NCBI GenBank assembly: GCA_951812755.1
Contig: OX638329.1
Location: forward strand, 5,154,522 to 5,218,521
Length of the DNA stretch: 64,000 nucleotides
Direction: 5' to 3'
Source of the DNA: an uncultured Latescibacterota bacterium
Lineage (GTDB): Bacteria; Latescibacterota; UBA2968
Shown: positions 1 through 64,000 of the stretch, piece after piece
Position numbering within the stretch: position 1 is the stretch's first letter
Layout: every line of letters begins with the position of its first letter
Made by a program: the position numbers and the translations under genes
Notes under the pieces: generated by a model
What the model was told of the DNA's origin: nothing
The model's input: the letters and a program-made list of their open reading frames with translations, nothing else
Databases searched by the model: none

Positions 1-261
1 CACAGTTGCCAACCGCACCTTCTCGCCATCCATACCACCACCGCCCCTCTCGGAATAGGGATAATTAAAGCGCAAAGTCGCAATCCCCACATCGTTCAAC
101 GCATCGCTCAATTCCTCCATAAAACGATGCCGCATATTCGTCCCCGACCCGTGCCCCAACACCAATAATGCCTTTGCCCCGCGCGATCGCGCGTACAAAG
201 CCGACACCTCACCCTTTTCCTCAGTCGCAATAAATTTCAACTCTCTGGGTTCAACAGCCAT
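1..261 (-). CDS. Alpha/beta hydrolase, KANL3/Tex30-like (partial, N-terminal part)
   Basis: The reading frame is open from an ATG at 261 leftwards to the window edge, 87 codons without a stop, so only the N-terminal part is present. The translation contains LLVLGHGSGTNMRHRFM at about residues 32-48, followed by a strand ending in TLRFNYPY. This is the oxyanion-loop HGxG pattern of the KANL3/Tex30-like branch of dienelactone-hydrolase-type alpha/beta hydrolases. The nucleophile and catalytic His would lie outside the window. The start codon abuts the TAA of the gene to the right with no gap, so the two are probably cotranscribed and translationally coupled. Substrate unknown. Confidence 0.8.
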   Translation of the reverse strand, partial: MAVEPRELKFIATEEKGEVSALYARSRGAKALLVLGHGSGTNMRHRFMEELSDALNDVGIATLRFNYPYSERGGGGMDGEKVRLATV

Positions 262-735
262 TTATGTCTCCTTTTGCCACGTAATATGAGAATCGCGCGG
301 CGTAGCGCAAAGTGGACCTCCGCGATCATCCGTCAACTTTAGCTTCACAACAATTGGATCACCTGACTCAAGTGCCCGATTAACCTGTGCCCAATCGAGA
401 TGTCCCAGACGAATTTTGAGCCGCCGAAACATCTCAAAATCACCCGAACCTCTCACCACGCCCCAGGATAAATAAAAAAAGCGATCCGAGGGCCTGCCCT
501 GTGCATAAGGACCCAGAAAATTGGGCGAACCATCGGGTTTCTCACCAACCCTGAACTCGGGATAAAATACCACCTCGCGGCGATCTGCGGGAACCTGCTC
601 AATAACCTCTTTGCCACACTGTATGCCGAGGTAAACAGGTTCTTTAATTTTAGGTTTGTGACTATGTGGATCTTCAAAGCGCGTACCGGGCAATTCGGTA
701 CAAATCACTTTTAGTTTTAGTTGTTCGTCTGTCAT
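262..735 (-). CDS. DUF5990-like protein
   Basis: A 157-aa protein. I recognise the DUF5990-like pattern: an N-terminal strand with CTELPGTRF, then GIQCGKEVIEQVPADR, a central FLGPYAQGRPSDRFFYLSWG, FEMFRRLKIRL, and a C-terminal LTDDRGGPLCA. Function of the family is unknown. The ATG at 735 is chosen because the same frame further right is antisense to the sulfatase gene and makes no sense as protein. Its stop abuts the next gene's ATG. A sigma70-like promoter reading left lies at 782-810. It is divergent from the sulfatase at 838. Confidence 0.75.
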   Translation of the reverse strand: MTDEQLKLKVICTELPGTRFEDPHSHKPKIKEPVYLGIQCGKEVIEQVPADRREVVFYPEFRVGEKPDGSPNFLGPYAQGRPSDRFFYLSWGVVRGSGDFEMFRRLKIRLGHLDWAQVNRALESGDPIVVKLKLTDDRGGPLCATPRDSHITWQKET

Positions 736-755
736 GCACCACCTCTCTTCAAAAC

Positions 756-784
756 TTGCATCAAACGATATAACGAAGTATAGT
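756..784 (+). promoter_or_regulatory. Sigma70-like promoter for the sulfatase/PhyH pair
   Basis: TTGCAT (756-761), a 17-nt spacer, then TATAGT (779-784), about 50 nt upstream of the sulfatase ATG. Its -10 box overlaps the -10 box of the leftward promoter at 782-810. Prediction from sequence only. Confidence 0.45.
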
Positions 785-810
785 ATAAAAATACCATTTA
801 CGCCGCCCAA
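782..810 (-). promoter_or_regulatory. Sigma70-like promoter for the DUF5990-like/hydrolase pair
   Basis: On the minus strand TTGGGC (810-805), a 17-nt spacer and TATACT (787-782), about 47 nt upstream of the ATG at 735. It is back to back with the rightward promoter at 756-784. Confidence 0.45.
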
Positions 811-837
811 TTCTTTGAATATCGCGAAAGGAGACGC

Positions 838-2196
838 ATGCAACCCAACATCATCTTGATCAACTGTGACGACCTCGGCTATGGTGACCTCGGCAGTTAC
901 GGCTCTAAAATCAACAAAACGCCAGCACTCGACAAAATGGCTGCAGAAGGCATAAAATTCACCGACTTCTACATGGCATCTCCCGTGTGTTCGCCCTCTC
1001 GAGGGGCCATGCTCACGGGCTGTTATCCCCCGCGCATTGGCTTTGGCTCTTTTGACGGGCGCTGGGTGCTCTTCCCCGGCCAGGGCGTGGGCTTGAACCC
1101 CAGCGAAATCACCATCGCCAAACTCCTCAAAAACAAAGGCTACGCCACCAAAATAGTCGGCAAATGGCACTGTGGAGACCAGCGAGAATTTCTGCCCACT
1201 CGTCATGGATTCGACAGCTATTACGGTATTCCCTATAGCAACGACATGGGGATACAAAAAGAAGACGACAAAAATCCACCTCTGCCCTTATTGCGCGACG
1301 AGGAAGTCATCCAAGCACAACCCGACCAGCGCGGCATCACCGAACGCTACGTCGAAGAATGCGTCCGCTTCATGCGCGACAACAAAGATCAGCCCTTCTT
1401 CCTCTACCTCGCCCACATGCACGTTCACCTGCCCCACTATCCTCCCGAAGCCTTTGTCCGCGAATCCGAAAACGGCGTATATGGCGCAGCCGTCGCCTGC
1501 ATAGACTGGGCGGCCGCCGTCATTTTCGACGAACTCAAATCTCTGGGACTCGACGACGATACCCTCGTCATCTTCACCAGCGACAACGGATCTCGCGCCC
1601 GCGACGAAGGCGGCAGCAACAGCCCTTTGCGCGCCACCAAAGGCACCACCTGGGAAGGCGGCCAGCGCGTACCGTGCCTCATGCGCTGGCCCGGCAAAAT
1701 ACCCGCGGGCAAAGTGTGCAGCGAACTGACGCTATCCATGGACTTTTACCCCACACTTGCAGCCCTCGGCGGTGCAGAAGTGCCCACCGACCGCATCATA
1801 GACGGCAAAGACATCCGCCCGTTCATGTTCGCAGAAGAAGGCGCAACATCGCAACACGAATCCTTCTTTTACTACAAACGCAACAGTATCGAAGCCGTGC
1901 GGAGCGGCAAATGGAAACTCCACATCCGCAAAGACGATCAGGAAATCCAGGAACTCTACGACCTCGAAGCCGACATCGGTGAAACCAATGACATAAGTGA
2001 TCAACACCCCGACATTGTGCGGGATCTCAAGGATCAAATTGACGCCTGTCGCAAAGACCTCGGAGACGATGCCGCGGGCATAACAGGCGAAAACATCCGC
2101 CCTGCTGGTCGCGTTGAAAACCCCGACACTCTCACCCATCTCGACCGCGATCATCCCTATATGATCGCCATTTACGACCTCAAAGAACGGGGGTAA
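838..2196 (+). CDS. Sulfatase, arylsulfatase A type
   Basis: A 452-aa type I sulfatase. It starts with the metal-binding strand [13 protein letters not shown] (Asp11/Asp12) and carries the C-x-P-S-R core [12 protein letters not shown] with Cys51, which must be oxidised to formylglycine by a maturase not seen here. A second metal site, FTSDNGS, lies near residue 250. No signal peptide is visible, so the mature enzyme may be cytoplasmic, acting on imported sulfated sugars. The ATG at 838 has AAAGGAG just upstream. The PhyH gene follows after one base, so they form an operon. Substrate cannot be told from sequence. Confidence 0.93.
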
Positions 2197-2197
2197 T

Positions 2198-2950
2198 ATG
2201 GTCCTCACGCCCGAACAGATCGCCGAGTTCAAAGCATTGGGATATGTCCTCGTACCCAATCTAATCGATCCATCGATGTTGGACAATTGGCACGCGCAAA
2301 TTCGCGCAAAATTCGGCGACCTCTCTGACCCCGCCCAGCAAAACGCTGCAGGACCGCCCCAACAAAACCGCGAAGACATCACCATATTGAGAGGCTTTCG
2401 CTTTGCGCCAGAAGAAACACAACTCGTCAACCAGCCCAAAGTCAAAGCCATTATCGATCACATGGGGGGCGATGGACAAATTTGCGGAGAAGACGGCAAC
2501 CTGCGCCTCCTTTTGCCCGAACCCAAAAGCGAATGGTGCTTGCCAGAGCGCGGGCACATCGACGGTTATCTCGGCAAGCGGCGAGGAGCCGCTTTTCTCC
2601 TCGGATTGGCGACCTACATCTACGACGTGGAACCGCACGGAGGTGGCACCGTCTTCTGGCCGCGTAGCCATATCAAATCATGGGAATTTCTTCGCAAACA
2701 TCCCGATCACCTCAGTTGCAGCTTTAAGGACCACCCCGAATATCTCGACATGGTCAAAGATATTCAACCCGTTGAACTATCTGCAAAAGCAGGCGATGTC
2801 ATCTTCTGGCACTGCAACATCCTGCACGAAACCTCTCAAAACACCAGCAACAACATCCGCTATGGTCTTTTCGCTCGCCTGCCTCACAAAGACCAGGAGA
2901 CATTCCGAGACGAAATACCCGATGACCTCTGGAAACGCTGGCGGATTTAG
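2198..2950 (+). CDS. Phytanoyl-CoA dioxygenase (PhyH) family protein
   Basis: A 250-aa Fe(II)/2-oxoglutarate-dependent dioxygenase. The facial triad is visible as His120-x-Asp122 (RGHIDGYLG) and His210 (NILHETSQN), with Arg221 (NNIRYGLF) as the probable 2-oxoglutarate ligand. The N-terminus EFKALGYVLVPNLID is typical of PhyH. It follows the sulfatase stop by one base and is likely cotranscribed. In bacteria of this kind PhyH proteins hydroxylate diverse small substrates, so the name does not imply phytanoyl-CoA. Confidence 0.88.
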   Translation: MVLTPEQIAEFKALGYVLVPNLIDPSMLDNWHAQIRAKFGDLSDPAQQNAAGPPQQNREDITILRGFRFAPEETQLVNQPKVKAIIDHMGGDGQICGEDGNLRLLLPEPKSEWCLPERGHIDGYLGKRRGAAFLLGLATYIYDVEPHGGGTVFWPRSHIKSWEFLRKHPDHLSCSFKDHPEYLDMVKDIQPVELSAKAGDVIFWHCNILHETSQNTSNNIRYGLFARLPHKDQETFRDEIPDDLWKRWRI

Positions 2951-3054
2951 GTAAGATGTAAAAAGAGAGAGGGCCTCACACAAAGGCACGAAGACACGGA
3001 GATACAAGAGGTTAGATATAAGAGACTTTGCCAAAGCCACCCATCCCAAAGGCG

Positions 3055-3090
3055 AAAAAAATAAGGCCAGGTTAGCTGGTGAACCTGGCC
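3055..3090 (-). terminator. Rho-independent terminator, leftward
   Basis: A 9-bp perfect stem, GGCCAGGTT (3065-3073) with AACCTGGCC (3082-3090), 8-nt loop. On the minus strand it is followed by TTATTTTTTT. It lies 37 nt past the stop of the small leftward gene 3127-3420. Confidence 0.7.
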
Positions 3091-3126
3091 GTTCAAAGAG
3101 CACTCGTATCAAAAAACAAACCGCCA

Positions 3127-3420
3127 TTACAGCTCGTCTCTTTCTTCACTCACGATCTTTGCTATAGACCCTTTGAACTTAGAGGTGATTCTGAGCACCT
3201 CCCCCATTGAGATCGCGTCATCCGCAGTCTCACGGCTCAAATCCAATCCCCACAAGTCATCCTCATGCAGATCGTCCAATGGTTCCCGAGAATGATTGGA
3301 TTCTTCGAGTTGCTTTTCAAGCCTTCGCTTCACTTCCTTCAAATCATCGGGGGGAAGTTTACAGAGGGTATCAATGAGTTTTTCGAGGTTACGGTCGGCG
3401 TTTTTGTCAAGACTGGCCAT
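3127..3420 (-). CDS. Small charged hypothetical protein
   Basis: A 97-aa acidic, soluble, mostly helical protein with no family I recognise. It has a KLIDTLCKLPPDDLKEVKRRLEKQLEES helical stretch, then a DDLHEDDLWGLDL acidic segment. The start at 3420 is supported by AGGAG seven bases upstream; the frame runs on to 3480 without a better ribosome binding site. It has its own terminator at 3055-3090. The size and charge would fit an antitoxin or regulator, but no toxin partner is adjacent. Confidence 0.6.
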   Translation of the reverse strand: MASLDKNADRNLEKLIDTLCKLPPDDLKEVKRRLEKQLEESNHSREPLDDLHEDDLWGLDLSRETADDAISMGEVLRITSKFKGSIAKIVSEERDEL

Positions 3421-3512
3421 TTTTTCTCCTAAAAGATTTAGTAATGGCTTTATATGACCACCTTTAACACGATACCACACTTCTCAAATGAAACAACTAA
3501 TAAATAAAAACA

Positions 3513-3540
3513 CCCTGTGTCCGTTGGCGCAGGGCATTTT
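3513..3540. terminator. Orphan hairpin with T-tract
   Basis: CCCTGTGTC (3513-3521) pairs with GGCGCAGGG (3526-3534) with two G-T pairs and a 4-nt loop, followed by ATTTTT. The left flank is A-rich, so it could work both ways. No gene is obvious upstream on the plus strand. It resembles the hairpin at 4041-4071. Confidence 0.45.
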
Positions 3541-3580
3541 TCTGTGTGGTATTCTTATGGAGATCTCATCCACTTACCTC

Positions 3581-3609
3581 TTGACTCCAAAAACTCAGAC
3601 ATTTATACT
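3581..3609 (+). promoter_or_regulatory. Sigma70-like promoter, copy 1 of a duplicated promoter
   Basis: TTGACT (3581-3586), 17-nt spacer, TATACT (3604-3609), about 70 nt upstream of the ATG at 3682. The promoter and some 16 bases after it match the promoter of the arsC-like gene (4542-4570) at 38 of 45 positions. Confidence 0.65.
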
Positions 3610-3681
3610 TTCTGTGAGACGCTCACCTTTGAAAAATGTTATATAATTTTTTCCATGCAGATATAAAAATAGGAGGTGGTC

Positions 3682-3981
3682 ATGGCCGTGAGTATAGAAG
3701 ACTTGGACAAAGAACAAGCTAATTTACGAGGGGAGTTCAATCAATTTGGTAAGCGGTTCGAGCGGTCACAAGTAGAATCTGACAATACCCGGCGGGAATT
3801 GCTGGATGCAATCAACGGGTTGCGGCAAGACAACAAGGGGCTGTCTGACCGTATGGATGCGGGGTTTTTAACAATGCGCCAGGAGTTTGGCACCGTTCAT
3901 AAATGGATGTGGTCGTTCTTTGTCGCTGTGGTCATAGCGTCGTGTGCTGTGGTTGGTCTGGTGACCAATTTGTTTGGATAG
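3682..3981 (+). CDS. Small C-terminally membrane-anchored coiled-coil protein
   Basis: A 99-aa protein. Residues 1-65 are a charged heptad-like helix (LDKEQANLRGEFNQFGKRF and NGLRQDNKGLSDRMDAGF), and residues about 75-96 form one transmembrane segment (WSFFVAVVIASCAVVGLVTNL). The ATG at 3682 is preceded by a perfect AGGAGG at five bases; the frame begins at a GTG six bases earlier, which is less well placed. Function unknown; a short tail-anchored coiled coil could be a membrane tether. A strong promoter (3581-3609) and a terminator (4041-4071) frame it as a single-gene unit. Confidence 0.65.
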   Translation: MAVSIEDLDKEQANLRGEFNQFGKRFERSQVESDNTRRELLDAINGLRQDNKGLSDRMDAGFLTMRQEFGTVHKWMWSFFVAVVIASCAVVGLVTNLFG

Positions 3982-4040
3982 AGAAGGCATAAAAATTGTG
4001 TGATATTCCGTATCACCTCACGGGAACTGAAAAAGCGAAA

Positions 4041-4071
4041 TGCCCTGTGTACATGGACGTAGGACATTTTT
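4041..4071 (+). terminator. Rho-independent terminator
   Basis: TGCCCTGTGT (4041-4050) pairs with ACGTAGGACA (4057-4066) with one mismatch and two G-T pairs, followed by TTTTTGTTTT. It ends the unit of the small coiled-coil gene at 3682-3981. Confidence 0.55.
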
Positions 4072-4175
4072 GTTTTGAAGGGCTTAGTCGTTGGATACTC
4101 GGCATATAATATCTGAATAGAATATGGGAACCTATTTTGCCACAATGCACTAGCCTTGCCTTGCGCTTGTTGCGT

Positions 4176-4400
4176 TCATTCGTTCTGCCTTCCAATCGAA
4201 TCCCGCCACTGCATAGCCAGAAAAGTCAGCGCGCCACGATTCACCTGCTGGCCTACTTCATCCTCGATGGATGCAATGCATTGGTTGATCAAGTCGACGA
4301 AGGCTTGGGCGGTTCTGATTTCACTCACTCTGGGATCCGCTTCATCGAGAAGTTCGATCATGCGTGCGCCTCCCAATGTGTCAATTCCGTCAAAAGGCAT
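4176..4400 (-). CDS. Small hypothetical protein
   Basis: A 74-aa protein with no family I recognise (start MPFDGIDTLGGARMIELLDE, then predicted helices around RTAQAFVDLINQCIASIEDE). The ATG at 4400 has GGAGG six bases upstream, which favours this strand over an overlapping plus-strand frame. It reads towards the bidirectional-looking hairpin at 4041-4071. No function is proposed. Confidence 0.5.
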   Translation of the reverse strand: MPFDGIDTLGGARMIELLDEADPRVSEIRTAQAFVDLINQCIASIEDEVGQQVNRGALTFLAMQWRDSIGRQNE

Positions 4401-4541
4401 GTTTGACCTCCGAGATTGGACATTTAGGGTTATTTATGGATTTGGGGCTTCTGCCATCTGAAATATAGCCTGTATCATTTGAAAATTCGATTTCTTTTAT
4501 AATCTTTGCCTCCAGCCTCAGTATCAGCCCTTAACTTTCTC

Positions 4542-4570
4542 TTGACCCCAAAAATTCTGACATTTATACT
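4542..4570 (+). promoter_or_regulatory. Sigma70-like promoter of the arsC-like gene, copy 2 of a duplicated promoter
   Basis: TTGACC (4542-4547), 17-nt spacer, TATACT (4565-4570), 38 nt upstream of the ATG at 4609. Near-copy of 3581-3609. Confidence 0.7.
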
Positions 4571-4608
4571 CCCTTTGAGACACTCTTCACCCAAAAAGGA
4601 GATTTAAC

Positions 4609-4959
4609 ATGTCAAAAATCACCATCTACCACAACCCTAACTGAAGTAAATCCAATGGCGCAATGGATATATTGCGCGCTGACAACGTCGAGTTCGACGT
4701 CATTGAATACTTAAAAACACCGTTGAGCGAACAGGACTTGAGAAAATTTCTCGCACTCCTGCCCGGTGAACCCAAAGACCTGATTCACCCCAGTTCTTTT
4801 GAAGACTTAGGGCGCAACATAGATGACTACAATACCCCCGATGCACTCGTCAACTTGCTCATAGAACATCCCGAAGTCATGAACCGTCCCGTGTGTATTC
4901 TCGGAGATCGCGCAGTCATTGCCCGACCCTCAGAAGCCATACATGAACTCCTCACTTAA
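4609..4959 (+). CDS. arsC: ArsC/Spx-family reductase, probable selenoprotein (in-frame TGA at the catalytic position)
   Basis: A 116-residue thioredoxin-fold arsenate-reductase family protein if TGA at 4642-4644 is read as selenocysteine. The N-terminus is SKITIYHNPN-U-SKSNGAMDIL, so the TGA falls exactly on residue 12, the catalytic Cys in the classic H-N-P-x-C-S-K-S motif. The family C-terminus is intact: Arg93 (MNRPVCILGD) and Arg106 (AVIARPSEAIHELL) match known anion-binding arginines. AGGAG at 4597-4601 sits seven bases before the ATG at 4609. An ATG at 4663 is downstream of the catalytic site and has no ribosome binding site. A SECIS-like hairpin begins 13 bases after the TGA. Promoter (4542-4570) and terminator (4962-4997) make it monocistronic. 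Substrate may be arsenate or a disulfide/peroxide; the ArsC fold alone does not decide. A nonsense-mutated pseudogene is the alternative. Confidence 0.82.
4645..4677 (+). other. SECIS-like stem-loop downstream of the arsC UGA
   Basis: GCGCAAT (4658-4664) and ATTGCGC (4671-4677) form a perfect 7-bp stem with loop GGATAT (4665-4670). The loop starts 20 nt after the UGA and opens with two G residues. Published bacterial SECIS rules, as I remember them, ask for a loop 16-37 nt from the UGA, 3-14 nt long, with a G in its first two positions. All are met. Confidence 0.75.
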
Positions 4960-4961
4960 AA

Positions 4962-4997
4962 AAACAGCCGCCGAGACCTGCACCTCGGCGGCTGTTT
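4962..4997. terminator. Strong bidirectional Rho-independent terminator
   Basis: AAACAGCCGCCGAG (4962-4975) and CTCGGCGGCTGTTT (4984-4997) form a perfect 14-bp stem with an 8-nt loop, two bases past the arsC stop. A-tract to the left and T-rich sequence to the right let it serve the convergent gene at 5017-5805 too. Confidence 0.88.
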
Positions 4998-5016
4998 CTA
5001 TTACAGCTTTTTTATC

Positions 5017-5805
5017 TCACACGCCCTCCATCGCTTTTCTCAGTTCGTCGCCGCTGTTTCGCCACCACGAATGCAAAATTGAGATATCCACCCCAATATT
5101 GAAATGCCGCACACCCATATCGAGATATTCCTTTGCCTCATCGGGCGACATAATCTCTGCGCGGGGATGCACACCCATACTCAGCGCAGTCTTAAACACC
5201 TCATTCTTCGCATCTGCCACTGCGGGATCACCGCGCTGCCCCGCCTTGCCAACACTCATCGAATAATCCGAAGGTCCCCATTGCACCATATCCACGCCAG
5301 GAACCGATAGAATCGCCTCTATATTTTCCACCGCCTCCTTCTTTTCAATCATCAAAACAACAACCGTCTCCCGCATAGCCTTCACATAATCAGCCCCCCC
5401 GCCATATCCCATATACGTATTGCGCCGCGTGTACACACTGTACAGACCACCATCTTCCGGCGTATCTGGAAGCGTAACGCGCACACATTCCTTCGCATCT
5501 TCTTCCGTACGACAATCCGTAAACAAAATACTCCCAAAACCAGACCCGATCGCCCGTTGCGACAAATAGTGCTGGTGACTGCGATCAATTTTGAACATCA
5601 TACCCATATTGTACAACTCGGCTGCACGGCACATATTGTCGAGATCATAGAGATCAAACGTACCGTATTCGCCGACGTACTCGACATAATCGTAAAGTCC
5701 CGTATGCCCAATCGCCTCGACAATCGCCGGCCAACTCGAATGAATGCGCGTGCCAATAGTGGGTTCGCCCGCATCCAACTTTTCTCTAATCCTGTTGGGT
5801 TTCAA
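5017..5805 (-). CDS. HpcH/HpaI aldolase family protein
   Basis: A 262-aa metal-dependent class II aldolase of the HpcH/HpaI/citrate-lyase-beta TIM-barrel superfamily. These cleave or form pyruvate-containing 4-hydroxy-2-oxo acids. Seen: IREKLDAGEPTIGTRIHSSW at the N-terminus, a VVVLMIEKKEAVENIEAIL strand with the metal-binding Glu, and VDMVQWGPSDYSMS with the Asp. It lies 25 nt after the aldo/keto reductase gene on the same strand, so probably cotranscribed. Likely role: breakdown of sugar-acid-derived 2-keto acids. Exact substrate unknown. Confidence 0.82.
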   Translation of the reverse strand: MKPNRIREKLDAGEPTIGTRIHSSWPAIVEAIGHTGLYDYVEYVGEYGTFDLYDLDNMCRAAELYNMGMMFKIDRSHQHYLSQRAIGSGFGSILFTDCRTEEDAKECVRVTLPDTPEDGGLYSVYTRRNTYMGYGGGADYVKAMRETVVVLMIEKKEAVENIEAILSVPGVDMVQWGPSDYSMSVGKAGQRGDPAVADAKNEVFKTALSMGVHPRAEIMSPDEAKEYLDMGVRHFNIGVDISILHSWWRNSGDELRKAMEGV

Positions 5806-5830
5806 AATAAACTCCTTTGTTAGTGGTTAA

Positions 5831-6721
5831 TCACCCAAACAACGACTGAAAAACGCTCTTTGTCCTGTCCAACACATCTTCGGATAACACTTTCCCATCT
5901 GAAATTTTCACATTATCTGCGAGATGATCCACATTGGTCGATCCCACAATAGCAGTACACACATCTTCGTGAGACAGCGTAAAACGCAACGCAAATTCAA
6001 TCAGCGGCATATCGCCCGCCAATTCTCGCAACGGCATCTGCTGTGCCCGATCCCACGGATCACCCATATACGAACCCTCTGGACGCTCGGGCCTGAGATA
6101 TACCCCATTGGCAATCGGACGTTTAATAATTGTCCCCATACCCCGGTCGCACAAAGTAGGCATCAAATTTTCAGCAGACTCCTGGAACAACACATTGTAC
6201 GTAAACTCCTGCGTATCCAACTCCCACCTCTTCGCAGCCTCCGCCGCAGCCGATCCATCAGCCGATACACCGACAAACTTCGTCCATCCCCTGTTCTTTG
6301 CCTCCAACAACGCATCAAACGCCGCGTTCCAATCATCCGCCCCTCCCGGCAACCCGTGAAATTGCACAATATCGATCACATCCATCTTCAGCTTTGCTCG
6401 ACTCGTATCAATCGTCCTCAAAATACCCTCGGGCGAATAATCCTTCACAATCTCGCGCTTGCCACCATTGATCACCTGATAATCGCCGCACTTTGTCGCC
6501 AGAACAAACTCATCCTGCCGACGGGCGATAAACTTCCCGATCCGCTCTTCGCTATCGCCATACATCGCAGCCGTATCGATAAACGAGATACCCAAATCGA
6601 GTACCTTGTTCAGCACCGCTTCAACCTGCGACTCCGGCAGCGATGGATTTCCAATCTGCGCCGCGCCAAAACCGATCTCCGAGACCTGCAACCCCGTCTT
6701 TCCCAGCGTCCGAAATTTCAT
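5831..6721 (-). CDS. Aldo/keto reductase
   Basis: A 296-aa NADPH-dependent aldo/keto reductase. The catalytic tetrad is complete: Asp49 and Tyr54 (FIDTAAMYGDSEERIG), Lys77 (VLATKCG) and His122 (IVQFHGLPG). The N-terminus MKFRTLGKTGLQVSEIGFG is typical. It heads a two-gene leftward unit with the HpcH/HpaI aldolase, and is divergent from the sulfatase at 6830. Such enzymes reduce or oxidise sugars in these catabolic islands; the substrate is not deducible. Confidence 0.9.
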   Translation of the reverse strand: MKFRTLGKTGLQVSEIGFGAAQIGNPSLPESQVEAVLNKVLDLGISFIDTAAMYGDSEERIGKFIARRQDEFVLATKCGDYQVINGGKREIVKDYSPEGILRTIDTSRAKLKMDVIDIVQFHGLPGGADDWNAAFDALLEAKNRGWTKFVGVSADGSAAAEAAKRWELDTQEFTYNVLFQESAENLMPTLCDRGMGTIIKRPIANGVYLRPERPEGSYMGDPWDRAQQMPLRELAGDMPLIEFALRFTLSHEDVCTAIVGSTNVDHLADNVKISDGKVLSEDVLDRTKSVFQSLFG

Positions 6722-6749
6722 CTCACTTTACCTTCACATATTCCGATAT

Positions 6750-6778
6750 TTGCACAAGTCACCTAAATGTCGTATATA
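6750..6778 (+). promoter_or_regulatory. Possible sigma70 promoter for sulfatase 2
   Basis: TTGCAC (6750-6755), a 17-nt spacer and TATATA (6773-6778); TATAAT at 6775-6780 would give a 19-nt spacer. It lies inside the longest frame of the sulfatase, supporting the later start at 6830. Confidence 0.35.
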
Positions 6779-6829
6779 ATACAACCAAAATTCACTAAAA
6801 CCACCAAAAAATCTCCAGGACAAATCCAA

Positions 6830-8302
6830 ATGACACAACACCCAAACATCCTCTTCTGCATTGCCGACGATCAATCCTGGCCCCACGCCAGTGCTTATGG
6901 CTGTCCCTGGGTCAACACCCCGGCTTTTGACCGCGTCGCACGCGAAGGCATTCTCTTTAACAATGCCTTCACACCCAATGCCAAATGCGCCCCATCCAGA
7001 GCCGCTGTCCTCACCGGCCGCTATTCCTGGCAACTTCAAGAAGCATGCAACCACCTCTGCTTTTTCCCATCGGACTACATCACCTATCCCGAACTTTTCA
7101 TCAAAGACGCCGAATACGCCACGGGATTCACCGGCAAAGGCTGGGGACCGGGCGAACCGGGAACTTATCCAGATGGCTCACCGCGCAAACTCGTTGGTCC
7201 CGAACACAGCGACCTCAAACTCAATCCCCCCACAAAAAGCATTGCCAATATAGACTACGCAGCCAATTTCGCGGCTTTTCTCAATGCCAAACCCAGCGAC
7301 CAACCCTTTTGCTTCTGGTATGGCGGCAAAGAACCCCACCGCGGCTACGAATACGGCTCTGGCGTGCGCCTTGGAGGAAAATCCCTCTCTGACATCGACG
7401 AAGTACCCCCCTGCTGGCCAGCAACCGAAGACGTCAAAAACGACATGCTCGACTACGCCTTTGAAATCGAATGGTTCGACAAACACCTGAGCCAAATCCT
7501 CGACATCCTCGAAGAACGCGGCGAACTCGACAACACCCTCATCATGGTCACCTCAGACAATGGCATGCCCTTTCCGCGCATGAAAGGCCAACTCTACGAA
7601 ATAGCCTATCACATGCCATTGGCCGCCATGTGGAAAGGTGTAATCGAACCGGGCCGAATAGTTGACGACCTCATCAACTTCGTTGACTTTGCCCCCACCT
7701 TCCTCGAAGCTGCGGGCATCGACATCCATCCCCAAATCACCGGCAAAAGCCTCATGCCCATCTTCAAATCCAACAAATCGGGCATCATCGACCCGGAGCG
7801 CACCGCCCTCATCTCGGGCAAAGAACGCCACGACATCTGTCGCCCCGGCACCGTGGGCTATCCCATCCGCGGCATCCGCGATCACCATCACCTCTACCTG
7901 CGAAATTTTGAACCCGACCGCTGGCCAGCCGGCAACCCCGAAGTCTATTACCGCAACATCGACGACTCACCCACCAAAACGCGCGTTGTCGAAGAAAAAG
8001 AACAGGGCAATGAGACCTACTGGCAACTCTGCATGGGCAAACGCCCCAAAGAAGAACTCTACGATATCCAGGCTGATCCCCACTGCATCACCAACCTCGC
8101 CGAAAGCACCGACCACCAGACCATCAAAAACGCGCTCTGGCAAAAACTTCGCACAACCCTCAAACAACACGGCGACCCCCGCATGGAAGGTCAGGGCCAC
8201 ATCTTTGACGAATACCCCGTCACCAACCCAGAACAAGAACAAAGGGTCAAAGAACGGTTCCGCATCGCCAGAGAAGCGGGTACTTTCTTTAAAAGCAATT
8301 AA
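6830..8302 (+). CDS. Sulfatase 2
   Basis: A 490-aa type I sulfatase (start MTQHPNILFCIADDQSW). The core is C-A-P-S-R with Cys53 (AKCAPSRAAVLTGRYSW), to be matured to formylglycine. Metal site residues appear as ADDQ at 12-15 and VTSDNGMPFPR near residue 245. The ATG at 6830 follows CCAGGAC; an in-frame ATG at 6767 overlaps the promoter region. No signal peptide. An SDR gene follows after 15 nt. The preference for heparan-, choline- or other sulfated substrates cannot be read here. Confidence 0.93.
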   Translation: MTQHPNILFCIADDQSWPHASAYGCPWVNTPAFDRVAREGILFNNAFTPNAKCAPSRAAVLTGRYSWQLQEACNHLCFFPSDYITYPELFIKDAEYATGFTGKGWGPGEPGTYPDGSPRKLVGPEHSDLKLNPPTKSIANIDYAANFAAFLNAKPSDQPFCFWYGGKEPHRGYEYGSGVRLGGKSLSDIDEVPPCWPATEDVKNDMLDYAFEIEWFDKHLSQILDILEERGELDNTLIMVTSDNGMPFPRMKGQLYEIAYHMPLAAMWKGVIEPGRIVDDLINFVDFAPTFLEAAGIDIHPQITGKSLMPIFKSNKSGIIDPERTALISGKERHDICRPGTVGYPIRGIRDHHHLYLRNFEPDRWPAGNPEVYYRNIDDSPTKTRVVEEKEQGNETYWQLCMGKRPKEELYDIQADPHCITNLAESTDHQTIKNALWQKLRTTLKQHGDPRMEGQGHIFDEYPVTNPEQEQRVKERFRIAREAGTFFKSN

Positions 8303-8317
8303 ATAAGGAGAATTGAT

Positions 8318-9100
8318 ATGGACCTTGGATTGAGAGGAAAAGTCGCGGTTATTACGGGCGGCAGCGAGGGAATCGGCAGGGGAATCGCATCGCAATTCCT
8401 AAAAGAGGGAGCGAAAGTCGCTATTTGCGCGCGACGCGATGATATCTTGCAGCAGGCAGCGGAGGAACTCCGTGCCTCAACTGGTGGTGATGTCCTTGCT
8501 ATCCCTGCTGACGTGACCAAACCGAAAACACTAACGAGCTTCATCAACAGAGCGGTCCAGCATTTCGGACAAATTGACATCCTGGTCAACAACGCCGGCC
8601 GGTCTGCCGCGGGCGCCTTCGGCGATCTGGACGACGATGATTGGCATGCCGATTTAGATCTGAAACTAATGGGAGCTGTGCGTTGTGCGCGTCTGGTCAT
8701 TCCTCAGATGAAACTTGTCGGCGGAGGGCGGATTATCAACGTCACGCATCCCGGGGGCAAACAGCCTGGCGCAGCTTCTTATCCAACCTCCGTGAGCCGC
8801 GCAGCGGGGATAGCAATGACCAAAGCACTATCTAAGGAACTATTGCCTTATAATATCCTCGTAAACACCGTGTGCTTGACCTCTATCAAGAGCGCGCAGG
8901 GAGAACGCGCCTGGAAAGCGGAAGGTTCCCCCGGCACTTTAGAGGAGTATTGGATTGAGCAGGCTGAAGAGCATCCGCTGGGACGTTTAGGTGAACCCTC
9001 TGATGCTGGCGCTCTTGTCGCCTTTCTCGCTTCGGAATGCGCTTCTTTCATTACAGGCACGGCGATTAACCTCGATGGCGGATTGTCCAACGTCGTATAG
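8318..9100 (+). CDS. Atypical short-chain dehydrogenase/reductase
   Basis: A 260-aa SDR with a normal Rossmann start (VITGGSEGIGRG, residues 11-22) and NNAG (91-94). The catalytic YxxxK is missing: the aligned stretch reads T157-S-V-S-R161 (YPTSVSRAAG), and the usual catalytic Ser region is NVTHPGG. Tyr155 is two residues off register. The fold is kept but the canonical Tyr/Lys pair is not, so chemistry may differ or be lost. AAGGAG precedes the ATG at 8318, and the gene trails sulfatase 2 by 15 nt, so it probably belongs to the same operon. Confidence 0.85.
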   Translation: MDLGLRGKVAVITGGSEGIGRGIASQFLKEGAKVAICARRDDILQQAAEELRASTGGDVLAIPADVTKPKTLTSFINRAVQHFGQIDILVNNAGRSAAGAFGDLDDDDWHADLDLKLMGAVRCARLVIPQMKLVGGGRIINVTHPGGKQPGAASYPTSVSRAAGIAMTKALSKELLPYNILVNTVCLTSIKSAQGERAWKAEGSPGTLEEYWIEQAEEHPLGRLGEPSDAGALVAFLASECASFITGTAINLDGGLSNVV

Positions 9101-9107
9101 ACGCGTG

Positions 9108-9908
9108 TCAATATCCTATGCTGTGCAAATAATCGCGATTGGACTTTGCCGCTTCTGCTGCAGGTTTAGGCGGATAGGGGCGGTCAAGCTCTACAGACAC
9201 CCACCCATCGTAGCCCACTTCCTCCAACTTCTCCAACGCTGCCCGTGCGTCAAACCCCATATTCCCCGCGCCGAGTTCTGCGAATCGCGCTTCCTCATTA
9301 AACTGTCCCGTGCGGTGATTCCATGTCGCGGGATCATTGGCATGCACATCCTTCAAATGCACATGTCCAATCCGATCTCGCAACACATCGCGTTCAAAAA
9401 CCTGCATCGGATCGCTACCCGCCGCCAGCATGTGTCCCGTATCGTAGAGCAACCACAAATCGGGCGCAGCCGTCATCAATCTCTCGGCATCCTCAACCGT
9501 CTCGATCAGCGTCCGCATATGCGCGTGGTGAAAACCCTTCACATTGTGCGCCGTGCAATATGCCAGCACCTCATCGAGAGAACGAGCCGCATTCTCAACA
9601 TCTTCATCGCTCGGATCATCGCCCCCCCACATCGCGCGACGACACGACGGCACCTCTGCCGCATCATTGCCCAACGCGATATTGTACCGAACCCGATCGA
9701 GCGGGCTCGGTCCCCCCACATTGACCAGATGCAAACCATTCTTCCTCGCGAGATTGGCTTTATCGACCAGATCATCGCCACTGTCAATCTTCAACCCCTC
9801 CACTCCATCCCACCCGGCCTTGGCCACCTCTGCCAACACCTTCTCGGGATTTTCGTGCTGCTCTCCTCGAAACTGAATCAAATGACAAGCCAGTCTAAAT
9901 TTGCCCAT
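9108..9908 (-). CDS. Sugar phosphate isomerase/epimerase family protein
   Basis: A 266-aa xylose-isomerase-like TIM barrel (start MGKFRLACHLIQFRGEQ). Metal-ligand positions are visible in GFHHAHMRTLIET, LLYDTGHMLAAG, IGHVHLKDVH and VSVELDRPYP. Family members isomerise or epimerise ketoses, inositol derivatives or 3-oxo-sugars. The ATG at 9908 has AAAGGA upstream; the open frame further right is low-complexity repeat translation and is rejected. It converges with the SDR gene, with only 7 nt between the two stops. Confidence 0.85.
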   Translation of the reverse strand: MGKFRLACHLIQFRGEQHENPEKVLAEVAKAGWDGVEGLKIDSGDDLVDKANLARKNGLHLVNVGGPSPLDRVRYNIALGNDAAEVPSCRRAMWGGDDPSDEDVENAARSLDEVLAYCTAHNVKGFHHAHMRTLIETVEDAERLMTAAPDLWLLYDTGHMLAAGSDPMQVFERDVLRDRIGHVHLKDVHANDPATWNHRTGQFNEEARFAELGAGNMGFDARAALEKLEEVGYDGWVSVELDRPYPPKPAAEAAKSNRDYLHSIGY

Positions 9909-9934
9909 ATTTATGTCCTTTCTGAAAAAGCGGT

Positions 9935-10020
9935 TAAAGGTAAGACGTAAGAGGTAAGAGGCAACCCCCGTCAGAATCAGGATGGTCAGGATGGAAGGAT
10001 GATCAGGATTAAAACCAACC
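9935..10020. repeat. Heptamer-type and TCAGGAT tandem repeats
   Basis: GTAAGAC-GTAAGAG-GTAAGAG occurs near 9940-9962, followed by several ATCAGGAT/GTCAGGAT units up to about 10009. Non-coding by appearance. Confidence 0.5.
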
Positions 10021-10038
10021 CCCAGTCCCCGTTTTTCT

Positions 10039-10674
10039 TCATTCATCCACCGTCCGATGCGCGAAGGCATTCCACACACCAGCCAGATCGTGAACAGCCT
10101 TAAACATCGGATACAGCGCGCTCCACATCGCATCTCGCGCTTTGAATGCGGCTTCCAAATCTCCCTCTGCGAATGCCTTCTTAAAAACCTCAACTTGTGC
10201 GCGCTGTGTCTCTGCGGTCTCCTCTACACGCGCGACAAAATCTTCCACAGATTGCAAATGTTCATCTGCTCTTACGCCTGCATCAACGCTCAAATCCGGC
10301 GCCTGATCAAAAGAAAAAGAATTCGCAAACCGAGGCGGCTCCTTCTCCCCCCCTGCCGTCCAATATGTATGCGTAGGCAAAATATGCGGCGTCACCGACA
10401 AATACATAATCACCTCATCATCGCCCACATTGCGCACCGTATGCGCCTCATCCGTCAGTGCAATACACATCTGCCCGGGACCCAACACCTCCTTGTGCCC
10501 TTCGATATCAAACTCTGCCTGCCCTTGTAAAATCAGAAAAATCTCGTGCCCCAAATCGTGCGTATGGCTCTGATTGAACTGCCCCACCTCCATCTTCAAA
10601 AAACGCGAACGAATCTGGGGCGTCACCAGCATATTCGTAATATCCTTGCGATAGTCAAAAACTTGAAATGGCAT
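10039..10674 (-). CDS. Cupin-domain protein
   Basis: A 211-aa protein. Residues about 25-95 form a conserved cupin barrel: FNQSHTHDLGHEIFLILQG holds the first metal motif (His, His, Glu), and the second motif includes LTDEAHTVRN. The C-terminal half is a separate helical region (FVARVEETAETQRAQ, FKAVHDLAGVWNAF) without a family I know. Cupins in such islands act as sugar-binding regulators or small-molecule dioxygenases/isomerases. The gene reads left, 130 nt before the sugar isomerase. Confidence 0.8.
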   Translation of the reverse strand: MPFQVFDYRKDITNMLVTPQIRSRFLKMEVGQFNQSHTHDLGHEIFLILQGQAEFDIEGHKEVLGPGQMCIALTDEAHTVRNVGDDEVIMYLSVTPHILPTHTYWTAGGEKEPPRFANSFSFDQAPDLSVDAGVRADEHLQSVEDFVARVEETAETQRAQVEVFKKAFAEGDLEAAFKARDAMWSALYPMFKAVHDLAGVWNAFAHRTVDE

Positions 10675-10826
10675 AATGTCCTCCTTATTAGATCGCGGAT
10701 GAAACGGATGAAAGGATTGCGCGGATTCGAGGTGAGCAGCAGGTGATTACTCCCAACGCCCTTACGCCGCGTAACATGAGATCCCAAATGGTTCTTGCTT
10801 CACCCCTCCAAACGTAACATATTATG

Positions 10827-10944
10827 AACTGATGTTACTTCACCGTGAACTGGTCTGGTCCCGTGTAAAACCATCACGGGATGACGCAACCCGTTGTACA
10901 TCGCTCCTTAATTCCTAATTTTTAATTTTTAATTCTTAATTCCC
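10827..10944. repeat. Intergenic repeats: ACTGATGTTAC motif and TTAATTT heptamers
   Basis: The 272-nt gap before the DUF6785-like gene holds AACTGATGTTAC (10827-10838), a GAACTGGTCTGG stretch, and a degenerate period-7 TTAATTT/TTAATTC array at about 10911-10940. Related pieces recur near 39450-39504 and 46508-46539. Confidence 0.5.
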
Positions 10945-10946
10945 AC

Positions 10947-12893
10947 ATGAGCCTACCCAATCCCGCGCCACAGCCTGACCCCGCGTCACACATCACCACC
11001 CGCGCCATTATCGTTGGCCTGATCCTGACCATAGTCATCTGCTATTTTGCCACCGACACCACCTATCGCCTTCGCGCATCCCGCGTATCTCTGGGCCACA
11101 TGCCCATGTCATTGTGGCTGCCATTCCTCCTCATCTTCTTGATCAATCCCCTGCTCAAAAAAATCCGGGAAAACTGGATGCTTCGCCCACACGAATTGGG
11201 ACTCATCCTCTGCATGGGATTTATTGGCAGCGTCTTTCCCACCAAAAACGTCGCCGGACGCCTGATCGCCGTTCTCGCCAGCCCCTATTACAAAGCCACG
11301 CCGGAAAACCGATGGGCGGAATTTACCCACGAACACATCCAGCCCTGGGCAGTACCCAGCAATCGCGCGGGCGACATCACCAATTTGTGGGAGGGATTGC
11401 CAGCGCATCTCTCCACCCCCTATCACGTCTGGGCTGTGCCGCTCTTCTGGTGGTTCACATTTTTCTTCGCGCTATTCATCGCCTGTTTGTGCATCACCGT
11501 CATCTTGCGCAAGCAATGGGTCGAACACGAACGCATCACCTTTCCCCTCGCGCAATTGCCCGTCCTGATGATTCAGGATACAGCGTCGGGACAAATCGGA
11601 TTTTTCAAAAACAAATTATTCTGGACGGGATTTGGCATCGGCCTATTCATCTTATCCTGGAATATCCTGCCCCTCTTCTGGCACAATCTCCCAATCATAC
11701 CCATTGGTCCCACCCATAGCACCGCCATCTCATTTGGGCACGACTTTCCACCGCTACAAATCAAATTCAACTTTGTCATGGCGGCCTTTGGATATCTCAC
11801 CAACCTCGAAGTCCTGCTCTCCATCTGGCTATTCCACGTGCTCTCGCTCATCGAAATCGGCGCATTAAACCGCTTTGGCATCACAGTGGGCAGAGACTTT
11901 GGCAGCGGGCTATTGCTACAGCAAGTCGGTGGCTTCATCGCATTTGCCCTGTTTGGCCTCTTCATGGCGCGGCAGCATATTGGAACCGTCATCCGCGCAC
12001 TCTGGCAACCCGATGCCCAGGACAAAACCGAACTCCTGTCTTACCGCACAGCTGTAATCGGCCTGATCATCTCACTCATCTATGCCAGCGCCTGGATGTA
12101 CGCGCTGGGCATCTCCCTGTTGGGCATTGCAGTACAACTCGGCCTGCTCTTGATCTACTTCATCGGCCTGGCCAAAATCGTCGCAGAAACCGGCCTCGTA
12201 TATGTCGAAACCCCACTGCGAACCCAGGAACTCGCCGCCGCCGCGCTCGGCACAAACGTGCAAACCCCCGACCACGTCGGCATGGCACTATCGGCCAACA
12301 GCGTGGAAAGCCACCGCGAATACATCCTCCCATCTTTAACTCACACCGCCAAAATCCACGACGTATTTCGCTGGCCGCGCAATCGCATGGTCGCCGCCTT
12401 AATGCTCGCCTTTATCATCGGCTTTGCCGTCTCAATTATCTATACCCTCAACCTCTGCTACGGCGCAACCGGCGCCGCCAACATCCGCCACGTCTTTGTA
12501 TTCGGCGGATACAGCCAGCGCATGTTCGACCGCGTCGTCTCCTGGGCATCGGAACCGACCTTTTTTGGGCGCGTTGAATGGCAATTTCTGGCTGCTGGCG
12601 CGCTCGGCACCCTGTTTTTGGGCCTCATGCGCTTGCGCTTTGCGTGGTGGCCCCTCCATCCAGTGGGATTTACGGTGGGATATGTCTATCCCGTCAGAGT
12701 CACCGCCTTCACCGTCTTTCTCGTCTGGGCATTCAAATCCATCGTATTGCGCATCGGCGGCATTCGGCTCTACCGCAATTTGCAACCCTTCTTCATCGGC
12801 CTCTTAATCGGCTACACCCTCGGCGTTGGCCTCTCCACACTCGTAGATCACATCTACTTCCCCGGCAACGGTCACATGGTGCATTCCTGGTAA
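10947..12893 (+). CDS. DUF6785-like polytopic membrane protein
   Basis: A 648-aa integral membrane protein with roughly a dozen or more hydrophobic segments, such as IIVGLILTIVICYFA near the N-terminus, LFWWFTFFFALFIACLCIT, and LGTLFLGLMRLRFAWWPLHP near the C-terminus. It is paralogous to the gene at 19257-21185: both share RKQWxEHERxxFP, a GVxxxLVDxxFFPGNGH-like tail and the WPLHPxGFT motif. I recall this family as DUF6785/DUF6784, common near sulfatases and glycan genes in Planctomycetes and Poribacteria, and resembling OPT-type transporters. A transport role is inference. It stands alone on the plus strand. Confidence 0.8.
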   Translation: MSLPNPAPQPDPASHITTRAIIVGLILTIVICYFATDTTYRLRASRVSLGHMPMSLWLPFLLIFLINPLLKKIRENWMLRPHELGLILCMGFIGSVFPTKNVAGRLIAVLASPYYKATPENRWAEFTHEHIQPWAVPSNRAGDITNLWEGLPAHLSTPYHVWAVPLFWWFTFFFALFIACLCITVILRKQWVEHERITFPLAQLPVLMIQDTASGQIGFFKNKLFWTGFGIGLFILSWNILPLFWHNLPIIPIGPTHSTAISFGHDFPPLQIKFNFVMAAFGYLTNLEVLLSIWLFHVLSLIEIGALNRFGITVGRDFGSGLLLQQVGGFIAFALFGLFMARQHIGTVIRALWQPDAQDKTELLSYRTAVIGLIISLIYASAWMYALGISLLGIAVQLGLLLIYFIGLAKIVAETGLVYVETPLRTQELAAAALGTNVQTPDHVGMALSANSVESHREYILPSLTHTAKIHDVFRWPRNRMVAALMLAFIIGFAVSIIYTLNLCYGATGAANIRHVFVFGGYSQRMFDRVVSWASEPTFFGRVEWQFLAAGALGTLFLGLMRLRFAWWPLHPVGFTVGYVYPVRVTAFTVFLVWAFKSIVLRIGGIRLYRNLQPFFIGLLIGYTLGVGLSTLVDHIYFPGNGHMVHSW

Positions 12894-12949
12894 ATCGCGG
12901 CAGGGATGTCGCTCCTACAGTATCGTAGGAGGGAAATCCTTTTCCCGAC
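12894..12949. repeat. Compound hairpin repeat, copy A (permuted)
   Basis: This repeat starts directly after the stop of the DUF6785-like gene. It contains GCGGCAGGGATGTCGC, then CTCCTAC-AGTATC-GTAGGAG, then GGGAAATCCTTTTCCC. The same two hairpin modules occur in the opposite order at 32169-32222. Confidence 0.7.
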
Positions 12950-12999
12950 TCTGCCAAAAGATTCCCTGTTGCAGTGTTAGCTCATTATACAAACACCAA

Positions 13000-13027
13000 A
13001 AAGGGTCGTCACCACGCGATGACGACC
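13000..13027 (-). terminator. Rho-independent terminator of the leftward sulfatase operon
   Basis: GGTCGTCA (13004-13011) and TGACGACC (13020-13027) form an 8-bp stem with an 8-nt loop. On the minus strand it is followed by CTTTTTGG. It lies 96 nt after the sulfatase stop. A second 8-bp hairpin, ATCGCGGC/GCCGCGAT, is at 13040-13064. Confidence 0.6.
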
Positions 13028-13122
13028 AAAATCTTCTGGATCGCGGCTAACATCATGCCGCGATGACAACTTTGACGACCGGGCTGATTCATGCTTAAGG
13101 TTAATTCATTTCTTGATTCCGC

Positions 13123-14631
13123 TCAGGCTGGCTCTCGAAATGCCAATTCCCGGATAGTATTTACATACGGATGCCCCGTCTCCTCTAACCAGCTCAAAAT
13201 ACGGTCTCGCATCAATGCGGCGCGTGCGCGATCTCGATACGCCAGATTGTGTTCCTCATGGGGATCATCCGCCAGATTGTAAAGCTCGTCCAAATCGCGC
13301 ACATCATCGCTCAGAGGCTTCCAATTCAGCACAAACTTCCACGCGCCCTGCCTGAGCATCACGCCCCGATTCATCAAATCCGTAAAAATCTCTTCCCGCG
13401 CAACATCGCGCTCGCCCCGCAAAATACCGCCTATACTCTCACCATCCACCCCCTCTGGAATATCCACACCCGCCAGATCCAGCAGCGTGGGCATCACATC
13501 CACACTGCTATTCAAAGAAGTGTTCACAGACCCCGCTTCAATTCGCCCGGGCCACCGCACCAAACACGGCACCTTCATCAACGTATCATAGCCACAATAC
13601 GTCAACTTATACACCATACCAAACTGCCCCACCATATCGCCGTGATCCGACACAAACATCACAATCGTATTATCCGCCTGCCCATTGGCATCCAGCGCGT
13701 TGAGCACCCGCTCAATTTGTGCGTCGATATAACTCACATATCCCCAATAACGCCGAATATAGTCCCGTACCTCATCTCTTGACCAGACATCGCGCACATA
13801 AGTACGGGCATTATCCCATTGAAAACGCGGCTTATCCTCCAATGGCGCATCGTAATTATCGGGCAGGGGCACATCGTCCAAATCGTACATCACATCCCAT
13901 GGCTCGGGCGGACAAACGGGCAAATGCGGTCCGTAAAAAGACAATACTGCACAAAAGGCATTATCCCGATTTGCATTGAGAAACGACACCATCTCATCGG
14001 CAAAAAAGTGCGCCATGTGGTGATCCTCTCCCAACAAGCTCACACTGTGCTCCCGGTCTGGGGCACTCGGCGCTGCCTGGTGATTGCCCACGCGAGGCAA
14101 ATTTTTAACCTCATCGGGCAAATCAGTCGTCTGCAAATACGCTTTGAAATGCCTCCAGCCCCCAACCCAGTGATCAAATCCACTGCGAGATTCATCCTCG
14201 CCTGTGCCGCCTTCCACCTGTACAAACTCAAAATCGCGTGTATTATCTACCCGTTTTTGCACCCAGCAATCGTCAAACGGACCGCGTCCTGAAAGCCCGC
14301 GATACATATTTCCACCCAAATGCCACTTGCCAACCCACGCGGTTTGATAGCCCGCATCGCGAAATGTATTGCCTATTGACGGCAACGCATCGTCCAGTTC
14401 CACATTATTGGTCACCACCCCGTGGTTGTGCGTATAGCGGCCCGTCAAATACGTCGCTCGAGACGGCGTACACGGAAACGCCGCAATATAAAAATTGTCA
14501 AACCGCATGCCCTCGCGCGCCATGCGGTCCTGCGCGGGTGTTTTAACAACCGAATTCCCATAACAACCGATGGTCGATACCGGTTGCTGATCCGTCATAA
14601 TCAAAAGCACATTTGGACGATCACCGGACAT
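13123..14631 (-). CDS. Sulfatase 3
   Basis: A 502-aa type I sulfatase. The core is C-T-P-S-R with Cys54 (AAFPCTPSRATYLTGRYTHNHG); the metal strand is NVLLIMTDQQPVSTIG and the second metal segment is MFVSDHGDMVGQFGM. No signal peptide is obvious. It is the last gene of a leftward operon (19257 to 13123) with lactonase, leuB-like, nagB, D-aminoacylase-like and DUF6785-like genes. In that setting, desulfation of an amino sugar or glycosaminoglycan fragment is a reasonable guess, but it is not shown by the sequence. Confidence 0.93.
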   Translation of the reverse strand: MSGDRPNVLLIMTDQQPVSTIGCYGNSVVKTPAQDRMAREGMRFDNFYIAAFPCTPSRATYLTGRYTHNHGVVTNNVELDDALPSIGNTFRDAGYQTAWVGKWHLGGNMYRGLSGRGPFDDCWVQKRVDNTRDFEFVQVEGGTGEDESRSGFDHWVGGWRHFKAYLQTTDLPDEVKNLPRVGNHQAAPSAPDREHSVSLLGEDHHMAHFFADEMVSFLNANRDNAFCAVLSFYGPHLPVCPPEPWDVMYDLDDVPLPDNYDAPLEDKPRFQWDNARTYVRDVWSRDEVRDYIRRYWGYVSYIDAQIERVLNALDANGQADNTIVMFVSDHGDMVGQFGMVYKLTYCGYDTLMKVPCLVRWPGRIEAGSVNTSLNSSVDVMPTLLDLAGVDIPEGVDGESIGGILRGERDVAREEIFTDLMNRGVMLRQGAWKFVLNWKPLSDDVRDLDELYNLADDPHEEHNLAYRDRARAALMRDRILSWLEETGHPYVNTIRELAFREPA

Positions 14632-14646
14632 TGTAATCCCCTCCTT

Positions 14647-15717
14647 CTACGCCAAAAATTTCAGGCAAACGGGCATAGGCACTTCCACGACATGCCCGGT
14701 CTCTGTCAATTTTCCGGTCTCTCGGTCAATGGCGAAAGACACAATCGTATCGCTACTTTGATTCTCTGCCAGCAAGTAATTGCCATCGGGCGAAAGCGCA
14801 ATATTGCGCGGCGTTTGTCCGCCAGTGGAATGAATATCGACCAGCGTCAAATGACCGCTGGACTCGTCAACCGCAAAAATGGCGACACTATCGTGCCCGC
14901 GATTTGACCCATACACAAACAAACCATCGGACGAAACGTGAATATCCGCCGTATGACTCGTATCTGAAAAATCCCCGGGCAATGTGGCGATAGATAGCAA
15001 CTCGGTCAACGCACCGATCTCTGCATGATATGCATAGGCATTGACAGTATTCCCGATTTCATTGATCAAATAGGCGTATTGTCCCCCTGGATGAAAAGCA
15101 AAATGGCGCGGACCCTCACCGGGTGCAACAGAGACAGATGGCGGGTCATTAGCAACGAGTTTGCCGTTTTCGAGATCGAGCTCAAAAATCAACACCTTGT
15201 CCAAACCGAGATCGGCAACATAAACGCGCTTGTTATCCGGCGAAATATTCGCAGAATGGGCGTGGGGTCCTTGCTGCCGTTGCGGATTGACACTACTGCC
15301 CTCGTGCTGAATAAAATCCGACGCCTCACCCAACGCGCCGTCTTCCCCAATGGGCAACATACAGGTGCTACCCCCACCGTAATTTGCCACCACAGCATAG
15401 CGACCCGTCGCATCGATATTCAAATGACAGGGACCCGTACCCCTTGTCGATTGCCGATTGATAAATGTAAGTTCTGCGGCTTCCGCATCAATGGCATACG
15501 CGCTAATTGCCCCCGCGCTCTCGCCATTGTATTCACTGATCTCATTGACCGCATAGAGAAATCGCCCATTGGGATGAATGGCGAGAAATGTCGGATTCTC
15601 ACTCTCAATGCTATTCGCCGGGATAAGTTCGCCGGTCTCGGTATTGAATCGGTGAATGTAAATACCTTTGCTGCCAGTGCGGGTATAAGTGCCAATAAAA
15701 GCGATGATATTGCTCAT
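14647..15717 (-). CDS. Lactonase family protein (6-phosphogluconolactonase/YbhE type)
   Basis: A 356-aa seven-bladed beta-propeller lactonase. Repeated blade motifs are visible: PTFLAIHPNGRFLYAVNE, GPCHLNIDATGRYAVVANYGGG, HSANISPDNKRVYVADLG, PRHFAFHPGGQYAYLINE, and PRNIALSPDGNYLLAENQ. The N-terminus IAFIGTYTRTGSKGIYIHRF is characteristic. It hydrolyses sugar lactones produced by sugar dehydrogenases. The gene sits 12 nt after leuB and 15 nt before sulfatase 3 in the same operon. Confidence 0.9.
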   Translation of the reverse strand: MSNIIAFIGTYTRTGSKGIYIHRFNTETGELIPANSIESENPTFLAIHPNGRFLYAVNEISEYNGESAGAISAYAIDAEAAELTFINRQSTRGTGPCHLNIDATGRYAVVANYGGGSTCMLPIGEDGALGEASDFIQHEGSSVNPQRQQGPHAHSANISPDNKRVYVADLGLDKVLIFELDLENGKLVANDPPSVSVAPGEGPRHFAFHPGGQYAYLINEIGNTVNAYAYHAEIGALTELLSIATLPGDFSDTSHTADIHVSSDGLFVYGSNRGHDSVAIFAVDESSGHLTLVDIHSTGGQTPRNIALSPDGNYLLAENQSSDTIVSFAIDRETGKLTETGHVVEVPMPVCLKFLA

Positions 15718-15729
15718 GGTAAATCTCCT

Positions 15730-16824
15730 TTAATGACTCAGAATATCGACGACCATATCGCCAAAATCACTGGTCGAGAGAACATTCTTCGGATCGGTTA
15801 TTTCCGAGGCAAGCTCAGAAGTGGCATATCCTCTTTCGAGAATATCAAACATAGCGTTCCACAAAGCGTCGGACTCCTCTTTGAGACCCAGGCATTTATC
15901 CAGCAAAAATGCAATACTGCCAATCATCGAATAGGGATTGGCGATATTTTGCCCCGCGATATCAGGTGCCGACCCGTGCGCCGGTTCCACATAGCCCTTT
16001 TCTGGCCCCATACACGCCGAAGGCATCAAACCGAGAGAACCGAGCAAGCCCCCCGCCTGATCGGTAAGAATATCGCCCTGCATATTTTCCAAAAGCATAA
16101 CCCCATTGAATTGCGTGGGATCTCTGACGAGTTGAAAAGCCGCATTATCGACGATAATCGACACGTACTCGACATCGTCGTATTCTCTTGCCATATCTTC
16201 GATAATCGCATCCCAAAGCCGAGACGTCGCCAGCACATTCGATTTGTGAACATGGGTCATCTTGACACCGAGACGTCGTGCCTCGTCAAACGCAACCATT
16301 CCAATAGCGCGCACCTGTTCTTCGGTATAAATACAATCGTCGCGCGCGTATTTCATACCCGTGGCAGTACCTTCTTCTTTCTCGCCAAAATAAATACCAC
16401 CCACCAGTTCCCGAATCATGAGAATATCAATACCCTCTCCAACGACACTATCGCGCAAGGGAGAAAATGACGCGAGGGACTTGGGCAGCCTGACCGGGCG
16501 ATAATTGGCATACGTATTAAAACGCTTTCGCAAAGGCAGAATAGCACCGAGTTCTGGACGCGACTCCTGTGGAATTTTCTTCGTCTCCTCAATAGAAAGC
16601 CCCACCGGACCTTTGATAATCGCATCTGCCCGATCACACAGGGCTTTCGTCTCATCGGGAAACGGACTGCCCTCGTCAAAATATGACGCCGCACCAAAAG
16701 GCGCGTATTCCAGCACAAACTCGTGATCGAACTTTTTTTCGATCGTGCGAAGAGCTTTAATCCCTTCGCGCATAATCTCTGGCCCAATGCCATCGCCTTC
16801 AAGCACGGCGAGGGTCTTTTTCAT
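15730..16824 (-). CDS. leuB: Isocitrate/isopropylmalate dehydrogenase family protein
   Basis: A 364-aa NAD-dependent beta-decarboxylating dehydrogenase. It starts MKKTLAVLEGDGIGPEIM and carries the family signature NMQGDILTDQAGGLLGSLGLMPSA, with HGSAPDIAGQNIANP at the nucleotide-binding end. Length and the region ELVGGIYFGEKEE favour 3-isopropylmalate dehydrogenase, though tartrate and other malate-type enzymes share these features. The ATG at 16824 is preceded by AAAGG; the frame upstream translates repeats. Finding it between nagB and a lactonase rather than with leuA/leuC is odd and leaves open a catabolic 2-hydroxyacid role. Confidence 0.85.
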   Translation of the reverse strand: MKKTLAVLEGDGIGPEIMREGIKALRTIEKKFDHEFVLEYAPFGAASYFDEGSPFPDETKALCDRADAIIKGPVGLSIEETKKIPQESRPELGAILPLRKRFNTYANYRPVRLPKSLASFSPLRDSVVGEGIDILMIRELVGGIYFGEKEEGTATGMKYARDDCIYTEEQVRAIGMVAFDEARRLGVKMTHVHKSNVLATSRLWDAIIEDMAREYDDVEYVSIIVDNAAFQLVRDPTQFNGVMLLENMQGDILTDQAGGLLGSLGLMPSACMGPEKGYVEPAHGSAPDIAGQNIANPYSMIGSIAFLLDKCLGLKEESDALWNAMFDILERGYATSELASEITDPKNVLSTSDFGDMVVDILSH

Positions 16825-16845
16825 AGCAAACCTTTCTGTAAGAAT

Positions 16846-16961
16846 GGTAAGAGGGAAATCCCTTTCCCGACTAATCGCGGCAAGGATGCCGCTCCAACGC
16901 AACGGCGTAGTAAGAGGGAAATCCCTTTTTGTACGGGCGGGTTTCAAACCCGCCCCTATCC
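16846..16961. repeat. Compound hairpin repeat, copy B, plus GGGCGGGTTT palindrome
   Basis: The gap between nagB and leuB holds two GAGGGAAATCCCTTT-like hairpins (16850-16870 and 16913-16930) flanking an ATCGCGGC..GCCGCTCC module. A separate perfect palindrome, GGGCGGGTTT-C-AAACCCGCCC, is at about 16935-16955. It could attenuate transcription between the two genes. Confidence 0.6.
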
Positions 16962-17699
16962 CTATACCGCCCCAATCTCCGACGCCGACTCTCTATCTAA
17001 AATAAACGTACAATCGGAATGTGTCTGTAAAAAACTCGCCGGACAGCTCGAATGTGGAACACCTTGAACAGCGCGAGCAATCGCTCGTGCCTTATCCTTA
17101 CCCGTCGCCAGCAGGAGGATGCGTTTCGCCTCACAAATCGTGGCAATCCCTGCAGTGAGCGCATGTTTGGGCACATCTCCGACACGCTCGAAAAAACGAC
17201 TATTCGCCGCAATCGTACTCTCGGTCAAATCGACCAGACGGGTACGAGAATCGGGCGCACTGCTCGGCTCGTTAAAAGCAATATGTCCATTGCGACCAAT
17301 GCCGAGCAACCACAGATCCACACCGCCACACGCCCGTATCCTGGCCTCAAAAGCCTCGCACTCGAGATCGGCATCCACTGCCGTGCCATTGGGTACATGC
17401 GTATTCCACGGTTGGATATCGGTACCGTTAAAAAACGTATGATTCATAAAAAAACGATAACTCTGCGGATGCTCACCATCAAGCCCCCAATACTCATCGA
17501 GATTAAAGGTAGTCAAGCGAGAAAAACTCAGCCCCTCCCGATTCATCCGCACGAGTTCTTCATAAGTCCTCACTGGCGTTGAACCCGTTGCCAAACCGAG
17601 CACAGCATCTGGCTTCTGGCAAATAAGCGCGGCAATTTCCAATGCGGCAGCGCGGGCTACATCGTCGGAAGTATCGCAAATTTTCACTTGAATAGGCAT
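16962..17699 (-). CDS. nagB: Glucosamine-6-phosphate deaminase
   Basis: A 245-aa NagB. The enzyme converts glucosamine-6-phosphate to fructose-6-phosphate and ammonia. Family features: LGLATGSTPVRTYEELVRM, FNLDEYWGL with the catalytic Asp, and LLGIGRNGHIAFNEP with the catalytic His. Full length, ATG start at 17699, nine bases after the D-aminoacylase-like gene. Its presence is the best clue that this operon deals with amino sugars. Confidence 0.93.
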   Translation of the reverse strand: MPIQVKICDTSDDVARAAALEIAALICQKPDAVLGLATGSTPVRTYEELVRMNREGLSFSRLTTFNLDEYWGLDGEHPQSYRFFMNHTFFNGTDIQPWNTHVPNGTAVDADLECEAFEARIRACGGVDLWLLGIGRNGHIAFNEPSSAPDSRTRLVDLTESTIAANSRFFERVGDVPKHALTAGIATICEAKRILLLATGKDKARAIARAVQGVPHSSCPASFLQTHSDCTFILDRESASEIGAV

Positions 17700-17708
17700 A
17701 GTTCAAAA

Positions 17709-19253
17709 TTACGCTCGGCGCAACACCTGACCGGGCAACGCACCTGTGGGTTCTCCATTGGCAACGACGGCTTGACCATTGACAAAAACATGCGAAATAC
17801 CGACTGGCGGCAACGTGGGATTTTCAAAAGTAGATCTCGCAGCCACCGTATCGGGATCAAAAACAACGAGATCAGCAGCCTTGCCCACAGCGAGTTCGCC
17901 CCGATCGGGAATATTGAATCGCCGTGCGGGAAAACCGCTCATCTTGTAGATCGCTTCCTCAAAGGTCAGCAACTCGCGCTCGCGCACAAAATGACCCAGC
18001 ACCCGTGCAAAACACCCAAAACCCCGCGGATGCGGATGCGGAATATTAAAAATGCCATCACTGGCAATCATCATACGCGGATGTGTAGCTGTGCGCGTCA
18101 CAGTCTGCGCGGCTACTTCGGGATCAACCTGCCAGGGAAAAATAACGGCATGATCTTCGCGCTCCTGAAAAATCAGATCGTAGGCAAAATCTTCAAGAGA
18201 CGTATTTGCCCGAGCCGCGAGATCGCACAGGCGTTCTCCCGTGTACCTGCCCGAGCCAGTATAACCCACGATTTGATCGCCGCGCCCGAGCCATGTTTTA
18301 AGTTCGGCGATGGACTCGGCGCGAATCTCTGGGTCTTCGAGACGTGCATTGACCTCATCTGGGCTACCGACCTGAAACTTCATGGGCAACATCATGTACA
18401 AATGGGTCATCCCGGCCGGATAGAGATAAGATTCAAATGTCAGATCGATATCTTCACGCTCGATTCTCTCCAGCAAATCGGCATTCTCGTCATTGACCCG
18501 CTCGTGCGAGATATGAACCGGGATATTTGCAGCGCGGGAAAGCGCGATGGTCTCTTCCCAGGCGGCAACGCGCCCAATCGTGTGATAGCGCACATGAGCC
18601 GCGTAAATACCCCCGTATTCCGCTGCGACTTTGCAAAGCGCAACAAGCTCCCGAAAATTCGCATTCGCACTCGGCTGATAATCCAGACCCAGATTGAGCG
18701 CGCCAGCCCCCGCCTCCATCCATTGGCGCGTGAGATCGGCCATCTGTAAAATCTCATCATCTGTAGCCGGTCGCGCATCCCACCCACACGCAGACAGGCG
18801 AACCGCGCAATGAGGAACTTGCGGGTACACATTTGCCGCGCTGTTATTGGGAAAGAGACACAGATAATCCTCCGGCGTTTGCCAGCCAACAGGTATATCG
18901 ACATCGCCAACGGAAAAGCGCGTATATGTCCACAATTCGCGCGTGCGCTCGGGCGACAGCCCCGTCCACCCAAACCCATCGGGCGTCAAAAGCTGAGTGG
19001 TAATGCCCTGCTGCACTTCCGCATAGCGGTGAACACCTGTGAGAAGGGCGATCTCCGAATGGACATGCACATCGATAAAACCGGGACAGACAATATGTCC
19101 CATTGCATCAATATCCGTATCAGCCTCTGCCTGAGACAAATCGCCAATAGCTTCAATGCGATCCCTGCAAATGCCAACATCTGCCCGAAAACCAGGCGTC
19201 CGGCCCGTGCCGTCAATGGCGGTTGCATTGCGGATGAGGAGATCAAAAGTCAC
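17709..19253 (-). CDS. D-aminoacylase / N-acyl-D-amino-acid deacylase family amidohydrolase
   Basis: A 514-aa metal-dependent amidohydrolase. Seen: the N-terminal small beta domain LLIRNATAIDGTGR, then GFIDVHVHSEIALL with the HxH metal motif, YAAHVRYHTIGRV, VHISHERVND, a C-terminal MIASDGIFNIPHPHPRGFG, and the closing KAADLVVFDPDTV strand. This is the organisation of D-aminoacylases. It starts with GTG at 19253, three bases after the DUF6785-like stop. Next to nagB it may deacylate N-acyl amino sugars or N-acyl amino acids, which is inference. Confidence 0.88.
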   Translation of the reverse strand: MTFDLLIRNATAIDGTGRTPGFRADVGICRDRIEAIGDLSQAEADTDIDAMGHIVCPGFIDVHVHSEIALLTGVHRYAEVQQGITTQLLTPDGFGWTGLSPERTRELWTYTRFSVGDVDIPVGWQTPEDYLCLFPNNSAANVYPQVPHCAVRLSACGWDARPATDDEILQMADLTRQWMEAGAGALNLGLDYQPSANANFRELVALCKVAAEYGGIYAAHVRYHTIGRVAAWEETIALSRAANIPVHISHERVNDENADLLERIEREDIDLTFESYLYPAGMTHLYMMLPMKFQVGSPDEVNARLEDPEIRAESIAELKTWLGRGDQIVGYTGSGRYTGERLCDLAARANTSLEDFAYDLIFQEREDHAVIFPWQVDPEVAAQTVTRTATHPRMMIASDGIFNIPHPHPRGFGCFARVLGHFVRERELLTFEEAIYKMSGFPARRFNIPDRGELAVGKAADLVVFDPDTVAARSTFENPTLPPVGISHVFVNGQAVVANGEPTGALPGQVLRRA

Positions 19254-19256
19254 TTT

Positions 19257-21185
19257 TTACCACCTGTTGAGTTTGTGGCCATTGCCCGGAAAAAAAAGCG
19301 CATCTACAACAACGCCCAATGCAATACCGGCAATTTGACCGGCGAGCATCCCCAGAAACAAAGGCGCGATTTTGCGATAGAGTTCAAGGCCACCGAATTT
19401 GAGCACGAGCGATTTGATCGCCCAGCTAAAGAAAATAGAAAAAAAGCTACTCCGCAAGACGCCCGACGATGAGATCGTGAACCCAATCGGATGAATTGGA
19501 AAATGGGGAAAGCGATAGCGAATATAGAGCAAGATACCTGTAAAAATGGCACCAATACCCAAAAAACGCATGCGATTCCAGTCCGTACTCATCGTCCCGG
19601 CGTGTATGCGGTTGGCGATATAAGTCCACGAACCCACGGCACCGTCACCGGACCCATTAAAACTAACCACCCCAAAATTATAGCTGCCAATACCGTAATA
19701 ACCCTGATAAAGGGTAAACGCAATAACAGTAGTCGCGCCGATCAAAGCACCTGTGGCAATCGCGGGAACAAAAGCGCGGCGGCGTTCGACGGGTACAACC
19801 GCAGCCAGACGTGGAACATGAGCGAGCGTTGTAATCGCAAATGTCTTGGCATCGCAAAAAAATGTGTACGTCAGCCCCAGTGCAACCGCACTCGGCGCCC
19901 CCATACCCGCAATACCCAGTACGTGCCAGGTAAATGCCTGAGCAGTAATGGGACCGCGCAAAAAGACCAGGCCACTCTCGGCAATAATATGTGCAAGACC
20001 GAGATAGAGAATCAGCGTAGCACCCCAAAATGTAAGTAAGGTAAGGGCATTCATACCCGATTGCACAAGAAAAGAGATCGTGTACACACTACACAAGATC
20101 AAAATAATAAATGCCGTGCGGTAGGATAAAAGTTCCCCTCCATCATCTATCTGCGCGTTGCGAGACCACACCTTGTGCCAGACATCGCGCAAATGTGCGC
20201 GCGCCATCCACAGCCCCCACAAAACGAGAATAATAAAACCGCCAAAACTCTGCCACCCAATAGCCGGGGCCATAGAACACCACATATCGGAAGCGCCAAA
20301 ATCCAATCCAAAACGATTGAAAATGCCAACCTGAAGAATGGCGAGCAGGTGAAAAAACCAGATGCTATACAACACATCTGATTTCGTGAAATAGGCAAAT
20401 GCAATAGTCATCGGCTGAAAGAGAAACCACAACGGAGGAAAACCCCGACCAATGGGGATATTGACCTGCCTCATAACATCCAGGCGGGGCAAAGCCGTAA
20501 TGAACCATGAGGCGACATTCCAGCAAAAAACGCCAAAAATGAGAGCAAATCCAATCTGAAAAAAACGCGAGCGGACAAGGTTGGCAAACGCATCTTTTGA
20601 ATCACCTGTACCAGTCAGTTCGAGAAGTGCCGTGGCAATGGGAAAAGAAAGCCGTTCGTGCTCCATCCACTGTTTTCGGAGGAGAATGACCACACAGAAA
20701 TTGGCGAGAAATACAGCACCCAAAAATAGGACCCAACCGGGAAAAAGCGCAATCCACGCATCCCAGGGAAAAGGGGCACCGGGCGGTAGCCCTTCGTAGA
20801 AACCCGTAGCCGCAACGCGGTCTGTCAGCACATTCCACTCGGAAAAATACGGCCACAGCCTTTCGTCCCACATATTTTGCGTTGATGCAAAATAAATGGG
20901 CGCAGTAACAACGCCGAGAAAATAACCCGAAAGCCATTCGCCTTGCATATTGGCAGCCACCATCCCGATGCTACATATCGCGATGAGTTCAAAGGATGAG
21001 AGACCCCTGAATCTGCGCGAAAAAACGTGATTAAAAGCGAGCAAGGCCAAAAATGGAATGAGAAAAGCCACAGACAAATGGGCAAAATCCCCGCGAGAAG
21101 AACGCAGGATCAGGCTGCTATACGCAGGCCAAAAATTCACCCAAACAGATAGACAAAGGCCAATGATGATCGCGCGAATAGTCAT
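19257..21185 (-). CDS. DUF6785-like polytopic membrane protein 2
   Basis: A 642-aa membrane protein, paralogue of 10947-12893 (shared RKQWMEHERLSFP, FPIHPIGFT and DALFFPGNGHKLNRW tail). Many hydrophobic segments span its length. It is the first gene of the leftward operon that continues with D-aminoacylase, nagB, leuB-like, lactonase and sulfatase. First position and tight spacing suggest it imports the substrate of that pathway; transport activity of the family is not established to my knowledge. Confidence 0.8.
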   Translation of the reverse strand: MTIRAIIIGLCLSVWVNFWPAYSSLILRSSRGDFAHLSVAFLIPFLALLAFNHVFSRRFRGLSSFELIAICSIGMVAANMQGEWLSGYFLGVVTAPIYFASTQNMWDERLWPYFSEWNVLTDRVAATGFYEGLPPGAPFPWDAWIALFPGWVLFLGAVFLANFCVVILLRKQWMEHERLSFPIATALLELTGTGDSKDAFANLVRSRFFQIGFALIFGVFCWNVASWFITALPRLDVMRQVNIPIGRGFPPLWFLFQPMTIAFAYFTKSDVLYSIWFFHLLAILQVGIFNRFGLDFGASDMWCSMAPAIGWQSFGGFIILVLWGLWMARAHLRDVWHKVWSRNAQIDDGGELLSYRTAFIILILCSVYTISFLVQSGMNALTLLTFWGATLILYLGLAHIIAESGLVFLRGPITAQAFTWHVLGIAGMGAPSAVALGLTYTFFCDAKTFAITTLAHVPRLAAVVPVERRRAFVPAIATGALIGATTVIAFTLYQGYYGIGSYNFGVVSFNGSGDGAVGSWTYIANRIHAGTMSTDWNRMRFLGIGAIFTGILLYIRYRFPHFPIHPIGFTISSSGVLRSSFFSIFFSWAIKSLVLKFGGLELYRKIAPLFLGMLAGQIAGIALGVVVDALFFPGNGHKLNRW

Positions 21186-21342
21186 AGGATTACTGGAATA
21201 TAGAGAATAGACTGAAAAAAACGGGTGTCTATCATAACACGGAAGATGGGGCTGGTCAAGCTAAGTGAGGGGTTAGGGCTGTTACCCTCTCACCTCTCGT
21301 CTTTGGGTGGGACGGGGTAAATGGCTACTGACCATTAGCCGT

Positions 21343-22254
21343 TTATTTCAATGCCAGATCATCGAGCCATTGTGCCACGCTGTGTTGATTGCCCTGGATA
21401 AAAACAGGCGCGAGAGATCCGCGGGCGTGCAGGGCGTGGATGAGGCGGTCAATGGCGATGAGTTGTTCGCCGGGAGTTTTGCACCGGGGCCATTGGCTCA
21501 CAAATTGGCGAATGGGCGCGAGATTTCCCGTGTGTGCATATCTGTCGTATTGTTTTTTCCACGATTGCCATGTGAAGGCATGACCACAACCCGCACAGTT
21601 TAAGTGCTCGACCTTGCGTTTTTGCCGTTTTGTGAAAGCCCGCCATTTTTTTTCATAACCACAATATGTGCAACAAAACATAGCGGACTGGTGTTCGCCT
21701 TGCCTTTTGCAGTTGGGGCATGTGAGATCCCAATGAGAAGATACCTTTTTTGTTTTGGATGATCCCAATTTTGAAGATGGTGGCTTGCGTAAAGTATTGT
21801 TGCAATGCGGGCAAGGGAGTCGCACGCGGTGTTTGATGGATTGACGATATTTCTGCCATGTCCAGATCTGTTTGCACGAAGAACAGGCGAGCGTGTTAGT
21901 GCTATAATTCCATGCCAATATTTTGCGACAATCAAAGCAACGCGGGTGGTTGCGAAGTGCGTCTCTGCAATCATGCCAGGTTATTTTTTCTCCACAGATT
22001 GGACATGAGAATTGCGATGCAGATGGTTGAGCAGAAGGTCGTTCCCGATAGAAGTTCCGCCGATAGACGATTTGGTCGCACTGTGGACAGGGGACTTGAC
22101 CCCGCAGGGCCTGTCCAAACATCAAGACTGCTTCGCCGCGTGTGTAGAGGCTCCACCCAATGTGCATGAGTTTGTCTTCGTCGAAAATACCGCGGCGGAT
22201 GCACTGGTAGAGTTGGCGGACGCGCCATGGTTTAAGGCGAGGTGTCCCTTGCAT
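21343..22254 (-). CDS. Protein with four predicted zinc ribbons
   Basis: A 303-aa protein with eight CxxC pairs (CPQC, CPIC, CFDC, CSSC, CPHC, CPNC, CTYC, CAGC), enough for four zinc ribbons between residues about 57 and 245. Several pairs are followed by an aromatic-basic motif: ITWHDCRDAL, WTWQKYRQSI, KKWRAFTKRQ, FTWQSWKKQY. The N-terminal 55 residues (KPWRVRQLYQCIRRGIFDED) are helical. The strongly basic, multi-ribbon layout suggests nucleic-acid binding. I do not recognise a named family. Start: ATG at 22254 has AGGA seven bases upstream; ATG at 22260 is too close to it. Confidence 0.75.
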   Translation of the reverse strand: MQGTPRLKPWRVRQLYQCIRRGIFDEDKLMHIGWSLYTRGEAVLMFGQALRGQVPCPQCDQIVYRRNFYRERPSAQPSASQFSCPICGEKITWHDCRDALRNHPRCFDCRKILAWNYSTNTLACSSCKQIWTWQKYRQSIKHRVRLPCPHCNNTLRKPPSSKLGSSKTKKVSSHWDLTCPNCKRQGEHQSAMFCCTYCGYEKKWRAFTKRQKRKVEHLNCAGCGHAFTWQSWKKQYDRYAHTGNLAPIRQFVSQWPRCKTPGEQLIAIDRLIHALHARGSLAPVFIQGNQHSVAQWLDDLALK

Positions 22255-22351
22255 GGTCATATCCTTTATTTGTCGCGTAAAGAGAAGGTTCTGATTTGAA
22301 GATACAGTTCAAAAAGTCCTCGCACAAGTCCCCCCCTTCCCTGTCGATACC

Positions 22352-22380
22352 TTGACAAGGAAGAAATGCCGATTTATCAT
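22352..22380 (+). promoter_or_regulatory. Strong sigma70-type promoter of the polyuronide-type operon
   Basis: Consensus TTGACA (22352-22357), 17-nt spacer, TATCAT (22375-22380), 44 nt before the ATG at 22425. Confidence 0.7.
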
Positions 22381-22424
22381 GAGCATCCCACCATTCGCAG
22401 CATTACACATAGACGAGGCTTATT

Positions 22425-23204
22425 ATGCGCCAGAATTTCTCGGGCATCTTGGAAGAAATGACCATTGACGACGTGCGAGCACTCACGCCCAATGTAGCGG
22501 TCATCCCCATAGGCTCCACCGAACCGCACGGACCTGCATTGCCCTATGGAACGGACAGCTTTCAAGTGGAATACGTCGCTTACGGAGGCACGCGCAAAGC
22601 CAATGAACTGGGCGGGCGCGTCCTGTGTTTGCCCACACAGCGGATGAGCTTAAACAACAACTTCCGCGTCTTCCCATTCGCGTGCCGCATGCAAGTCCCC
22701 ACATTCATGAATCTATTGAAAGACCTCGTGGCAATGTGCCGCGCGGAAAATGTACACCGCATTGTATTCATCAATGGTCACGGCGGCAACCCCGACGCCA
22801 TCCGCGCAGTACAGCGCGATTTGGCAGCACAAGATGGCCTCTTCACATGCTTGATCAGCACGGGATCCTGCGCATCGGAAGACGCAAAAGCTATATGGGA
22901 AAATCGCAGCGATCACGCAGGCGAAGAAGAAACCTCCCAAATCATGTTCTTGCGCCCCGAACTCGTGCGCGAAGATCTGATTGCCAACAACCCTCCCCAA
23001 TATCCCAAATTGAAAACACTACGGGAATTTGACATCGATTTTGTGCGCCCCTGGCATTTGTATTTGCCCGCATCCGCTGGCGGCGATGCGCGAAAAGCCT
23101 CGCCGCAAAAAGGTGAAACAGTCTTAAACTCAGCCGTGGAAGGATCCGGACGATTCTTTGCTGAATTATCACAGACAGAGGACTCAGAGACATTTCCTTA
23201 TTGA
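22425..23204 (+). CDS. Creatininase family amidohydrolase
   Basis: A 259-aa creatininase-fold metal hydrolase. Motifs: IPIGSTEPHGPALPYGTDSF (metal-binding Glu, His and Asp) and FINGHGGNPDAI. Family members open cyclic amides or deformylate intermediates. It is the first gene of an eight-gene rightward operon behind the promoter at 22352-22380. In such sugar operons creatininase-like proteins are frequent but their substrates are usually unknown. The next gene starts 12 nt later. Confidence 0.87.
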   Translation: MRQNFSGILEEMTIDDVRALTPNVAVIPIGSTEPHGPALPYGTDSFQVEYVAYGGTRKANELGGRVLCLPTQRMSLNNNFRVFPFACRMQVPTFMNLLKDLVAMCRAENVHRIVFINGHGGNPDAIRAVQRDLAAQDGLFTCLISTGSCASEDAKAIWENRSDHAGEEETSQIMFLRPELVREDLIANNPPQYPKLKTLREFDIDFVRPWHLYLPASAGGDARKASPQKGETVLNSAVEGSGRFFAELSQTEDSETFPY

Positions 23205-23216
23205 AAGGACCTTAGC

Positions 23217-24305
23217 ATGATCACCTACGAAACACTCGGCGTAAAACCATTTATCAATGCGAGTGGCACCATTACCACACTGGGCGGTAGCTTAATGTCA
23301 GATGAAGTGCTGGAGGCGATGTGCGCGGCAGGAGGATCATTTGTCGATTTGAACGACCTGCTCGTAAAAGCAGGCGAATATCTGGCAGACCGCATTGGCG
23401 TACCCGCGGCCTTTATCTCGTGCGGCGCAGCCAGCGGTGTACAATTGTCCGCTGCGGCGTGTTTGACAGGACCTGACATAGCAAAAGCGCGCCAGTTGCC
23501 GCATACAAAGGGATGGAAGAACGAATTTGTAATCAGCCTGGTCGATAGCCATACGTACATCCATCAGGGCATTGAAGTCTGCGGAGGCAAACTCGTGCGG
23601 GTTGGCAGCAAACAAGCGGTAACCAGCGAAGACCTCATTGGCGGAATCGGTGAAAAAACAGCGGCTGTGGTACATTTTTTGGGTAAACAGAGCAAAGAAC
23701 AGCTTGCAGAAATCATTGCTGGTGCCCAAAAAAAAGGCGTACCCGTCATGGTAGATGCGGCTGCACAACTGCCTCCCCGTTCAAACTTAACCGAATTCGT
23801 CGAAATGGGCGCGAGCCTGGTGACATTCAGCGGCGGCAAGGGTTTGTGCGGACCTCAAAACAGCGGTCTGGTCATAGGCAAAGAGGACTACGTAGAAGCC
23901 GTGCGGATCAATGCGAGTCCGCATTCGGCCATTGGACGCGGCATGAAAGTGGGAAAAGAAGAAATCCTGGGCTTGATCGCGGCTATAGATCTGTTTTTGA
24001 GCCGAAGCGATCGCGAAGACCGCCAGCGCTGGCATGGGCAAGCTCGCGTTGTCGTAGATGCAGTCAAAGATATCGCAAACGCATACCTGATGACCGAAGG
24101 ACAGGATGCCGCGCCCGAATTCGCGCCCCGCGCATACATAGACTTGCCGGACGAACAGCGCGATGCCGTAATCCACGCATTGAAAGAAGGCGAGCCGTCA
24201 ATTGTCGTACGGAGAAGTTCCAGAGGTATTTTGATCGACCCGATGACCATGCAAACGGGTGAAGAAGCCGTAGTCGCAGAAAAATTGCGGGAGGTATTGA
24301 CATGA
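23217..24305 (+). CDS. SelA-like PLP-dependent lyase/aminotransferase
   Basis: A 362-aa fold-type I PLP enzyme of the SelA-like/DgaE group. The PLP lysine is expected in TFSGGKGLCGPQNSGLVIG, with VPVMVDAAAQLPPRSN providing the Asp that contacts the cofactor ring. The N-terminus YETLGVKPFINASGTITTLGGS is typical. It is shorter than true selenocysteine synthase and lacks an N-terminal SelA extension, and its neighbours are catabolic. D-glucosaminate-6-phosphate ammonia-lyase-like chemistry is a better guess. It overlaps the next gene by four bases (ATGA). Confidence 0.85.
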   Translation: MITYETLGVKPFINASGTITTLGGSLMSDEVLEAMCAAGGSFVDLNDLLVKAGEYLADRIGVPAAFISCGAASGVQLSAAACLTGPDIAKARQLPHTKGWKNEFVISLVDSHTYIHQGIEVCGGKLVRVGSKQAVTSEDLIGGIGEKTAAVVHFLGKQSKEQLAEIIAGAQKKGVPVMVDAAAQLPPRSNLTEFVEMGASLVTFSGGKGLCGPQNSGLVIGKEDYVEAVRINASPHSAIGRGMKVGKEEILGLIAAIDLFLSRSDREDRQRWHGQARVVVDAVKDIANAYLMTEGQDAAPEFAPRAYIDLPDEQRDAVIHALKEGEPSIVVRRSSRGILIDPMTMQTGEEAVVAEKLREVLT

Positions 24306-25129
24306 TCGACGCGCATTTACACCTGACGCACAACGACAGATCAGTTGAAGAAACCATCACGCATATCGAAGCCATCGGCGCGGAAAAAGCCGTCATGCTA
24401 CCCATTGAAGATGGCGACGACGAGTTTGGCTGGATGACCGAAGACATCGTAAAAGCGCATCGGGATTATCCGGATACCATCATACCCTTCTGCCATGTAG
24501 ATGTCACACGAGAAGACGCCGTGCCCGAACTGGAAAAACGCGCTATCAGCGGCATCTTTAAGGGCTATGGCGAACAAAAACAGCACCTGAGATTGGACGA
24601 TCCGCGATTGGAAAAAGTACTGGCAATCTGCAATGAGTTGAACTGGCCTGTAACCTGGCATTTTCAAGAAGGCGAGCGGGGATATAATCAGGGGATTGAG
24701 TATCTCGAAGTGCTCCTGAAAAAATTCCCCAATATTAAGTTCATCGGCCACGCCCAATCGTGGTGGGCGCATATCAGCACCGACGTACCCGCTCCCGAAG
24801 AAACCCTGTATCCCACAGGCGCGGTCAAACCCGGCGGCTTAATAGATCGACTATTGGCAGACTATCCCAATATGTTTGCCGATTTATCCGCGGGTTCGGG
24901 TCTGGGTGGCCTGACACGGGATGAGGATTTTACCGCGGGATTTCTGGCGCGTCATGGTAAAAAATTGATGTTTGCCACAGATTGTCCGTGCAGAGATGGC
25001 AAAGGTGCGGGCCTCTCCCGCGGCGCGTGTTTCGCGCAATTGAGCCTCCCATTTCTCGAGCGCATGCTCGCCCCCGACGCACTGAAGGATATCTTGCACA
25101 ACAATGCAGTGAGGATATTAAATCTGTGA
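24302..25129 (+). CDS. Amidohydrolase family protein 1
   Basis: A 275-aa amidohydrolase_2-type TIM barrel. The N-terminal metal motif is MIDAHLHL; further ligands are expected in WPVTWHFQEG, KFIGHAQSWW and LMFATDCPCRD. It is translationally coupled to the PLP enzyme through an ATGA overlap. Members hydrolyse lactones or decarboxylate carboxylic acids. Paralogue of the gene at 26094 by family, but not close in sequence. Confidence 0.85.
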   Translation: MIDAHLHLTHNDRSVEETITHIEAIGAEKAVMLPIEDGDDEFGWMTEDIVKAHRDYPDTIIPFCHVDVTREDAVPELEKRAISGIFKGYGEQKQHLRLDDPRLEKVLAICNELNWPVTWHFQEGERGYNQGIEYLEVLLKKFPNIKFIGHAQSWWAHISTDVPAPEETLYPTGAVKPGGLIDRLLADYPNMFADLSAGSGLGGLTRDEDFTAGFLARHGKKLMFATDCPCRDGKGAGLSRGACFAQLSLPFLERMLAPDALKDILHNNAVRILNL

Positions 25130-25157
25130 GAAGCAGACTATCATACAGGGGCGTGAT

Positions 25158-26069
25158 TTGAAAAAAGTTTATGTGTTGCTGACAATGGACTGCGAGACGG
25201 CCAGGTCCGACGCGACCCCCCATGCGAGGCGGATGTCGGGCAGTGGCCCTGCGGATTACCGGGAGAGTGAACGGTCGATCTATTTTTACGTTGAGACGGC
25301 AAAGACGTACGGGTTTCCCGTCACGTTTTTTGCACACCCGGAGGTAGCACTGGAGAATGCAGATCTGCTTCAGACACTGCAGGATCAGGGTGCGTGTTTG
25401 GGGCTGCATTTGCATCCATACAAGCTCAGAGGAAGGAGATACAGATACGATCTGGGCGCATATTCTGCACATACGCAGCGCGAGATTATTCAAGAGGCTA
25501 TGCAGGTATGGGCGTCTGCGCTGGGCAAGGCACCCCGTTTTTTCAGAGCGGGTTATTTTTCGGCCAATGATTGCACATTCGACGTGCTACGCGAACTGGG
25601 ATTTGTGGGCGGCAGTCTTTCAAATCCGGGGCGGGTTCTACCCGCGCACTGCAGTGTTTGGGCCGGTGCAGAGCCCTATCCCCACCGGGCGCATCTGGGG
25701 TTTCGTTTGATTCGAGGAGATAGCGACTTTATCAATGTGCCGATATCCGCAGCATTTGGCAGACCAGTTGCACAAGGCCATGCGGGCGAACGGGGTTATG
25801 AATGGTCCTATGTCCCGCACACGTACGACCACAGAGCGGTTATTCGGGATGTGCTGAATCGTTTCCGAATCGAAGATCCCCGGTTCGGCACCCTTGTAAC
25901 AGACAGTCATAATGATCAGGATTATTCCAACCCCATGCATCCCGCAAGACAGAACCTGGAGTTGATACTCAGATCGATTGGAGATTTCTGCGGACAGATG
26001 GAAATGATCCCCGTGGGGATTACGCTCGATGCTCTATGTGAGCTTGTTCTGGCGGATGGGGATGCGTAG
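25158..26069 (+). CDS. Polysaccharide deacetylase-like (NodB-type) protein
   Basis: A 303-aa protein resembling carbohydrate esterase family 4. Asp11 and Glu13 in LLTMDCETARS fit the catalytic/metal Asp region, and His84-x-His86 (LGLHLHPY) fits the metal histidines, with FFAHPEV earlier and FFRAGYFSANDCTFDVLREL as the later barrel motif. It starts with TTG at 25158 with a weak ribosome binding site, so the start is less certain than its neighbours. Likely removes acyl groups from an oligosaccharide taken up for breakdown. Confidence 0.75.
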   Translation: MKKVYVLLTMDCETARSDATPHARRMSGSGPADYRESERSIYFYVETAKTYGFPVTFFAHPEVALENADLLQTLQDQGACLGLHLHPYKLRGRRYRYDLGAYSAHTQREIIQEAMQVWASALGKAPRFFRAGYFSANDCTFDVLRELGFVGGSLSNPGRVLPAHCSVWAGAEPYPHRAHLGFRLIRGDSDFINVPISAAFGRPVAQGHAGERGYEWSYVPHTYDHRAVIRDVLNRFRIEDPRFGTLVTDSHNDQDYSNPMHPARQNLELILRSIGDFCGQMEMIPVGITLDALCELVLADGDA

Positions 26070-26093
26070 CGCGTCATTGAACGGGAGAAAACC

Positions 26094-26912
26094 ATGCGAA
26101 TCGATTCTCACGTACACGTATGGACAATGGGAGCACCGCCGTTTACCCATAATGATGATATGACCACGCAACGGCCCGATTATCCGGGGCTGGTGGAAAA
26201 TCTCGTCAGGTACATGGACCTCAATGAAATCGACCGCACCGTACTGATCCAGTGCATGTATCACGGGTATGACAATAGCTATATGTACGATTGTTTGAGG
26301 CGATTTCCAGATCGCCTGCACGGGGTGGCGCTGATCGATCCCCTGAAACCCGACGCACCCGAAACACTGGCGCGTCTGCACCGGGATCACGGGGTGCAGG
26401 GAATGCGATTGTATCCGATTAAAGATCGGGATGCATCGTGGTTGTCAGGCCCTGGGCAGCATGCGCTTTGGGAGACGGCACAAAGGCTGGACGTGCCGTT
26501 TACATGGTTTGGACGCTGCCATCAGATTCCACTACTGGAGCCGATGTTGCAGCAATTTCCCGAGGTAAATGTGATAGTAGATCATCTGGGCGAACCGATC
26601 CTGTCCGAGGGGCTGGACGGCAATTTCGGGATCTTGCTGGCAGCGGCAAAGTACCCCAATTTTTTTGTAAAAGCGACCCGGATCGATGGAATTTCCGATC
26701 AACCCTGGCCGCACGAGGATGTGTATCCCTATGTCAGAGCCGTGTACGAGGCTTTTGGGCCAGAACGGATGCTGGGGTGTACGGGATTTCCGGAAAATCC
26801 GCAGCGCGGGGAGGCCGTTGGTTTTCGCGTGGTTGAAGCGATGGATTTTCTGTCAGATGAAGACAGAGCATGGATTTTGGGCAAGACAGCCGATACACTC
26901 TATGGCACATAA
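26094..26912 (+). CDS. Amidohydrolase family protein 2
   Basis: A 272-aa amidohydrolase_2 family enzyme. It begins MRIDSHVHVWTMG with the HxH metal motif; TWFGRCHQIPLLEPM, NVIVDHLGEPI and RMLGCTGFPENP follow the barrel order of L-fuconolactonase and related sugar lactonases. The final metal Asp position reads TGFP instead of the common T/S-D-xP, so a ligand may be missing. Gap to the heparinase gene is 13 nt. Confidence 0.83.
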   Translation: MRIDSHVHVWTMGAPPFTHNDDMTTQRPDYPGLVENLVRYMDLNEIDRTVLIQCMYHGYDNSYMYDCLRRFPDRLHGVALIDPLKPDAPETLARLHRDHGVQGMRLYPIKDRDASWLSGPGQHALWETAQRLDVPFTWFGRCHQIPLLEPMLQQFPEVNVIVDHLGEPILSEGLDGNFGILLAAAKYPNFFVKATRIDGISDQPWPHEDVYPYVRAVYEAFGPERMLGCTGFPENPQRGEAVGFRVVEAMDFLSDEDRAWILGKTADTLYGT

Positions 26913-26925
26913 GGGAAAGGCCGAC

Positions 26926-29721
26926 ATGAAAAGCGCGTACAAACCTGAGGATATCGAAAACGCCCGGCAAAATCTATCTCGCTACAGTTGGGCGCAGGAA
27001 ATCGTGAATGGCTGGGCGCAAAGCGTTGCATTTGCCATGCAGCAAGATCGAGCATTTTTCGACACAATGATCCCCGAATTGACCCCCGGCACGCATTACG
27101 GTCAGAACTGTCCGAACTGTGTGGGCAAGCAATCGCTAATGGGCGGCGGACTCTTTGACTGGCACATTGACAGCCCGGATGAGATTACGTGTCGCGCATG
27201 TGGCGCAGTTTATCCCAACGCGCAGTACCCGGAGACCGGCGTACTCGTATGCCCGCGGATGGGTCAAAAATTCACCTATTACGAAACGCCCGAAGAAATA
27301 GCCGACCCCGAAAATCGCGCAAAGCACGCGCTCAAATGGCTTGGGGATCGCCCCACAATGACGAGTTTTAGCGGACATATTCGAGATCGCAAAGTAGGCT
27401 GGGCGCGAAGCCAGGCATTGACACTTGCCAAACTGTACGCAATAACCGGTAAAATTGGATACGCGGAGCGCGCGATGTGGATCCTCGACCGCATCGCCCG
27501 GGTATTCCCAAATTATCTCTACCATTCCTACGACGGAAGCGTCGCGGACTGGCCGCCTGCAGAGGTAGCGGCCAACATGGGCAAAGAAGAGACAGAGGGT
27601 GGTCCTCGCGGAGGGCGCTTTCCAAAAGATGCGATCCGCCACGCTTATGGCTTGCACCAATTTGAGGATTATTCGACCCTGAACAACGGATTCTGGGGCG
27701 CGGGTCGAATGAACGTCCACGGAAAGGGAAGCGATGCCGGGGCGTTATTTGTATTGACCGTTGCCTACGACCTGATCCGCGATGCAGAATACGCACCTGG
27801 CCGCCGATTGCTGGACGGCGATACGGAGCGACGGATAACAGAGGACCTGATTCTCGCCGGATGTGCGAACATGATGCATTGGAATTCCCTCAGCAACAAG
27901 GGCACGGCAGTTTTTGTGTTAAGTGCTGCGGTAGGAATGCTTCTGGATCACCCGCAGAAGGTGCGACACGCACTGGATGGCTTCAATCGGATGCTGGCGG
28001 AGCGGTATCATCACGATGGTTTTTACTCGGAATCGCCAGCCTATTCGGCGCACAATCTCTCCAACGTGCATGAACTGGCCGACTTGCTACACGGATATAG
28101 CGATCCCCCCGGTTATCAGCCAGAGGAAGGCGAGCGGATCGAACACCTGGACATGTTTTCAAGCGGGCGTTACCCCCTCTCCCTGCTATCTCTGGCGAGA
28201 ATGCTCGCACCCGGCAACCGCATGCCAGTGATTGCCGATACGCGGTATGATACCGAAGCGGACCTTCTTGCCTCTGAAATTCTCGCCGCCCGTCTCGGTG
28301 GCGCGTACGCCGGTTTTCTGGAACTCATTCAAGGAGCACCGTTATCCGAAAAAGGCCAGGAATACGCACTGTGGTACCGCCCTTATGATCTACGGGCAGA
28401 GTCAACGGTACTACCCCTCCATTCCGAGTGGTTCCCCGGCTGGCATGTGGGCGTCTTGCGCGGCGGTCGAAATGACACCGCGCTTTATTTGAATGGCAAT
28501 GAACACCAGTGGACCCTGCGAACCAGTCACCGGCAGCAAGATATCTTAAGCCTGAGCTACTACGCTTATGGGGAGGAACTCGCCTCGGACCGCGGTTATT
28601 TTTCCGGCAGCAGCCAGCAACTCCCAGACGGCCGCAGCGGACAGGTCTGGGTAAAAAGCAGTCTATCCCACAATCTGGTAGTAGTAGATGAAGAAGAGCA
28701 GAACAACACGGCTTGCGGTTCCAACCTGGAGTTATTTGGCACGGCCCCCGGCATTGAAGTCGTACAGGCCTCAGGCGTGAATGTGTACCCCCAGTGTGAG
28801 GAATATCGACGCACCTGCGCGATGGTGACAACGCCAGAGGGACAAACCTATAGTGTGGATTTTTTCCGGGTCAAAGGCGGGCACATCCATCAATATAATT
28901 TCCACTGCAATGGCTCACCAATGGGCATGAACCCGGCAACGCCACAGGCAGTAGCTCTGGGAGATGCCTGGAACATGTGGCTCGAAAATCCCCAGGCAAT
29001 TGCCCCTCAGGAACCGACAACATTTACCTGGCAATATCGGGATGTAAATCTGGATCTGACGTTGTTAAATGTCCCACATCGCATTATTCTCGCAGATGCG
29101 CCCGGTTGGCGGGTCGGAACACCTGAGGAATTGGAAAAACCATCGATCAGACAAATTTTTGCAGAAAACTCAGCTGAAGATGGCAATGGGGCACTTGCAA
29201 GCCAGTACGCCGCTGTGATTGCGCCCTACAAAACCGGAAATTCTCCACTACTTAGCGCGCGGTTGCTCGCAGATAATCCAGACACTGGCGTTCTGGCCGT
29301 CGAAGTAAAACTATCGGACCGCACCGATTATATTATCTCGACAAAGGACCAAAAAGAGCGACAATTCGGCCCCGTAACCGCTGCCGGGCAATTTGCGTTT
29401 GTATCGGTAAATGATCAAGGCATACAAGCCTATTTGCTGAACGGCACAGTATTGACATATGGCAATCTGAAAATTTCACTACCAGAGGCGAGTACCACTC
29501 TGAAGGTGCAGTCGGTGGAGGAAAGCGTATATCATCTCGCAGAAATATTGCAAAACCCACAGGCAGTCGTCGGCTCTTATTTACTCGCCGGAGAGTCACC
29601 TCAGACGGGTTTTGAAATTGCATCGGCCACAGAAAACGCGATTACCGTGCGGGACTATCCCGCGATTACTTGTGACAAAGTCAGAATCTTAAATTCCGCC
29701 TGGGCGCATGTCGCGCCTTAA
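26926..29721 (+). CDS. Heparinase II/III-like polysaccharide lyase
   Basis: A 931-aa protein with an alpha/alpha toroid N-terminal half and a C-terminal beta-sandwich (heparinase II/III family, about residues 480-800). Residues about 40-90 hold two CxxC pairs (CPNC, CRAC). The toroid includes KAIRHAYGLHQF-like and FYSESPAYSAHNLSNVHEL stretches, the latter with a probable catalytic Tyr/His region. The C-terminal half has SDRGYFSGSSQQLPDGRSG and SHNLVVVDEEEQN, where the conserved His-Asn of the family lies. The true start is the ATG at 26926; the longer frame overlaps the preceding gene. No signal peptide, so it may act on imported oligosaccharides or be exported by another route. Confidence 0.85.
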   Translation: MKSAYKPEDIENARQNLSRYSWAQEIVNGWAQSVAFAMQQDRAFFDTMIPELTPGTHYGQNCPNCVGKQSLMGGGLFDWHIDSPDEITCRACGAVYPNAQYPETGVLVCPRMGQKFTYYETPEEIADPENRAKHALKWLGDRPTMTSFSGHIRDRKVGWARSQALTLAKLYAITGKIGYAERAMWILDRIARVFPNYLYHSYDGSVADWPPAEVAANMGKEETEGGPRGGRFPKDAIRHAYGLHQFEDYSTLNNGFWGAGRMNVHGKGSDAGALFVLTVAYDLIRDAEYAPGRRLLDGDTERRITEDLILAGCANMMHWNSLSNKGTAVFVLSAAVGMLLDHPQKVRHALDGFNRMLAERYHHDGFYSESPAYSAHNLSNVHELADLLHGYSDPPGYQPEEGERIEHLDMFSSGRYPLSLLSLARMLAPGNRMPVIADTRYDTEADLLASEILAARLGGAYAGFLELIQGAPLSEKGQEYALWYRPYDLRAESTVLPLHSEWFPGWHVGVLRGGRNDTALYLNGNEHQWTLRTSHRQQDILSLSYYAYGEELASDRGYFSGSSQQLPDGRSGQVWVKSSLSHNLVVVDEEEQNNTACGSNLELFGTAPGIEVVQASGVNVYPQCEEYRRTCAMVTTPEGQTYSVDFFRVKGGHIHQYNFHCNGSPMGMNPATPQAVALGDAWNMWLENPQAIAPQEPTTFTWQYRDVNLDLTLLNVPHRIILADAPGWRVGTPEELEKPSIRQIFAENSAEDGNGALASQYAAVIAPYKTGNSPLLSARLLADNPDTGVLAVEVKLSDRTDYIISTKDQKERQFGPVTAAGQFAFVSVNDQGIQAYLLNGTVLTYGNLKISLPEASTTLKVQSVEESVYHLAEILQNPQAVVGSYLLAGESPQTGFEIASATENAITVRDYPAITCDKVRILNSAWAHVAP

Positions 29722-29737
29722 AATGGGGAGGGATCAC

Positions 29738-30775
29738 ATGCAAATTTTTGATCGATATACAGATCTCCTGCAGCAGATTGAACAGAAAGGCTATCCATCC
29801 CAGGTACTCGGACATACGCCGGATGGATCGCCACTGGTATGTCTCAGGACCGGAGGAGAAAAAACACCGGCTATTTTTATCAGTGCTGGCAGTCATTCGA
29901 CAGAACAGGCCGGAGTCGGAGCGGCAATGGGACTTCTGGACGCGCTCGACACAGAACACCAGGTCTATATAATACCCACCCGCGATCCAATGGGAATGAA
30001 CGGATATGCGTACGCGCTGAGCTTGAGCCTCGGCGAAGAGCCTGAATTAAACTCCGTAGAGGACGTCGAGAAAATTCTGCGGGCACGCGGCGAAGTGCTT
30101 TACAAAGAGGATGAAACAGTAGTCGCAATCATAGGCGAATACGGATATTCGACTAAGGGAATTTTCGGAAAATTTGAGGTGGGAGCCGACTTTCTAAAAC
30201 CGCTCTTTGGGCGGCGCATTTTCTTCCCATCAAGTGTCGAAGGCATTGAAGGCACTGCCCCCTGCCAGAGAGCATATACACTGATTGTCAGTCCAGAGGG
30301 CGAGATATTGCACATCAATCGCTTTCACGACACGGCCTGGTCGCCCGTGGAACCGCGTTGCACGCGCGATTTGATGGCTGAAATTCAACCCGGACTAACG
30401 CTGGACCTGCACGAATACGGAGGAGACGGCTTCTGGTTCTCTGCCCGCCACCAGCGCAATGAAAATGATGAAATATGGGAAAAACGGATGGCAGACGCGA
30501 TAATTCGGGCGGTTGCCGATTCTGGAGCTAACCTTGCACCGGAAAATTATTTGCCCGGATCGTTTTTTGAGACAGGAGAACGCGGTGTATTCTGGTTGAT
30601 TGCCCAGGAGCGAGGAGAGGGCCTGAATCTGGCCGATTACGGAGCGCATCAGTACGGTCCGTCATTTACGATCGAGACGGGAATGACTATGCAGGGCGGG
30701 TATCAGGAGCGCGTGCAAACGTCTATGCTGGCAGCGCAAACCGCGATCTCGGTTTTTGAAGAACGCTGGCTTTAA
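29738..30775 (+). CDS. M14-like zinc carboxypeptidase/deacylase
   Basis: A 345-aa protein with M14-type motifs: His53-x-x-Glu56 (SAGSHSTEQAG), the second zinc His225 (LDLHEYGGDGFWF) and a catalytic Glu313 (FTIETGMT). Members are carboxypeptidases or succinylglutamate-desuccinylase-like deacylases. The ATG at 29738 has GGGAGGG upstream. It follows the lyase by 16 nt. A role trimming an amide or ester substituent is possible; the actual substrate is unknown. Confidence 0.78.
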   Translation: MQIFDRYTDLLQQIEQKGYPSQVLGHTPDGSPLVCLRTGGEKTPAIFISAGSHSTEQAGVGAAMGLLDALDTEHQVYIIPTRDPMGMNGYAYALSLSLGEEPELNSVEDVEKILRARGEVLYKEDETVVAIIGEYGYSTKGIFGKFEVGADFLKPLFGRRIFFPSSVEGIEGTAPCQRAYTLIVSPEGEILHINRFHDTAWSPVEPRCTRDLMAEIQPGLTLDLHEYGGDGFWFSARHQRNENDEIWEKRMADAIIRAVADSGANLAPENYLPGSFFETGERGVFWLIAQERGEGLNLADYGAHQYGPSFTIETGMTMQGGYQERVQTSMLAAQTAISVFEERWL

Positions 30776-30809
30776 AACAATAAAGATTACCCGTGAGGGG
30801 CATCGCGTT

Positions 30810-32129
30810 ATGAATTTAATCCAAAAAATCGCGCTATGTGCATTTGTCGCGCTTATCGCGTGTGGTGGAGATAATCCCGCAAGTCAAGAAAATGGAGATA
30901 ATCCCACAGATAGCGGTCTGGATGGACATCGCTTTGATATTACGGAAAATCAGACCAGCGATTTCGGTATGAACACGCCCGGTGGGCGTGGGGGCAGGGT
31001 CATTCGGGTGACAAACTTGTTGCCGAGTGGACAGGGATCGCTGGATGCGGCACTATCTGCATCGGGATCGCGTATTGTAGTATTTGAAGTGGGCGGGGTA
31101 ATTGATCTGAACAAGACGCGGTTGAACATTCGCGAGCCATTTGTGACAGTGGCGGGACAAACCGCGCCGAGCCCGGGCATTACGATCATTCGCGGTGCCA
31201 TTTTCATTCAGACACACGATGTAATTTTACAACATATTCGGGTGCGCCCAGGCGATGCGGGCGAAGCAAAAAGAAGTGGATGGGAGCCTGATGGCATCTC
31301 CACAGCGGGTAGTGATGCGTACAATATATTGATCGATCACTGTTCGATTTCATGGGCAGTGGATGAAAATTTGAGCGCGTCTGGTCCAAATACCGAGGGA
31401 CCTGATGCAACTTCTCGTCGCATCGCATTTGTCAATTGCATTATCGCCGAATGCCTGAATGATGCATCGCACAGCAAAGGCCCGCACTCCATGGGATCGC
31501 TGATTCACGACTTCTGTCGTGAGATCGCCATCATCGGCAATTTGTATGCCCACAATGCAAATCGCAACCCATACTTCAAAGCATTTACAACCGGGGTGAT
31601 CGTAAACAATTTGATTTACAATCCGGGCTCTCGGGCAATTCAACTGAGTTTTTCAGATGCCGAATTTAGCGATACCAATCTCGTTCCACAAAATGCGCGT
31701 GTAAGCGTGGTGGGCAATGTAATGATTCACGGAGGAAATACGCGGTCAGGACTGGCACTGATATCCTCAAAGGGCGATGCCTATCTCGAGGATAATATCG
31801 CGCTGAACAGAACAGGAGCTAATGTGCCTTTGACCTCGGGTGACATCCGCATTTTGAATGAAAAGCCAATCTGGGGCAACATCACACCATTGCCCGCCTC
31901 GGCAGTAGTGGAACATGTGGTACAAAGCGCGGGTGCGCGTCCGAAAGACCGCGATGAAATAGATCAACGGATTATACGCGAGTTTCTCGAACGCAAAGGT
32001 CGGATGATAGATAGCCAGCAGGAGGTAGGCGGATATCCCCAAATAAATACAGTAAGACGACCCCTGAATATCCCCACAGATGTGGATGCGTGGTTGGCGC
32101 AACTCGCCGCAGAGCTTGAAGGGAATTAA
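30810..32129 (+). CDS. Pectate-lyase-like lipoprotein
   Basis: A 439-aa predicted lipoprotein: hydrophobic signal (IALCAFVALIAC) with the lipidated Cys18, then a low-complexity Asn/Asp linker and a right-handed beta-helix of the pectate lyase/PL1 kind. Recognisable parts: GRGGRVIRVTNL, ITIIRGAIFIQTHDVILQHIRVRPGD, GISTAGSDAYNILIDHCSISWAVDE and NLIYNPGSRAIQ. It is the only clearly exported enzyme of the operon, so it probably makes the oligosaccharides that the cytoplasmic enzymes process. The ATG at 30810 was chosen over an earlier in-frame ATG because it gives a proper signal peptide. Confidence 0.85.
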   Translation: MNLIQKIALCAFVALIACGGDNPASQENGDNPTDSGLDGHRFDITENQTSDFGMNTPGGRGGRVIRVTNLLPSGQGSLDAALSASGSRIVVFEVGGVIDLNKTRLNIREPFVTVAGQTAPSPGITIIRGAIFIQTHDVILQHIRVRPGDAGEAKRSGWEPDGISTAGSDAYNILIDHCSISWAVDENLSASGPNTEGPDATSRRIAFVNCIIAECLNDASHSKGPHSMGSLIHDFCREIAIIGNLYAHNANRNPYFKAFTTGVIVNNLIYNPGSRAIQLSFSDAEFSDTNLVPQNARVSVVGNVMIHGGNTRSGLALISSKGDAYLEDNIALNRTGANVPLTSGDIRILNEKPIWGNITPLPASAVVEHVVQSAGARPKDRDEIDQRIIREFLERKGRMIDSQQEVGGYPQINTVRRPLNIPTDVDAWLAQLAAELEGN

Positions 32130-32168
32130 CCGTTAAAAAAGAGTAATTATTTAGGTTCTTGTGGTCGC

Positions 32169-32222
32169 GTAGGAGGGAAATCCTTTTCCCGACCTTGATC
32201 GCGGCAGGGATGCCGCTCCTAC
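32169..32222. repeat. Compound hairpin repeat, copy C (54 bp)
   Basis: Begins GTAGGAG and ends CTCCTAC, enclosing two hairpins: GGGAAA-TCCT-TTTCCC and GCGGCA-GGGA-TGCCGC. The ends pair, so the whole can fold as a three-way junction. Copies A and B are at 12894-12949 and 16846-16930. Confidence 0.75.
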
Positions 32223-32251
32223 AGCATCCTTTTGTGATTTTTGTGCATTTG

Positions 32252-32275
32252 AACTGGCCTGAGAGACGGCCAGTT
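32252..32275. repeat. AACTGGCC hairpin repeat
   Basis: AACTGGCC (32252-32259) and GGCCAGTT (32268-32275) form an 8-bp stem, followed by GTACCCC. A relative with a G-T pair is at 39449-39472, followed by GTACACC. Confidence 0.55.
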
Positions 32276-32347
32276 GTACCCCGCTCGTGGCTAATCATCC
32301 AAATGACCTAAATAGTTACAAAAAAGAAAGGATTGGAGAACACACAA

Positions 32348-33220
32348 ATGGAAAAACGAACCCTGGGACGTACCGGGCACCAGAGCACAGTAGCGACCTT
32401 TGGCGCATTCTCGGTCGGATATGTAGATCAGGACGAGGCAGACCGCGCCATACAACTCGTCCTTGACCACGGCGTAAACCACATCGACATAGCGCCGAGC
32501 TACGGACACGCGATGGAGCGCGTAGCCCCGTGGATGCCCGACATACGGGACAAAATGTTTCTCGGCTCAAAGACAACCCGTCGCACGCGCGACGAAGCGT
32601 GGCGAGATGTGGAACAAATGATGAAACGGCTAAACGTCGGAAACTTCGACTTATTCCAACTCCACTCAGTCGGCAATATCTCCGAACTGGACAAAGCCAC
32701 CGCATCGGGCGGCGCACTTGAAACCCTGATAGAAATGCGCGAACAGGCTCTGACCAAATGGCTGGGCATCACCGGACACGGACCGCAGGTGCCGAGTACC
32801 ATCCAGGAAAGCCTCAGACGCTTCGACTTCGACACCGTAATGTTCCCGCTGAACCCGGCAAGCATGCGGGACGCGAATTATCGTCGGGACGCCGAAGCAC
32901 TACTCGCCGAGGCAAACGCACGCGACATCGGCATCCAAACAATCAAAATGATCGCACGCGGCGGCTGGGCTGAAAATTCAAAAGACTGCCACACCTGGTA
33001 CGACCCGCACCGAGAACAAGAAGCCATTGACCGTTCCCTGTGGTGGGTCCTGTCTCAGCCCATACACACCGCCCCCACCTGCGGCGAAATCAGCTTACTG
33101 CCAAACGTCCTCAACGCAGCCGAGCGATTCGTCCCCCTCACCCCCGACGAACAGGCCGTCGCCATCGCCGCACAGCGACCACCCCAACCGCTCCCCGCAC
33201 TGGCTATACCGGAAGTGTGA
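32348..33220 (+). CDS. Aldo/keto reductase 2
   Basis: A 290-aa aldo/keto reductase with tetrad Asp47, Tyr52 (HIDIAPSYGHAMERV), Lys75 (FLGSKTTRRT) and His106 (LFQLHSVGN). The N-terminus MEKRTLGRTGHQS is typical. The ATG at 32348 is preferred; a TTG at 32333 is also in frame. The gene appears monocistronic, with repeats on both sides. Confidence 0.9.
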   Translation: MEKRTLGRTGHQSTVATFGAFSVGYVDQDEADRAIQLVLDHGVNHIDIAPSYGHAMERVAPWMPDIRDKMFLGSKTTRRTRDEAWRDVEQMMKRLNVGNFDLFQLHSVGNISELDKATASGGALETLIEMREQALTKWLGITGHGPQVPSTIQESLRRFDFDTVMFPLNPASMRDANYRRDAEALLAEANARDIGIQTIKMIARGGWAENSKDCHTWYDPHREQEAIDRSLWWVLSQPIHTAPTCGEISLLPNVLNAAERFVPLTPDEQAVAIAAQRPPQPLPALAIPEV

Positions 33221-33250
33221 AGTGTGAAGGATGAAGTGTGAAGATACATC

Positions 33251-33280
33251 CTTAGGGGCGACCCCTGTGGTCGCCCGGGC
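33251..33280. repeat. GGGCGACC hairpin
   Basis: GGGCGACC (33256-33263) and GGTCGCCC (33269-33276) with a 5-nt loop and no T-tract. Just upstream (33217-33246), GTGAAGT heptamers repeat. The 210-nt gap holds nothing else I can name. Confidence 0.5.
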
Positions 33281-33430
33281 ATCGCAATATAAGGGCACAA
33301 ACTTTGCGTTGCCAACCGAGCAAAACTTTGGCATCATGCAAAAAAGAAAGCGTTAGACTCTGGGTTTTTGCTTTTATGGGCCAAGCCAGATCCGACAAAT
33401 AACCATCCTTAAAACGGGAAGGAGCTTATC

Positions 33431-33856
33431 ATGCTTAAGCAAGTAGTCGGTGCAATTCTCACTATTGTAGGAGTGGCGGTTGCCATCCACACCGTCATAG
33501 AACCGCTCTATCATGTCTCCACCGACGAGCAGCTATACAGCTCGTTTTGGGGCATCCTGAATCCTTTGATGGTGCTATCAATCATTCTGGGCCTGATATT
33601 CGGATACATCCGCAAGAAAGGCATTGATAGCGGCGACACCATCACCCGCGAATACCTCGCCGCCAACATCCAGTTCTACGGCTTATTATTCGTCAGTATC
33701 ATGTTCTTTTGGAACTATTTTAACTACTATTATGGCCCTGAATTTACCGCAATAGGAGCCGACACCCAATCACTCGTGTGGATACTCATCGACGCCAGCC
33801 TCCCGCTACTTTTGGGCGCGATGGGCATATCTCTGCTACGCAGCAACGACGAGTAA
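33431..33856 (+). CDS. Small four-helix membrane protein
   Basis: A 141-aa protein with four predicted transmembrane segments (near VGAILTIVGVAVAIHTVIEP, NPLMVLSIILGLIFGYI, FYGLLFVSIMFFWNYF and IDASLPLLLGAMGISLL). No family recognised. AAGGAGC lies upstream of the ATG at 33431. The crcB start follows its stop by one base, so the two are cotranscribed and may be linked in ion homeostasis. Confidence 0.75.
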   Translation: MLKQVVGAILTIVGVAVAIHTVIEPLYHVSTDEQLYSSFWGILNPLMVLSIILGLIFGYIRKKGIDSGDTITREYLAANIQFYGLLFVSIMFFWNYFNYYYGPEFTAIGADTQSLVWILIDASLPLLLGAMGISLLRSNDE

Positions 33857-33857
33857 A

Positions 33858-34226
33858 GTGGCGCAGCTACTATTCATAGCCGGAGGAGGTGCCCTGGGAG
33901 CCTTATTGCGCTACGGGATGTCCATGAGCATACACATCCTGTTCGGACGCGGCTTTCCCTATGGCACGCTCACAGTCAACGTCACCGGATCGATCCTCAT
34001 GGGACTCCTTTATGTATGCCTGTCTGAATATATGGACATGCCCTGGCGCGATGGCCTGCTAATAGGCCTCCTGGGAGCGTTCACCACGTTTTCAACCTTT
34101 TCCATTGAAACCCTGCACCTCCTCGAAACGAGTCACCCTGTACTCGCATTGCTGAACATCCTCTTAAGTGTCACTCTCTGCATCGCGGGATGCTGGATCG
34201 GCATTATAATCGGGCGAGCAATATAG
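33858..34226 (+). CDS. crcB: Fluoride ion channel CrcB/FluC
   Basis: A 122-aa Fluc-type fluoride exporter channel. Family marks: GGALGALLRYGMS near the N-terminus, the pore motif TLTVNVTGSILMG, and GLLGAFTTFSTFSIET with the phenylalanine-rich stretch. Four transmembrane helices; the active form is a dual-topology dimer. GTG start at 33858 directly behind the preceding membrane gene. I looked for a fluoride riboswitch upstream and did not find one. Confidence 0.93.
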   Translation: MAQLLFIAGGGALGALLRYGMSMSIHILFGRGFPYGTLTVNVTGSILMGLLYVCLSEYMDMPWRDGLLIGLLGAFTTFSTFSIETLHLLETSHPVLALLNILLSVTLCIAGCWIGIIIGRAI

Positions 34227-34414
34227 GGGTGCAATGGGCATATCCCTCTGCTGCGCGACCGCGAACAGCGAACAATAGATAAAAAGGATTATCTGACGAC
34301 TGGTTTTGCTATGCGATGAAAAAATTAAACCTGAAAGAACACTCTGACCAATGGCGTGTATAAACAGCACAGACAGAAGACATTTACAGACACTCGTACA
34401 CAAAGGAGAATTTC

Positions 34415-35635
34415 ATGGTCAAACGCATCATCGCCATTGGCATCATCTTTTTCTGCATCGCAGTAGGCTGGATTATTTTGAGTGCCACCGTCCACATACG
34501 CACAGAGGAACAGGACGACAAGCTCAAAAGTGCTGTGGGGCAACTCTGGGGCACAGCGCAGACCCAGCGAGCACCGCAAATCTACTGGCTGGACCGCGTC
34601 ACCCGTATCGAAACCAACGCCGACGAGTCTGTCTCACGCACCGTAGATGAGAAACACTTCCTGAATCTAAAAGCCAGCCGCATTGAAGTTGACCTGTCTC
34701 TGGAGCACCGGCGCAAAGGCTTGCTGTGGTACTCCACCTACCAGGTACAATTCGCAGCCTCGTACACCCTGATCAACCCCACCGACCAGAACCGACACCT
34801 GTACTTCGACCTGAAACTGCCCGCTCCTCGCGCTGTGTACGACGACTTCGCTTTAACCGTTGGCGATCAGTCCATTGCCGATCTCCCAATCCGCAACGGT
34901 CATTTAATCCACCCCATCGATCTATCACCTGGGCAGGAACTCTCCATTGACCTCTCATATCACTCCCAGGGCCTGGACGAATGGCGGTACAGTTTTGGGG
35001 ACCACGTCAACCAGGTATCGGACTTTGAACTGGTGATGCACACGGACTTCGCCGCCATAGACTTTCCCCCAGATAGCATGTCTCCCACCTCGAGGACCCG
35101 CGATGGCGACGCCTGGACTTTGACTTGGAAATACAATCATCTCCTCACCGGCACCGATCTGGGAATGATCCTCCCGGCTCGCCTCAATCCCGGACCCTGG
35201 GTCGGCAAAGTCGTCACCGCCGCCCCCATCTCCCTCTTTCTTTTTTTCTTTTTGCTCTTTATCTTTTCCATAGTGCGCAACCTCGACCTGCACCCAATGC
35301 ACTATTTCTTCATCGGTGCCGCCTTCTTCAGTTTTCACCTGCTACTGGCTTATCTGGTTGACCACCTGATCATCCACTACGCCTTTGTCCTGTCTTCGGC
35401 GGTCTCCATTGTCCTCGTCACCTCGTACATGAGACTGGTCCTGGGCACGCGCCTGGCCTTTGTCGAAATTGGTCTGGGGCAATTTGTCTATCTCGTGCTA
35501 TTTTCCTACACCTTTTTCTTTCCCGGCTACACCGGACTCGCCGTCACCCTCTTGTGCATCACAACCCTGTTCGCCGCCATGCAATTCACTGGCCGCATCG
35601 ACTGGAACACAGTATTTAACAAGGAAACATCTTGA
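34415..35635 (+). CDS. CreD-like inner membrane protein
   Basis: A 406-aa protein with an N-terminal membrane helix (IIAIGIIFFCIAVGWIILSA), a large beta-rich periplasmic region (residues about 30-265) and a cluster of C-terminal transmembrane helices. The ending YTGLAVTLLCITTLFAAMQF followed by TGRIDWNTV matches the conserved C-terminus of CreD (colicin tolerance/envelope integrity). AGGAG precedes the ATG. Its TGA overlaps the ATG of the next gene by one base. No creABC genes are nearby. Confidence 0.75.
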   Translation: MVKRIIAIGIIFFCIAVGWIILSATVHIRTEEQDDKLKSAVGQLWGTAQTQRAPQIYWLDRVTRIETNADESVSRTVDEKHFLNLKASRIEVDLSLEHRRKGLLWYSTYQVQFAASYTLINPTDQNRHLYFDLKLPAPRAVYDDFALTVGDQSIADLPIRNGHLIHPIDLSPGQELSIDLSYHSQGLDEWRYSFGDHVNQVSDFELVMHTDFAAIDFPPDSMSPTSRTRDGDAWTLTWKYNHLLTGTDLGMILPARLNPGPWVGKVVTAAPISLFLFFFLLFIFSIVRNLDLHPMHYFFIGAAFFSFHLLLAYLVDHLIIHYAFVLSSAVSIVLVTSYMRLVLGTRLAFVEIGLGQFVYLVLFSYTFFFPGYTGLAVTLLCITTLFAAMQFTGRIDWNTVFNKETS

Positions 35636-37071
35636 TGGGTATTTCAGTAGAAAAAATCGACCTCAATGTTTTGAACATGCACACGCGATTTCCGTTTAAA
35701 TACGGAATTGCATCGCTCGTAGCATTGCCCCATTTATTTGTGCGGGCACAGGTCAATATCGATGGAAAAACAGAACTTGGATTGGCCGCAGAGGGATTGC
35801 CGCCAAAGTGGTTCACCAAAAATCCAGACACGCCGTTTGAGTCCGATCTCGACGAAATGCTCACCGTTATTCAAAATGCCTGTGATATCGCCCTGCACAG
35901 CGATGCTGAAAATTCGGTATTCGATCTCTGGCAAGCGATTTATACCAAACAGCGCACATGGGCAAAAACAACAGCCTATCCGCCGCTCCTGTGGGCATTC
36001 GGCGTCAGCATGGTCGAACGCGCAGTGATCGACGCCTTCTGTCGAGCAAAAGACGTGACATTTGCACAGGCGATAAAAGAAAATGCATTGGGCATTCGCC
36101 TTGCAGACATCCACAGCGAATTGCGCGGCAACGAACCCGGCGACCTCTTGCCACACGCGGCGCGGCGATCAATCACCGTGCGGCACACCGTGGGCCTGGC
36201 CGATCCATTGACCGACGAAGACATCGCAGGCGAAGATCACGTAGATGATGGCCTGCCCCAGTCATTGGCCGCAAATATCGAAGCCTATCAGCTAACACAT
36301 CTAAAAATTAAACTGTGCGGCGATGCAGAACAGGACCTTGCTCGACTTCGGCAAATCGCAGACCTGATGCCCGATCAATGCGCCTTCACACTCGATGGCA
36401 ACGAACAGTACACAGAGGTCGAACCCTTTAGAAAACTATGGAACACCATTCAAGGCGACGCCGTACTCTCGTCTTTTATGGAAGGACTGATCTTTGTCGA
36501 ACAACCACTCCATCGCGATATGGCACTCAGCGCAACCGTCAAAGCCGTACTAACAGATTGGACCGACCGCCCCCCGATGATCATCGACGAATCGGATGGC
36601 GCGCTCAACAGCGCAACGCAGGCATTGGATTGCGGCTATGTGGGCACGAGTCACAAAAATTGTAAAGGCATTTTCAAAGGTATTGTCAATGCGTGCTTAA
36701 TAGCCCACCGCCAACAACGCGACCCCTCGGGAACATATATCTTAAGCAGTGAAGACCTCGCCAATGTTGGCCCCGTAGCTCTGTTACAGGATCTCGCGGT
36801 ACTCGCTGTATTGGGCGTGGATCACTCAGAACGCAACGGACATCACTATTTTGCGGGCCTGGACATGTATCCCGACGCAGTACAGAAACAGGTGATGGCG
36901 CACCACAGCACCCTTTATCGCCAACACGCGCGGGGCTTTCCCATTCTAAATGTACGCGAAGGCTCGCTCAACGTAGATAGCGTAGTCAAAGCACCCTTCG
37001 GTTATGGATTCGAACTGGACACCCTTCAATTTACCCCCCTCGCGAACTGGACCATAGATGAACTCGCCTGA
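35635..37071 (+). CDS. Enolase-superfamily protein (mandelate racemase/muconate lactonizing type)
   Basis: A 478-aa enolase-superfamily enzyme. The catalytic barrel shows THLKIKLCGD (KxK), FTLDGNEQY and LIFVEQPLHR (metal Asp and Glu), and PPMIIDESDG for the third ligand. It is longer than the usual 360-400 aa, with an enlarged N-terminal capping domain. Members abstract a proton alpha to a carboxylate; sugar-acid dehydratases and racemases are typical. Start-stop overlap with the CreD-like gene; M20 peptidase and 2-hydroxyacid dehydrogenase genes follow closely. Confidence 0.83.
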   Translation: MGISVEKIDLNVLNMHTRFPFKYGIASLVALPHLFVRAQVNIDGKTELGLAAEGLPPKWFTKNPDTPFESDLDEMLTVIQNACDIALHSDAENSVFDLWQAIYTKQRTWAKTTAYPPLLWAFGVSMVERAVIDAFCRAKDVTFAQAIKENALGIRLADIHSELRGNEPGDLLPHAARRSITVRHTVGLADPLTDEDIAGEDHVDDGLPQSLAANIEAYQLTHLKIKLCGDAEQDLARLRQIADLMPDQCAFTLDGNEQYTEVEPFRKLWNTIQGDAVLSSFMEGLIFVEQPLHRDMALSATVKAVLTDWTDRPPMIIDESDGALNSATQALDCGYVGTSHKNCKGIFKGIVNACLIAHRQQRDPSGTYILSSEDLANVGPVALLQDLAVLAVLGVDHSERNGHHYFAGLDMYPDAVQKQVMAHHSTLYRQHARGFPILNVREGSLNVDSVVKAPFGYGFELDTLQFTPLANWTIDELA

Positions 37072-37082
37072 AAGTTAAAACA

Positions 37083-38444
37083 ATGACCATAAACTGGCAC
37101 CACATCGAAAAAGAAGTAACGAATTTTTTACAGCACCTGATCCGGTGTAACACGACCAATCCCCCGGGCAATGAAATCCTGTGTGCAAATTATATTGCCG
37201 ATGTATTAAAGCACGAGGGCATTGACCCCACGATCACAGAATCAGAACCCGGACGCGGAAATGTCACAGCGCGGATAAAAGGTGGAAACGAACCCGCGCT
37301 CATGCTATTGGGACATACAGACGTCGTCGCCGTAGAACCCGATAAATGGTCGCGCGACCCCTTTGGCGGGGAATTGCACAACGGCTATATCTGGGGACGC
37401 GGCGCCCTGGACATGAAAAACATGGTCGCGGCAGAACTCATGGTCTTCTTGCTCTTGAAACGGCAAGGTGTGGCACTAAACCGCGACGTAATCTATGCGG
37501 CAACCGCAGATGAAGAGGCCGGCAAAGGAAACCACGGCATTGGTTGGCTCATCGATCACCATCCCGAGCAAGTCGATGCAAAATACGTATTGACAGAAGG
37601 CGGGGGCGGCGATTTTTATGTAAATGGCAAACACTTTTATACGTGCCAAACGGGACAAAAAGGCATTTTTCGCTTTCGCCTGATCGCAAAAGGACGCCCA
37701 GGACACGGCTCCCGCCCACACCGCGACAACGCCGTCGTCAAACTCAGCCGCGCCATTGCAGCTTTGGGACAGGCAAAACTTCCAATGCATCCCTCAAAAA
37801 CACTGCGCGCGTTTTTAGAAGGTATTGCCGCGACACAGGACAGCGAGACGGCACAGCAATTGCTCAGGGTACTCGATCCAAAGCACAGTGAAAACGCATT
37901 GCAAAAATTGCCCCTTGCGCCAGATATGATCGCCTCACTGCGCGCCCTATTGCAAAATACGATTTCGCCGACGATTTTGGAAGCGGGTAGTAAAATCAAT
38001 GTCATCCCCGCCGAAGCAACTGCGCGGATTGATGGCCGGCTCGCCCCCGGGCAGACCGACAAGAGTTTTGAAGCCGAAATCCGATCCTCAATAGGCGACG
38101 AGATTGACCTCATCGTAGATCAATACAGTCCCCCCTTAGAGGCGAGTACAAATTCGCCTCTATACGAAACCATCGTCCGTGTAATGGCAGAACGAGACCC
38201 AGACGCCGCCGTAGTTCCCGCGCTAATGAGCGGGGGCACAGATGCCAAGCATATTTGTCCGCGCTGGCCCCATGTACAGGTTTACGGATTTATGCCCCAT
38301 CGACAAGTGCGGGAAGAAAAAGAAATGAATTTGATACACGGACATGACGAGCGCACCTCAGTAAAAAATCTCGTCTTTGCTACGCGCACTTTATACGATA
38401 TTGTAACGCGCTTTTGCGGGTGCACAACGGGGGACAAGACGTGA
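37083..38444 (+). CDS. M20 family metallopeptidase/deacylase
   Basis: A 453-aa di-zinc M20 enzyme. Metal ligands are visible: MLLGHTDVVAVEP (His, Asp), GRGALDMKNM (bridging Asp) and TADEEAGK (catalytic Glu-Glu), with a GRPGHGSRPHRDNAVV dimerisation-domain loop and a late KHICPRWP zinc His. Such proteins hydrolyse dipeptides or N-acyl amino acids. The stop overlaps the next gene's GTG by four bases. Confidence 0.9.
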   Translation: MTINWHHIEKEVTNFLQHLIRCNTTNPPGNEILCANYIADVLKHEGIDPTITESEPGRGNVTARIKGGNEPALMLLGHTDVVAVEPDKWSRDPFGGELHNGYIWGRGALDMKNMVAAELMVFLLLKRQGVALNRDVIYAATADEEAGKGNHGIGWLIDHHPEQVDAKYVLTEGGGGDFYVNGKHFYTCQTGQKGIFRFRLIAKGRPGHGSRPHRDNAVVKLSRAIAALGQAKLPMHPSKTLRAFLEGIAATQDSETAQQLLRVLDPKHSENALQKLPLAPDMIASLRALLQNTISPTILEAGSKINVIPAEATARIDGRLAPGQTDKSFEAEIRSSIGDEIDLIVDQYSPPLEASTNSPLYETIVRVMAERDPDAAVVPALMSGGTDAKHICPRWPHVQVYGFMPHRQVREEKEMNLIHGHDERTSVKNLVFATRTLYDIVTRFCGCTTGDKT

Positions 38445-39403
38445 AAATTTTAGTCACAGATTATGCCTGGGCAAATCTGGACGTCGAAAAAAGTGTTCTG
38501 AGTGAAATCGGTGCCGAACTCATTCCCGCCCCCGATGGCAGTGAAGAAACGCTTGCCCGCCTGGCGCAGGGATGTCGTGGCATCATGACATGCTGGGCGC
38601 AAACCACGCGCGCAGTTATCGCATCTGCATTGCCCGATTTGAAAGTAATCGTGCGATACGGCGTGGGGTTAGACAATATCGATGTAGCGTATGCAACAGA
38701 ACGAGGTATTCCCGTAGCCAATGTACCCGATTACTGTTTTATCGACGTAGCCGAGCAAACCATGGCCCTGCTATTGGGACTTTCGCACAAAGTCGCGCAA
38801 TTTGACCGACTAATTCGCAACGGCACCTGGGATATTCAGGCGGGCTTGCCCCTGCGGCGTTTGACGGGGCAGGTACTCGGCCTGATCGGATTTGGACAAA
38901 TTGCGCGCCAGGTCGTTCCGCGCGCACGGGCTTTCGGGCTACATGTGTTGGCCTACTCGCGATCTTTGACACCAGAACAAGCGCGTGCCTCCGGCGTCGA
39001 ATCTGCTGATTTGGACACCCTGCTTCGCACATCGGATTTTGTATCGCTTCACTGTCCATCTACCGATGAAACGCGAGGCCTGATCAATGCCGATAATCTC
39101 GCAAAAATGAAGCCAACAGCGTGTTTGATCAACACATCGCGGGGCGATATTGTCGATGAAGCAGCACTGCTCGCGGCATTGGAAAATAACACCCTTGCAG
39201 GTGCCGCCCTCGACGTGCGATGCCAGGAGCCGCCCGACGCAGAGGATCGTTTAATCCATATAGATCGGGTGATTCACAGCCCGCATTCGGCTTTTTATTC
39301 GGAAGAATCGATCATTGAATTGCAAAAAAAAACCGCCTGGGAGGCGCGTCGAGTCCTGACGGGAAAAGCCCCCGTACACCTGGTCAATCCGGAATACAAA
39401 TAA
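38441..39403 (+). CDS. D-2-hydroxyacid dehydrogenase (C-terminal-binding/phosphoglycerate dehydrogenase type)
   Basis: A 320-aa NAD-dependent D-2-hydroxyacid dehydrogenase. Rossmann motif VLGLIGFGQIARQV; catalytic Arg in LINTSRGDIVDEAALL; Glu in AALDVRCQEPPDAE; His in VIHSPHSAFYSEES. GTG start at 38441 overlaps the M20 stop (GTGA). The arrangement with an enolase-superfamily enzyme and M20 hydrolase suggests a short catabolic route for an acyl amino or hydroxy acid. Confidence 0.9.
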   Translation: MKILVTDYAWANLDVEKSVLSEIGAELIPAPDGSEETLARLAQGCRGIMTCWAQTTRAVIASALPDLKVIVRYGVGLDNIDVAYATERGIPVANVPDYCFIDVAEQTMALLLGLSHKVAQFDRLIRNGTWDIQAGLPLRRLTGQVLGLIGFGQIARQVVPRARAFGLHVLAYSRSLTPEQARASGVESADLDTLLRTSDFVSLHCPSTDETRGLINADNLAKMKPTACLINTSRGDIVDEAALLAALENNTLAGAALDVRCQEPPDAEDRLIHIDRVIHSPHSAFYSEESIIELQKKTAWEARRVLTGKAPVHLVNPEYK

Positions 39404-39448
39404 ACGCAGACTCCAAGGCGGGGTTGGGCGGAGGAACAATTTTTAATG

Positions 39449-39504
39449 AACTGGTCTGAACTGCGGCCAGTTGTACACCATTCCTTAATTCTTAATTTTT
39501 AATT
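39449..39504. repeat. AACTGGTC hairpin and TTAATTT heptamers
   Basis: AACTGGTC (39449-39456) pairs with GGCCAGTT (39465-39472) with one G-T pair, then GTACACC, then a short TTAATTC/TTAATTT run at 39484-39504. Same order of pieces as near 10850-10940. Confidence 0.5.
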
Positions 39505-39524
39505 GACCTCAAAGGAGTATCAGT

Positions 39525-40514
39525 GTGAGCAAACCAAAAGTCGGTATTGTAATTCGGAAATCGCTCAGAGAAAGAATTTTGAGTGATCGGGAATTGGAAA
39601 CATTGAAAAGTTTTGCAGAAGTGACCATAAACGATGAAGACCGCGATATCGTAGATGGTGAAGCGGCTGAATTCCTGAACGGAATGGACGGGGCAATGAC
39701 GAGTTGGAATTCGGGAGATTTGACGCCAGCCATTCTGGAAGGCGTGCCAACGCTGAAAATTTGGGCTTATGGCGCGGGCACTGTAAAGGGAAAAATTTGC
39801 GATGAAGCCTGGGAAAAAGATATTGTGGTGACAAGTGCCGCGCCCGCAATAGCCGATGATGTGGCGGAAATGACCATGGGATTCATGACCATGGGATTGC
39901 GCCGGGTATTTTCCCATTCGCGCGCCATGCGAGAAGGCGAAAAAAAACCGGACAAGACCGAATCCCGCTCGCTATATCGACGCAGCGTCGGCGTCATCAG
40001 CGCCAGTCAGGTCGGGCAGCGCGTGATGCGGTTGTTGCAACCTTATCAGACGCGCACATTGCTCTACGACCCCTTTGTGTCGCCAGAGCGAGCAGAGGAA
40101 TTTGGCGCAGAACTCGCGGACCTGGAGACAATAGCGCGCGAAGCAGAAGTCGTAACCGTTCACGCACCCAAATTGGATGCGACATATCACCTCTGGAATG
40201 AGACGCATTTTAAGCTCATGCGCGACGATTGCGTATTTATCAACACATCGCGCGGTGCAAATATCGACGAAGCCGCGCTAATCGCAGAATTGCAAAAAGG
40301 GCGATTCTCCGCCTTTTTAGACGTAACCGACCCCGAACCGCCTGCTATGGACAGCCCACTGCGCCGTTTGCCCAACGTGGTCTTAACACCGCATTGCGCC
40401 GGGCTACAATCCTATCGCATCGGCGCGCTGGTAGTCGAAGAATTGCGCCGATTCTTTGCGAGCGAAGACCAACTATTTCAGGTCAAACGAGAAATGCTGG
40501 ATCGGCTGGCGTAG
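39525..40514 (+). CDS. D-2-hydroxyacid dehydrogenase 2
   Basis: A 329-aa member of the same family as 38441-39403 but not a close copy. Catalytic Arg in [15 protein letters not shown], Glu in [13 protein letters not shown], His in [14 protein letters not shown]. The nucleotide motif [15 protein letters not shown] lacks the standard GxGxxG glycines (S-A-S-Q-V-G), which is unusual and may change cofactor binding. GTG start at 39525 with AAAGGAG upstream. Confidence 0.87.
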
Positions 40515-40524
40515 GATGGATATA

Positions 40525-41013
40525 ATGCAAAAACGCGTAGATTATTTATCGTGGGATGAGTACTTTATGGGTGTGGCCTTGCTATCGGCGCACCGAAGCA
40601 AAGATCCCAATACACAAGTGGGCGCGTGTATTATCAATGAAAAAAAGAAAATCGTGGGCATTGGATACAACGGATTGCCCATTGGATGTTCGGACGATGA
40701 GTTTCCCTGGGGCAGAGAAGGCGACTTTCTCGATACAAAATATCCCTATATCTGCCATGCAGAATTGAATGCAATTTTGAACAAAATCAGCGCAGACTTG
40801 CACGAATGCACGCTTTACGTCACCTTATTTCCGTGCAATGAATGTGCAAAAGTGATTATTCAGTCGGGCATTCGCGAAGTGATCTATCTGGCGAATAAAT
40901 ATCCAAATTCCGACTCCGTAAAAGCCACTTGTCGCATGTTTGACAGTGCGGGTATTCTCTATCGCGCTCTAAAGGAACATCGAGAGCGCGTTGTCATCGA
41001 CTTTAAAATCTGA
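40525..41013 (+). CDS. Deoxycytidylate deaminase family protein
   Basis: A 162-aa zinc-dependent dCMP deaminase, converting dCMP to dUMP for thymidylate synthesis. The zinc site is His78-Ala-Glu80 (ICHAELNAI) and Cys104-x-x-Cys107 (FPCNECAKV). The N-terminal [25 protein letters not shown] is typical. ATG at 40525 has AGGA eight bases upstream; ATG at 40516 is the alternative. It sits ten bases after the dehydrogenase and seven before the GGDEF gene. Confidence 0.9.
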
Positions 41014-41020
41014 GGCAGTC

Positions 41021-42052
41021 ATGGCATCTCCAGCGCTTCAAGATAGCATGGACACTAAGGCATTGCCAGACGCGACCGATTTGAAACGCGCACTCGTCGA
41101 TATTTTATATCACAGGCAGTTTGGTGCATTGCTAATTTTGGGCATTGATCCCCTCAATCGGACGCCCGGGGACAATATGGGGCAAGCGCTCAAAGTGCTA
41201 AATTCCACTGTTATTCCCGCCCCTGAAAGCTTTCGCATAGCAAAGAACAAAATCGCCGTGCTTTTTAATGCCGATGATGCGCGTGTGCATAAAATCCCAT
41301 CATCTCTGCCTGCTGTGATTGCCGAGCAAACAGGACTTCGCGTATCTTGCGGTGGTATTAAAATCTCAAGCGAGGATTATGGCCTGCATCCCCAAATGTC
41401 CGAGATGATCTTTTCCACTGCCCAATGCGTACTCGCCCGGGCGCTACAACACGCAATCCCGCATGTGGTCTGGTTGACTGAGAAATCCGCAGAGGATATA
41501 TTATATCTAACAGATATTTCCCTGAACTTTTTTCGAGAAATTGCGCGTATCAACGCCACGCGAGTGCAAAGAATGACATTGGAATCGCGCACAGATTTTT
41601 TGACAGGTCTTTACAATCGACGCGGTTTTGAAGCAGTATTTACACGTATGGTGCAACGCTCAAATCGCAATGGAAACCCCCTCGCGCTCTACTACATAGA
41701 TTCTGATTCGCTCAAAGCGATTAACGACAGCAAAGGGCACGATGCGGGCGACCGATTTATTGTAGATTTGGCGCAAGTATTGAACGACATGCTACGCGCA
41801 TCGGATTTGTTATCGCGGTGGGCGGGAGATGAATTTGCTGCAGTAGTTGAAAATACGTCGAGAGCGCGTGCTTATGCGATAGCCCGCCGTTTGAACCGGG
41901 CCGTTGATGAACGCACAGAAGGCACGATATCCATTGGGGTTTATCACGGCGTACCCAAATCAATGGAAGACGCGTTTCGACAAGCAGATGCCGCCCTTTA
42001 CCGCGTAAAAAACCGCGGAAAAAATGATATTGAATTGGCCGACCCGGTTTAG
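41021..42052 (+). CDS. Diguanylate cyclase with tandem GGDEF domains, the first degenerate
   Basis: A 343-aa protein. Residues about 186-340 are a full GGDEF domain: DFLTGLYNRRGF (192-203), YYIDSDSLKAINDSKGHDAGD, the active-site AGDEF (268-272) and an intact inhibitory I-site R259-A-S-D262 exactly five residues before it. Residues about 33-150 look like a decayed GGDEF domain: LLILGIDPLNR, SFRIAKNKIAVLF where the signature should be, and GLRVSCGGIKIS. The active domain should make cyclic di-GMP with product inhibition. No membrane or classic sensor domain, so the decayed domain may be the input. Confidence 0.85.
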   Translation: MASPALQDSMDTKALPDATDLKRALVDILYHRQFGALLILGIDPLNRTPGDNMGQALKVLNSTVIPAPESFRIAKNKIAVLFNADDARVHKIPSSLPAVIAEQTGLRVSCGGIKISSEDYGLHPQMSEMIFSTAQCVLARALQHAIPHVVWLTEKSAEDILYLTDISLNFFREIARINATRVQRMTLESRTDFLTGLYNRRGFEAVFTRMVQRSNRNGNPLALYYIDSDSLKAINDSKGHDAGDRFIVDLAQVLNDMLRASDLLSRWAGDEFAAVVENTSRARAYAIARRLNRAVDERTEGTISIGVYHGVPKSMEDAFRQADAALYRVKNRGKNDIELADPV

Positions 42053-42084
42053 AAACCCGGAATAGGGTTGCATCGTCTTATTAA

Positions 42085-42242
42085 CTGATGTTACGCATGT
42101 CCGGCGTTTTGTCATGCTGAGCGTAGCCGAAGCATCTGTTCCACCTGAGTTGGTAAGAGATTCTTCGACTCCGCTGCGCTCCGCTCAGAATGACAGGGCA
42201 ATAGAGCATAGACGGGGAGGGGCAGAATGAGTTTTAAAACAG
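42085..42242. repeat. 158-bp dispersed repeat, copy 1
   Basis: About 95% identical (8 mismatches by my count) to 48348-48505. It contains an imperfect inverted repeat: TCATGCTGAGCG near the left and CGCTCAGAATGACA near the right, separated by AGCATCT and AGATTCTTCG segments. The right end reads ATGAGTTTTAAAACAG, supplying an in-frame ATG to the downstream gene. Confidence 0.85.
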
Positions 42243-42259
42243 CTTCTAAGGAGAACGTT

Positions 42260-42802
42260 ATGCCAAAAAAGAAACGCTATGGATTAAATAAATACCAGAA
42301 AAAAGCAAAAAAAGTAGGCGAACTTCGATTGCGGCGGGAAGATATTCCGCACTATCTCGCACTGGCGAAGAGCGACGACCCGGCAGACCGACACGAAGCT
42401 GCAGCCAATTTGTGTCCGTGCCATGTGCGGCATCCCGTTCCCGAAATACAGACCGCACTATTCAGGCTCATGGAAGACCCGGATCCAAACGTGCGCGCCC
42501 GCGCCTGGCACACGCTGGAAGATGGCGGGGTACCCGACGATCCGAGAATGGATGAAATTTTTGAACGCGCCCGTCAAAATGAAACCGATAAGACAGTGCT
42601 GAACTTTATGCGACAGGTGCAAAACGAAAATTACGCCCACAAAGAACGCACCATGCTCAAAGTCTCAGCCCAATCGGAATACGATCAGACTGGCCGATGC
42701 GATTTTTGCGGAACAACCGGCAGGGTAAAAACAGATTTTGACACCGAAATACCCGATAGAGGGCAGATGCGTTTTGCATTGGTATGCGAAGACTGTGGAT
42801 AA
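42260..42802 (+). CDS. HEAT-like repeat protein with C-terminal zinc motif
   Basis: A 180-aa protein. The basic N-terminus (PKKKRYGLNKYQKKAKK) leads into HEAT-like helices (ALAKSDDPADRHEAAANL, LMEDPDPNVRARAWHTLED), and the end carries CDFCG and CEDCG, a likely treble-clef or zinc ribbon. Function unknown; the make-up suggests a nucleic-acid or ribosome-associated scaffold. The ATG at 42260 has AGGAG six bases before it. The longer start at 42227 comes from the end of the 158-bp repeat and is probably not native. Confidence 0.72.
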   Translation: MPKKKRYGLNKYQKKAKKVGELRLRREDIPHYLALAKSDDPADRHEAAANLCPCHVRHPVPEIQTALFRLMEDPDPNVRARAWHTLEDGGVPDDPRMDEIFERARQNETDKTVLNFMRQVQNENYAHKERTMLKVSAQSEYDQTGRCDFCGTTGRVKTDFDTEIPDRGQMRFALVCEDCG

Positions 42803-42821
42803 AACGTGAAAGGATTTTTTT

Positions 42822-43076
42822 ATGCTCGAAAGACAACCAGAGATTGAATATCCGTGTTTATGGAATTTTAAGATCATTGGCCGCGAAGAAAAACACATGC
42901 GTCGGGCGATTGCCAAAATTGTGGGCGACAGCGATTATACCCTGACCTTTTCAAATCAGAGCAGGTACGGAAAGTATCGCAGCTTAAACCTGGATATGGT
43001 CGTCCTCGACGAATCCCACCGCCTCAATATCTTTGAGGCTCTCAGACACCACAACAGTATTCAAATTGTGCTTTAA
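42822..43076 (+). CDS. DUF493 (YbeD-like) protein
   Basis: An 84-aa ACT-like fold protein of the DUF493 family. The start EYPCLWNFKIIGR and the strand SRYGKYRSLNLDMVVLD, followed by NIFEALRHHNSIQIVL, match the family. YbeD in E. coli is small and of unclear role, possibly a regulator of lipoate metabolism. AAAGGA precedes the ATG at 42822. Follows the HEAT-like gene by 19 nt. Confidence 0.85.
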   Translation: MLERQPEIEYPCLWNFKIIGREEKHMRRAIAKIVGDSDYTLTFSNQSRYGKYRSLNLDMVVLDESHRLNIFEALRHHNSIQIVL

Positions 43077-43101
43077 ATCCACCCGTTTTTCCTATTTTAT
43101 C

Positions 43102-43130
43102 TTGACAATCCACCTTATTTCTTGCACTAT
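43102..43130 (+). promoter_or_regulatory. Possible promoter of the oadGBA operon
   Basis: Perfect TTGACA (43102-43107) with a poor -10 CACTAT (43125-43130) at 17 nt. The rest of the 139-nt gap is AT-rich with a C-rich run at about 43183-43195. Confidence 0.3.
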
Positions 43131-43215
43131 TTACAGCTTGCAATCTTTGCTTATTACGGTGCTATTTGAATTCAAAAAAAGCCCCCACCCCCTTGGGACT
43201 TCTATGTGGTAACCT

Positions 43216-43491
43216 ATGTACAATTTTAACTTTAACATACAGAATATTGAAGACGGTCAGGGCCTGGGTATTGCGCTGACCGGGATGATCATTGTATTCT
43301 GCGTTTTGACATTGATCAGCGTATTTATTGTAATATTGCCCAAAATATTAGCTGTTGTAGCAAGGAAATTTCCCGAATCTGTGGGACATCATGGCGTCCC
43401 CGTACAGACTGAAGATGATAACTCTGCACTGGCTGCCATCGGTTTTGTCATGCACATGAGGCGCAGTACCGAAATCAAACAGAAAGTTTAG
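43216..43491 (+). CDS. oadG: OadG-type gamma subunit of a sodium-pumping decarboxylase
   Basis: A 91-aa single-pass membrane protein. The segment GLGIALTGMIIVFCVLTLIS is the characteristic OadG/MmdD membrane helix, followed by a charged tail. Gamma links alpha and beta subunits. It opens the gene order oadG-oadB-oadA. ATG at 43216. Confidence 0.83.
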   Translation: MYNFNFNIQNIEDGQGLGIALTGMIIVFCVLTLISVFIVILPKILAVVARKFPESVGHHGVPVQTEDDNSALAAIGFVMHMRRSTEIKQKV

Positions 43492-43511
43492 AACAGTTTC
43501 CAAGGTATTTG

Positions 43512-44639
43512 ATGGACATATTTTACGATTTTTTGAATACAACTGGATTTGCCAACTTGAGTTGGGGCAATGTCATTATGATCGCAATCGGCATTGTGTT
43601 TATCCACCTGGCGATCACCAGAGATTACGAACCCCTGTTGTTACTGCCAATCGGCTTTGGCATGATCGTGGGAAATATCCCCGCTATTCCGAGCATGGCC
43701 CTCGGCGTTTACGACGAGGGCAGTGTATTGCGCTATATCTATTTCGGCGTGACATCGGGCCTGTTCCCACCGCTAATCTTTTTGGGAATTGGCGCAATGA
43801 CCGATTTTTCGACACTCCTATCTAATCCCAAACTGGTACTGTTAGGTGCTGCGGCGCAAATGGGCATATTCCTGACCCTGATCGGTGCGCTATATCTGGG
43901 CTTTTCACCTTCCGAATCCGGAGCCATCGGAATCATTGGCGGGGCTGATGGACCGACGGCAATTTTCTTATCTGCCAAATTAGCGCCTCATCTTTTAGGA
44001 GCCATCGCCATCGCCGCGTATTCGTACATGGCACTCGTGCCGGTAATTCAGCCGCCGGTTATGAAGCTATTGACCTCAAAACGCGAGCGACTGATTCGCA
44101 TGCCCGAACCGCGCAAACCCTCCAAGCGCGAACGCATCATTTTTCCTATAGCTGGCTTCTTAATTGCAACCTTAATTGCACCGGGCGCATTGACCCTGCT
44201 GGGCATGTTGTTTTTTGGCAACTTGTTAAAAGAGAGTATGGTCACAGACCGATTGGCCGAGTCCGCACGCACGTCAATGGTCGATATTGTGACAATCTTA
44301 CTGGGTTTTTCCGTGGGCGCCAGCACAGAGGCACAGACATTCTTGACCCCTGATTCGCTTTTGATTTTTGGCCTGGGCGCGCTATCTTTTGCAGTGGCTA
44401 CGGCAAGCGGCGTCCTATTTGCAAAATTGATGAACGTGTTGACAAAAGAAAAAATCAATCCCCTAATAGGTGCCGCAGGCGTATCGGCAGTACCCGATTC
44501 TGCACGCGTCGTGCAAATGGTGGGACAACAAGAAGATGCACACAACTTTTTGCTAATGCACGCCATGGCGCCCAATGTAGCTGGCGTGATCGGCTCAGCT
44601 GTTGCCGCGGGGATCTTGTGGTCGGTATTGGTTCAGTAG
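43512..44639 (+). CDS. oadB: Sodium-translocating decarboxylase beta subunit
   Basis: A 375-aa polytopic membrane protein, the sodium channel of oxaloacetate/methylmalonyl-CoA/glutaconyl-CoA decarboxylases. Key motif: IGIIGGADGPTAIFLSAKLAP, around the conserved Asp of the ion path; also LPIGFGMIVGNIP and the late GVSAVPDSARVVQ. It couples decarboxylation to sodium export. The ATG at 43512 follows OadG by 20 nt. Confidence 0.92.
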   Translation: MDIFYDFLNTTGFANLSWGNVIMIAIGIVFIHLAITRDYEPLLLLPIGFGMIVGNIPAIPSMALGVYDEGSVLRYIYFGVTSGLFPPLIFLGIGAMTDFSTLLSNPKLVLLGAAAQMGIFLTLIGALYLGFSPSESGAIGIIGGADGPTAIFLSAKLAPHLLGAIAIAAYSYMALVPVIQPPVMKLLTSKRERLIRMPEPRKPSKRERIIFPIAGFLIATLIAPGALTLLGMLFFGNLLKESMVTDRLAESARTSMVDIVTILLGFSVGASTEAQTFLTPDSLLIFGLGALSFAVATASGVLFAKLMNVLTKEKINPLIGAAGVSAVPDSARVVQMVGQQEDAHNFLLMHAMAPNVAGVIGSAVAAGILWSVLVQ

Positions 44640-44667
44640 GTTCTGCATTTGGCGAAGGATTTTAATT

Positions 44668-46458
44668 ATGGCAAAGAAAAAAGTAATATTTATGTGTACG
44701 GCATTTCGCGATGGCTTTCAGTCGGTTTATGGGGCGCGGGTGTTCACGCCCGACTTTTTACCTGCGGTAGAGGCCGCACGCGAAGCCGGAATTGATTATC
44801 ATGAAGCCGGTGGCGGAGCGCGGTTTCAATCCCTGTACTTCTATTGCAATGAAGACGCGTTTGCAATGACCGATGCGTTTCGTGAAGCCGCAGGACCAGA
44901 GGCTAACTTGCAGACCCTGGCCCGCGGCGTGAATGTGGTAGGGCTGGAATCGCAGTCGAGCGACATCATCAAGCTACACGCCGAATTGTTCAAAAAACAC
45001 GGCATCACCACCATCCGCAACTTTGACGCCCTCAACGACGTCAACAATTTGATCTACAGCGGGCAGTGCATCGCAGATGCGGGATTGCACCATCAAGTAT
45101 GTGTGACCTTGATGGAATTGCCCCCCGGCTGCACCGGGGCACACGACGCGGATTTTTATGAACAAACACTCCGCGAAATTTTAGACGCCGATATTCCATA
45201 TCACTCGGTGTGTTTCAAAGATGCCTCGGGCACGGCTGTACCTGCAAAAGTATATGAAACCATTAAACGGGCACGCCAACTGCTGCCCGACGGCACATTT
45301 ATCCACTTTCACACCCATGAAACGGCCGGGATCAGCGTACAGGCCAATCTCGCCGCACTGGAAGCGGGAGCCGATGCCATTGACCTGTCGCTGGCACCGT
45401 GTTCCGGGGGCACATGCCAGCCCGATATCCTGGTCATGTGGCACGCTCTTCGCGGCACAAAATACGATCTGGATATCGATATAGAGAAAGTCCGAGATGC
45501 CGAGGAAGTGTTTAAAGAATGCATGGCGGATTACTTTTTGCCACCAGAAGCCACGGCGGTTGAACCCATGATCCCCTGGAGTCCAATGCCGGGTGGCGCG
45601 CTCACGGCCAATACGCAGATGTTGCGCGACAATGGCATCATGGACAAATATCCCGACATGATCAAAGCCATGGGCGACGTAGTCGCACGAGGTGGTTTTG
45701 GCACATCTGTCACACCCGTATCGCAATTCTACTTTCAACAGGCATTTAACAATGTGATGTTTGGCCCCTGGGAAAGAATCGCCGAACCTTATGGACAGAT
45801 GGTACTCGGCTATTTTGGCAAAACCCCCGTCCCTCCCGATCCCGAAGTTATGAAAATCGCGTCAAATCAGTTGGGACTTGAACCCACAGACCAGCCGCCT
45901 CTCGAACGCAATGATGCCGATCCCGAAAAGGGCAGAGATGCCGCAAAGAAACTACTGGACGCCGAAGGGATTGAGGCGACAGATGAGCACATCTTTATCG
46001 TAGCGACATGCGGCGATAAGGGAATGGATTTCTTGAAAGGCGATGCCGAAATCGGCGTGCGGAAAATCGAAAAGCAGGATGACGCACCCGTACCAGTTGC
46101 CGACGGTGCAGCAGAATATAAGCTACAGGTCAATGGCAAATCCGTGCGCGTGCAAATTGACGGCAATATCGCCACCGTAAATGGCACAACTTATACAGTG
46201 GATATAGAAGATACAGTATCTACACAGGCGTCAACACCCGCCAATGCCGAACCCGTAAGCGCGCAAATGCCCGGAAAAGTCATTCGAATTTTGAAACACG
46301 CAGGGGATCAAGTCCAGGCGGGCGAAGCGATCCTCATTCTGGAAGCCATGAAAATGGAAGTCCAAATCACCTCTCCTAATGCAGGCACAGTCGTCGAAAT
46401 GCCCGTCAACGTCGGCGATCAAGTATCCAATGGTCAGACACTTGCGATGGTGGGATAA
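44668..46458 (+). CDS. oadA: Oxaloacetate decarboxylase/pyruvate carboxylase-type alpha subunit with biotinyl domain
   Basis: A 596-aa biotin enzyme. Residues about 1-300 are a carboxyltransferase TIM barrel (HMGL-like; FRDGFQSVYGARVF, CFKDASGTAVPAKVYE, FIHFHTHETAG); then the conserved PYC_OADA domain; residues about 525-595 form the biotinyl domain with the biotin lysine in LILEAMKMEVQ. A Pro/Ala-poor linker (TQASTPANAEPVS) precedes it. Which acid is decarboxylated cannot be told; oxaloacetate is the default. Start at ATG 44668 with GAAGGA upstream. The biotin ligase gene lies just downstream on the opposite strand. Confidence 0.9.
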   Translation: MAKKKVIFMCTAFRDGFQSVYGARVFTPDFLPAVEAAREAGIDYHEAGGGARFQSLYFYCNEDAFAMTDAFREAAGPEANLQTLARGVNVVGLESQSSDIIKLHAELFKKHGITTIRNFDALNDVNNLIYSGQCIADAGLHHQVCVTLMELPPGCTGAHDADFYEQTLREILDADIPYHSVCFKDASGTAVPAKVYETIKRARQLLPDGTFIHFHTHETAGISVQANLAALEAGADAIDLSLAPCSGGTCQPDILVMWHALRGTKYDLDIDIEKVRDAEEVFKECMADYFLPPEATAVEPMIPWSPMPGGALTANTQMLRDNGIMDKYPDMIKAMGDVVARGGFGTSVTPVSQFYFQQAFNNVMFGPWERIAEPYGQMVLGYFGKTPVPPDPEVMKIASNQLGLEPTDQPPLERNDADPEKGRDAAKKLLDAEGIEATDEHIFIVATCGDKGMDFLKGDAEIGVRKIEKQDDAPVPVADGAAEYKLQVNGKSVRVQIDGNIATVNGTTYTVDIEDTVSTQASTPANAEPVSAQMPGKVIRILKHAGDQVQAGEAILILEAMKMEVQITSPNAGTVVEMPVNVGDQVSNGQTLAMVG

Positions 46459-46535
46459 AAAGAAGTGTGAAGTGTGAAGTAAGAAGTGTGAAGTCCGCTC
46501 CCAGCCCCCAATTCTTAATTTTTAATTTTTAATTT
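46459..46535. repeat. Heptamer arrays between oadA and birA
   Basis: GTGAAGT/AAGTGTG heptamers at 46462-46493, then TTAATTT heptamers at 46508-46537. Both types recur elsewhere in the window. The region may also act as a weak bidirectional terminator. Confidence 0.55.
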
Positions 46536-47279
46536 TTAAACCGCCGCGACATCGCCTGCCCAAATCTCGCTCACCCGACCGTCTGGCCCGCGCAACAAAA
46601 GCTGACCGCAATCGCCAAATCCCGCGAGAACGCCCGTTTTTGCATCATCACCTTCGCCAACCGAGATCTCCTCACCAATATAAACACAGCGGTGTTCCCA
46701 TGCTGTGCGAAGAGCGGCAAAACCCTCGCTTTCCCAGCGATCAATCCACGGAGCAGTGGATGAAAGGACTTGTTCAAGCACCTGTTCGAGATCGTACTCG
46801 CGTCCTGTTTCAAGACGCATAGAAGTAACGGGGCGGTCAATCAGCGCCGCGGTCGTCGCATCCATATTCACGTTGAGCCCAATACCAACGACAATTGCCG
46901 TGCCATCGGGCTGTTTTTGGTCGCTGCGCTCGAGGAGCATACCACAAATTTTGGCGCGGTCGATCAAAACATCGTTGGGCCATTTGGTTTGCGTACTTAT
47001 ACCATAAGTTTTCAGCGCATCGGATACACCCAGGGCAATGGCAATGGGCAGGGAGGTCAGTTGGGAAAACGCGCCTCTTGTAATGAGAAGAAAAGAAAAC
47101 GTCAGATTCTCATTGGCCTGTGCGATCCATTGACGCTGATAACGCCCCCGTCCTGCGGTCTGTTCCCGAGCGGCGATGACAAAGCCAGAGGAAAGTCTCT
47201 CACCTCCGGATAGACGCTGAAGAAGGTGCGTATTGGTCGAAGCGAGTTGGTCGTGCCATTCAGGCGTTAGAAAATTCAT
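46536..47279 (-). CDS. birA: Biotin--protein ligase
   Basis: A 247-aa biotin-[acetyl-CoA-carboxylase] ligase without a DNA-binding domain. Motifs: STNTHLLQRL, AREQTAGRGRYQRQW (biotinyl-AMP loop), TKWPNDVLIDRAKICGMLLE and VVGIGLNVNM, then a C-terminal SH3-like cap (GVLAGFGDCGQLLLRGPDG). It probably biotinylates OadA, whose gene converges on it. The ATG at 47279 starts the conserved domain; the frame extends to 47363 but adds only unlikely sequence. Confidence 0.92.
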   Translation of the reverse strand: MNFLTPEWHDQLASTNTHLLQRLSGGERLSSGFVIAAREQTAGRGRYQRQWIAQANENLTFSFLLITRGAFSQLTSLPIAIALGVSDALKTYGISTQTKWPNDVLIDRAKICGMLLERSDQKQPDGTAIVVGIGLNVNMDATTAALIDRPVTSMRLETGREYDLEQVLEQVLSSTAPWIDRWESEGFAALRTAWEHRCVYIGEEISVGEGDDAKTGVLAGFGDCGQLLLRGPDGRVSEIWAGDVAAV

Positions 47280-47393
47280 AGGAATTGATGTATAAGGAAA
47301 TGAAATAAAATCTGATACTGTATGCTCAGGTATTATTGCATTTGTTTTATCGATTTGTCTCAAAAAAATCTATAGGTCTGTCACTGCCATCTC

Positions 47394-47422
47394 TTGACAA
47401 TAGAATGGAAATCCTACATACT
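47394..47422 (+). promoter_or_regulatory. Sigma70-type promoter of the STAS-like module
   Basis: TTGACA (47394-47399), 17-nt spacer, CATACT (47417-47422), 84 nt before the ATG at 47507. Confidence 0.55.
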
Positions 47423-47506
47423 GTAAAGATGTGCGTTATGTGTTGGGATTTCAAAACATGTACTGACAGAGTGTAAATCAGTAAATCCTGGATATTGGAG
47501 ACAGCC

Positions 47507-47833
47507 ATGACGACAATCAAAATTGCAACCGACTTCTCAGACATGCCAGGAGCGAAATTTCGCTCAGATGGCCCTTTTTCTGGAGAAGAATTTAGAGAAA
47601 AAATACTGATGCCGTTGTTTAAAAATGGAGCGGATAATGGTAAAATCCATATTGATCTGGATGGAGTGGACGGATATACATCTTCTTTTTTAAAAGAGGC
47701 ATTTGGAGGACTGGCAAGAATTGTGGGACCCGAAAAGGTTAAGAAACGAATTGCGTTCAAGTCAACAGAATTTGGCTATATGATATCCAAAATTGATGAA
47801 TTTATTAGCGATTGTGAAGCCACTACAGCCTGA
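47507..47833 (+). CDS. STAS-like (DUF4325) protein
   Basis: A 108-aa protein. The stretch IHIDLDGVDGYTSSFLKEAFGGLAR (residues about 46-70) is the hallmark of DUF4325 STAS-like proteins, which often partner with signalling ATPases. GGAG sits six bases before the ATG at 47507. The next gene starts four bases after its stop, so the two are a unit. No kinase-like partner is nearby, which is unusual for the family. Confidence 0.75.
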   Translation: MTTIKIATDFSDMPGAKFRSDGPFSGEEFREKILMPLFKNGADNGKIHIDLDGVDGYTSSFLKEAFGGLARIVGPEKVKKRIAFKSTEFGYMISKIDEFISDCEATTA

Positions 47834-47837
47834 CAAA

Positions 47838-48338
47838 ATGATCAGAACCTTAGTACAGATTATCCCCGCTCTTGTAGTGGGGATTCTTATTGGTATATTT
47901 TTGAGCGTTCAGGATTATTCGAAACTCAGAGAAATCACGCTTGGAGAATTGTTGAACGTTCTCACAAACTTTTTCTTCATTGGTATCGTCACCTATTACG
48001 TCATCCAGAGATCGAATACCGACTTAAAACGCAGAGAAATGCTGTTGGGATATTTTGATGAATTGAGAGAAAAGTTACGCGACCTCAATAACAAGGTCTT
48101 GGCAAACGCCGAACATCCAGACAATTCTGGGACAAGATCTATAAATCGGCAATTCAAAGAACTTGGGATATTTATGGAAGATGCACAAAAGAAATGCTGC
48201 CATTCAGAAGTTCAAAAATTGTTCTACAGTTCACCAGAAAATTTCCTCAAAGGGTGGACAGATTATTGGGCTGTAGCAACCGAATCGCCGTTTATGTCCA
48301 TTTCACTTGATCCGATACCACCTGAGAAGCTGTTTTAA
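47838..48338 (+). CDS. Two-helix membrane protein with cytoplasmic coiled coil
   Basis: A 166-aa protein. Two hydrophobic segments (residues about 3-22, IRTLVQIIPALVVGILIGIF, and 40-55, LTNFFFIGIVTYYVIQ) are followed by a helical coiled-coil region (TDLKRREMLLGYFDELREK) and a C-terminal domain with CC and FYSSPENFLKGWTDYW. No family recognised. Paired with the STAS-like gene, it may be the membrane partner of a signalling switch. Confidence 0.7.
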   Translation: MIRTLVQIIPALVVGILIGIFLSVQDYSKLREITLGELLNVLTNFFFIGIVTYYVIQRSNTDLKRREMLLGYFDELREKLRDLNNKVLANAEHPDNSGTRSINRQFKELGIFMEDAQKKCCHSEVQKLFYSSPENFLKGWTDYWAVATESPFMSISLDPIPPEKLF

Positions 48339-48347
48339 AATTAATAC

Positions 48348-48505
48348 CTGATGTTACGCATGTCAGGCGTTTTGTCATGCTGAGCGTAGCCGAAGCATCT
48401 TTTCCACCTGAGTTGGTAAGAGATTCTTCGACTCCGCTGCGCTCCGCTCAGAATGACAGGGCAATAGCGCATAGCTGAGAAGGGGCAAAATGAGTTTTAA
48501 AACAG
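48348..48505. repeat. 158-bp dispersed repeat, copy 2
   Basis: Near-copy of 42085-42242 and ends in the same ATGAGTTTTAAAACAG. The 313-nt gap 48339-48651 consists of this repeat, the tiny open frame at 48490-48603 and 48 nt before yejA. Confidence 0.85.
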
Positions 48506-48603
48506 TCTCTGAACAAATTGACAGAATTTCCTCAAGCCATGATGTGCTGCAAAGTAGATTGAGATCATGGCAAATGGGCTTATACTTTAACACCCCTTCC
48601 TAA
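48490..48603 (+). CDS. Tiny open frame starting in the repeat, probably a gene remnant
   Basis: A 37-codon frame, MSFKTVSEQIDRISSSHDVL onwards, starting with the ATG at the end of the 158-bp repeat and preceded by AGAAGGGGC. The composition looks protein-like rather than random and helical, but nothing after residue 37 continues. It may be the truncated 5' end of a lost gene or a small peptide. Low confidence. Confidence 0.25.
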   Translation: MSFKTVSEQIDRISSSHDVLQSRLRSWQMGLYFNTPS

Positions 48604-48651
48604 CACCAGGACTGTATAGAGCCTGAACATTTTAACAATTGGAGCCTGCTT

Positions 48652-50484
48652 ATGAAAACTATTTTATTCGCGCTGGTATTGAGTTTGTTGGTTGTCGCAA
48701 TGCCATTGGCAGATCAGCCCAATTACAAGGGCCACGCGATTTCGATGTATGGCGACTTAAAATACGGACCTGATTTCACACACTTTGATTATGCCGACCC
48801 CAACGCACCGAAGGGTGGCACTGTAAAAATGAGTGCCAATGGCACCTATGATTCCATGAATCAATTCATCCTCAAAGGAGTATGGGCTTATGGGTTGGGA
48901 TTGATCTACGATTCATTGACAGAGCGCTCTCTGGATGAGCCTTTTTCCGAATACGGTTTGCTCGCAGAATCGATAGAAGTACCACCGGATCGTTCATGGG
49001 CACTTTTCACATTGCGCTCTGGGGCGCAATGGCACGACGGCAAACCCATTACCCCGGAAGATGTCGTTTTTACTTTTCAAACGATTCAAACCAAAGGTAG
49101 CCCCAGATATCGCAATTATTATGCAGATATCAAACAGGTTGAAAAGATTGGCGAACGCCAGGTAAAATTCACATTTGGAGGAAAGGACAATCGGGAATTG
49201 CCCCTCATTGTCGGACAAATGTCGATCTTGCCCAAACACTATTGGGAAGGCAAAAACTTCGAAGAAACAACACTGGAACCGCCGCTCGGCAGTGGGCCTT
49301 ACAAAATTGAAGCACATGACCCCGGGCGTTCCATCACATACCGGCGCATCGAAAATTATTGGGGCGCGGATTTGCCATTGAACAAAGGGCGTTATAATCC
49401 AGACGTCATTCACTACGATTATTACAAAGACAGGACCGTGGCAACCGAAGCGCAAAAAGGCGGCGAATTTGATTTTGACCTGCAAAACAATTCCAAGTCG
49501 TGGGCAACAGCGTACGATATTCCGGCTGTGGCCGAAGGCAGATTGATAAAGGAATTAATCCCGCACGAAAATGGCACTGGAATGCAGGGATTCTGGTTTA
49601 ACACGCGACGCAGCAAATTTGCCGATCCCAAAGTGCGACACGCACTGGCTCATGCATTTGATTTTGCATGGACCAATACCAATCTGTTTTACGGACAATA
49701 CGCGCGTTCGACGAGTTATTTTTCCAACACGGAACTCGCCTCGTCGAGACTGCCCCAGGGACAGGAACTCGAAATTTTGGAAGCATTTCGCGGACAAGTC
49801 CCCGAGGAAGTATTTACCGCAGAATACAACCCGCCCACAACAGATGGATCGGGCAATATTCGCCAAAATTTGCGCGTGGCCGCACGGATGTTGAAAGCAG
49901 CAGGGTGGTCCGTAAAAGAAGGGAAGCTCACCAACGATGCATCGGGCGAAACCATGGTGATTGAGTTTCTGATCAACAATTCGCCCTCCTGGGAGCGCAT
50001 TGTGGGTCCGTATATCCAAAATCTGGAGCGACTTGGGGTAGAAGCGACAATTAAAATTGTGGATACATCGCAATATCAAAATCGCATTCAAGAATACGAT
50101 TTTGATGCTATTGTAAGCCTCAGAGCACAGTCGCTAAGCCCCGGCAACGAACAACGCTATTACTGGACATCGGCTGCTGCGGATGAATCAGGTACGAGAA
50201 ATTATGCAGGCATCAAAGACCCCGTCGTAGATGCGCTGGTAGATCAGCTAATCAACGCACCCGATAGAAAAACCCTCGTGGCGACCACCCGCGCATTGGA
50301 TCGCGCCCTCCTGTGGGGTCACTACGTAGTGCCGCACTGGCATATTCGCGCACACCGCGTGGTGTATTGGAACAAATTTAGCAAACCCGATATTTCGCCC
50401 AAATACATGCCGCAACCCTGGCTGTATTTTCCCGATACATGGTGGGTCGATGCTGCAAAAGAAGAGGCCTTAAAGAAAAATTAA
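48652..50484 (+). CDS. yejA: Peptide ABC transporter substrate-binding protein
   Basis: A 610-aa extracellular solute-binding protein of family 5. Signal peptide [20 protein letters not shown], then the YejA-type start [20 protein letters not shown] and [15 protein letters not shown]. Further SBP_bac_5 features: [17 protein letters not shown] and [20 protein letters not shown]. It captures oligopeptides in the periplasm for YejBEF; the E. coli counterpart takes up microcin C. First gene of the yejABEF operon. Confidence 0.92.
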
Positions 50485-50489
50485 GTACC

Positions 50490-51596
50490 ATGGGATCCTA
50501 TATTCTAAGACGTTTTTTGCTATTCTTCCCAACACTCCTCGGCGTAATGGTGATCAATTTTTTGATCATTCAAGCCGCGCCCGGTGGACCTGTCGAACAA
50601 GCCATTGCGCAGATACAGGGACACGATGTGGATGCGTCTGCCCGCGTGGGCGGCGATGGCGGCGAAATATCCTCATCTCAAACCCAGCGACAGCGCAGTT
50701 CGGGATCAACGGGCAAATACCGCGGCGCACAAGGGCTTGACCCCGAACTAATCGCGGAATTGGAGCGGATGTATGGCTTTGACAAACCGGCTCATGAACG
50801 CTTCTATCAGATGATCGTGCGGTATTTGCAATTCGACTTTGGCGAAAGTTTTTATCGCGATCAAACCGTTGTCGATATCGTCCTGGACAAAATGCCCGTA
50901 TCCATTTCTCTCGGATTGTGGACGACATTACTCGTTTACCTGATCTCAATTCCACTGGGCGTGACCAAAGCCGTGCGCGACGGATCCAAATTCGATGTGT
51001 GGACCTCGGGCGTGATCGTCATAGGCAATGCCGTGCCGGGATTTATGTTTGCGATCTTCTTAATCGTGTTATTTGCCGGCGGCAGTTATTTCGACTTTTT
51101 TCCCCTGCGGGGATTGACCTCCCCCGAATGGGATCAGTTTGGCCTATTTCACAAAATCACCGATTATTTCTGGCACCTCGCACTGCCCATCGCATCCATG
51201 GTAATTGGTGGATTTGCCGGACTGACCCTCTTGACAAAAAATTCCTTTTTGGATGAAATCAACAAGCAATATGTCATGACAGCGCGGGCAAAGGGATTGG
51301 AAGAGCGTCGCGTATTGTACGGACACGTTTTTCGCAATGCGATGCTAATCGTGATCGCGGGGTTCCCGAGTGCATTTGTCAATATCTTGTTCACAGGCTC
51401 GCTATTAACCGAGATAATCTTTTCACTCGATGGATTGGGCCTCCTGGGCTATGAAGCCACGGTCAACCGCGATTACCCGATCATGTTTGCCACGCTTTAC
51501 TTTTTTACCTTACTGGGATTGGTGATGCAACTGGTAAGCGACTTGACCTATACACTGGTAGATCCGAGGATTGATTTTGAAAGCCGAGAAGTATAG
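50490..51596 (+). CDS. yejB: Peptide ABC transporter permease
   Basis: A 368-aa permease with about six transmembrane helices and the binding-protein-dependent permease motif [20 protein letters not shown] (EAA loop). The N-terminal [20 protein letters not shown] and the periplasmic Gly/Ser/Gln-rich insert (residues about 45-75) are YejB-like. ATG at 50490, five bases after yejA. Its end overlaps yejE by 20 nt. Confidence 0.92.
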
Positions 51597-52677
51597 CACT
51601 CTCTCCGAGCGCGAAGACCAATTTTTGGGTTTTCAGATTTCGAGTCTCACGCGCCGACGCCTGGACAATTTTAAGGCAAACCGACGTGGCTATTACAGCC
51701 TGTGGATCTTTCTCGTCCTTTTCGGCTTGTGCTTGCCAGCAGAATTTATCGCCAATGACAAACCCCTTTTGGTTCGGCACAAGGGGGTATTTTATTTTCC
51801 AGTATTAAAAGCCTATCCCGAAACGCTTTTTGGCGGCGATTTTGAAACCGAAGCAGAGTACCGCGATCCCTTTGTAAAAGAATTAATTGAAAAGGACGGA
51901 TGGATCGTCTGGCCCCCGGTCCCATTTCGTTACGATACGATCAACTACGACCTCAAGCATCCAGCCCCTGCACCGCCTTCTATACAAAACTATCTGGGCA
52001 CCGATGATCAGGCACGCGATGTAACAGCGCGATTGATCTACGGATTTCGGTTATCGGTCTTATTTGCCCTCGCGCTCACAGCATTCAGTTCTGTAGTGGG
52101 CATTGCAGCCGGGGCCGTACAGGGTTATTTGGGCGGATGGGTTGATCTCATTTTTCAAAGATTTATCGAAATTTGGGGCGGATTGCCCACCCTGTTTATC
52201 CTCATTATTATCGCCAGCATTATTGAGCCAACTTTCTGGACGCTCTTAATCATTATGTTACTGTTCTCCTGGATGCGCCTGGTCGGCGTGGTGCGGGCCG
52301 AGTTTTTGCGGGCGCGCAATTTTGATTTTGTACGCGCCGCGCGCGCTTTAGGTGTCAATGACTTGACAATTATGTGGCGGCACGTATTACCCAATGCCAT
52401 GGTAGCAACACTGACCTTCTTGCCCTTTGTACTGGTGGGGGCTGTCACGGTATTGACCTCATTGGACTTTCTGGGTTTTGGCCTTCCGCCACCTTCACCC
52501 TCGCTGGGAGAATTACTCAACCAGGGCAAGCGCAATTTGCAGGCTCCCTGGCTGGGTCTGTCCGGATTTTTCGTTCTGGCAATTATGTTGTCGCTACTCG
52601 TATTTATCGGCGAGGCCGTGCGCGATGCGTTTGACGTCCGCAAGACCCTGTCGCAAACGGAGGGCAAGGGCGCGTGA
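51577..52677 (+). CDS. yejE: Peptide ABC transporter permease
   Basis: A 366-aa permease. [20 protein letters not shown] is the YejE signature near the N-terminus; the EAA loop appears at [23 protein letters not shown] at 51577 is chosen because GAGGA lies six bases upstream; TTG at 51571 is too close to it. Overlaps yejB at the start and yejF by four bases at the end. Confidence 0.9.
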
Positions 52678-54287
52678 GCTTGTTAGACGTTCAAAATTTA
52701 GGCGTACATTTTCATCTCGAAAACCATGTCGTCGAAGCTGTCCGCGGGATATCATTTCACATTGCAAAAGGCGAAACCGTCGCACTCGTAGGCGAATCGG
52801 GTTCGGGCAAATCTGTCTCGGCGCTTTCCATCTTGCAATTGTTGCCCTATCCACGCGCCTCGCATCCACACGGCAGCGTGCAATTTGATGGCGAAGAAAT
52901 GCTGGGCGCGCCGCAAGAGCGACTGCAACAACTGCGCGGCGACCGCATTGCGATGATTTTTCAGGAGCCGATGACCTCCTTAAATCCGCTACACACCATC
53001 GAGAAACAGATCGGCGAAACCCTGATGTTGCACCGCAAAATGACGCGAGAACAAGCGCGTGAACACACGATAGACTTATTGCAAAAAGTACACTTGCCCG
53101 ATCCGGAAACACGCCTCAAATCGTATCCGCACCAGCTATCGGGCGGTCAGCGGCAGCGCGTAATGATCGCCATGGCCCTGGCCAATGAGCCGGATTTGCT
53201 AATTGCCGATGAGCCTACAACTGCGCTGGATGTAACCATCCAGGCACAAATTTTGAAATTGCTCAAAGACCTGCAAGACGAATTTGGCATGGCGATTTTG
53301 CTCATCACGCACGACCTGACAATCGTGCGGCATGTGGCGGATCGCGTCTATGTAATGACACAGGGAAAAATTGTAGAAGAAGGAGACACCGCGCGCATCT
53401 TCGAGCAACCGCAACACACATACACGCAAAAACTTTTGAACGCACAGCCAAAGGGGACGGCATCCGCGCTAAACGGATCGGCACCCATTGTGGTCGAAGC
53501 GGATAATCTGAAAGTATGGTTCCCCATTCAGCGGGGATTATTGCGGCGCACCATCGGACATATAAAGGCCGTAGATGGCATCTCATTAACTGTCCGCGCC
53601 GGGCATACCCTCGGCGTCGTCGGCGAATCTGGCTCGGGCAAAACAACACTGGGATTGGCCCTGTTGCGGTTATTGAGCAGTCAGGGACCGATCGAGTTTA
53701 ACGGACAGGGCATTCAGAGCCTGCCGAGCAAAGTACTGCGCCCCTTAAGGCGAGAGATGCAAATTGTTTTCCAAGACCCCTTTGGGTCCTTAAGTCCGCG
53801 TCTATCGGTCTTTCACATCATTGCCGAAGGGTTGCGGGTTCACAACATAGGAGGCAACGATCACAAACGCCGAGACCTCGTAGCAGAAATAATGGATGAA
53901 GTCGGGCTTGAAACTGAAATGATGGACCGGTTTCCACACGAGTTCTCGGGCGGTCAGCGACAGCGCATTGCCATTGCGCGCGCCATGGTATTGCGCCCTC
54001 AATTTGTGGTCCTGGACGAACCCACAAGTGCGCTGGACATGACCGTACAGTCGCAAATTATCGACTTGCTCCGGCGCTTGCAAAAAGATCACGACCTGGC
54101 TTATTTATTTATCAGCCACGACTTGCGGGTCGTGCGCGCGCTGGCCAATGAACTCGTCGTAATGAAGGATGGCGTCGTTGTAGAACACGGGACAACAGAA
54201 ACCGTATTTGCAAATCCACAAACAGATTATACGCGGGAACTGATTACAGCTGCATTTGATATCGATGTTGTCGAAAGCAATCACTAA
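52674..54287 (+). CDS. yejF: Peptide ABC transporter ATP-binding protein with two ABC domains
   Basis: A 537-aa protein with two full nucleotide-binding domains. Domain 1: Walker [11 protein letters not shown], signature LSGGQRQR, Walker B LLIADEPT. Domain 2: [37 protein letters not shown]. It energises the YejBE channel. GTG start at 52674 overlaps the yejE stop (GTGA). Confidence 0.93.
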
Positions 54288-54367
54288 CCCGCTTGCTTGT
54301 GAGGAGGCAGATAGGTTTGTTTTCTCATATAGTATTTCTTTTTTTACACAACTTGAGTTAGTTACTA

Positions 54368-55444
54368 TCAAAGTAACGCAACAATGCGCTCTGCGGTATT
54401 GCCGTCCCACAACTCGGGCAAGCGACCGGATTTATAGTGCCCATTCAAAACAGATTCAGCCTCTGCCACAATGCGTTCGGGACAAACACCCACAAGTGTA
54501 TTCGTCCCAATATCTATAGTCTCTGGTCGTTCTGTATTCTCTCTAAGTGTCAAACACGGCACACCCAAAGCCGTCGTCTCTTCTTGCAATCCCCCGGAAT
54601 CTGTCATCACAAATTTTGCATTCTTTTGAAGTTTCAAAGAATCGAGATAACCCACCGGATCCATAAGTTTGACATTGCCCATCATCTCAAGCGTATGCAA
54701 AAAACCAAACCCGGATAGGCGACTACGGGTTCTCGGATGCAAAGGCCAGGCGATTGGACATCTAAGAGCTTGCAATGCGGATACAATGCCAGCCAACGTA
54801 TCTGGACAATCGACATTTGAGACTCGATGGAGGGTTAGAAAAACGTATTCACGAACCGATAAACCGTATATATCCAGAATGCGGGATTCATCGGCTTTGG
54901 GAGATAGCAACATCAGAGAATCAATCATCACATTGCCCACAAAATGAATGCAGTGATCTTCAATGCCTTCGCGCCTCAAATTTTCACACGCCTGCATTGA
55001 AGGTGCAAACAGAAGATCGGATATGGTATCCACCACGCGTCGATTAATCTCTTCGGGCATTGACCTATCCCAACTTCGCAATCCCGCCTCCACATGTCCA
55101 ACGGGAATTTGCAATTTTGCTGCATCCATCCCACATGCTAAAGTGGAATTTACATCCCCAACGACAAGGGCCCAATCCGGCCTTTCCAACAATAGAACTT
55201 CCTCAAACCCCATCATGATCTGCGCTGTCTGGTACGCGTGACTGCCCGATCCCACATTCAACTCATAATGTGGCCTGGGAAGATTTAAGTCTCGAAAGAA
55301 AATTTCGGACATCAGATCGTCGTAGTGTTGTCCCGTATGCACCAGAATCGGCTCAAACAAATCGGGCATCTCAGTTAGTTGATTCCACAGCGGGGCGACT
55401 TTCATAAAATTGGGTCGCGCGCCTGCAACAAGGATAATTTTCAC
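54368..55444 (-). CDS. wecB: UDP-N-acetylglucosamine 2-epimerase (non-hydrolysing)
   Basis: A 358-aa WecB-type epimerase, UDP-GlcNAc to UDP-ManNAc. Motifs: LVAGARPNFMKVAPLW, VHTGQHYDDLMSE, VGDVNSTLA, VGHVEAGLRSWDRSMPEEINRRVVD and TDSGGLQEETTALGVPCLTLRENTERPE. GTG start at 55444, 13 nt after the parvulin stop, so it is probably the last gene of the export operon. AAGGAAAA lies upstream. No other glycan genes are adjacent, so its link to the operon is unclear. Confidence 0.9.
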   Translation of the reverse strand: MKIILVAGARPNFMKVAPLWNQLTEMPDLFEPILVHTGQHYDDLMSEIFFRDLNLPRPHYELNVGSGSHAYQTAQIMMGFEEVLLLERPDWALVVGDVNSTLACGMDAAKLQIPVGHVEAGLRSWDRSMPEEINRRVVDTISDLLFAPSMQACENLRREGIEDHCIHFVGNVMIDSLMLLSPKADESRILDIYGLSVREYVFLTLHRVSNVDCPDTLAGIVSALQALRCPIAWPLHPRTRSRLSGFGFLHTLEMMGNVKLMDPVGYLDSLKLQKNAKFVMTDSGGLQEETTALGVPCLTLRENTERPETIDIGTNTLVGVCPERIVAEAESVLNGHYKSGRLPELWDGNTAERIVALL

Positions 55445-55457
55445 CGGTATTTTCCTT

Positions 55458-56234
55458 CTATTTTGGAGTTTCCGCCTGCCAAATCGGATACCGTATATCT
55501 GCTCGCTGCATCTCTCGTTGCAACCACTGGTTAAACAAATGTTTGCGGATCTCCTTTGTAATCTGCTCATTTAGTGTTGCCGGGTAGCGTTCCTGCAATA
55601 AATACAGCGCAAATCCTTTCGATACTTTCTCCGGTCCCAAAATTTCACCCGGTGAAGCGGCAAAAACACGCGCAGCAATCCCCTTGGGCAATTGCTTGCG
55701 CCGTACCCTGCCTAAAAAGCCACTACCTGATCGCGTACGTGCATCTTGAGAAAACCGACGCGCCATCGCGTAAAAATCTGCACCATCTTCCTTGATCTGC
55801 AAATCAATCTCGTCAATCACACCCTGATCCGTGTGAAAAATCCAGCAAATCTCCGCCTCGTCAAACGCCAGTATGTGCTGTGCAAAATAGGGTTCGATCT
55901 GTCCCTCGGCAATCTTCTCAGACAGCAAATACTCCAGCCGCCTCACCTCGGCATCTTCTGCCACATCCTGAAGTGTAATACCCCGCTTTGCAAGATATGC
56001 CTCTGTATCTTCCACTTCCTCCAAATGATGTTGATACCGCCATTCATCTACCTTGCGCTGAATATCTTCCTGCGCTGCGCAAACACCCTCGCGTCGGGCG
56101 AGTTGTCGAATCAATTCCCTGCACGCAAATTCATTAAAAAAACGCAGATTGTCAGCAACACCCATCTGCCGCACGACATGGCTTAATAACACCTCAGCGC
56201 CATTAACCTGAATCAGTGTAGCATCCTCTACCAT
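55458..56234 (-). CDS. PpiC/parvulin-type peptidyl-prolyl isomerase
   Basis: A 258-aa protein. The N-terminal half is a SurA/PrsA-like helical chaperone part (FNEFACRELIRQLARREGV); residues about 120-215 are the parvulin domain (ICWIFHTDQ, FYAMARRFSQDARTRSGSGF, GEILGPEKVSKGFALYLL). No signal peptide, unlike secreted PpiC/SurA, so it may act in the cytoplasm or be moved by the ABC system. The ATG shares one base with the HlyD gene's TGA. Parvulins of this kind recur in peptide-export loci. Confidence 0.82.
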   Translation of the reverse strand: MVEDATLIQVNGAEVLLSHVVRQMGVADNLRFFNEFACRELIRQLARREGVCAAQEDIQRKVDEWRYQHHLEEVEDTEAYLAKRGITLQDVAEDAEVRRLEYLLSEKIAEGQIEPYFAQHILAFDEAEICWIFHTDQGVIDEIDLQIKEDGADFYAMARRFSQDARTRSGSGFLGRVRRKQLPKGIAARVFAASPGEILGPEKVSKGFALYLLQERYPATLNEQITKEIRKHLFNQWLQREMQRADIRYPIWQAETPK

Positions 56235-57616
56235 CACAACGCACCCTCCTCAACATCGTACCTGGCTGACTCGTAAAGCTGTCGCAAAGGACTCAGCAAC
56301 ATCAGCAAGACCGATTGGCGATCTGTCATAACCTCTGCCGTGCCCTTCATACCGAACATCAAGGGTTTGTCATATCCCTGCACATGCATCGTATTTTCTT
56401 CCAATTCAACAACGCCCTTAAATATCGGTCCCATACGTTCATCAATCACTGCATCGGGCGAGATGTATGTAAGCCACCCGCGTTTAATGCCAAAATCCTG
56501 AAAGGCATAAGCATCGTATTTCAGTTTGACCAACTGCCCGGGCTTGAGCAAGCCCACATCTTTATTCAACACCATCACTTCTGCAACCATCGGTGCTGAG
56601 GTCGGTGCCAGCGCAATTAGAGGTTGTCCCTTGTTGATCACCTGTCCAATTGCATTCACCACCACCTGTGTGACAATGCCCGATTCAGGTGCCAGAATCA
56701 AATCTGACTCGGCTTCGAGGGTACGATCAATGCGTTTGCGCGCCTGTTCCAATCGCAAGTGTGCAGTCTCATAAGCGTGTTGCATCTGCGATGCTTCGCG
56801 CTCGTGTGCAATGCGCGCCTCTGTGATTTGACGCTTGAGATCAGCCACAGCCATTTCATTCTTGTATATCTCTGACATACGTGACGGAAGCGCGGACAGC
56901 GCACTCAAATACTGCACACGCGCGCGATTCATATCTGCCCGGCTGATCAACTCGCGCTCAAACAGCGTCTTTTGCTGCAAAAACTCCTGTTTTAAGTGAT
57001 CAATCTCAGCCTGTCGAAACCCAATCTGCGCTTGCAACCCCACGTCAGATACTTTGCTGTTCGATCCCTCAACATCGCCCACATCGCTCTGATAATCTTC
57101 CAACGCATTCTGGTGTGCCGCCATAAACCGCTGCAAAACAGAAAGACGTTGCTCCAATGCTCCTATCGTCTCTCGATTTAACCTCGTCCTTTGCGGCACC
57201 ACCGTCTTGAGATCATACTCTGCCTTTTGAAAAGCCATCTTTGCCTGTTCCCATTCCCGCAACTCTCCCCAGGTCTCCCACGATTTCAGCTTGAACAACA
57301 CCTGCCCTTTCTCGACCTGCTCTCCTTCCTTAACACCAATCAACTCAATCTCTCCGCCTCGCTGTGCCTGCATCGTCTTCACCTGTCCGAGGGGCACAAG
57401 CCGAAAAGGCGCTGATGCCACCACATCCACCTTACTCCACCACGCCCAGGTAATGGCAATACCCACAAACAGCAGTACAATATAGAGCAATGCACGTCCC
57501 CAAAAGGGCCGCAAAGACCCCATAAACGCATGCACCTCTTCTGCCGCGTCATTTTGCTCTTGAACTATACCGGGAGACATTGTCTCGGGTGATGTCTCCA
57601 AAACCGGTTCTGCCAT
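56234..57616 (-). CDS. HlyD-family periplasmic adaptor
   Basis: A 460-aa membrane-fusion protein: a cytoplasmic N-tail, one transmembrane helix (about 41-60, ALLYIVLLFVGIAITWAWW), a biotinyl-lipoyl-like half (GGEIELIGVKEGEQVEKGQVLFKL), a long alpha-helical hairpin (about 110-300), the second half-motif (APESGIVTQVVVNAIGQVINKGQ) and a beta-barrel end. It should link the C39-type ABC exporter to an outer-membrane channel, which is not encoded here. Lies 115 nt after the exporter gene. Confidence 0.9.
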   Translation of the reverse strand: MAEPVLETSPETMSPGIVQEQNDAAEEVHAFMGSLRPFWGRALLYIVLLFVGIAITWAWWSKVDVVASAPFRLVPLGQVKTMQAQRGGEIELIGVKEGEQVEKGQVLFKLKSWETWGELREWEQAKMAFQKAEYDLKTVVPQRTRLNRETIGALEQRLSVLQRFMAAHQNALEDYQSDVGDVEGSNSKVSDVGLQAQIGFRQAEIDHLKQEFLQQKTLFERELISRADMNRARVQYLSALSALPSRMSEIYKNEMAVADLKRQITEARIAHEREASQMQHAYETAHLRLEQARKRIDRTLEAESDLILAPESGIVTQVVVNAIGQVINKGQPLIALAPTSAPMVAEVMVLNKDVGLLKPGQLVKLKYDAYAFQDFGIKRGWLTYISPDAVIDERMGPIFKGVVELEENTMHVQGYDKPLMFGMKGTAEVMTDRQSVLLMLLSPLRQLYESARYDVEEGAL

Positions 57617-57674
57617 TGTGTAAGTTCCTTACATCAGTGGATAGTTTGTCCAATCCCCAGATCTTCTTTTCATC

Positions 57675-57731
57675 TTGCAATCCCCGGCATCTATCTGCAT
57701 CTATCTGCGTTCATCTGCGTTCATCTGCGGA
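57675..57731. repeat. Short TCTGCATC/TCTGCGTT tandem repeat
   Basis: Units of CATCTATCTG, GTTCATCTG and similar repeat in the gap between the exporter and adaptor genes (about 57690-57730). Nothing else is seen in the gap. Confidence 0.45.
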
Positions 57732-60700
57732 TCACACCACCTGCAACTGTTGGCTACACAGGTGATAATACAAACCCTGTTGCACCATCAACTCATCGTG
57801 TGTGCCCATCTCCACAATATGGCCCTTATCTAAGACCACAATCGCATCCGCATCGCGCACCGTACTCAACCGATGCGCTATAATCAACGCCGTGCGAGCA
57901 TCCAAAAACATATCTAAATTCGCCTGAATCGCCTGTTCTGAATCCGTGTCTAAGGCATTAGTCGCCTCATCAAATATCAAAATCTTGGGATCATGGTAAA
58001 GTGCCCGCGCAATCGCAATCCGCTGTCGCTGTCCGCCAGATAACCCCACACCCTGCTCACCGACCTTTGTCTCATACCCCAAAGGCATATCGCTTACAAA
58101 ATCGTGTACACACGATAGCTTTGCCACTTCCAAAATGCGATCCATGTCGGCATCCGTCTGACCAATGGCGATATTTTCTGCAATCGTGCCAGAAAACAAA
58201 AACGGCTCCTGCATCACCATACCCACCTGTCGCCGCAACCAATGGGGGTCCAGATCTCGCACATCCATCCCATCTATCATCACCCGCCCTTCTGACGGAT
58301 CAAATAAACGAGACACCAACTTTACCAACGTCGTCTTACCCGCACCACTGCGTCCCACAATCGCAACTTTTTGACCCGGCTCAAGCGTCAGGTCTATATT
58401 ATTCAACACATAAGGTTCGTCAGAACCAACACCGTATCTGAAAAACACCGCATCAAAAACCACACGCCCTTCCAGATGCTTTAAGATCAAACCCTGACCC
58501 TGTTGCCGCGCATCTTCCATCTGCGTGTCATACACATCATTTAACCGATCCAGCGCAATACGCGCTTCTTGCACCTGTGGCCATATCCCAATCAACCCCA
58601 TAACCGGTCCCATCACATTGCCAATCAGCGCATTAAACGCCATCAACTGCCCAACCGACAGGTCCCCCGCAATCACCAATGAAGCGCCATACCACAAAAT
58701 CACCGTACTGCTCAGCAAATTGATCACGCTTCCAATGCCTCCAAACAGCATCTGCATTTTTAACCGTTGAAAGCCAATTTGAATTTCCTTCGTGAACTTG
58801 CCTTCCCATTGCCATCGCGTTGCACGCTCCACCGCCTCGGCTTTGACCACATCAATGCCGTGCAGCGAATCGATCAAGACCGAGGATTGTTCGGCACGCG
58901 CCAGAAAAGCGCGCTGGCTGAAAGACTTCAAAATGGGCGTGTAAATCAGCGTGAGACCTACAGAGAGCGGTACAAAAATCAGCATGACCAGCGTCAGTTC
59001 CGCATTGTAATAAAACATCAGACCCAGATAGACAAAAAGCATGATGAAATCCAGAACCGCAGAAACCGTCGTACCCGTCAACAAACGCTGAATCGTCGCA
59101 TTCTCCCGAAATCGCGTGGTCAAATCACCCGTGCGACGCAACGCAAAAAACCGCATGGACAGCGACAGCAAATGACGATAAAAACGCGACAACATCGCAA
59201 GGCTCAACCGCGCACTCACATACCCGATGAGATAGACGCGCAACGTCGATGTACCCATCTGGAACAACGCGACAACGACCATCCCCACCAGCATCAAGTT
59301 CAACAAATCCTCGTCGTGATGCACTAAGACCTGATCTACAATCGTCTGCGTAAAGATGGGCGATGCCAGACCGAACAAACTGAGCACCAAAGACGCCAGC
59401 AATACCTCAATCAATATGCCTGTATAGGGCCTGATCAATGGAAAAAATCGCTTAAAAGAAGACTGAGACGGTTCATTCTCCGCCACCTGATCCGTGTATT
59501 CCAACAACAGCGCTCTGTTTGTCCAGCCCTTCTCAAACTCTGCACGCGACAGCTTGCGAATGCCCACGCCGGGATCTGCTATCTTCACCTCCTTTTTATT
59601 CATCTGATACAAAACCACAAAGTGATTGCCTTCCCAATGCAAAATGGCTGGCAATTCTGTCCGCATCAGAGCTTCATACCCTGTACGCACACCGCGCGTA
59701 ACAAAACCTATGGTCTCCGCAGCCTCGGCCAATGCCGCCATCGACGTGCCATACCGCGACACATTGGACATATCGCGCAGCCTGTTCAACCCAATAGGCA
59801 TCTTGTAATACTTACAAATCATGCCCAAACACGCCGCACCACAATCCGATTGATCGTGTTGCTTCAAAAATGGAAAGCGAAACAATGTAGGCACTTGTGG
59901 TTTTGCACCGTCTATTCTGATATTGACCACATTAGATGCTGTATTGGCCTCTGTGTCTTCTTGGATAACAGATTGCTCAACCGGCGGCGAAGTGGCCTCT
60001 CGATGCCTCGATGGAGACAGGGCTTGTCGATCATCCCGTGCCTGTCGAAATAATGACCCATTCGATGCTTGATCTCCGCGCGATATGCGACCTTTCTCCA
60101 ACACCGCCTCAAATCCCGGTATCATAGCTTTTAACTTATTAAAATCGCTTTTATCTATATAAAAAAGCACACTATCACGCCGACTGCGAATGACCGTTTC
60201 ATCATCTCTATCATCGCCAAAATAATCACCCGCGCGCAAAACCACCGTATCTCCATTTTCTAACACCGCCTCCAACTGACCGCTACCAAGCAAATAAAAC
60301 CGATGACCCAACTGACCGCGATCAACAACGGTCACACCCTCCTCAACTGCCTCGCGCTTCAACCGTGCGAACAACACCCGCATCACATCGCTCGGAACAT
60401 CCCCTTTCAAAAATCGCGTAAAATCCCGATACGCAATACACGCGATCTGCTCTTCAAGATAAGCTCGTACATCAGAACTTTTTCTCACAGCCTTAAAAAA
60501 TTCATCCTTCGGCACCTGCAACACATCAGCATCCTCAACTGCCCGCACCGTCGCTCGGTGCCCCTGCCTATTCAACAATGCCCCTTCGCCAAAATGATCG
60601 CCCGCATACAAATAGCCCACGGTTATGGAAGTGCCATTCGCATCCTGCTTAATCACCCGCAACCGTCCAGACTGCACAATGTAAAACGCCTCACCCGCTT

Positions 60701-60788
60701 GTCCTTGTTGAAAAACAACACTTCCAAAGGGAAAACGAACAGATTGCGACTGAACCGAGTTCTTTAAGAAAAAGGTCAAAAGATTCAT
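57732..60788 (-). CDS. ABC exporter with two cNMP-binding-like domains and a C39 peptidase domain
   Basis: A 1018-aa fusion. Residues about 10-125: cyclic-nucleotide-binding fold (FGSVVFQQGQAGEAFYIVQSG, HFGEGALL, RATV). Residues about 130-235: a second, diverged copy (VVDRGQLGHRFYLLGSGQLE, YFGDDRDDETV). Residues 240-300: linker. Residues about 303-435: C39 peptidase with oxyanion Gln310, Cys316 (QHDQSDCGAACLGM), His389 (EGNHFVVLY) and Asp405 (IADPGVG), so it looks active and should cut double-glycine-type leaders. Residues about 445-750: six-helix ABC membrane domain. Residues about 775-1018: ATPase with Walker A GRSGAGKT (812-819), LSGGQ (916-920) and Walker B ILIFDE (936-941). ATG at 60788. 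This layout resembles NHLM/RiPP-type bacteriocin exporters. Confidence 0.93.
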   Translation of the reverse strand: MNLLTFFLKNSVQSQSVRFPFGSVVFQQGQAGEAFYIVQSGRLRVIKQDANGTSITVGYLYAGDHFGEGALLNRQGHRATVRAVEDADVLQVPKDEFFKAVRKSSDVRAYLEEQIACIAYRDFTRFLKGDVPSDVMRVLFARLKREAVEEGVTVVDRGQLGHRFYLLGSGQLEAVLENGDTVVLRAGDYFGDDRDDETVIRSRRDSVLFYIDKSDFNKLKAMIPGFEAVLEKGRISRGDQASNGSLFRQARDDRQALSPSRHREATSPPVEQSVIQEDTEANTASNVVNIRIDGAKPQVPTLFRFPFLKQHDQSDCGAACLGMICKYYKMPIGLNRLRDMSNVSRYGTSMAALAEAAETIGFVTRGVRTGYEALMRTELPAILHWEGNHFVVLYQMNKKEVKIADPGVGIRKLSRAEFEKGWTNRALLLEYTDQVAENEPSQSSFKRFFPLIRPYTGILIEVLLASLVLSLFGLASPIFTQTIVDQVLVHHDEDLLNLMLVGMVVVALFQMGTSTLRVYLIGYVSARLSLAMLSRFYRHLLSLSMRFFALRRTGDLTTRFRENATIQRLLTGTTVSAVLDFIMLFVYLGLMFYYNAELTLVMLIFVPLSVGLTLIYTPILKSFSQRAFLARAEQSSVLIDSLHGIDVVKAEAVERATRWQWEGKFTKEIQIGFQRLKMQMLFGGIGSVINLLSSTVILWYGASLVIAGDLSVGQLMAFNALIGNVMGPVMGLIGIWPQVQEARIALDRLNDVYDTQMEDARQQGQGLILKHLEGRVVFDAVFFRYGVGSDEPYVLNNIDLTLEPGQKVAIVGRSGAGKTTLVKLVSRLFDPSEGRVMIDGMDVRDLDPHWLRRQVGMVMQEPFLFSGTIAENIAIGQTDADMDRILEVAKLSCVHDFVSDMPLGYETKVGEQGVGLSGGQRQRIAIARALYHDPKILIFDEATNALDTDSEQAIQANLDMFLDARTALIIAHRLSTVRDADAIVVLDKGHIVEMGTHDELMVQQGLYYHLCSQQLQVV

Positions 60789-60823
60789 TTTTTAACTTAC
60801 TCCATTGAGTGGAGGGGCACACC

Positions 60824-61687
60824 TCAATTATCGCACCCCGGAGTTCCTACAGGTTCGAATTCCTCCTCAAAGTGCTCTGCTTTTTCGCGCTTCGCCACCT
60901 GATAAAACCACCACAAACCAATCGCAGCCAATATGGGTCCGCATACATTTAACCACCACGGATTGTGAATCACAACATTCAAATCTTCTGAAACCGGAAA
61001 ACCCGGTACATCGAAATGCCAAAATGTCACAGATATCAAATTGTGCAGTGCGTGTCCCAAAATCGCAGGCCACAAAGACCCCGTTTGAATAAACCAATAG
61101 GCAAAGACAAGTCCCAATATAAAAGCTATTGGAAATTGCCACGGATTCAGATGCATTAGACCAAACAGAATTGCCGACCAAATAATCGCCCAATTTTGAG
61201 TATAATGTGCCAATAAACCTTTCAAAATAATGCCTCTATGAACGATCTCTTCAGTAAGAGGTGCTATCACAACTGCGCTAAATAAGGCTGATAGATAAGA
61301 TGTTTTTTTACCAACCATTACCTGAAAGATGTCCTGAAATATTTCGGGCATTGGCAATACAGATATCACCGCATTGTCCAATTCAGAAAGAATAACCCCC
61401 AGCCCAAAAATAGATAATCCAACGGAAAGCCACATGCGCCAATTATAGTCTATATTTTTAATCGCAAGAGGCAACAGATCTTTCCATATTCGACCTGTCC
61501 GATGCGAAACATAGCACAAAATCAGAATAAAACTTACCAGTGACACAAGTCTCGTCAGGTGAGTATTCTCATACAAAGGCTCGTCAATAATGGCACCTAT
61601 AATACTAACCAATATGGCTAAACCAACTACAATGAGGATCAATAATACCAGCAGCCAAACAGACTGCTTCAGATTTGGATACGTCAT
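60824..61687 (-). CDS. CPBP-family intramembrane metalloprotease, intact motifs
   Basis: A 287-aa protein with about eight membrane segments and an intact CPBP/Abi active site: Glu146-Glu147-x-x-x-Arg151 (LTEEIVHRGII), Phe175-x-x-x-His179 (LFGLMHLNPWQF) and His212-x-x-x-Asn216 (LGHALHNLIS). CPBP proteases trim prenylated proteins, or protect against or process bacteriocins. AAGGAAAAGAG lies before the ATG at 61687. The exporter gene follows after 35 nt. Its first 13 residues, MTYPNLKQSVWLL, are identical to those of the next paralogue. Confidence 0.9.
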   Translation of the reverse strand: MTYPNLKQSVWLLVLLILIVVGLAILVSIIGAIIDEPLYENTHLTRLVSLVSFILILCYVSHRTGRIWKDLLPLAIKNIDYNWRMWLSVGLSIFGLGVILSELDNAVISVLPMPEIFQDIFQVMVGKKTSYLSALFSAVVIAPLTEEIVHRGIILKGLLAHYTQNWAIIWSAILFGLMHLNPWQFPIAFILGLVFAYWFIQTGSLWPAILGHALHNLISVTFWHFDVPGFPVSEDLNVVIHNPWWLNVCGPILAAIGLWWFYQVAKREKAEHFEEEFEPVGTPGCDN

Positions 61688-61704
61688 CTCTTTTCCTTCT
61701 TGAT

Positions 61705-61719
61705 AACTGATGTTACGCA
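61705..61719. repeat. AACTGATGTTACGCA motif
   Basis: Between the two CPBP genes. Identical at 42083-42097, one mismatch at 48346-48360, partial at 10827-10838. Confidence 0.5.
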
Positions 61720-61757
61720 GTGGTGAGTTTATTTTTTCAAAGTATGGACAAAAAACT

Positions 61758-62582
61758 CTAATAAGCTGTTTTAAAATTATTGGAAGTCAAAGAAGTTTCG
61801 CGCTTTGCCTCTCGATAAAACCACCGCAATCCAATCACGGCCAATAGTACCGCACACACATCTACCCACCACGGCAAAAAGATCAAAGCTTCTGAAATTT
61901 TCCCAAAGCCCGGTATTCCTGATCGTGCCAAGGTAACGGCCAAAAAACTGTTCAGTGCGTTTCCCAAAAGACAGGGCAACAAAGACCCCGTTTGAATAAA
62001 CCACCATGCGAATACAAGTCCAAATGTAAAGCCTAGGGGAAATTGCCACGGGTTCAGGTAAGATAAAAAAAATAAAATTGTCGACAAAATAGCGGCCTGA
62101 GACTTTGACCAACAGACCAATAAACCACCTAAAATAATGCCTCTAAATAGCACCTCATCTACTATGGGTTCTTGAATTACCGTGGCATAAAAGGCCAACC
62201 AATAAGGGACTTCCTGGCCGACCATTGATTGAAAATTATTCAGCCAGAACTCCGGCATCGGAATCAAGTATATTACCATTTTTCTTAATTCTAGAGCGAC
62301 TATAACTAATCCGAGGATAGATACGACAATTGGAAATAACAATTGCCACGAAATTGCTTTTATGGGCATAATATCGGACCACGAAGACCATGTTCGATCA
62401 GTTCGGCGCAAAACATAACACACGACCAAAACAAAACTCGCCAGTCCTACATAGATCATATAATGACTTGTGTGTATCGGATAGCCTATAATTCTTCCCA
62501 GTATCACAATCGGGATCATCAAACCTATCTGAATCAGGAATAACAATAGCCAAACAGACTGCTTCAGATTTGGATATGTCAC
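61758..62582 (-). CDS. CPBP-family paralogue with altered catalytic motifs (likely pseudoprotease)
   Basis: A 274-aa membrane protein clearly paralogous to 60824-61687 (shared NPWQFP, FIQTGSL, and an identical start). Each catalytic motif has changed: EExxxR reads D142-E-V-L-F-R147, the FxxxH His is Tyr175 (FFLSYLNPWQF), and the HxxxN motif reads N208-A-L-N-S212. The remainder is intact and open, so it is probably expressed but not a protease. GTG start at 62582 shares one base with the upstream TAG, giving tight coupling. Confidence 0.88.
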   Translation of the reverse strand: MTYPNLKQSVWLLLFLIQIGLMIPIVILGRIIGYPIHTSHYMIYVGLASFVLVVCYVLRRTDRTWSSWSDIMPIKAISWQLLFPIVVSILGLVIVALELRKMVIYLIPMPEFWLNNFQSMVGQEVPYWLAFYATVIQEPIVDEVLFRGIILGGLLVCWSKSQAAILSTILFFLSYLNPWQFPLGFTFGLVFAWWFIQTGSLLPCLLGNALNSFLAVTLARSGIPGFGKISEALIFLPWWVDVCAVLLAVIGLRWFYREAKRETSLTSNNFKTAY

Positions 62583-63148
62583 TACTTTCTCCCGGTTGAT
62601 AGGGTTAAATCACCAGTAACTCTCAACCCTCGCGATTGAACGGGAACGCCTTTTTCTGACAGTAAGGACAAGACAGATTCAGGTTGTCTCGATACGAGGA
62701 TCAATTGTTTCACCTTTTTTTTTCGTTTGAGTTTATAGCGGGTAAGGTATTCTTTATTTAATCTTAACCTAATCAATGCCCCTGGAAGCCAAAATCCTTC
62801 TAAAAAAACAGGAGGGCCTGAGGCATTAATGGCGAAACGATTTGTAAATTTTTTTCGATCAACAATAAAAATCTCAGCATATTCAATTGTATTCAATAAA
62901 ATCTCTTCCTTACCGGAAAAATAATAACCAAATGTTATTGTTGTGTCCCCTATCTGAATTATATAACGCCAATAAAGAAAAAATATAAAGCAAATCATCA
63001 AAAGTGCAGCAACCATACTCAAGTAACTTATAAATTTCATACTAAAAAAATAAAGAAAAATAAAAACAATAGCCAGATTTGCTGTTGTGAAAGACAGGAT
63101 TACTGTCCAAGGTGTTATCGTCTCGTAATAGACTATATTTTTTTTCAT
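62582..63148 (-). CDS. Two-helix membrane protein with PH-like C-terminal domain
   Basis: A 188-aa protein with two transmembrane segments (about 13-35 and 41-62) followed by a beta-rich domain (TTITFGYYFSGKEEILLNTI onwards) ending in a basic helix (RYKLKRKKKVKQLIL). The layout resembles bacterial PH-domain membrane proteins, but I do not recognise it firmly. It lies between the glycine-zipper gene and the CPBP pair, coupled to the latter, and is strikingly AT-rich compared with the rest of the window. Confidence 0.7.
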   Translation of the reverse strand: MKKNIVYYETITPWTVILSFTTANLAIVFIFLYFFSMKFISYLSMVAALLMICFIFFLYWRYIIQIGDTTITFGYYFSGKEEILLNTIEYAEIFIVDRKKFTNRFAINASGPPVFLEGFWLPGALIRLRLNKEYLTRYKLKRKKKVKQLILVSRQPESVLSLLSEKGVPVQSRGLRVTGDLTLSTGRK

Positions 63149-63271
63149 TTATGAATTCTCATTTTTTGGAACTGAAGCCATATATCTTCTTTCCCAATTC
63201 GAAATACAGATTTTTCAGACAAAGATTGAAGTTGGCTTCAGTCCCAAGTTCAATTACTCAACTTGGTCAAT

Positions 63272-63670
63272 TCAAGATGAATTGCTGGCATTCATAAGAT
63301 CTACTAGAAGATTTTCCCCCATTAGAAAAGTTTCACTGACCATATCTCCCAAGCTGTCTACACCTGAAGCTACGGTTTCGGCGATCTGATCATTAAGATC
63401 GGGTTTTATCGCAGTAGCAAGAGCATAAACTCCTGCTCCAATTGCAACCCCAGCTGCAATGCCAGGATGGCCTGTTGCAACAAGAACCTCTGCACCCGTT
63501 GCAGCAGCATAACAAACTGCGTAGGTTAGAAAATCACTTTCGAGATCTCCTCCTCCCTGTACATTCATCTGAGCCTGTTCAAGATATTCCTCTCGCACAG
63601 GCAATGGAGCACAGGTCAAAAAAGCATTTTGAGGGTCGGTTGTCGTACGATTTGCCAACGTTTGAGTCAT
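63272..63670 (-). CDS. Small glycine-zipper protein, candidate exported substrate
   Basis: A 132-aa protein. Residues 1-41 look like a leader ending in Gly39-Gly40-Gly41 (EYLEQAQMNVQGGG). Residues about 50-90 form a hydrophobic Gly/Ala-rich stretch (TYAVCYAAATGAEVLVATGH, then GIAAGVAIGAGVYALATAI) with small-xxx-small spacing typical of membrane-inserting peptides; the rest is acidic. The leader matches double-glycine leaders only in part (Leu30, Met35 and the glycines). Perfect GGAGG five bases before the ATG at 63670 implies strong translation. First gene of the export cluster within view; substrate status is inference. Confidence 0.6.
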   Translation of the reverse strand: MTQTLANRTTTDPQNAFLTCAPLPVREEYLEQAQMNVQGGGDLESDFLTYAVCYAAATGAEVLVATGHPGIAAGVAIGAGVYALATAIKPDLNDQIAETVASGVDSLGDMVSETFLMGENLLVDLMNASNSS

Positions 63671-63836
63671 AATATCCTCCGAAAAATAAGTGAATTGTAA
63701 CGTTCATCAAGTAATTTATTTTTGTACGTCGTATCAAACCAATTTCTCAGGATTTGATACAACTCATCTCGTCATTTCTCTCACCTCCTTTCTTCAATAT
63801 CTCAGCGAAGCACAGATAGCATCCCTTTGGCGCCTG

Positions 63837-64000
63837 TCAGGGAGCCGTGAGCATATCGCTGAAGTGTCGGATTTTGCGAAGCGTTTTGTAAGCTCTATCG
63901 CGTGTCTCACACAAGCCCAGCAGAGCAGCTTCGACTTCATTTGGATGTAAATGTTGCATCAAGTGAAGGCCCATGCCCTCAAGAAGGGACATATCCTGTC
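63837..64000 (-). CDS. Partial CDS, C-terminal end of an unknown protein
   Basis: A frame open from the right window edge to a TGA at 63837-63839, giving 53 or more codons. The translation (SLLEGMGLHLMQHLHPNEVE, then ALLGLCETRDRAYKTLRKIR) is leucine-rich and helical and looks coding. The start is outside the window or at an ATG near 63990. It precedes the export cluster on the same strand, 166 nt before the glycine-zipper gene. No family recognised. Confidence 0.4.
   Translation of the reverse strand, partial: QDMSLLEGMGLHLMQHLHPNEVEAALLGLCETRDRAYKTLRKIRHFSDMLTAP

Follow-up and report, generated by a model that had tools for sequence, protein, structure and literature searches.

The window, a stretch of 64,000 nucleotides from an uncultured Latescibacterota bacterium (GCA_951812755.1, contig OX638329.1), carries a gene of the ArsC family with an in-frame TGA at the codon for the catalytic residue. 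The ATG at 4609 opens a frame that runs through the TGA at 4642-4644 and continues for 104 sense codons to a TAA at 4957-4959. The features of the locus are as follows.

4542-4570, + strand: promoter-like site TTGACC-17-TATACT, with 10/12 matches in a consensus scan, by itself not evidence of function

4597-4601, + strand: Shine-Dalgarno sequence AGGAG, read from the sequence and retained in members of the genus

4609-4959, + strand: predicted selenocysteine (Sec)-containing ArsC-family gene, 116 aa, with UGA as residue 12

4642-4644, + strand: predicted Sec-encoding TGA, codon 12, at the catalytic-Cys position

4658-4677, + strand: putative bacterial SECIS hairpin GCGCAAT-GGATAT-ATTGCGC, on the basis of bSECIS model fit, covariation and stability against synonymous shuffles

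4685-4700, + strand: second hairpin ACGTCG-AGTT-CGACGT, 6 bp, 41-56 nt after the UGA, invariant in nucleotide sequence

4962-4997, + strand: terminator-like 14-bp hairpin 3' of the stop codon, folding at -27.1 kcal/mol and kept by most genus members

An initial annotation of this DNA had described the promoter, AGGAG and terminator as intact. This holds for the AGGAG; the promoter-like site is weak alone, with two such sites seen against 0.9 expected in the consensus scan, and the 14-bp hairpin is present but fails the T-tract rule of the terminator scan.

If the TGA encodes Sec, the product would be MSKITIYHNPNUSKSNGAMDILRADNVEFDVIEYLKTPLSEQDLRKFLALLPGEPKDLIHPSSFEDLGRNIDDYNTPDALVNLLIEHPEVMNRPVCILGDRAVIARPSEAIHELLT, with the active-site motif H8-N-P-N-U12-S-K-S. 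It belongs to the ArsC family by its PF03960 profile match (37.9 bits, gathering cut-off 24), and its AF2 model (pLDDT 83.7) resembles the ArsC structures 3rdw and 1i9d (TM 0.84-0.87). Arg93 and Arg106 are invariant in an alignment of Sec and Cys homologues alike. Sequence, profile and alignment agree with the initial annotation, which had seen an ArsC-family protein with TGA in place of the catalytic Cys at residue 12, followed by a frame of 104 codons with both arginines conserved.

We surveyed 60 genomes of relatives and found an in-frame, TGA-containing homologue in 22, the window genome counted. The TGA occupies the identical codon in all 22 genes, each from a distinct genome, with an equal number of codons after it, and every one of them encodes the UxxS motif (U12-S-K-S15 in the window gene). 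Their products are 60-97% identical to the window protein, they form one clade in the tree (support 99/97), and among 386 genomes chosen as relatives the Sec form is confined to one class of Latescibacterota. Distant homologues (~40% identity) have Cys at the aligned position. The alignment that the initial annotation had proposed as a check thus places either U or Cys at exactly residue 12, and an in-frame UGA aligned with the Cys of homologues is a recognized criterion for a selenoprotein. Cys96 occurs in 17/22 Sec genes and is therefore not a conserved residue, leaving Sec12 as the sole conserved chalcogen, which suggests a cycle of the monothiol type, aided by an external thiol.

The window genome carries a second ArsC-family gene with an in-frame TGA, which encodes a Spx-like protein with an NRUSTC (UxxC) motif (G000:C1:3621830-3622165; L015 1483-1842). 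It has a perfect 8-bp hairpin, GTGAAAGC-GTG-GCTTTCAC; we read the gene in nine members of the genus, and the hairpin is conserved there.

The ArsC fold raises the question of arsenate. The protein could be a true glutaredoxin-type arsenate reductase in which Sec12 in place of Cys12 improves turnover; we regard this as possible but rather unlikely. H8, U12, R93, R106 and the fold are all retained, and the best sequence relatives with a solved structure include R773-type ArsC. Against this reading, every Sec member has His at the position of Arg60 in the alignment; of the R773-type arginine triad, R93 and R106 are kept and Arg60 is replaced. Arg60, Arg94 and Arg107 have been called essential in E. 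coli ArsC (PMC3169414). The protein also scores 86.4 bits with TIGR00014 (arsenate reductase, glutaredoxin; equivalog), under the curated cut-off of 106.05. A search of the window genome for arsenite exporters found neither Acr3 nor ArsB, and Acr3 is present in just 6/22 genomes with the Sec gene. None of seven neighborhoods examined contains an ars operon, and the seven relatives share no gene neighbors except for two of them (G011, L163; G012, L168), where the Sec-ArsC gene lies within the same cluster of leucine-synthesis-type genes, named by eye. G012 has two tRNA-Sec matches and carries both a Sec ArsC and a Cys ArsC. Lack of Arg60 is, on its own, compatible with arsenate reduction; with His60 throughout the Sec clade and no ArsB or Acr3 in the window genome, the main substrate is probably something other than arsenate, and a selenol-based thiol/oxyanion oxidoreductase appears likelier. 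The Arg60-to-His change, which together with the conserved second hairpin goes beyond what the initial annotation had reported, suggests that the name "arsenate reductase" is a misnomer for Sec-ArsC.

Ordinary ORF calling starts at the ATG at 4663 and yields a 98-aa frame in which the active site is lost, just as the initial annotation had foreseen; automatic annotation would truncate the Sec-ArsC gene and drop its active site in this way. It is very improbable that this shorter frame is the real gene, with the TGA a true stop and translation restarting at 4663, since conservation between the Sec genes and the Cys homologues extends to codons 1-11 and the YHNPN motif, a SECIS signal is present and codon 19, the would-be start, is CTG, ATA or CAG in 12 of the 22 members. 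We give almost no credence to a nonsense mutation in a decayed pseudogene or to a sequencing error at a TGC or TGT: a TGA is one substitution from a Cys codon, but the identical TGA recurs in 22 genomes, which excludes an error at 4642-4644, the downstream codons evolve under purifying selection (dN/dS 0.13-0.19), in line with the earlier view that the gene is not decayed, and the Sec apparatus is present.

The window genome, a single contig of 6.53 Mb that is 99.6% complete, contains selA, selB, selC (tRNA-Sec) and selD, the set expected of a genome with a selenoprotein gene, in agreement with the earlier proposal that the organism decodes Sec. The tRNA-Sec, at 73.3 bits, lies above the cut-off of 47 and is called tRNA-SeC, anticodon tca, by ARAGORN; selB scores 385 bits (cut-off 242); selA (494 bits) lies directly upstream of selB on one strand, and selD is the neighbor of tRNA-Sec, directly upstream of it. 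The selD gene (L001 1597-2637, - strand) has its own in-frame TGA (SCGGUASK) and a subsequent hairpin. An open frame in the window (23253-24005) matches the SelA profile weakly (E 8e-9) and is probably another PLP-dependent enzyme. Among the 60 relatives, tRNA-Sec is carried by 21/22 genomes with the gene versus 21/38 without it (Fisher p 0.0007, kinship ignored). Neither tRNA-Sec nor selB was found in G024, which has the gene (87% complete, 780 contigs), probably owing to its fragmented assembly, and selB was not found in G005. A changed code that assigns UGA to Trp or Cys, or nonspecific readthrough, would be in keeping with the open frame, and we found nothing further in its favor; it is hardly tenable in a genome with tRNA-Sec, SelA, SelB and SelD where TGA also serves as a stop, the second ArsC gene having both an internal and a terminal TGA.

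Decoding of the TGA as Sec is further supported by the hairpin that follows it. The initial annotation had proposed as a bacterial SECIS a 7-bp hairpin with a GGATAT loop, starting 13 nt after the TGA. It is present (stem 4658-4664 / 4671-4677, loop 4665-4670), and RNAfold adds a G.U pair, giving an 8-bp stem with a GATA loop, G first, 21 nt past the UGA, at -9.7 kcal/mol. A published bSECIS model (PMC13188914) asks for an apical loop of 3-9 nt, a stem of 4-16 bp, a G in the first two loop positions, a loop 16-37 nt from the UGA and an MFE of at most -7.5. The window hairpin falls within all of these limits; most other lineages do so only with a mismatched stem. Outside the genus, the register of the stem is shifted by 2 nt and, beneath two closing pairs, the stem is interrupted by a mismatch, usually U.U; for these two reasons a strict bSECIS scan missed most non-genus members. 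In 13 representative Sec genes the hairpin has a mean z of -2.04 against protein-preserving synonymous shuffles, compared with -0.15 for the 77 Cys homologues, which lack the hairpin (Mann-Whitney p 1.4e-7), while the remaining windows scanned along the Sec genes gave z between -0.6 and +0.4. Compensatory changes point the same way: four pairs are altered on both sides, where shuffles give 0.7, and pairing is abolished when the partner is slid out of place. These sequence data give good support to the window gene as a genuine selenoprotein gene, and the Sec reading of the initial annotation stands.

We also describe a second hairpin, at 4685-4700, in which codons 27-30 are flanked by codon 26 on one side and the opening two bases of codon 31 on the other. 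Codons 27-30 (GTC GAG TTC GAC) are identical in 22/22 Sec genes, nearly all other codons varying, and the invariant stretch reads GTCGAGTTCGACGT. Among other codons for conserved residues with a synonymous choice, His8 alone is likewise invariant (13 representatives). The chance of such a four-codon run is ~1e-13 if the 13 representatives are taken as independent, and less extreme given their relatedness. The hairpin is paired in 13/13 representatives and its stability moderately exceeds that of synonymous shuffles (mean z -1.42). As it shows no variation, covariation cannot test 4685-4700 as RNA, and it could equally be a DNA site or a protein-binding site.

Several other accounts of this element were considered and set aside. 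It is not a repeat or regulator site found genome-wide, the exact 16-mer being unique in the window genome with no other match at fewer than two mismatches, nor is it common to the Sec genes of this genome, since neither the second ArsC gene nor selD shows it downstream of the UGA. A stem joining both hairpins is predicted in the window gene and missing in some lineages, so we do not claim it. Rfam returned no match. Viral contigs held no relatives of Sec-ArsC; a search of them for the TGA and the second-hairpin motif at fixed spacing gave five matches, all of which encode unrelated frames and are thus due to chance.

The Sec-ArsC mRNA may tentatively be viewed as carrying a two-part recoding or regulatory signal, in which the bSECIS is combined with a sequence-specific second hairpin under strong selection at the nucleotide level. 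The second hairpin might, for example, slow the ribosome or bind a further protein, either a second SelB or some other RNA-binding protein; if so, it would help recoding or control. This invariant hairpin offers a simple mutational test case for whether bacterial Sec insertion can involve more than one cis element.

Bringing these lines together, we consider it very likely that the UGA at codon 12 is decoded as Sec, through SelB, tRNA-Sec and the hairpin at 4658-4677, in an ArsC-fold enzyme, most likely of the single-selenol type, whose main substrate is probably not arsenate. SelB and tRNA-Sec would act at codon 12 under the guidance of the hairpin, yielding a 116-residue thioredoxin-like protein in which Sec12 lies at the N-terminal end of helix 1 and the ArsC anion site keeps Arg93 and Arg106. 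In what we rate the most likely chemistry, a single-selenol (monothiol-type) step, Sec12 would attack an oxyanion or an oxidized or thiolated substrate, and the intermediate would be resolved by a glutathione-like thiol or a glutaredoxin. The data establish the gene, the decoding apparatus, the conserved TGA and hairpin and the similarity in fold; from these we infer the actual insertion of Sec, as well as the substrate and reductant.

ArsC selenoproteins have precedents. A 2008 survey of the Global Ocean Sampling (GOS) data listed 77 UxxS and 42 UxxC sequences (PMC2398784), the former as "arsenate reductase, UxxS", so that the initial annotation was right in stating that such proteins had been predicted from marine metagenomes; they were listed again in 2022 and 2026 (PMC9312934; PMC13188914), including MBT3519430.1. 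Among the papers searched that mention both Latescibacteria and selenocysteine or selenoproteins, none describes these genes in its title or abstract. Plasmids gave more than 3,000 matching records, all below 60% identity, and the five matches listed are annotated as arsC. By motif and profile, the window protein is assigned to ArsC selenoprotein family 1 (UxxS), with which it shares Sec at the catalytic position, a U-S-K-S or U-G-K-S motif (UxxS), the PF03960 fold and a bSECIS hairpin (PMC2398784). It is set apart from family 1 as published, on a comparison of descriptions, by its occurrence in complete or near-complete Latescibacterota genomes with the Sec apparatus, by His60 and by the second invariant hairpin. 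A type of selenoprotein that had come mainly from ocean reads is now placed in one Latescibacterota class with a full Sec apparatus; what is new is the second hairpin, invariant across 13 lineages, and the second Sec-ArsC (UxxC) in the same genome. ArsC-like family 2 (UxxC; cd03032 Spx-like, cf. NF041106 ArsC_rel_Se_1) shares the superfamily and Sec at the same position, but the window protein is UxxS rather than UxxC and does not match NF041106. The likeness to R773 ArsC (1i9d, 1jzw) extends to the fold, H8, position 12 and R93/R106 (R94/R107 in R773) at ~30% identity, and the differences to Sec12 for Cys12, His for Arg60, a score under the TIGR00014 cut-off and a genome with no exporter of the ArsB/Acr3 type. 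ArsC-YffB proteins (2kok, 1rw1), proposed to be glutathione-dependent thiol reductases (PMC3169414), likewise have the ArsC fold but not the full Arg triad; unlike YffB, where most of the triad is missing, the window protein keeps two of the three arginines and is much closer in sequence to classical ArsC.
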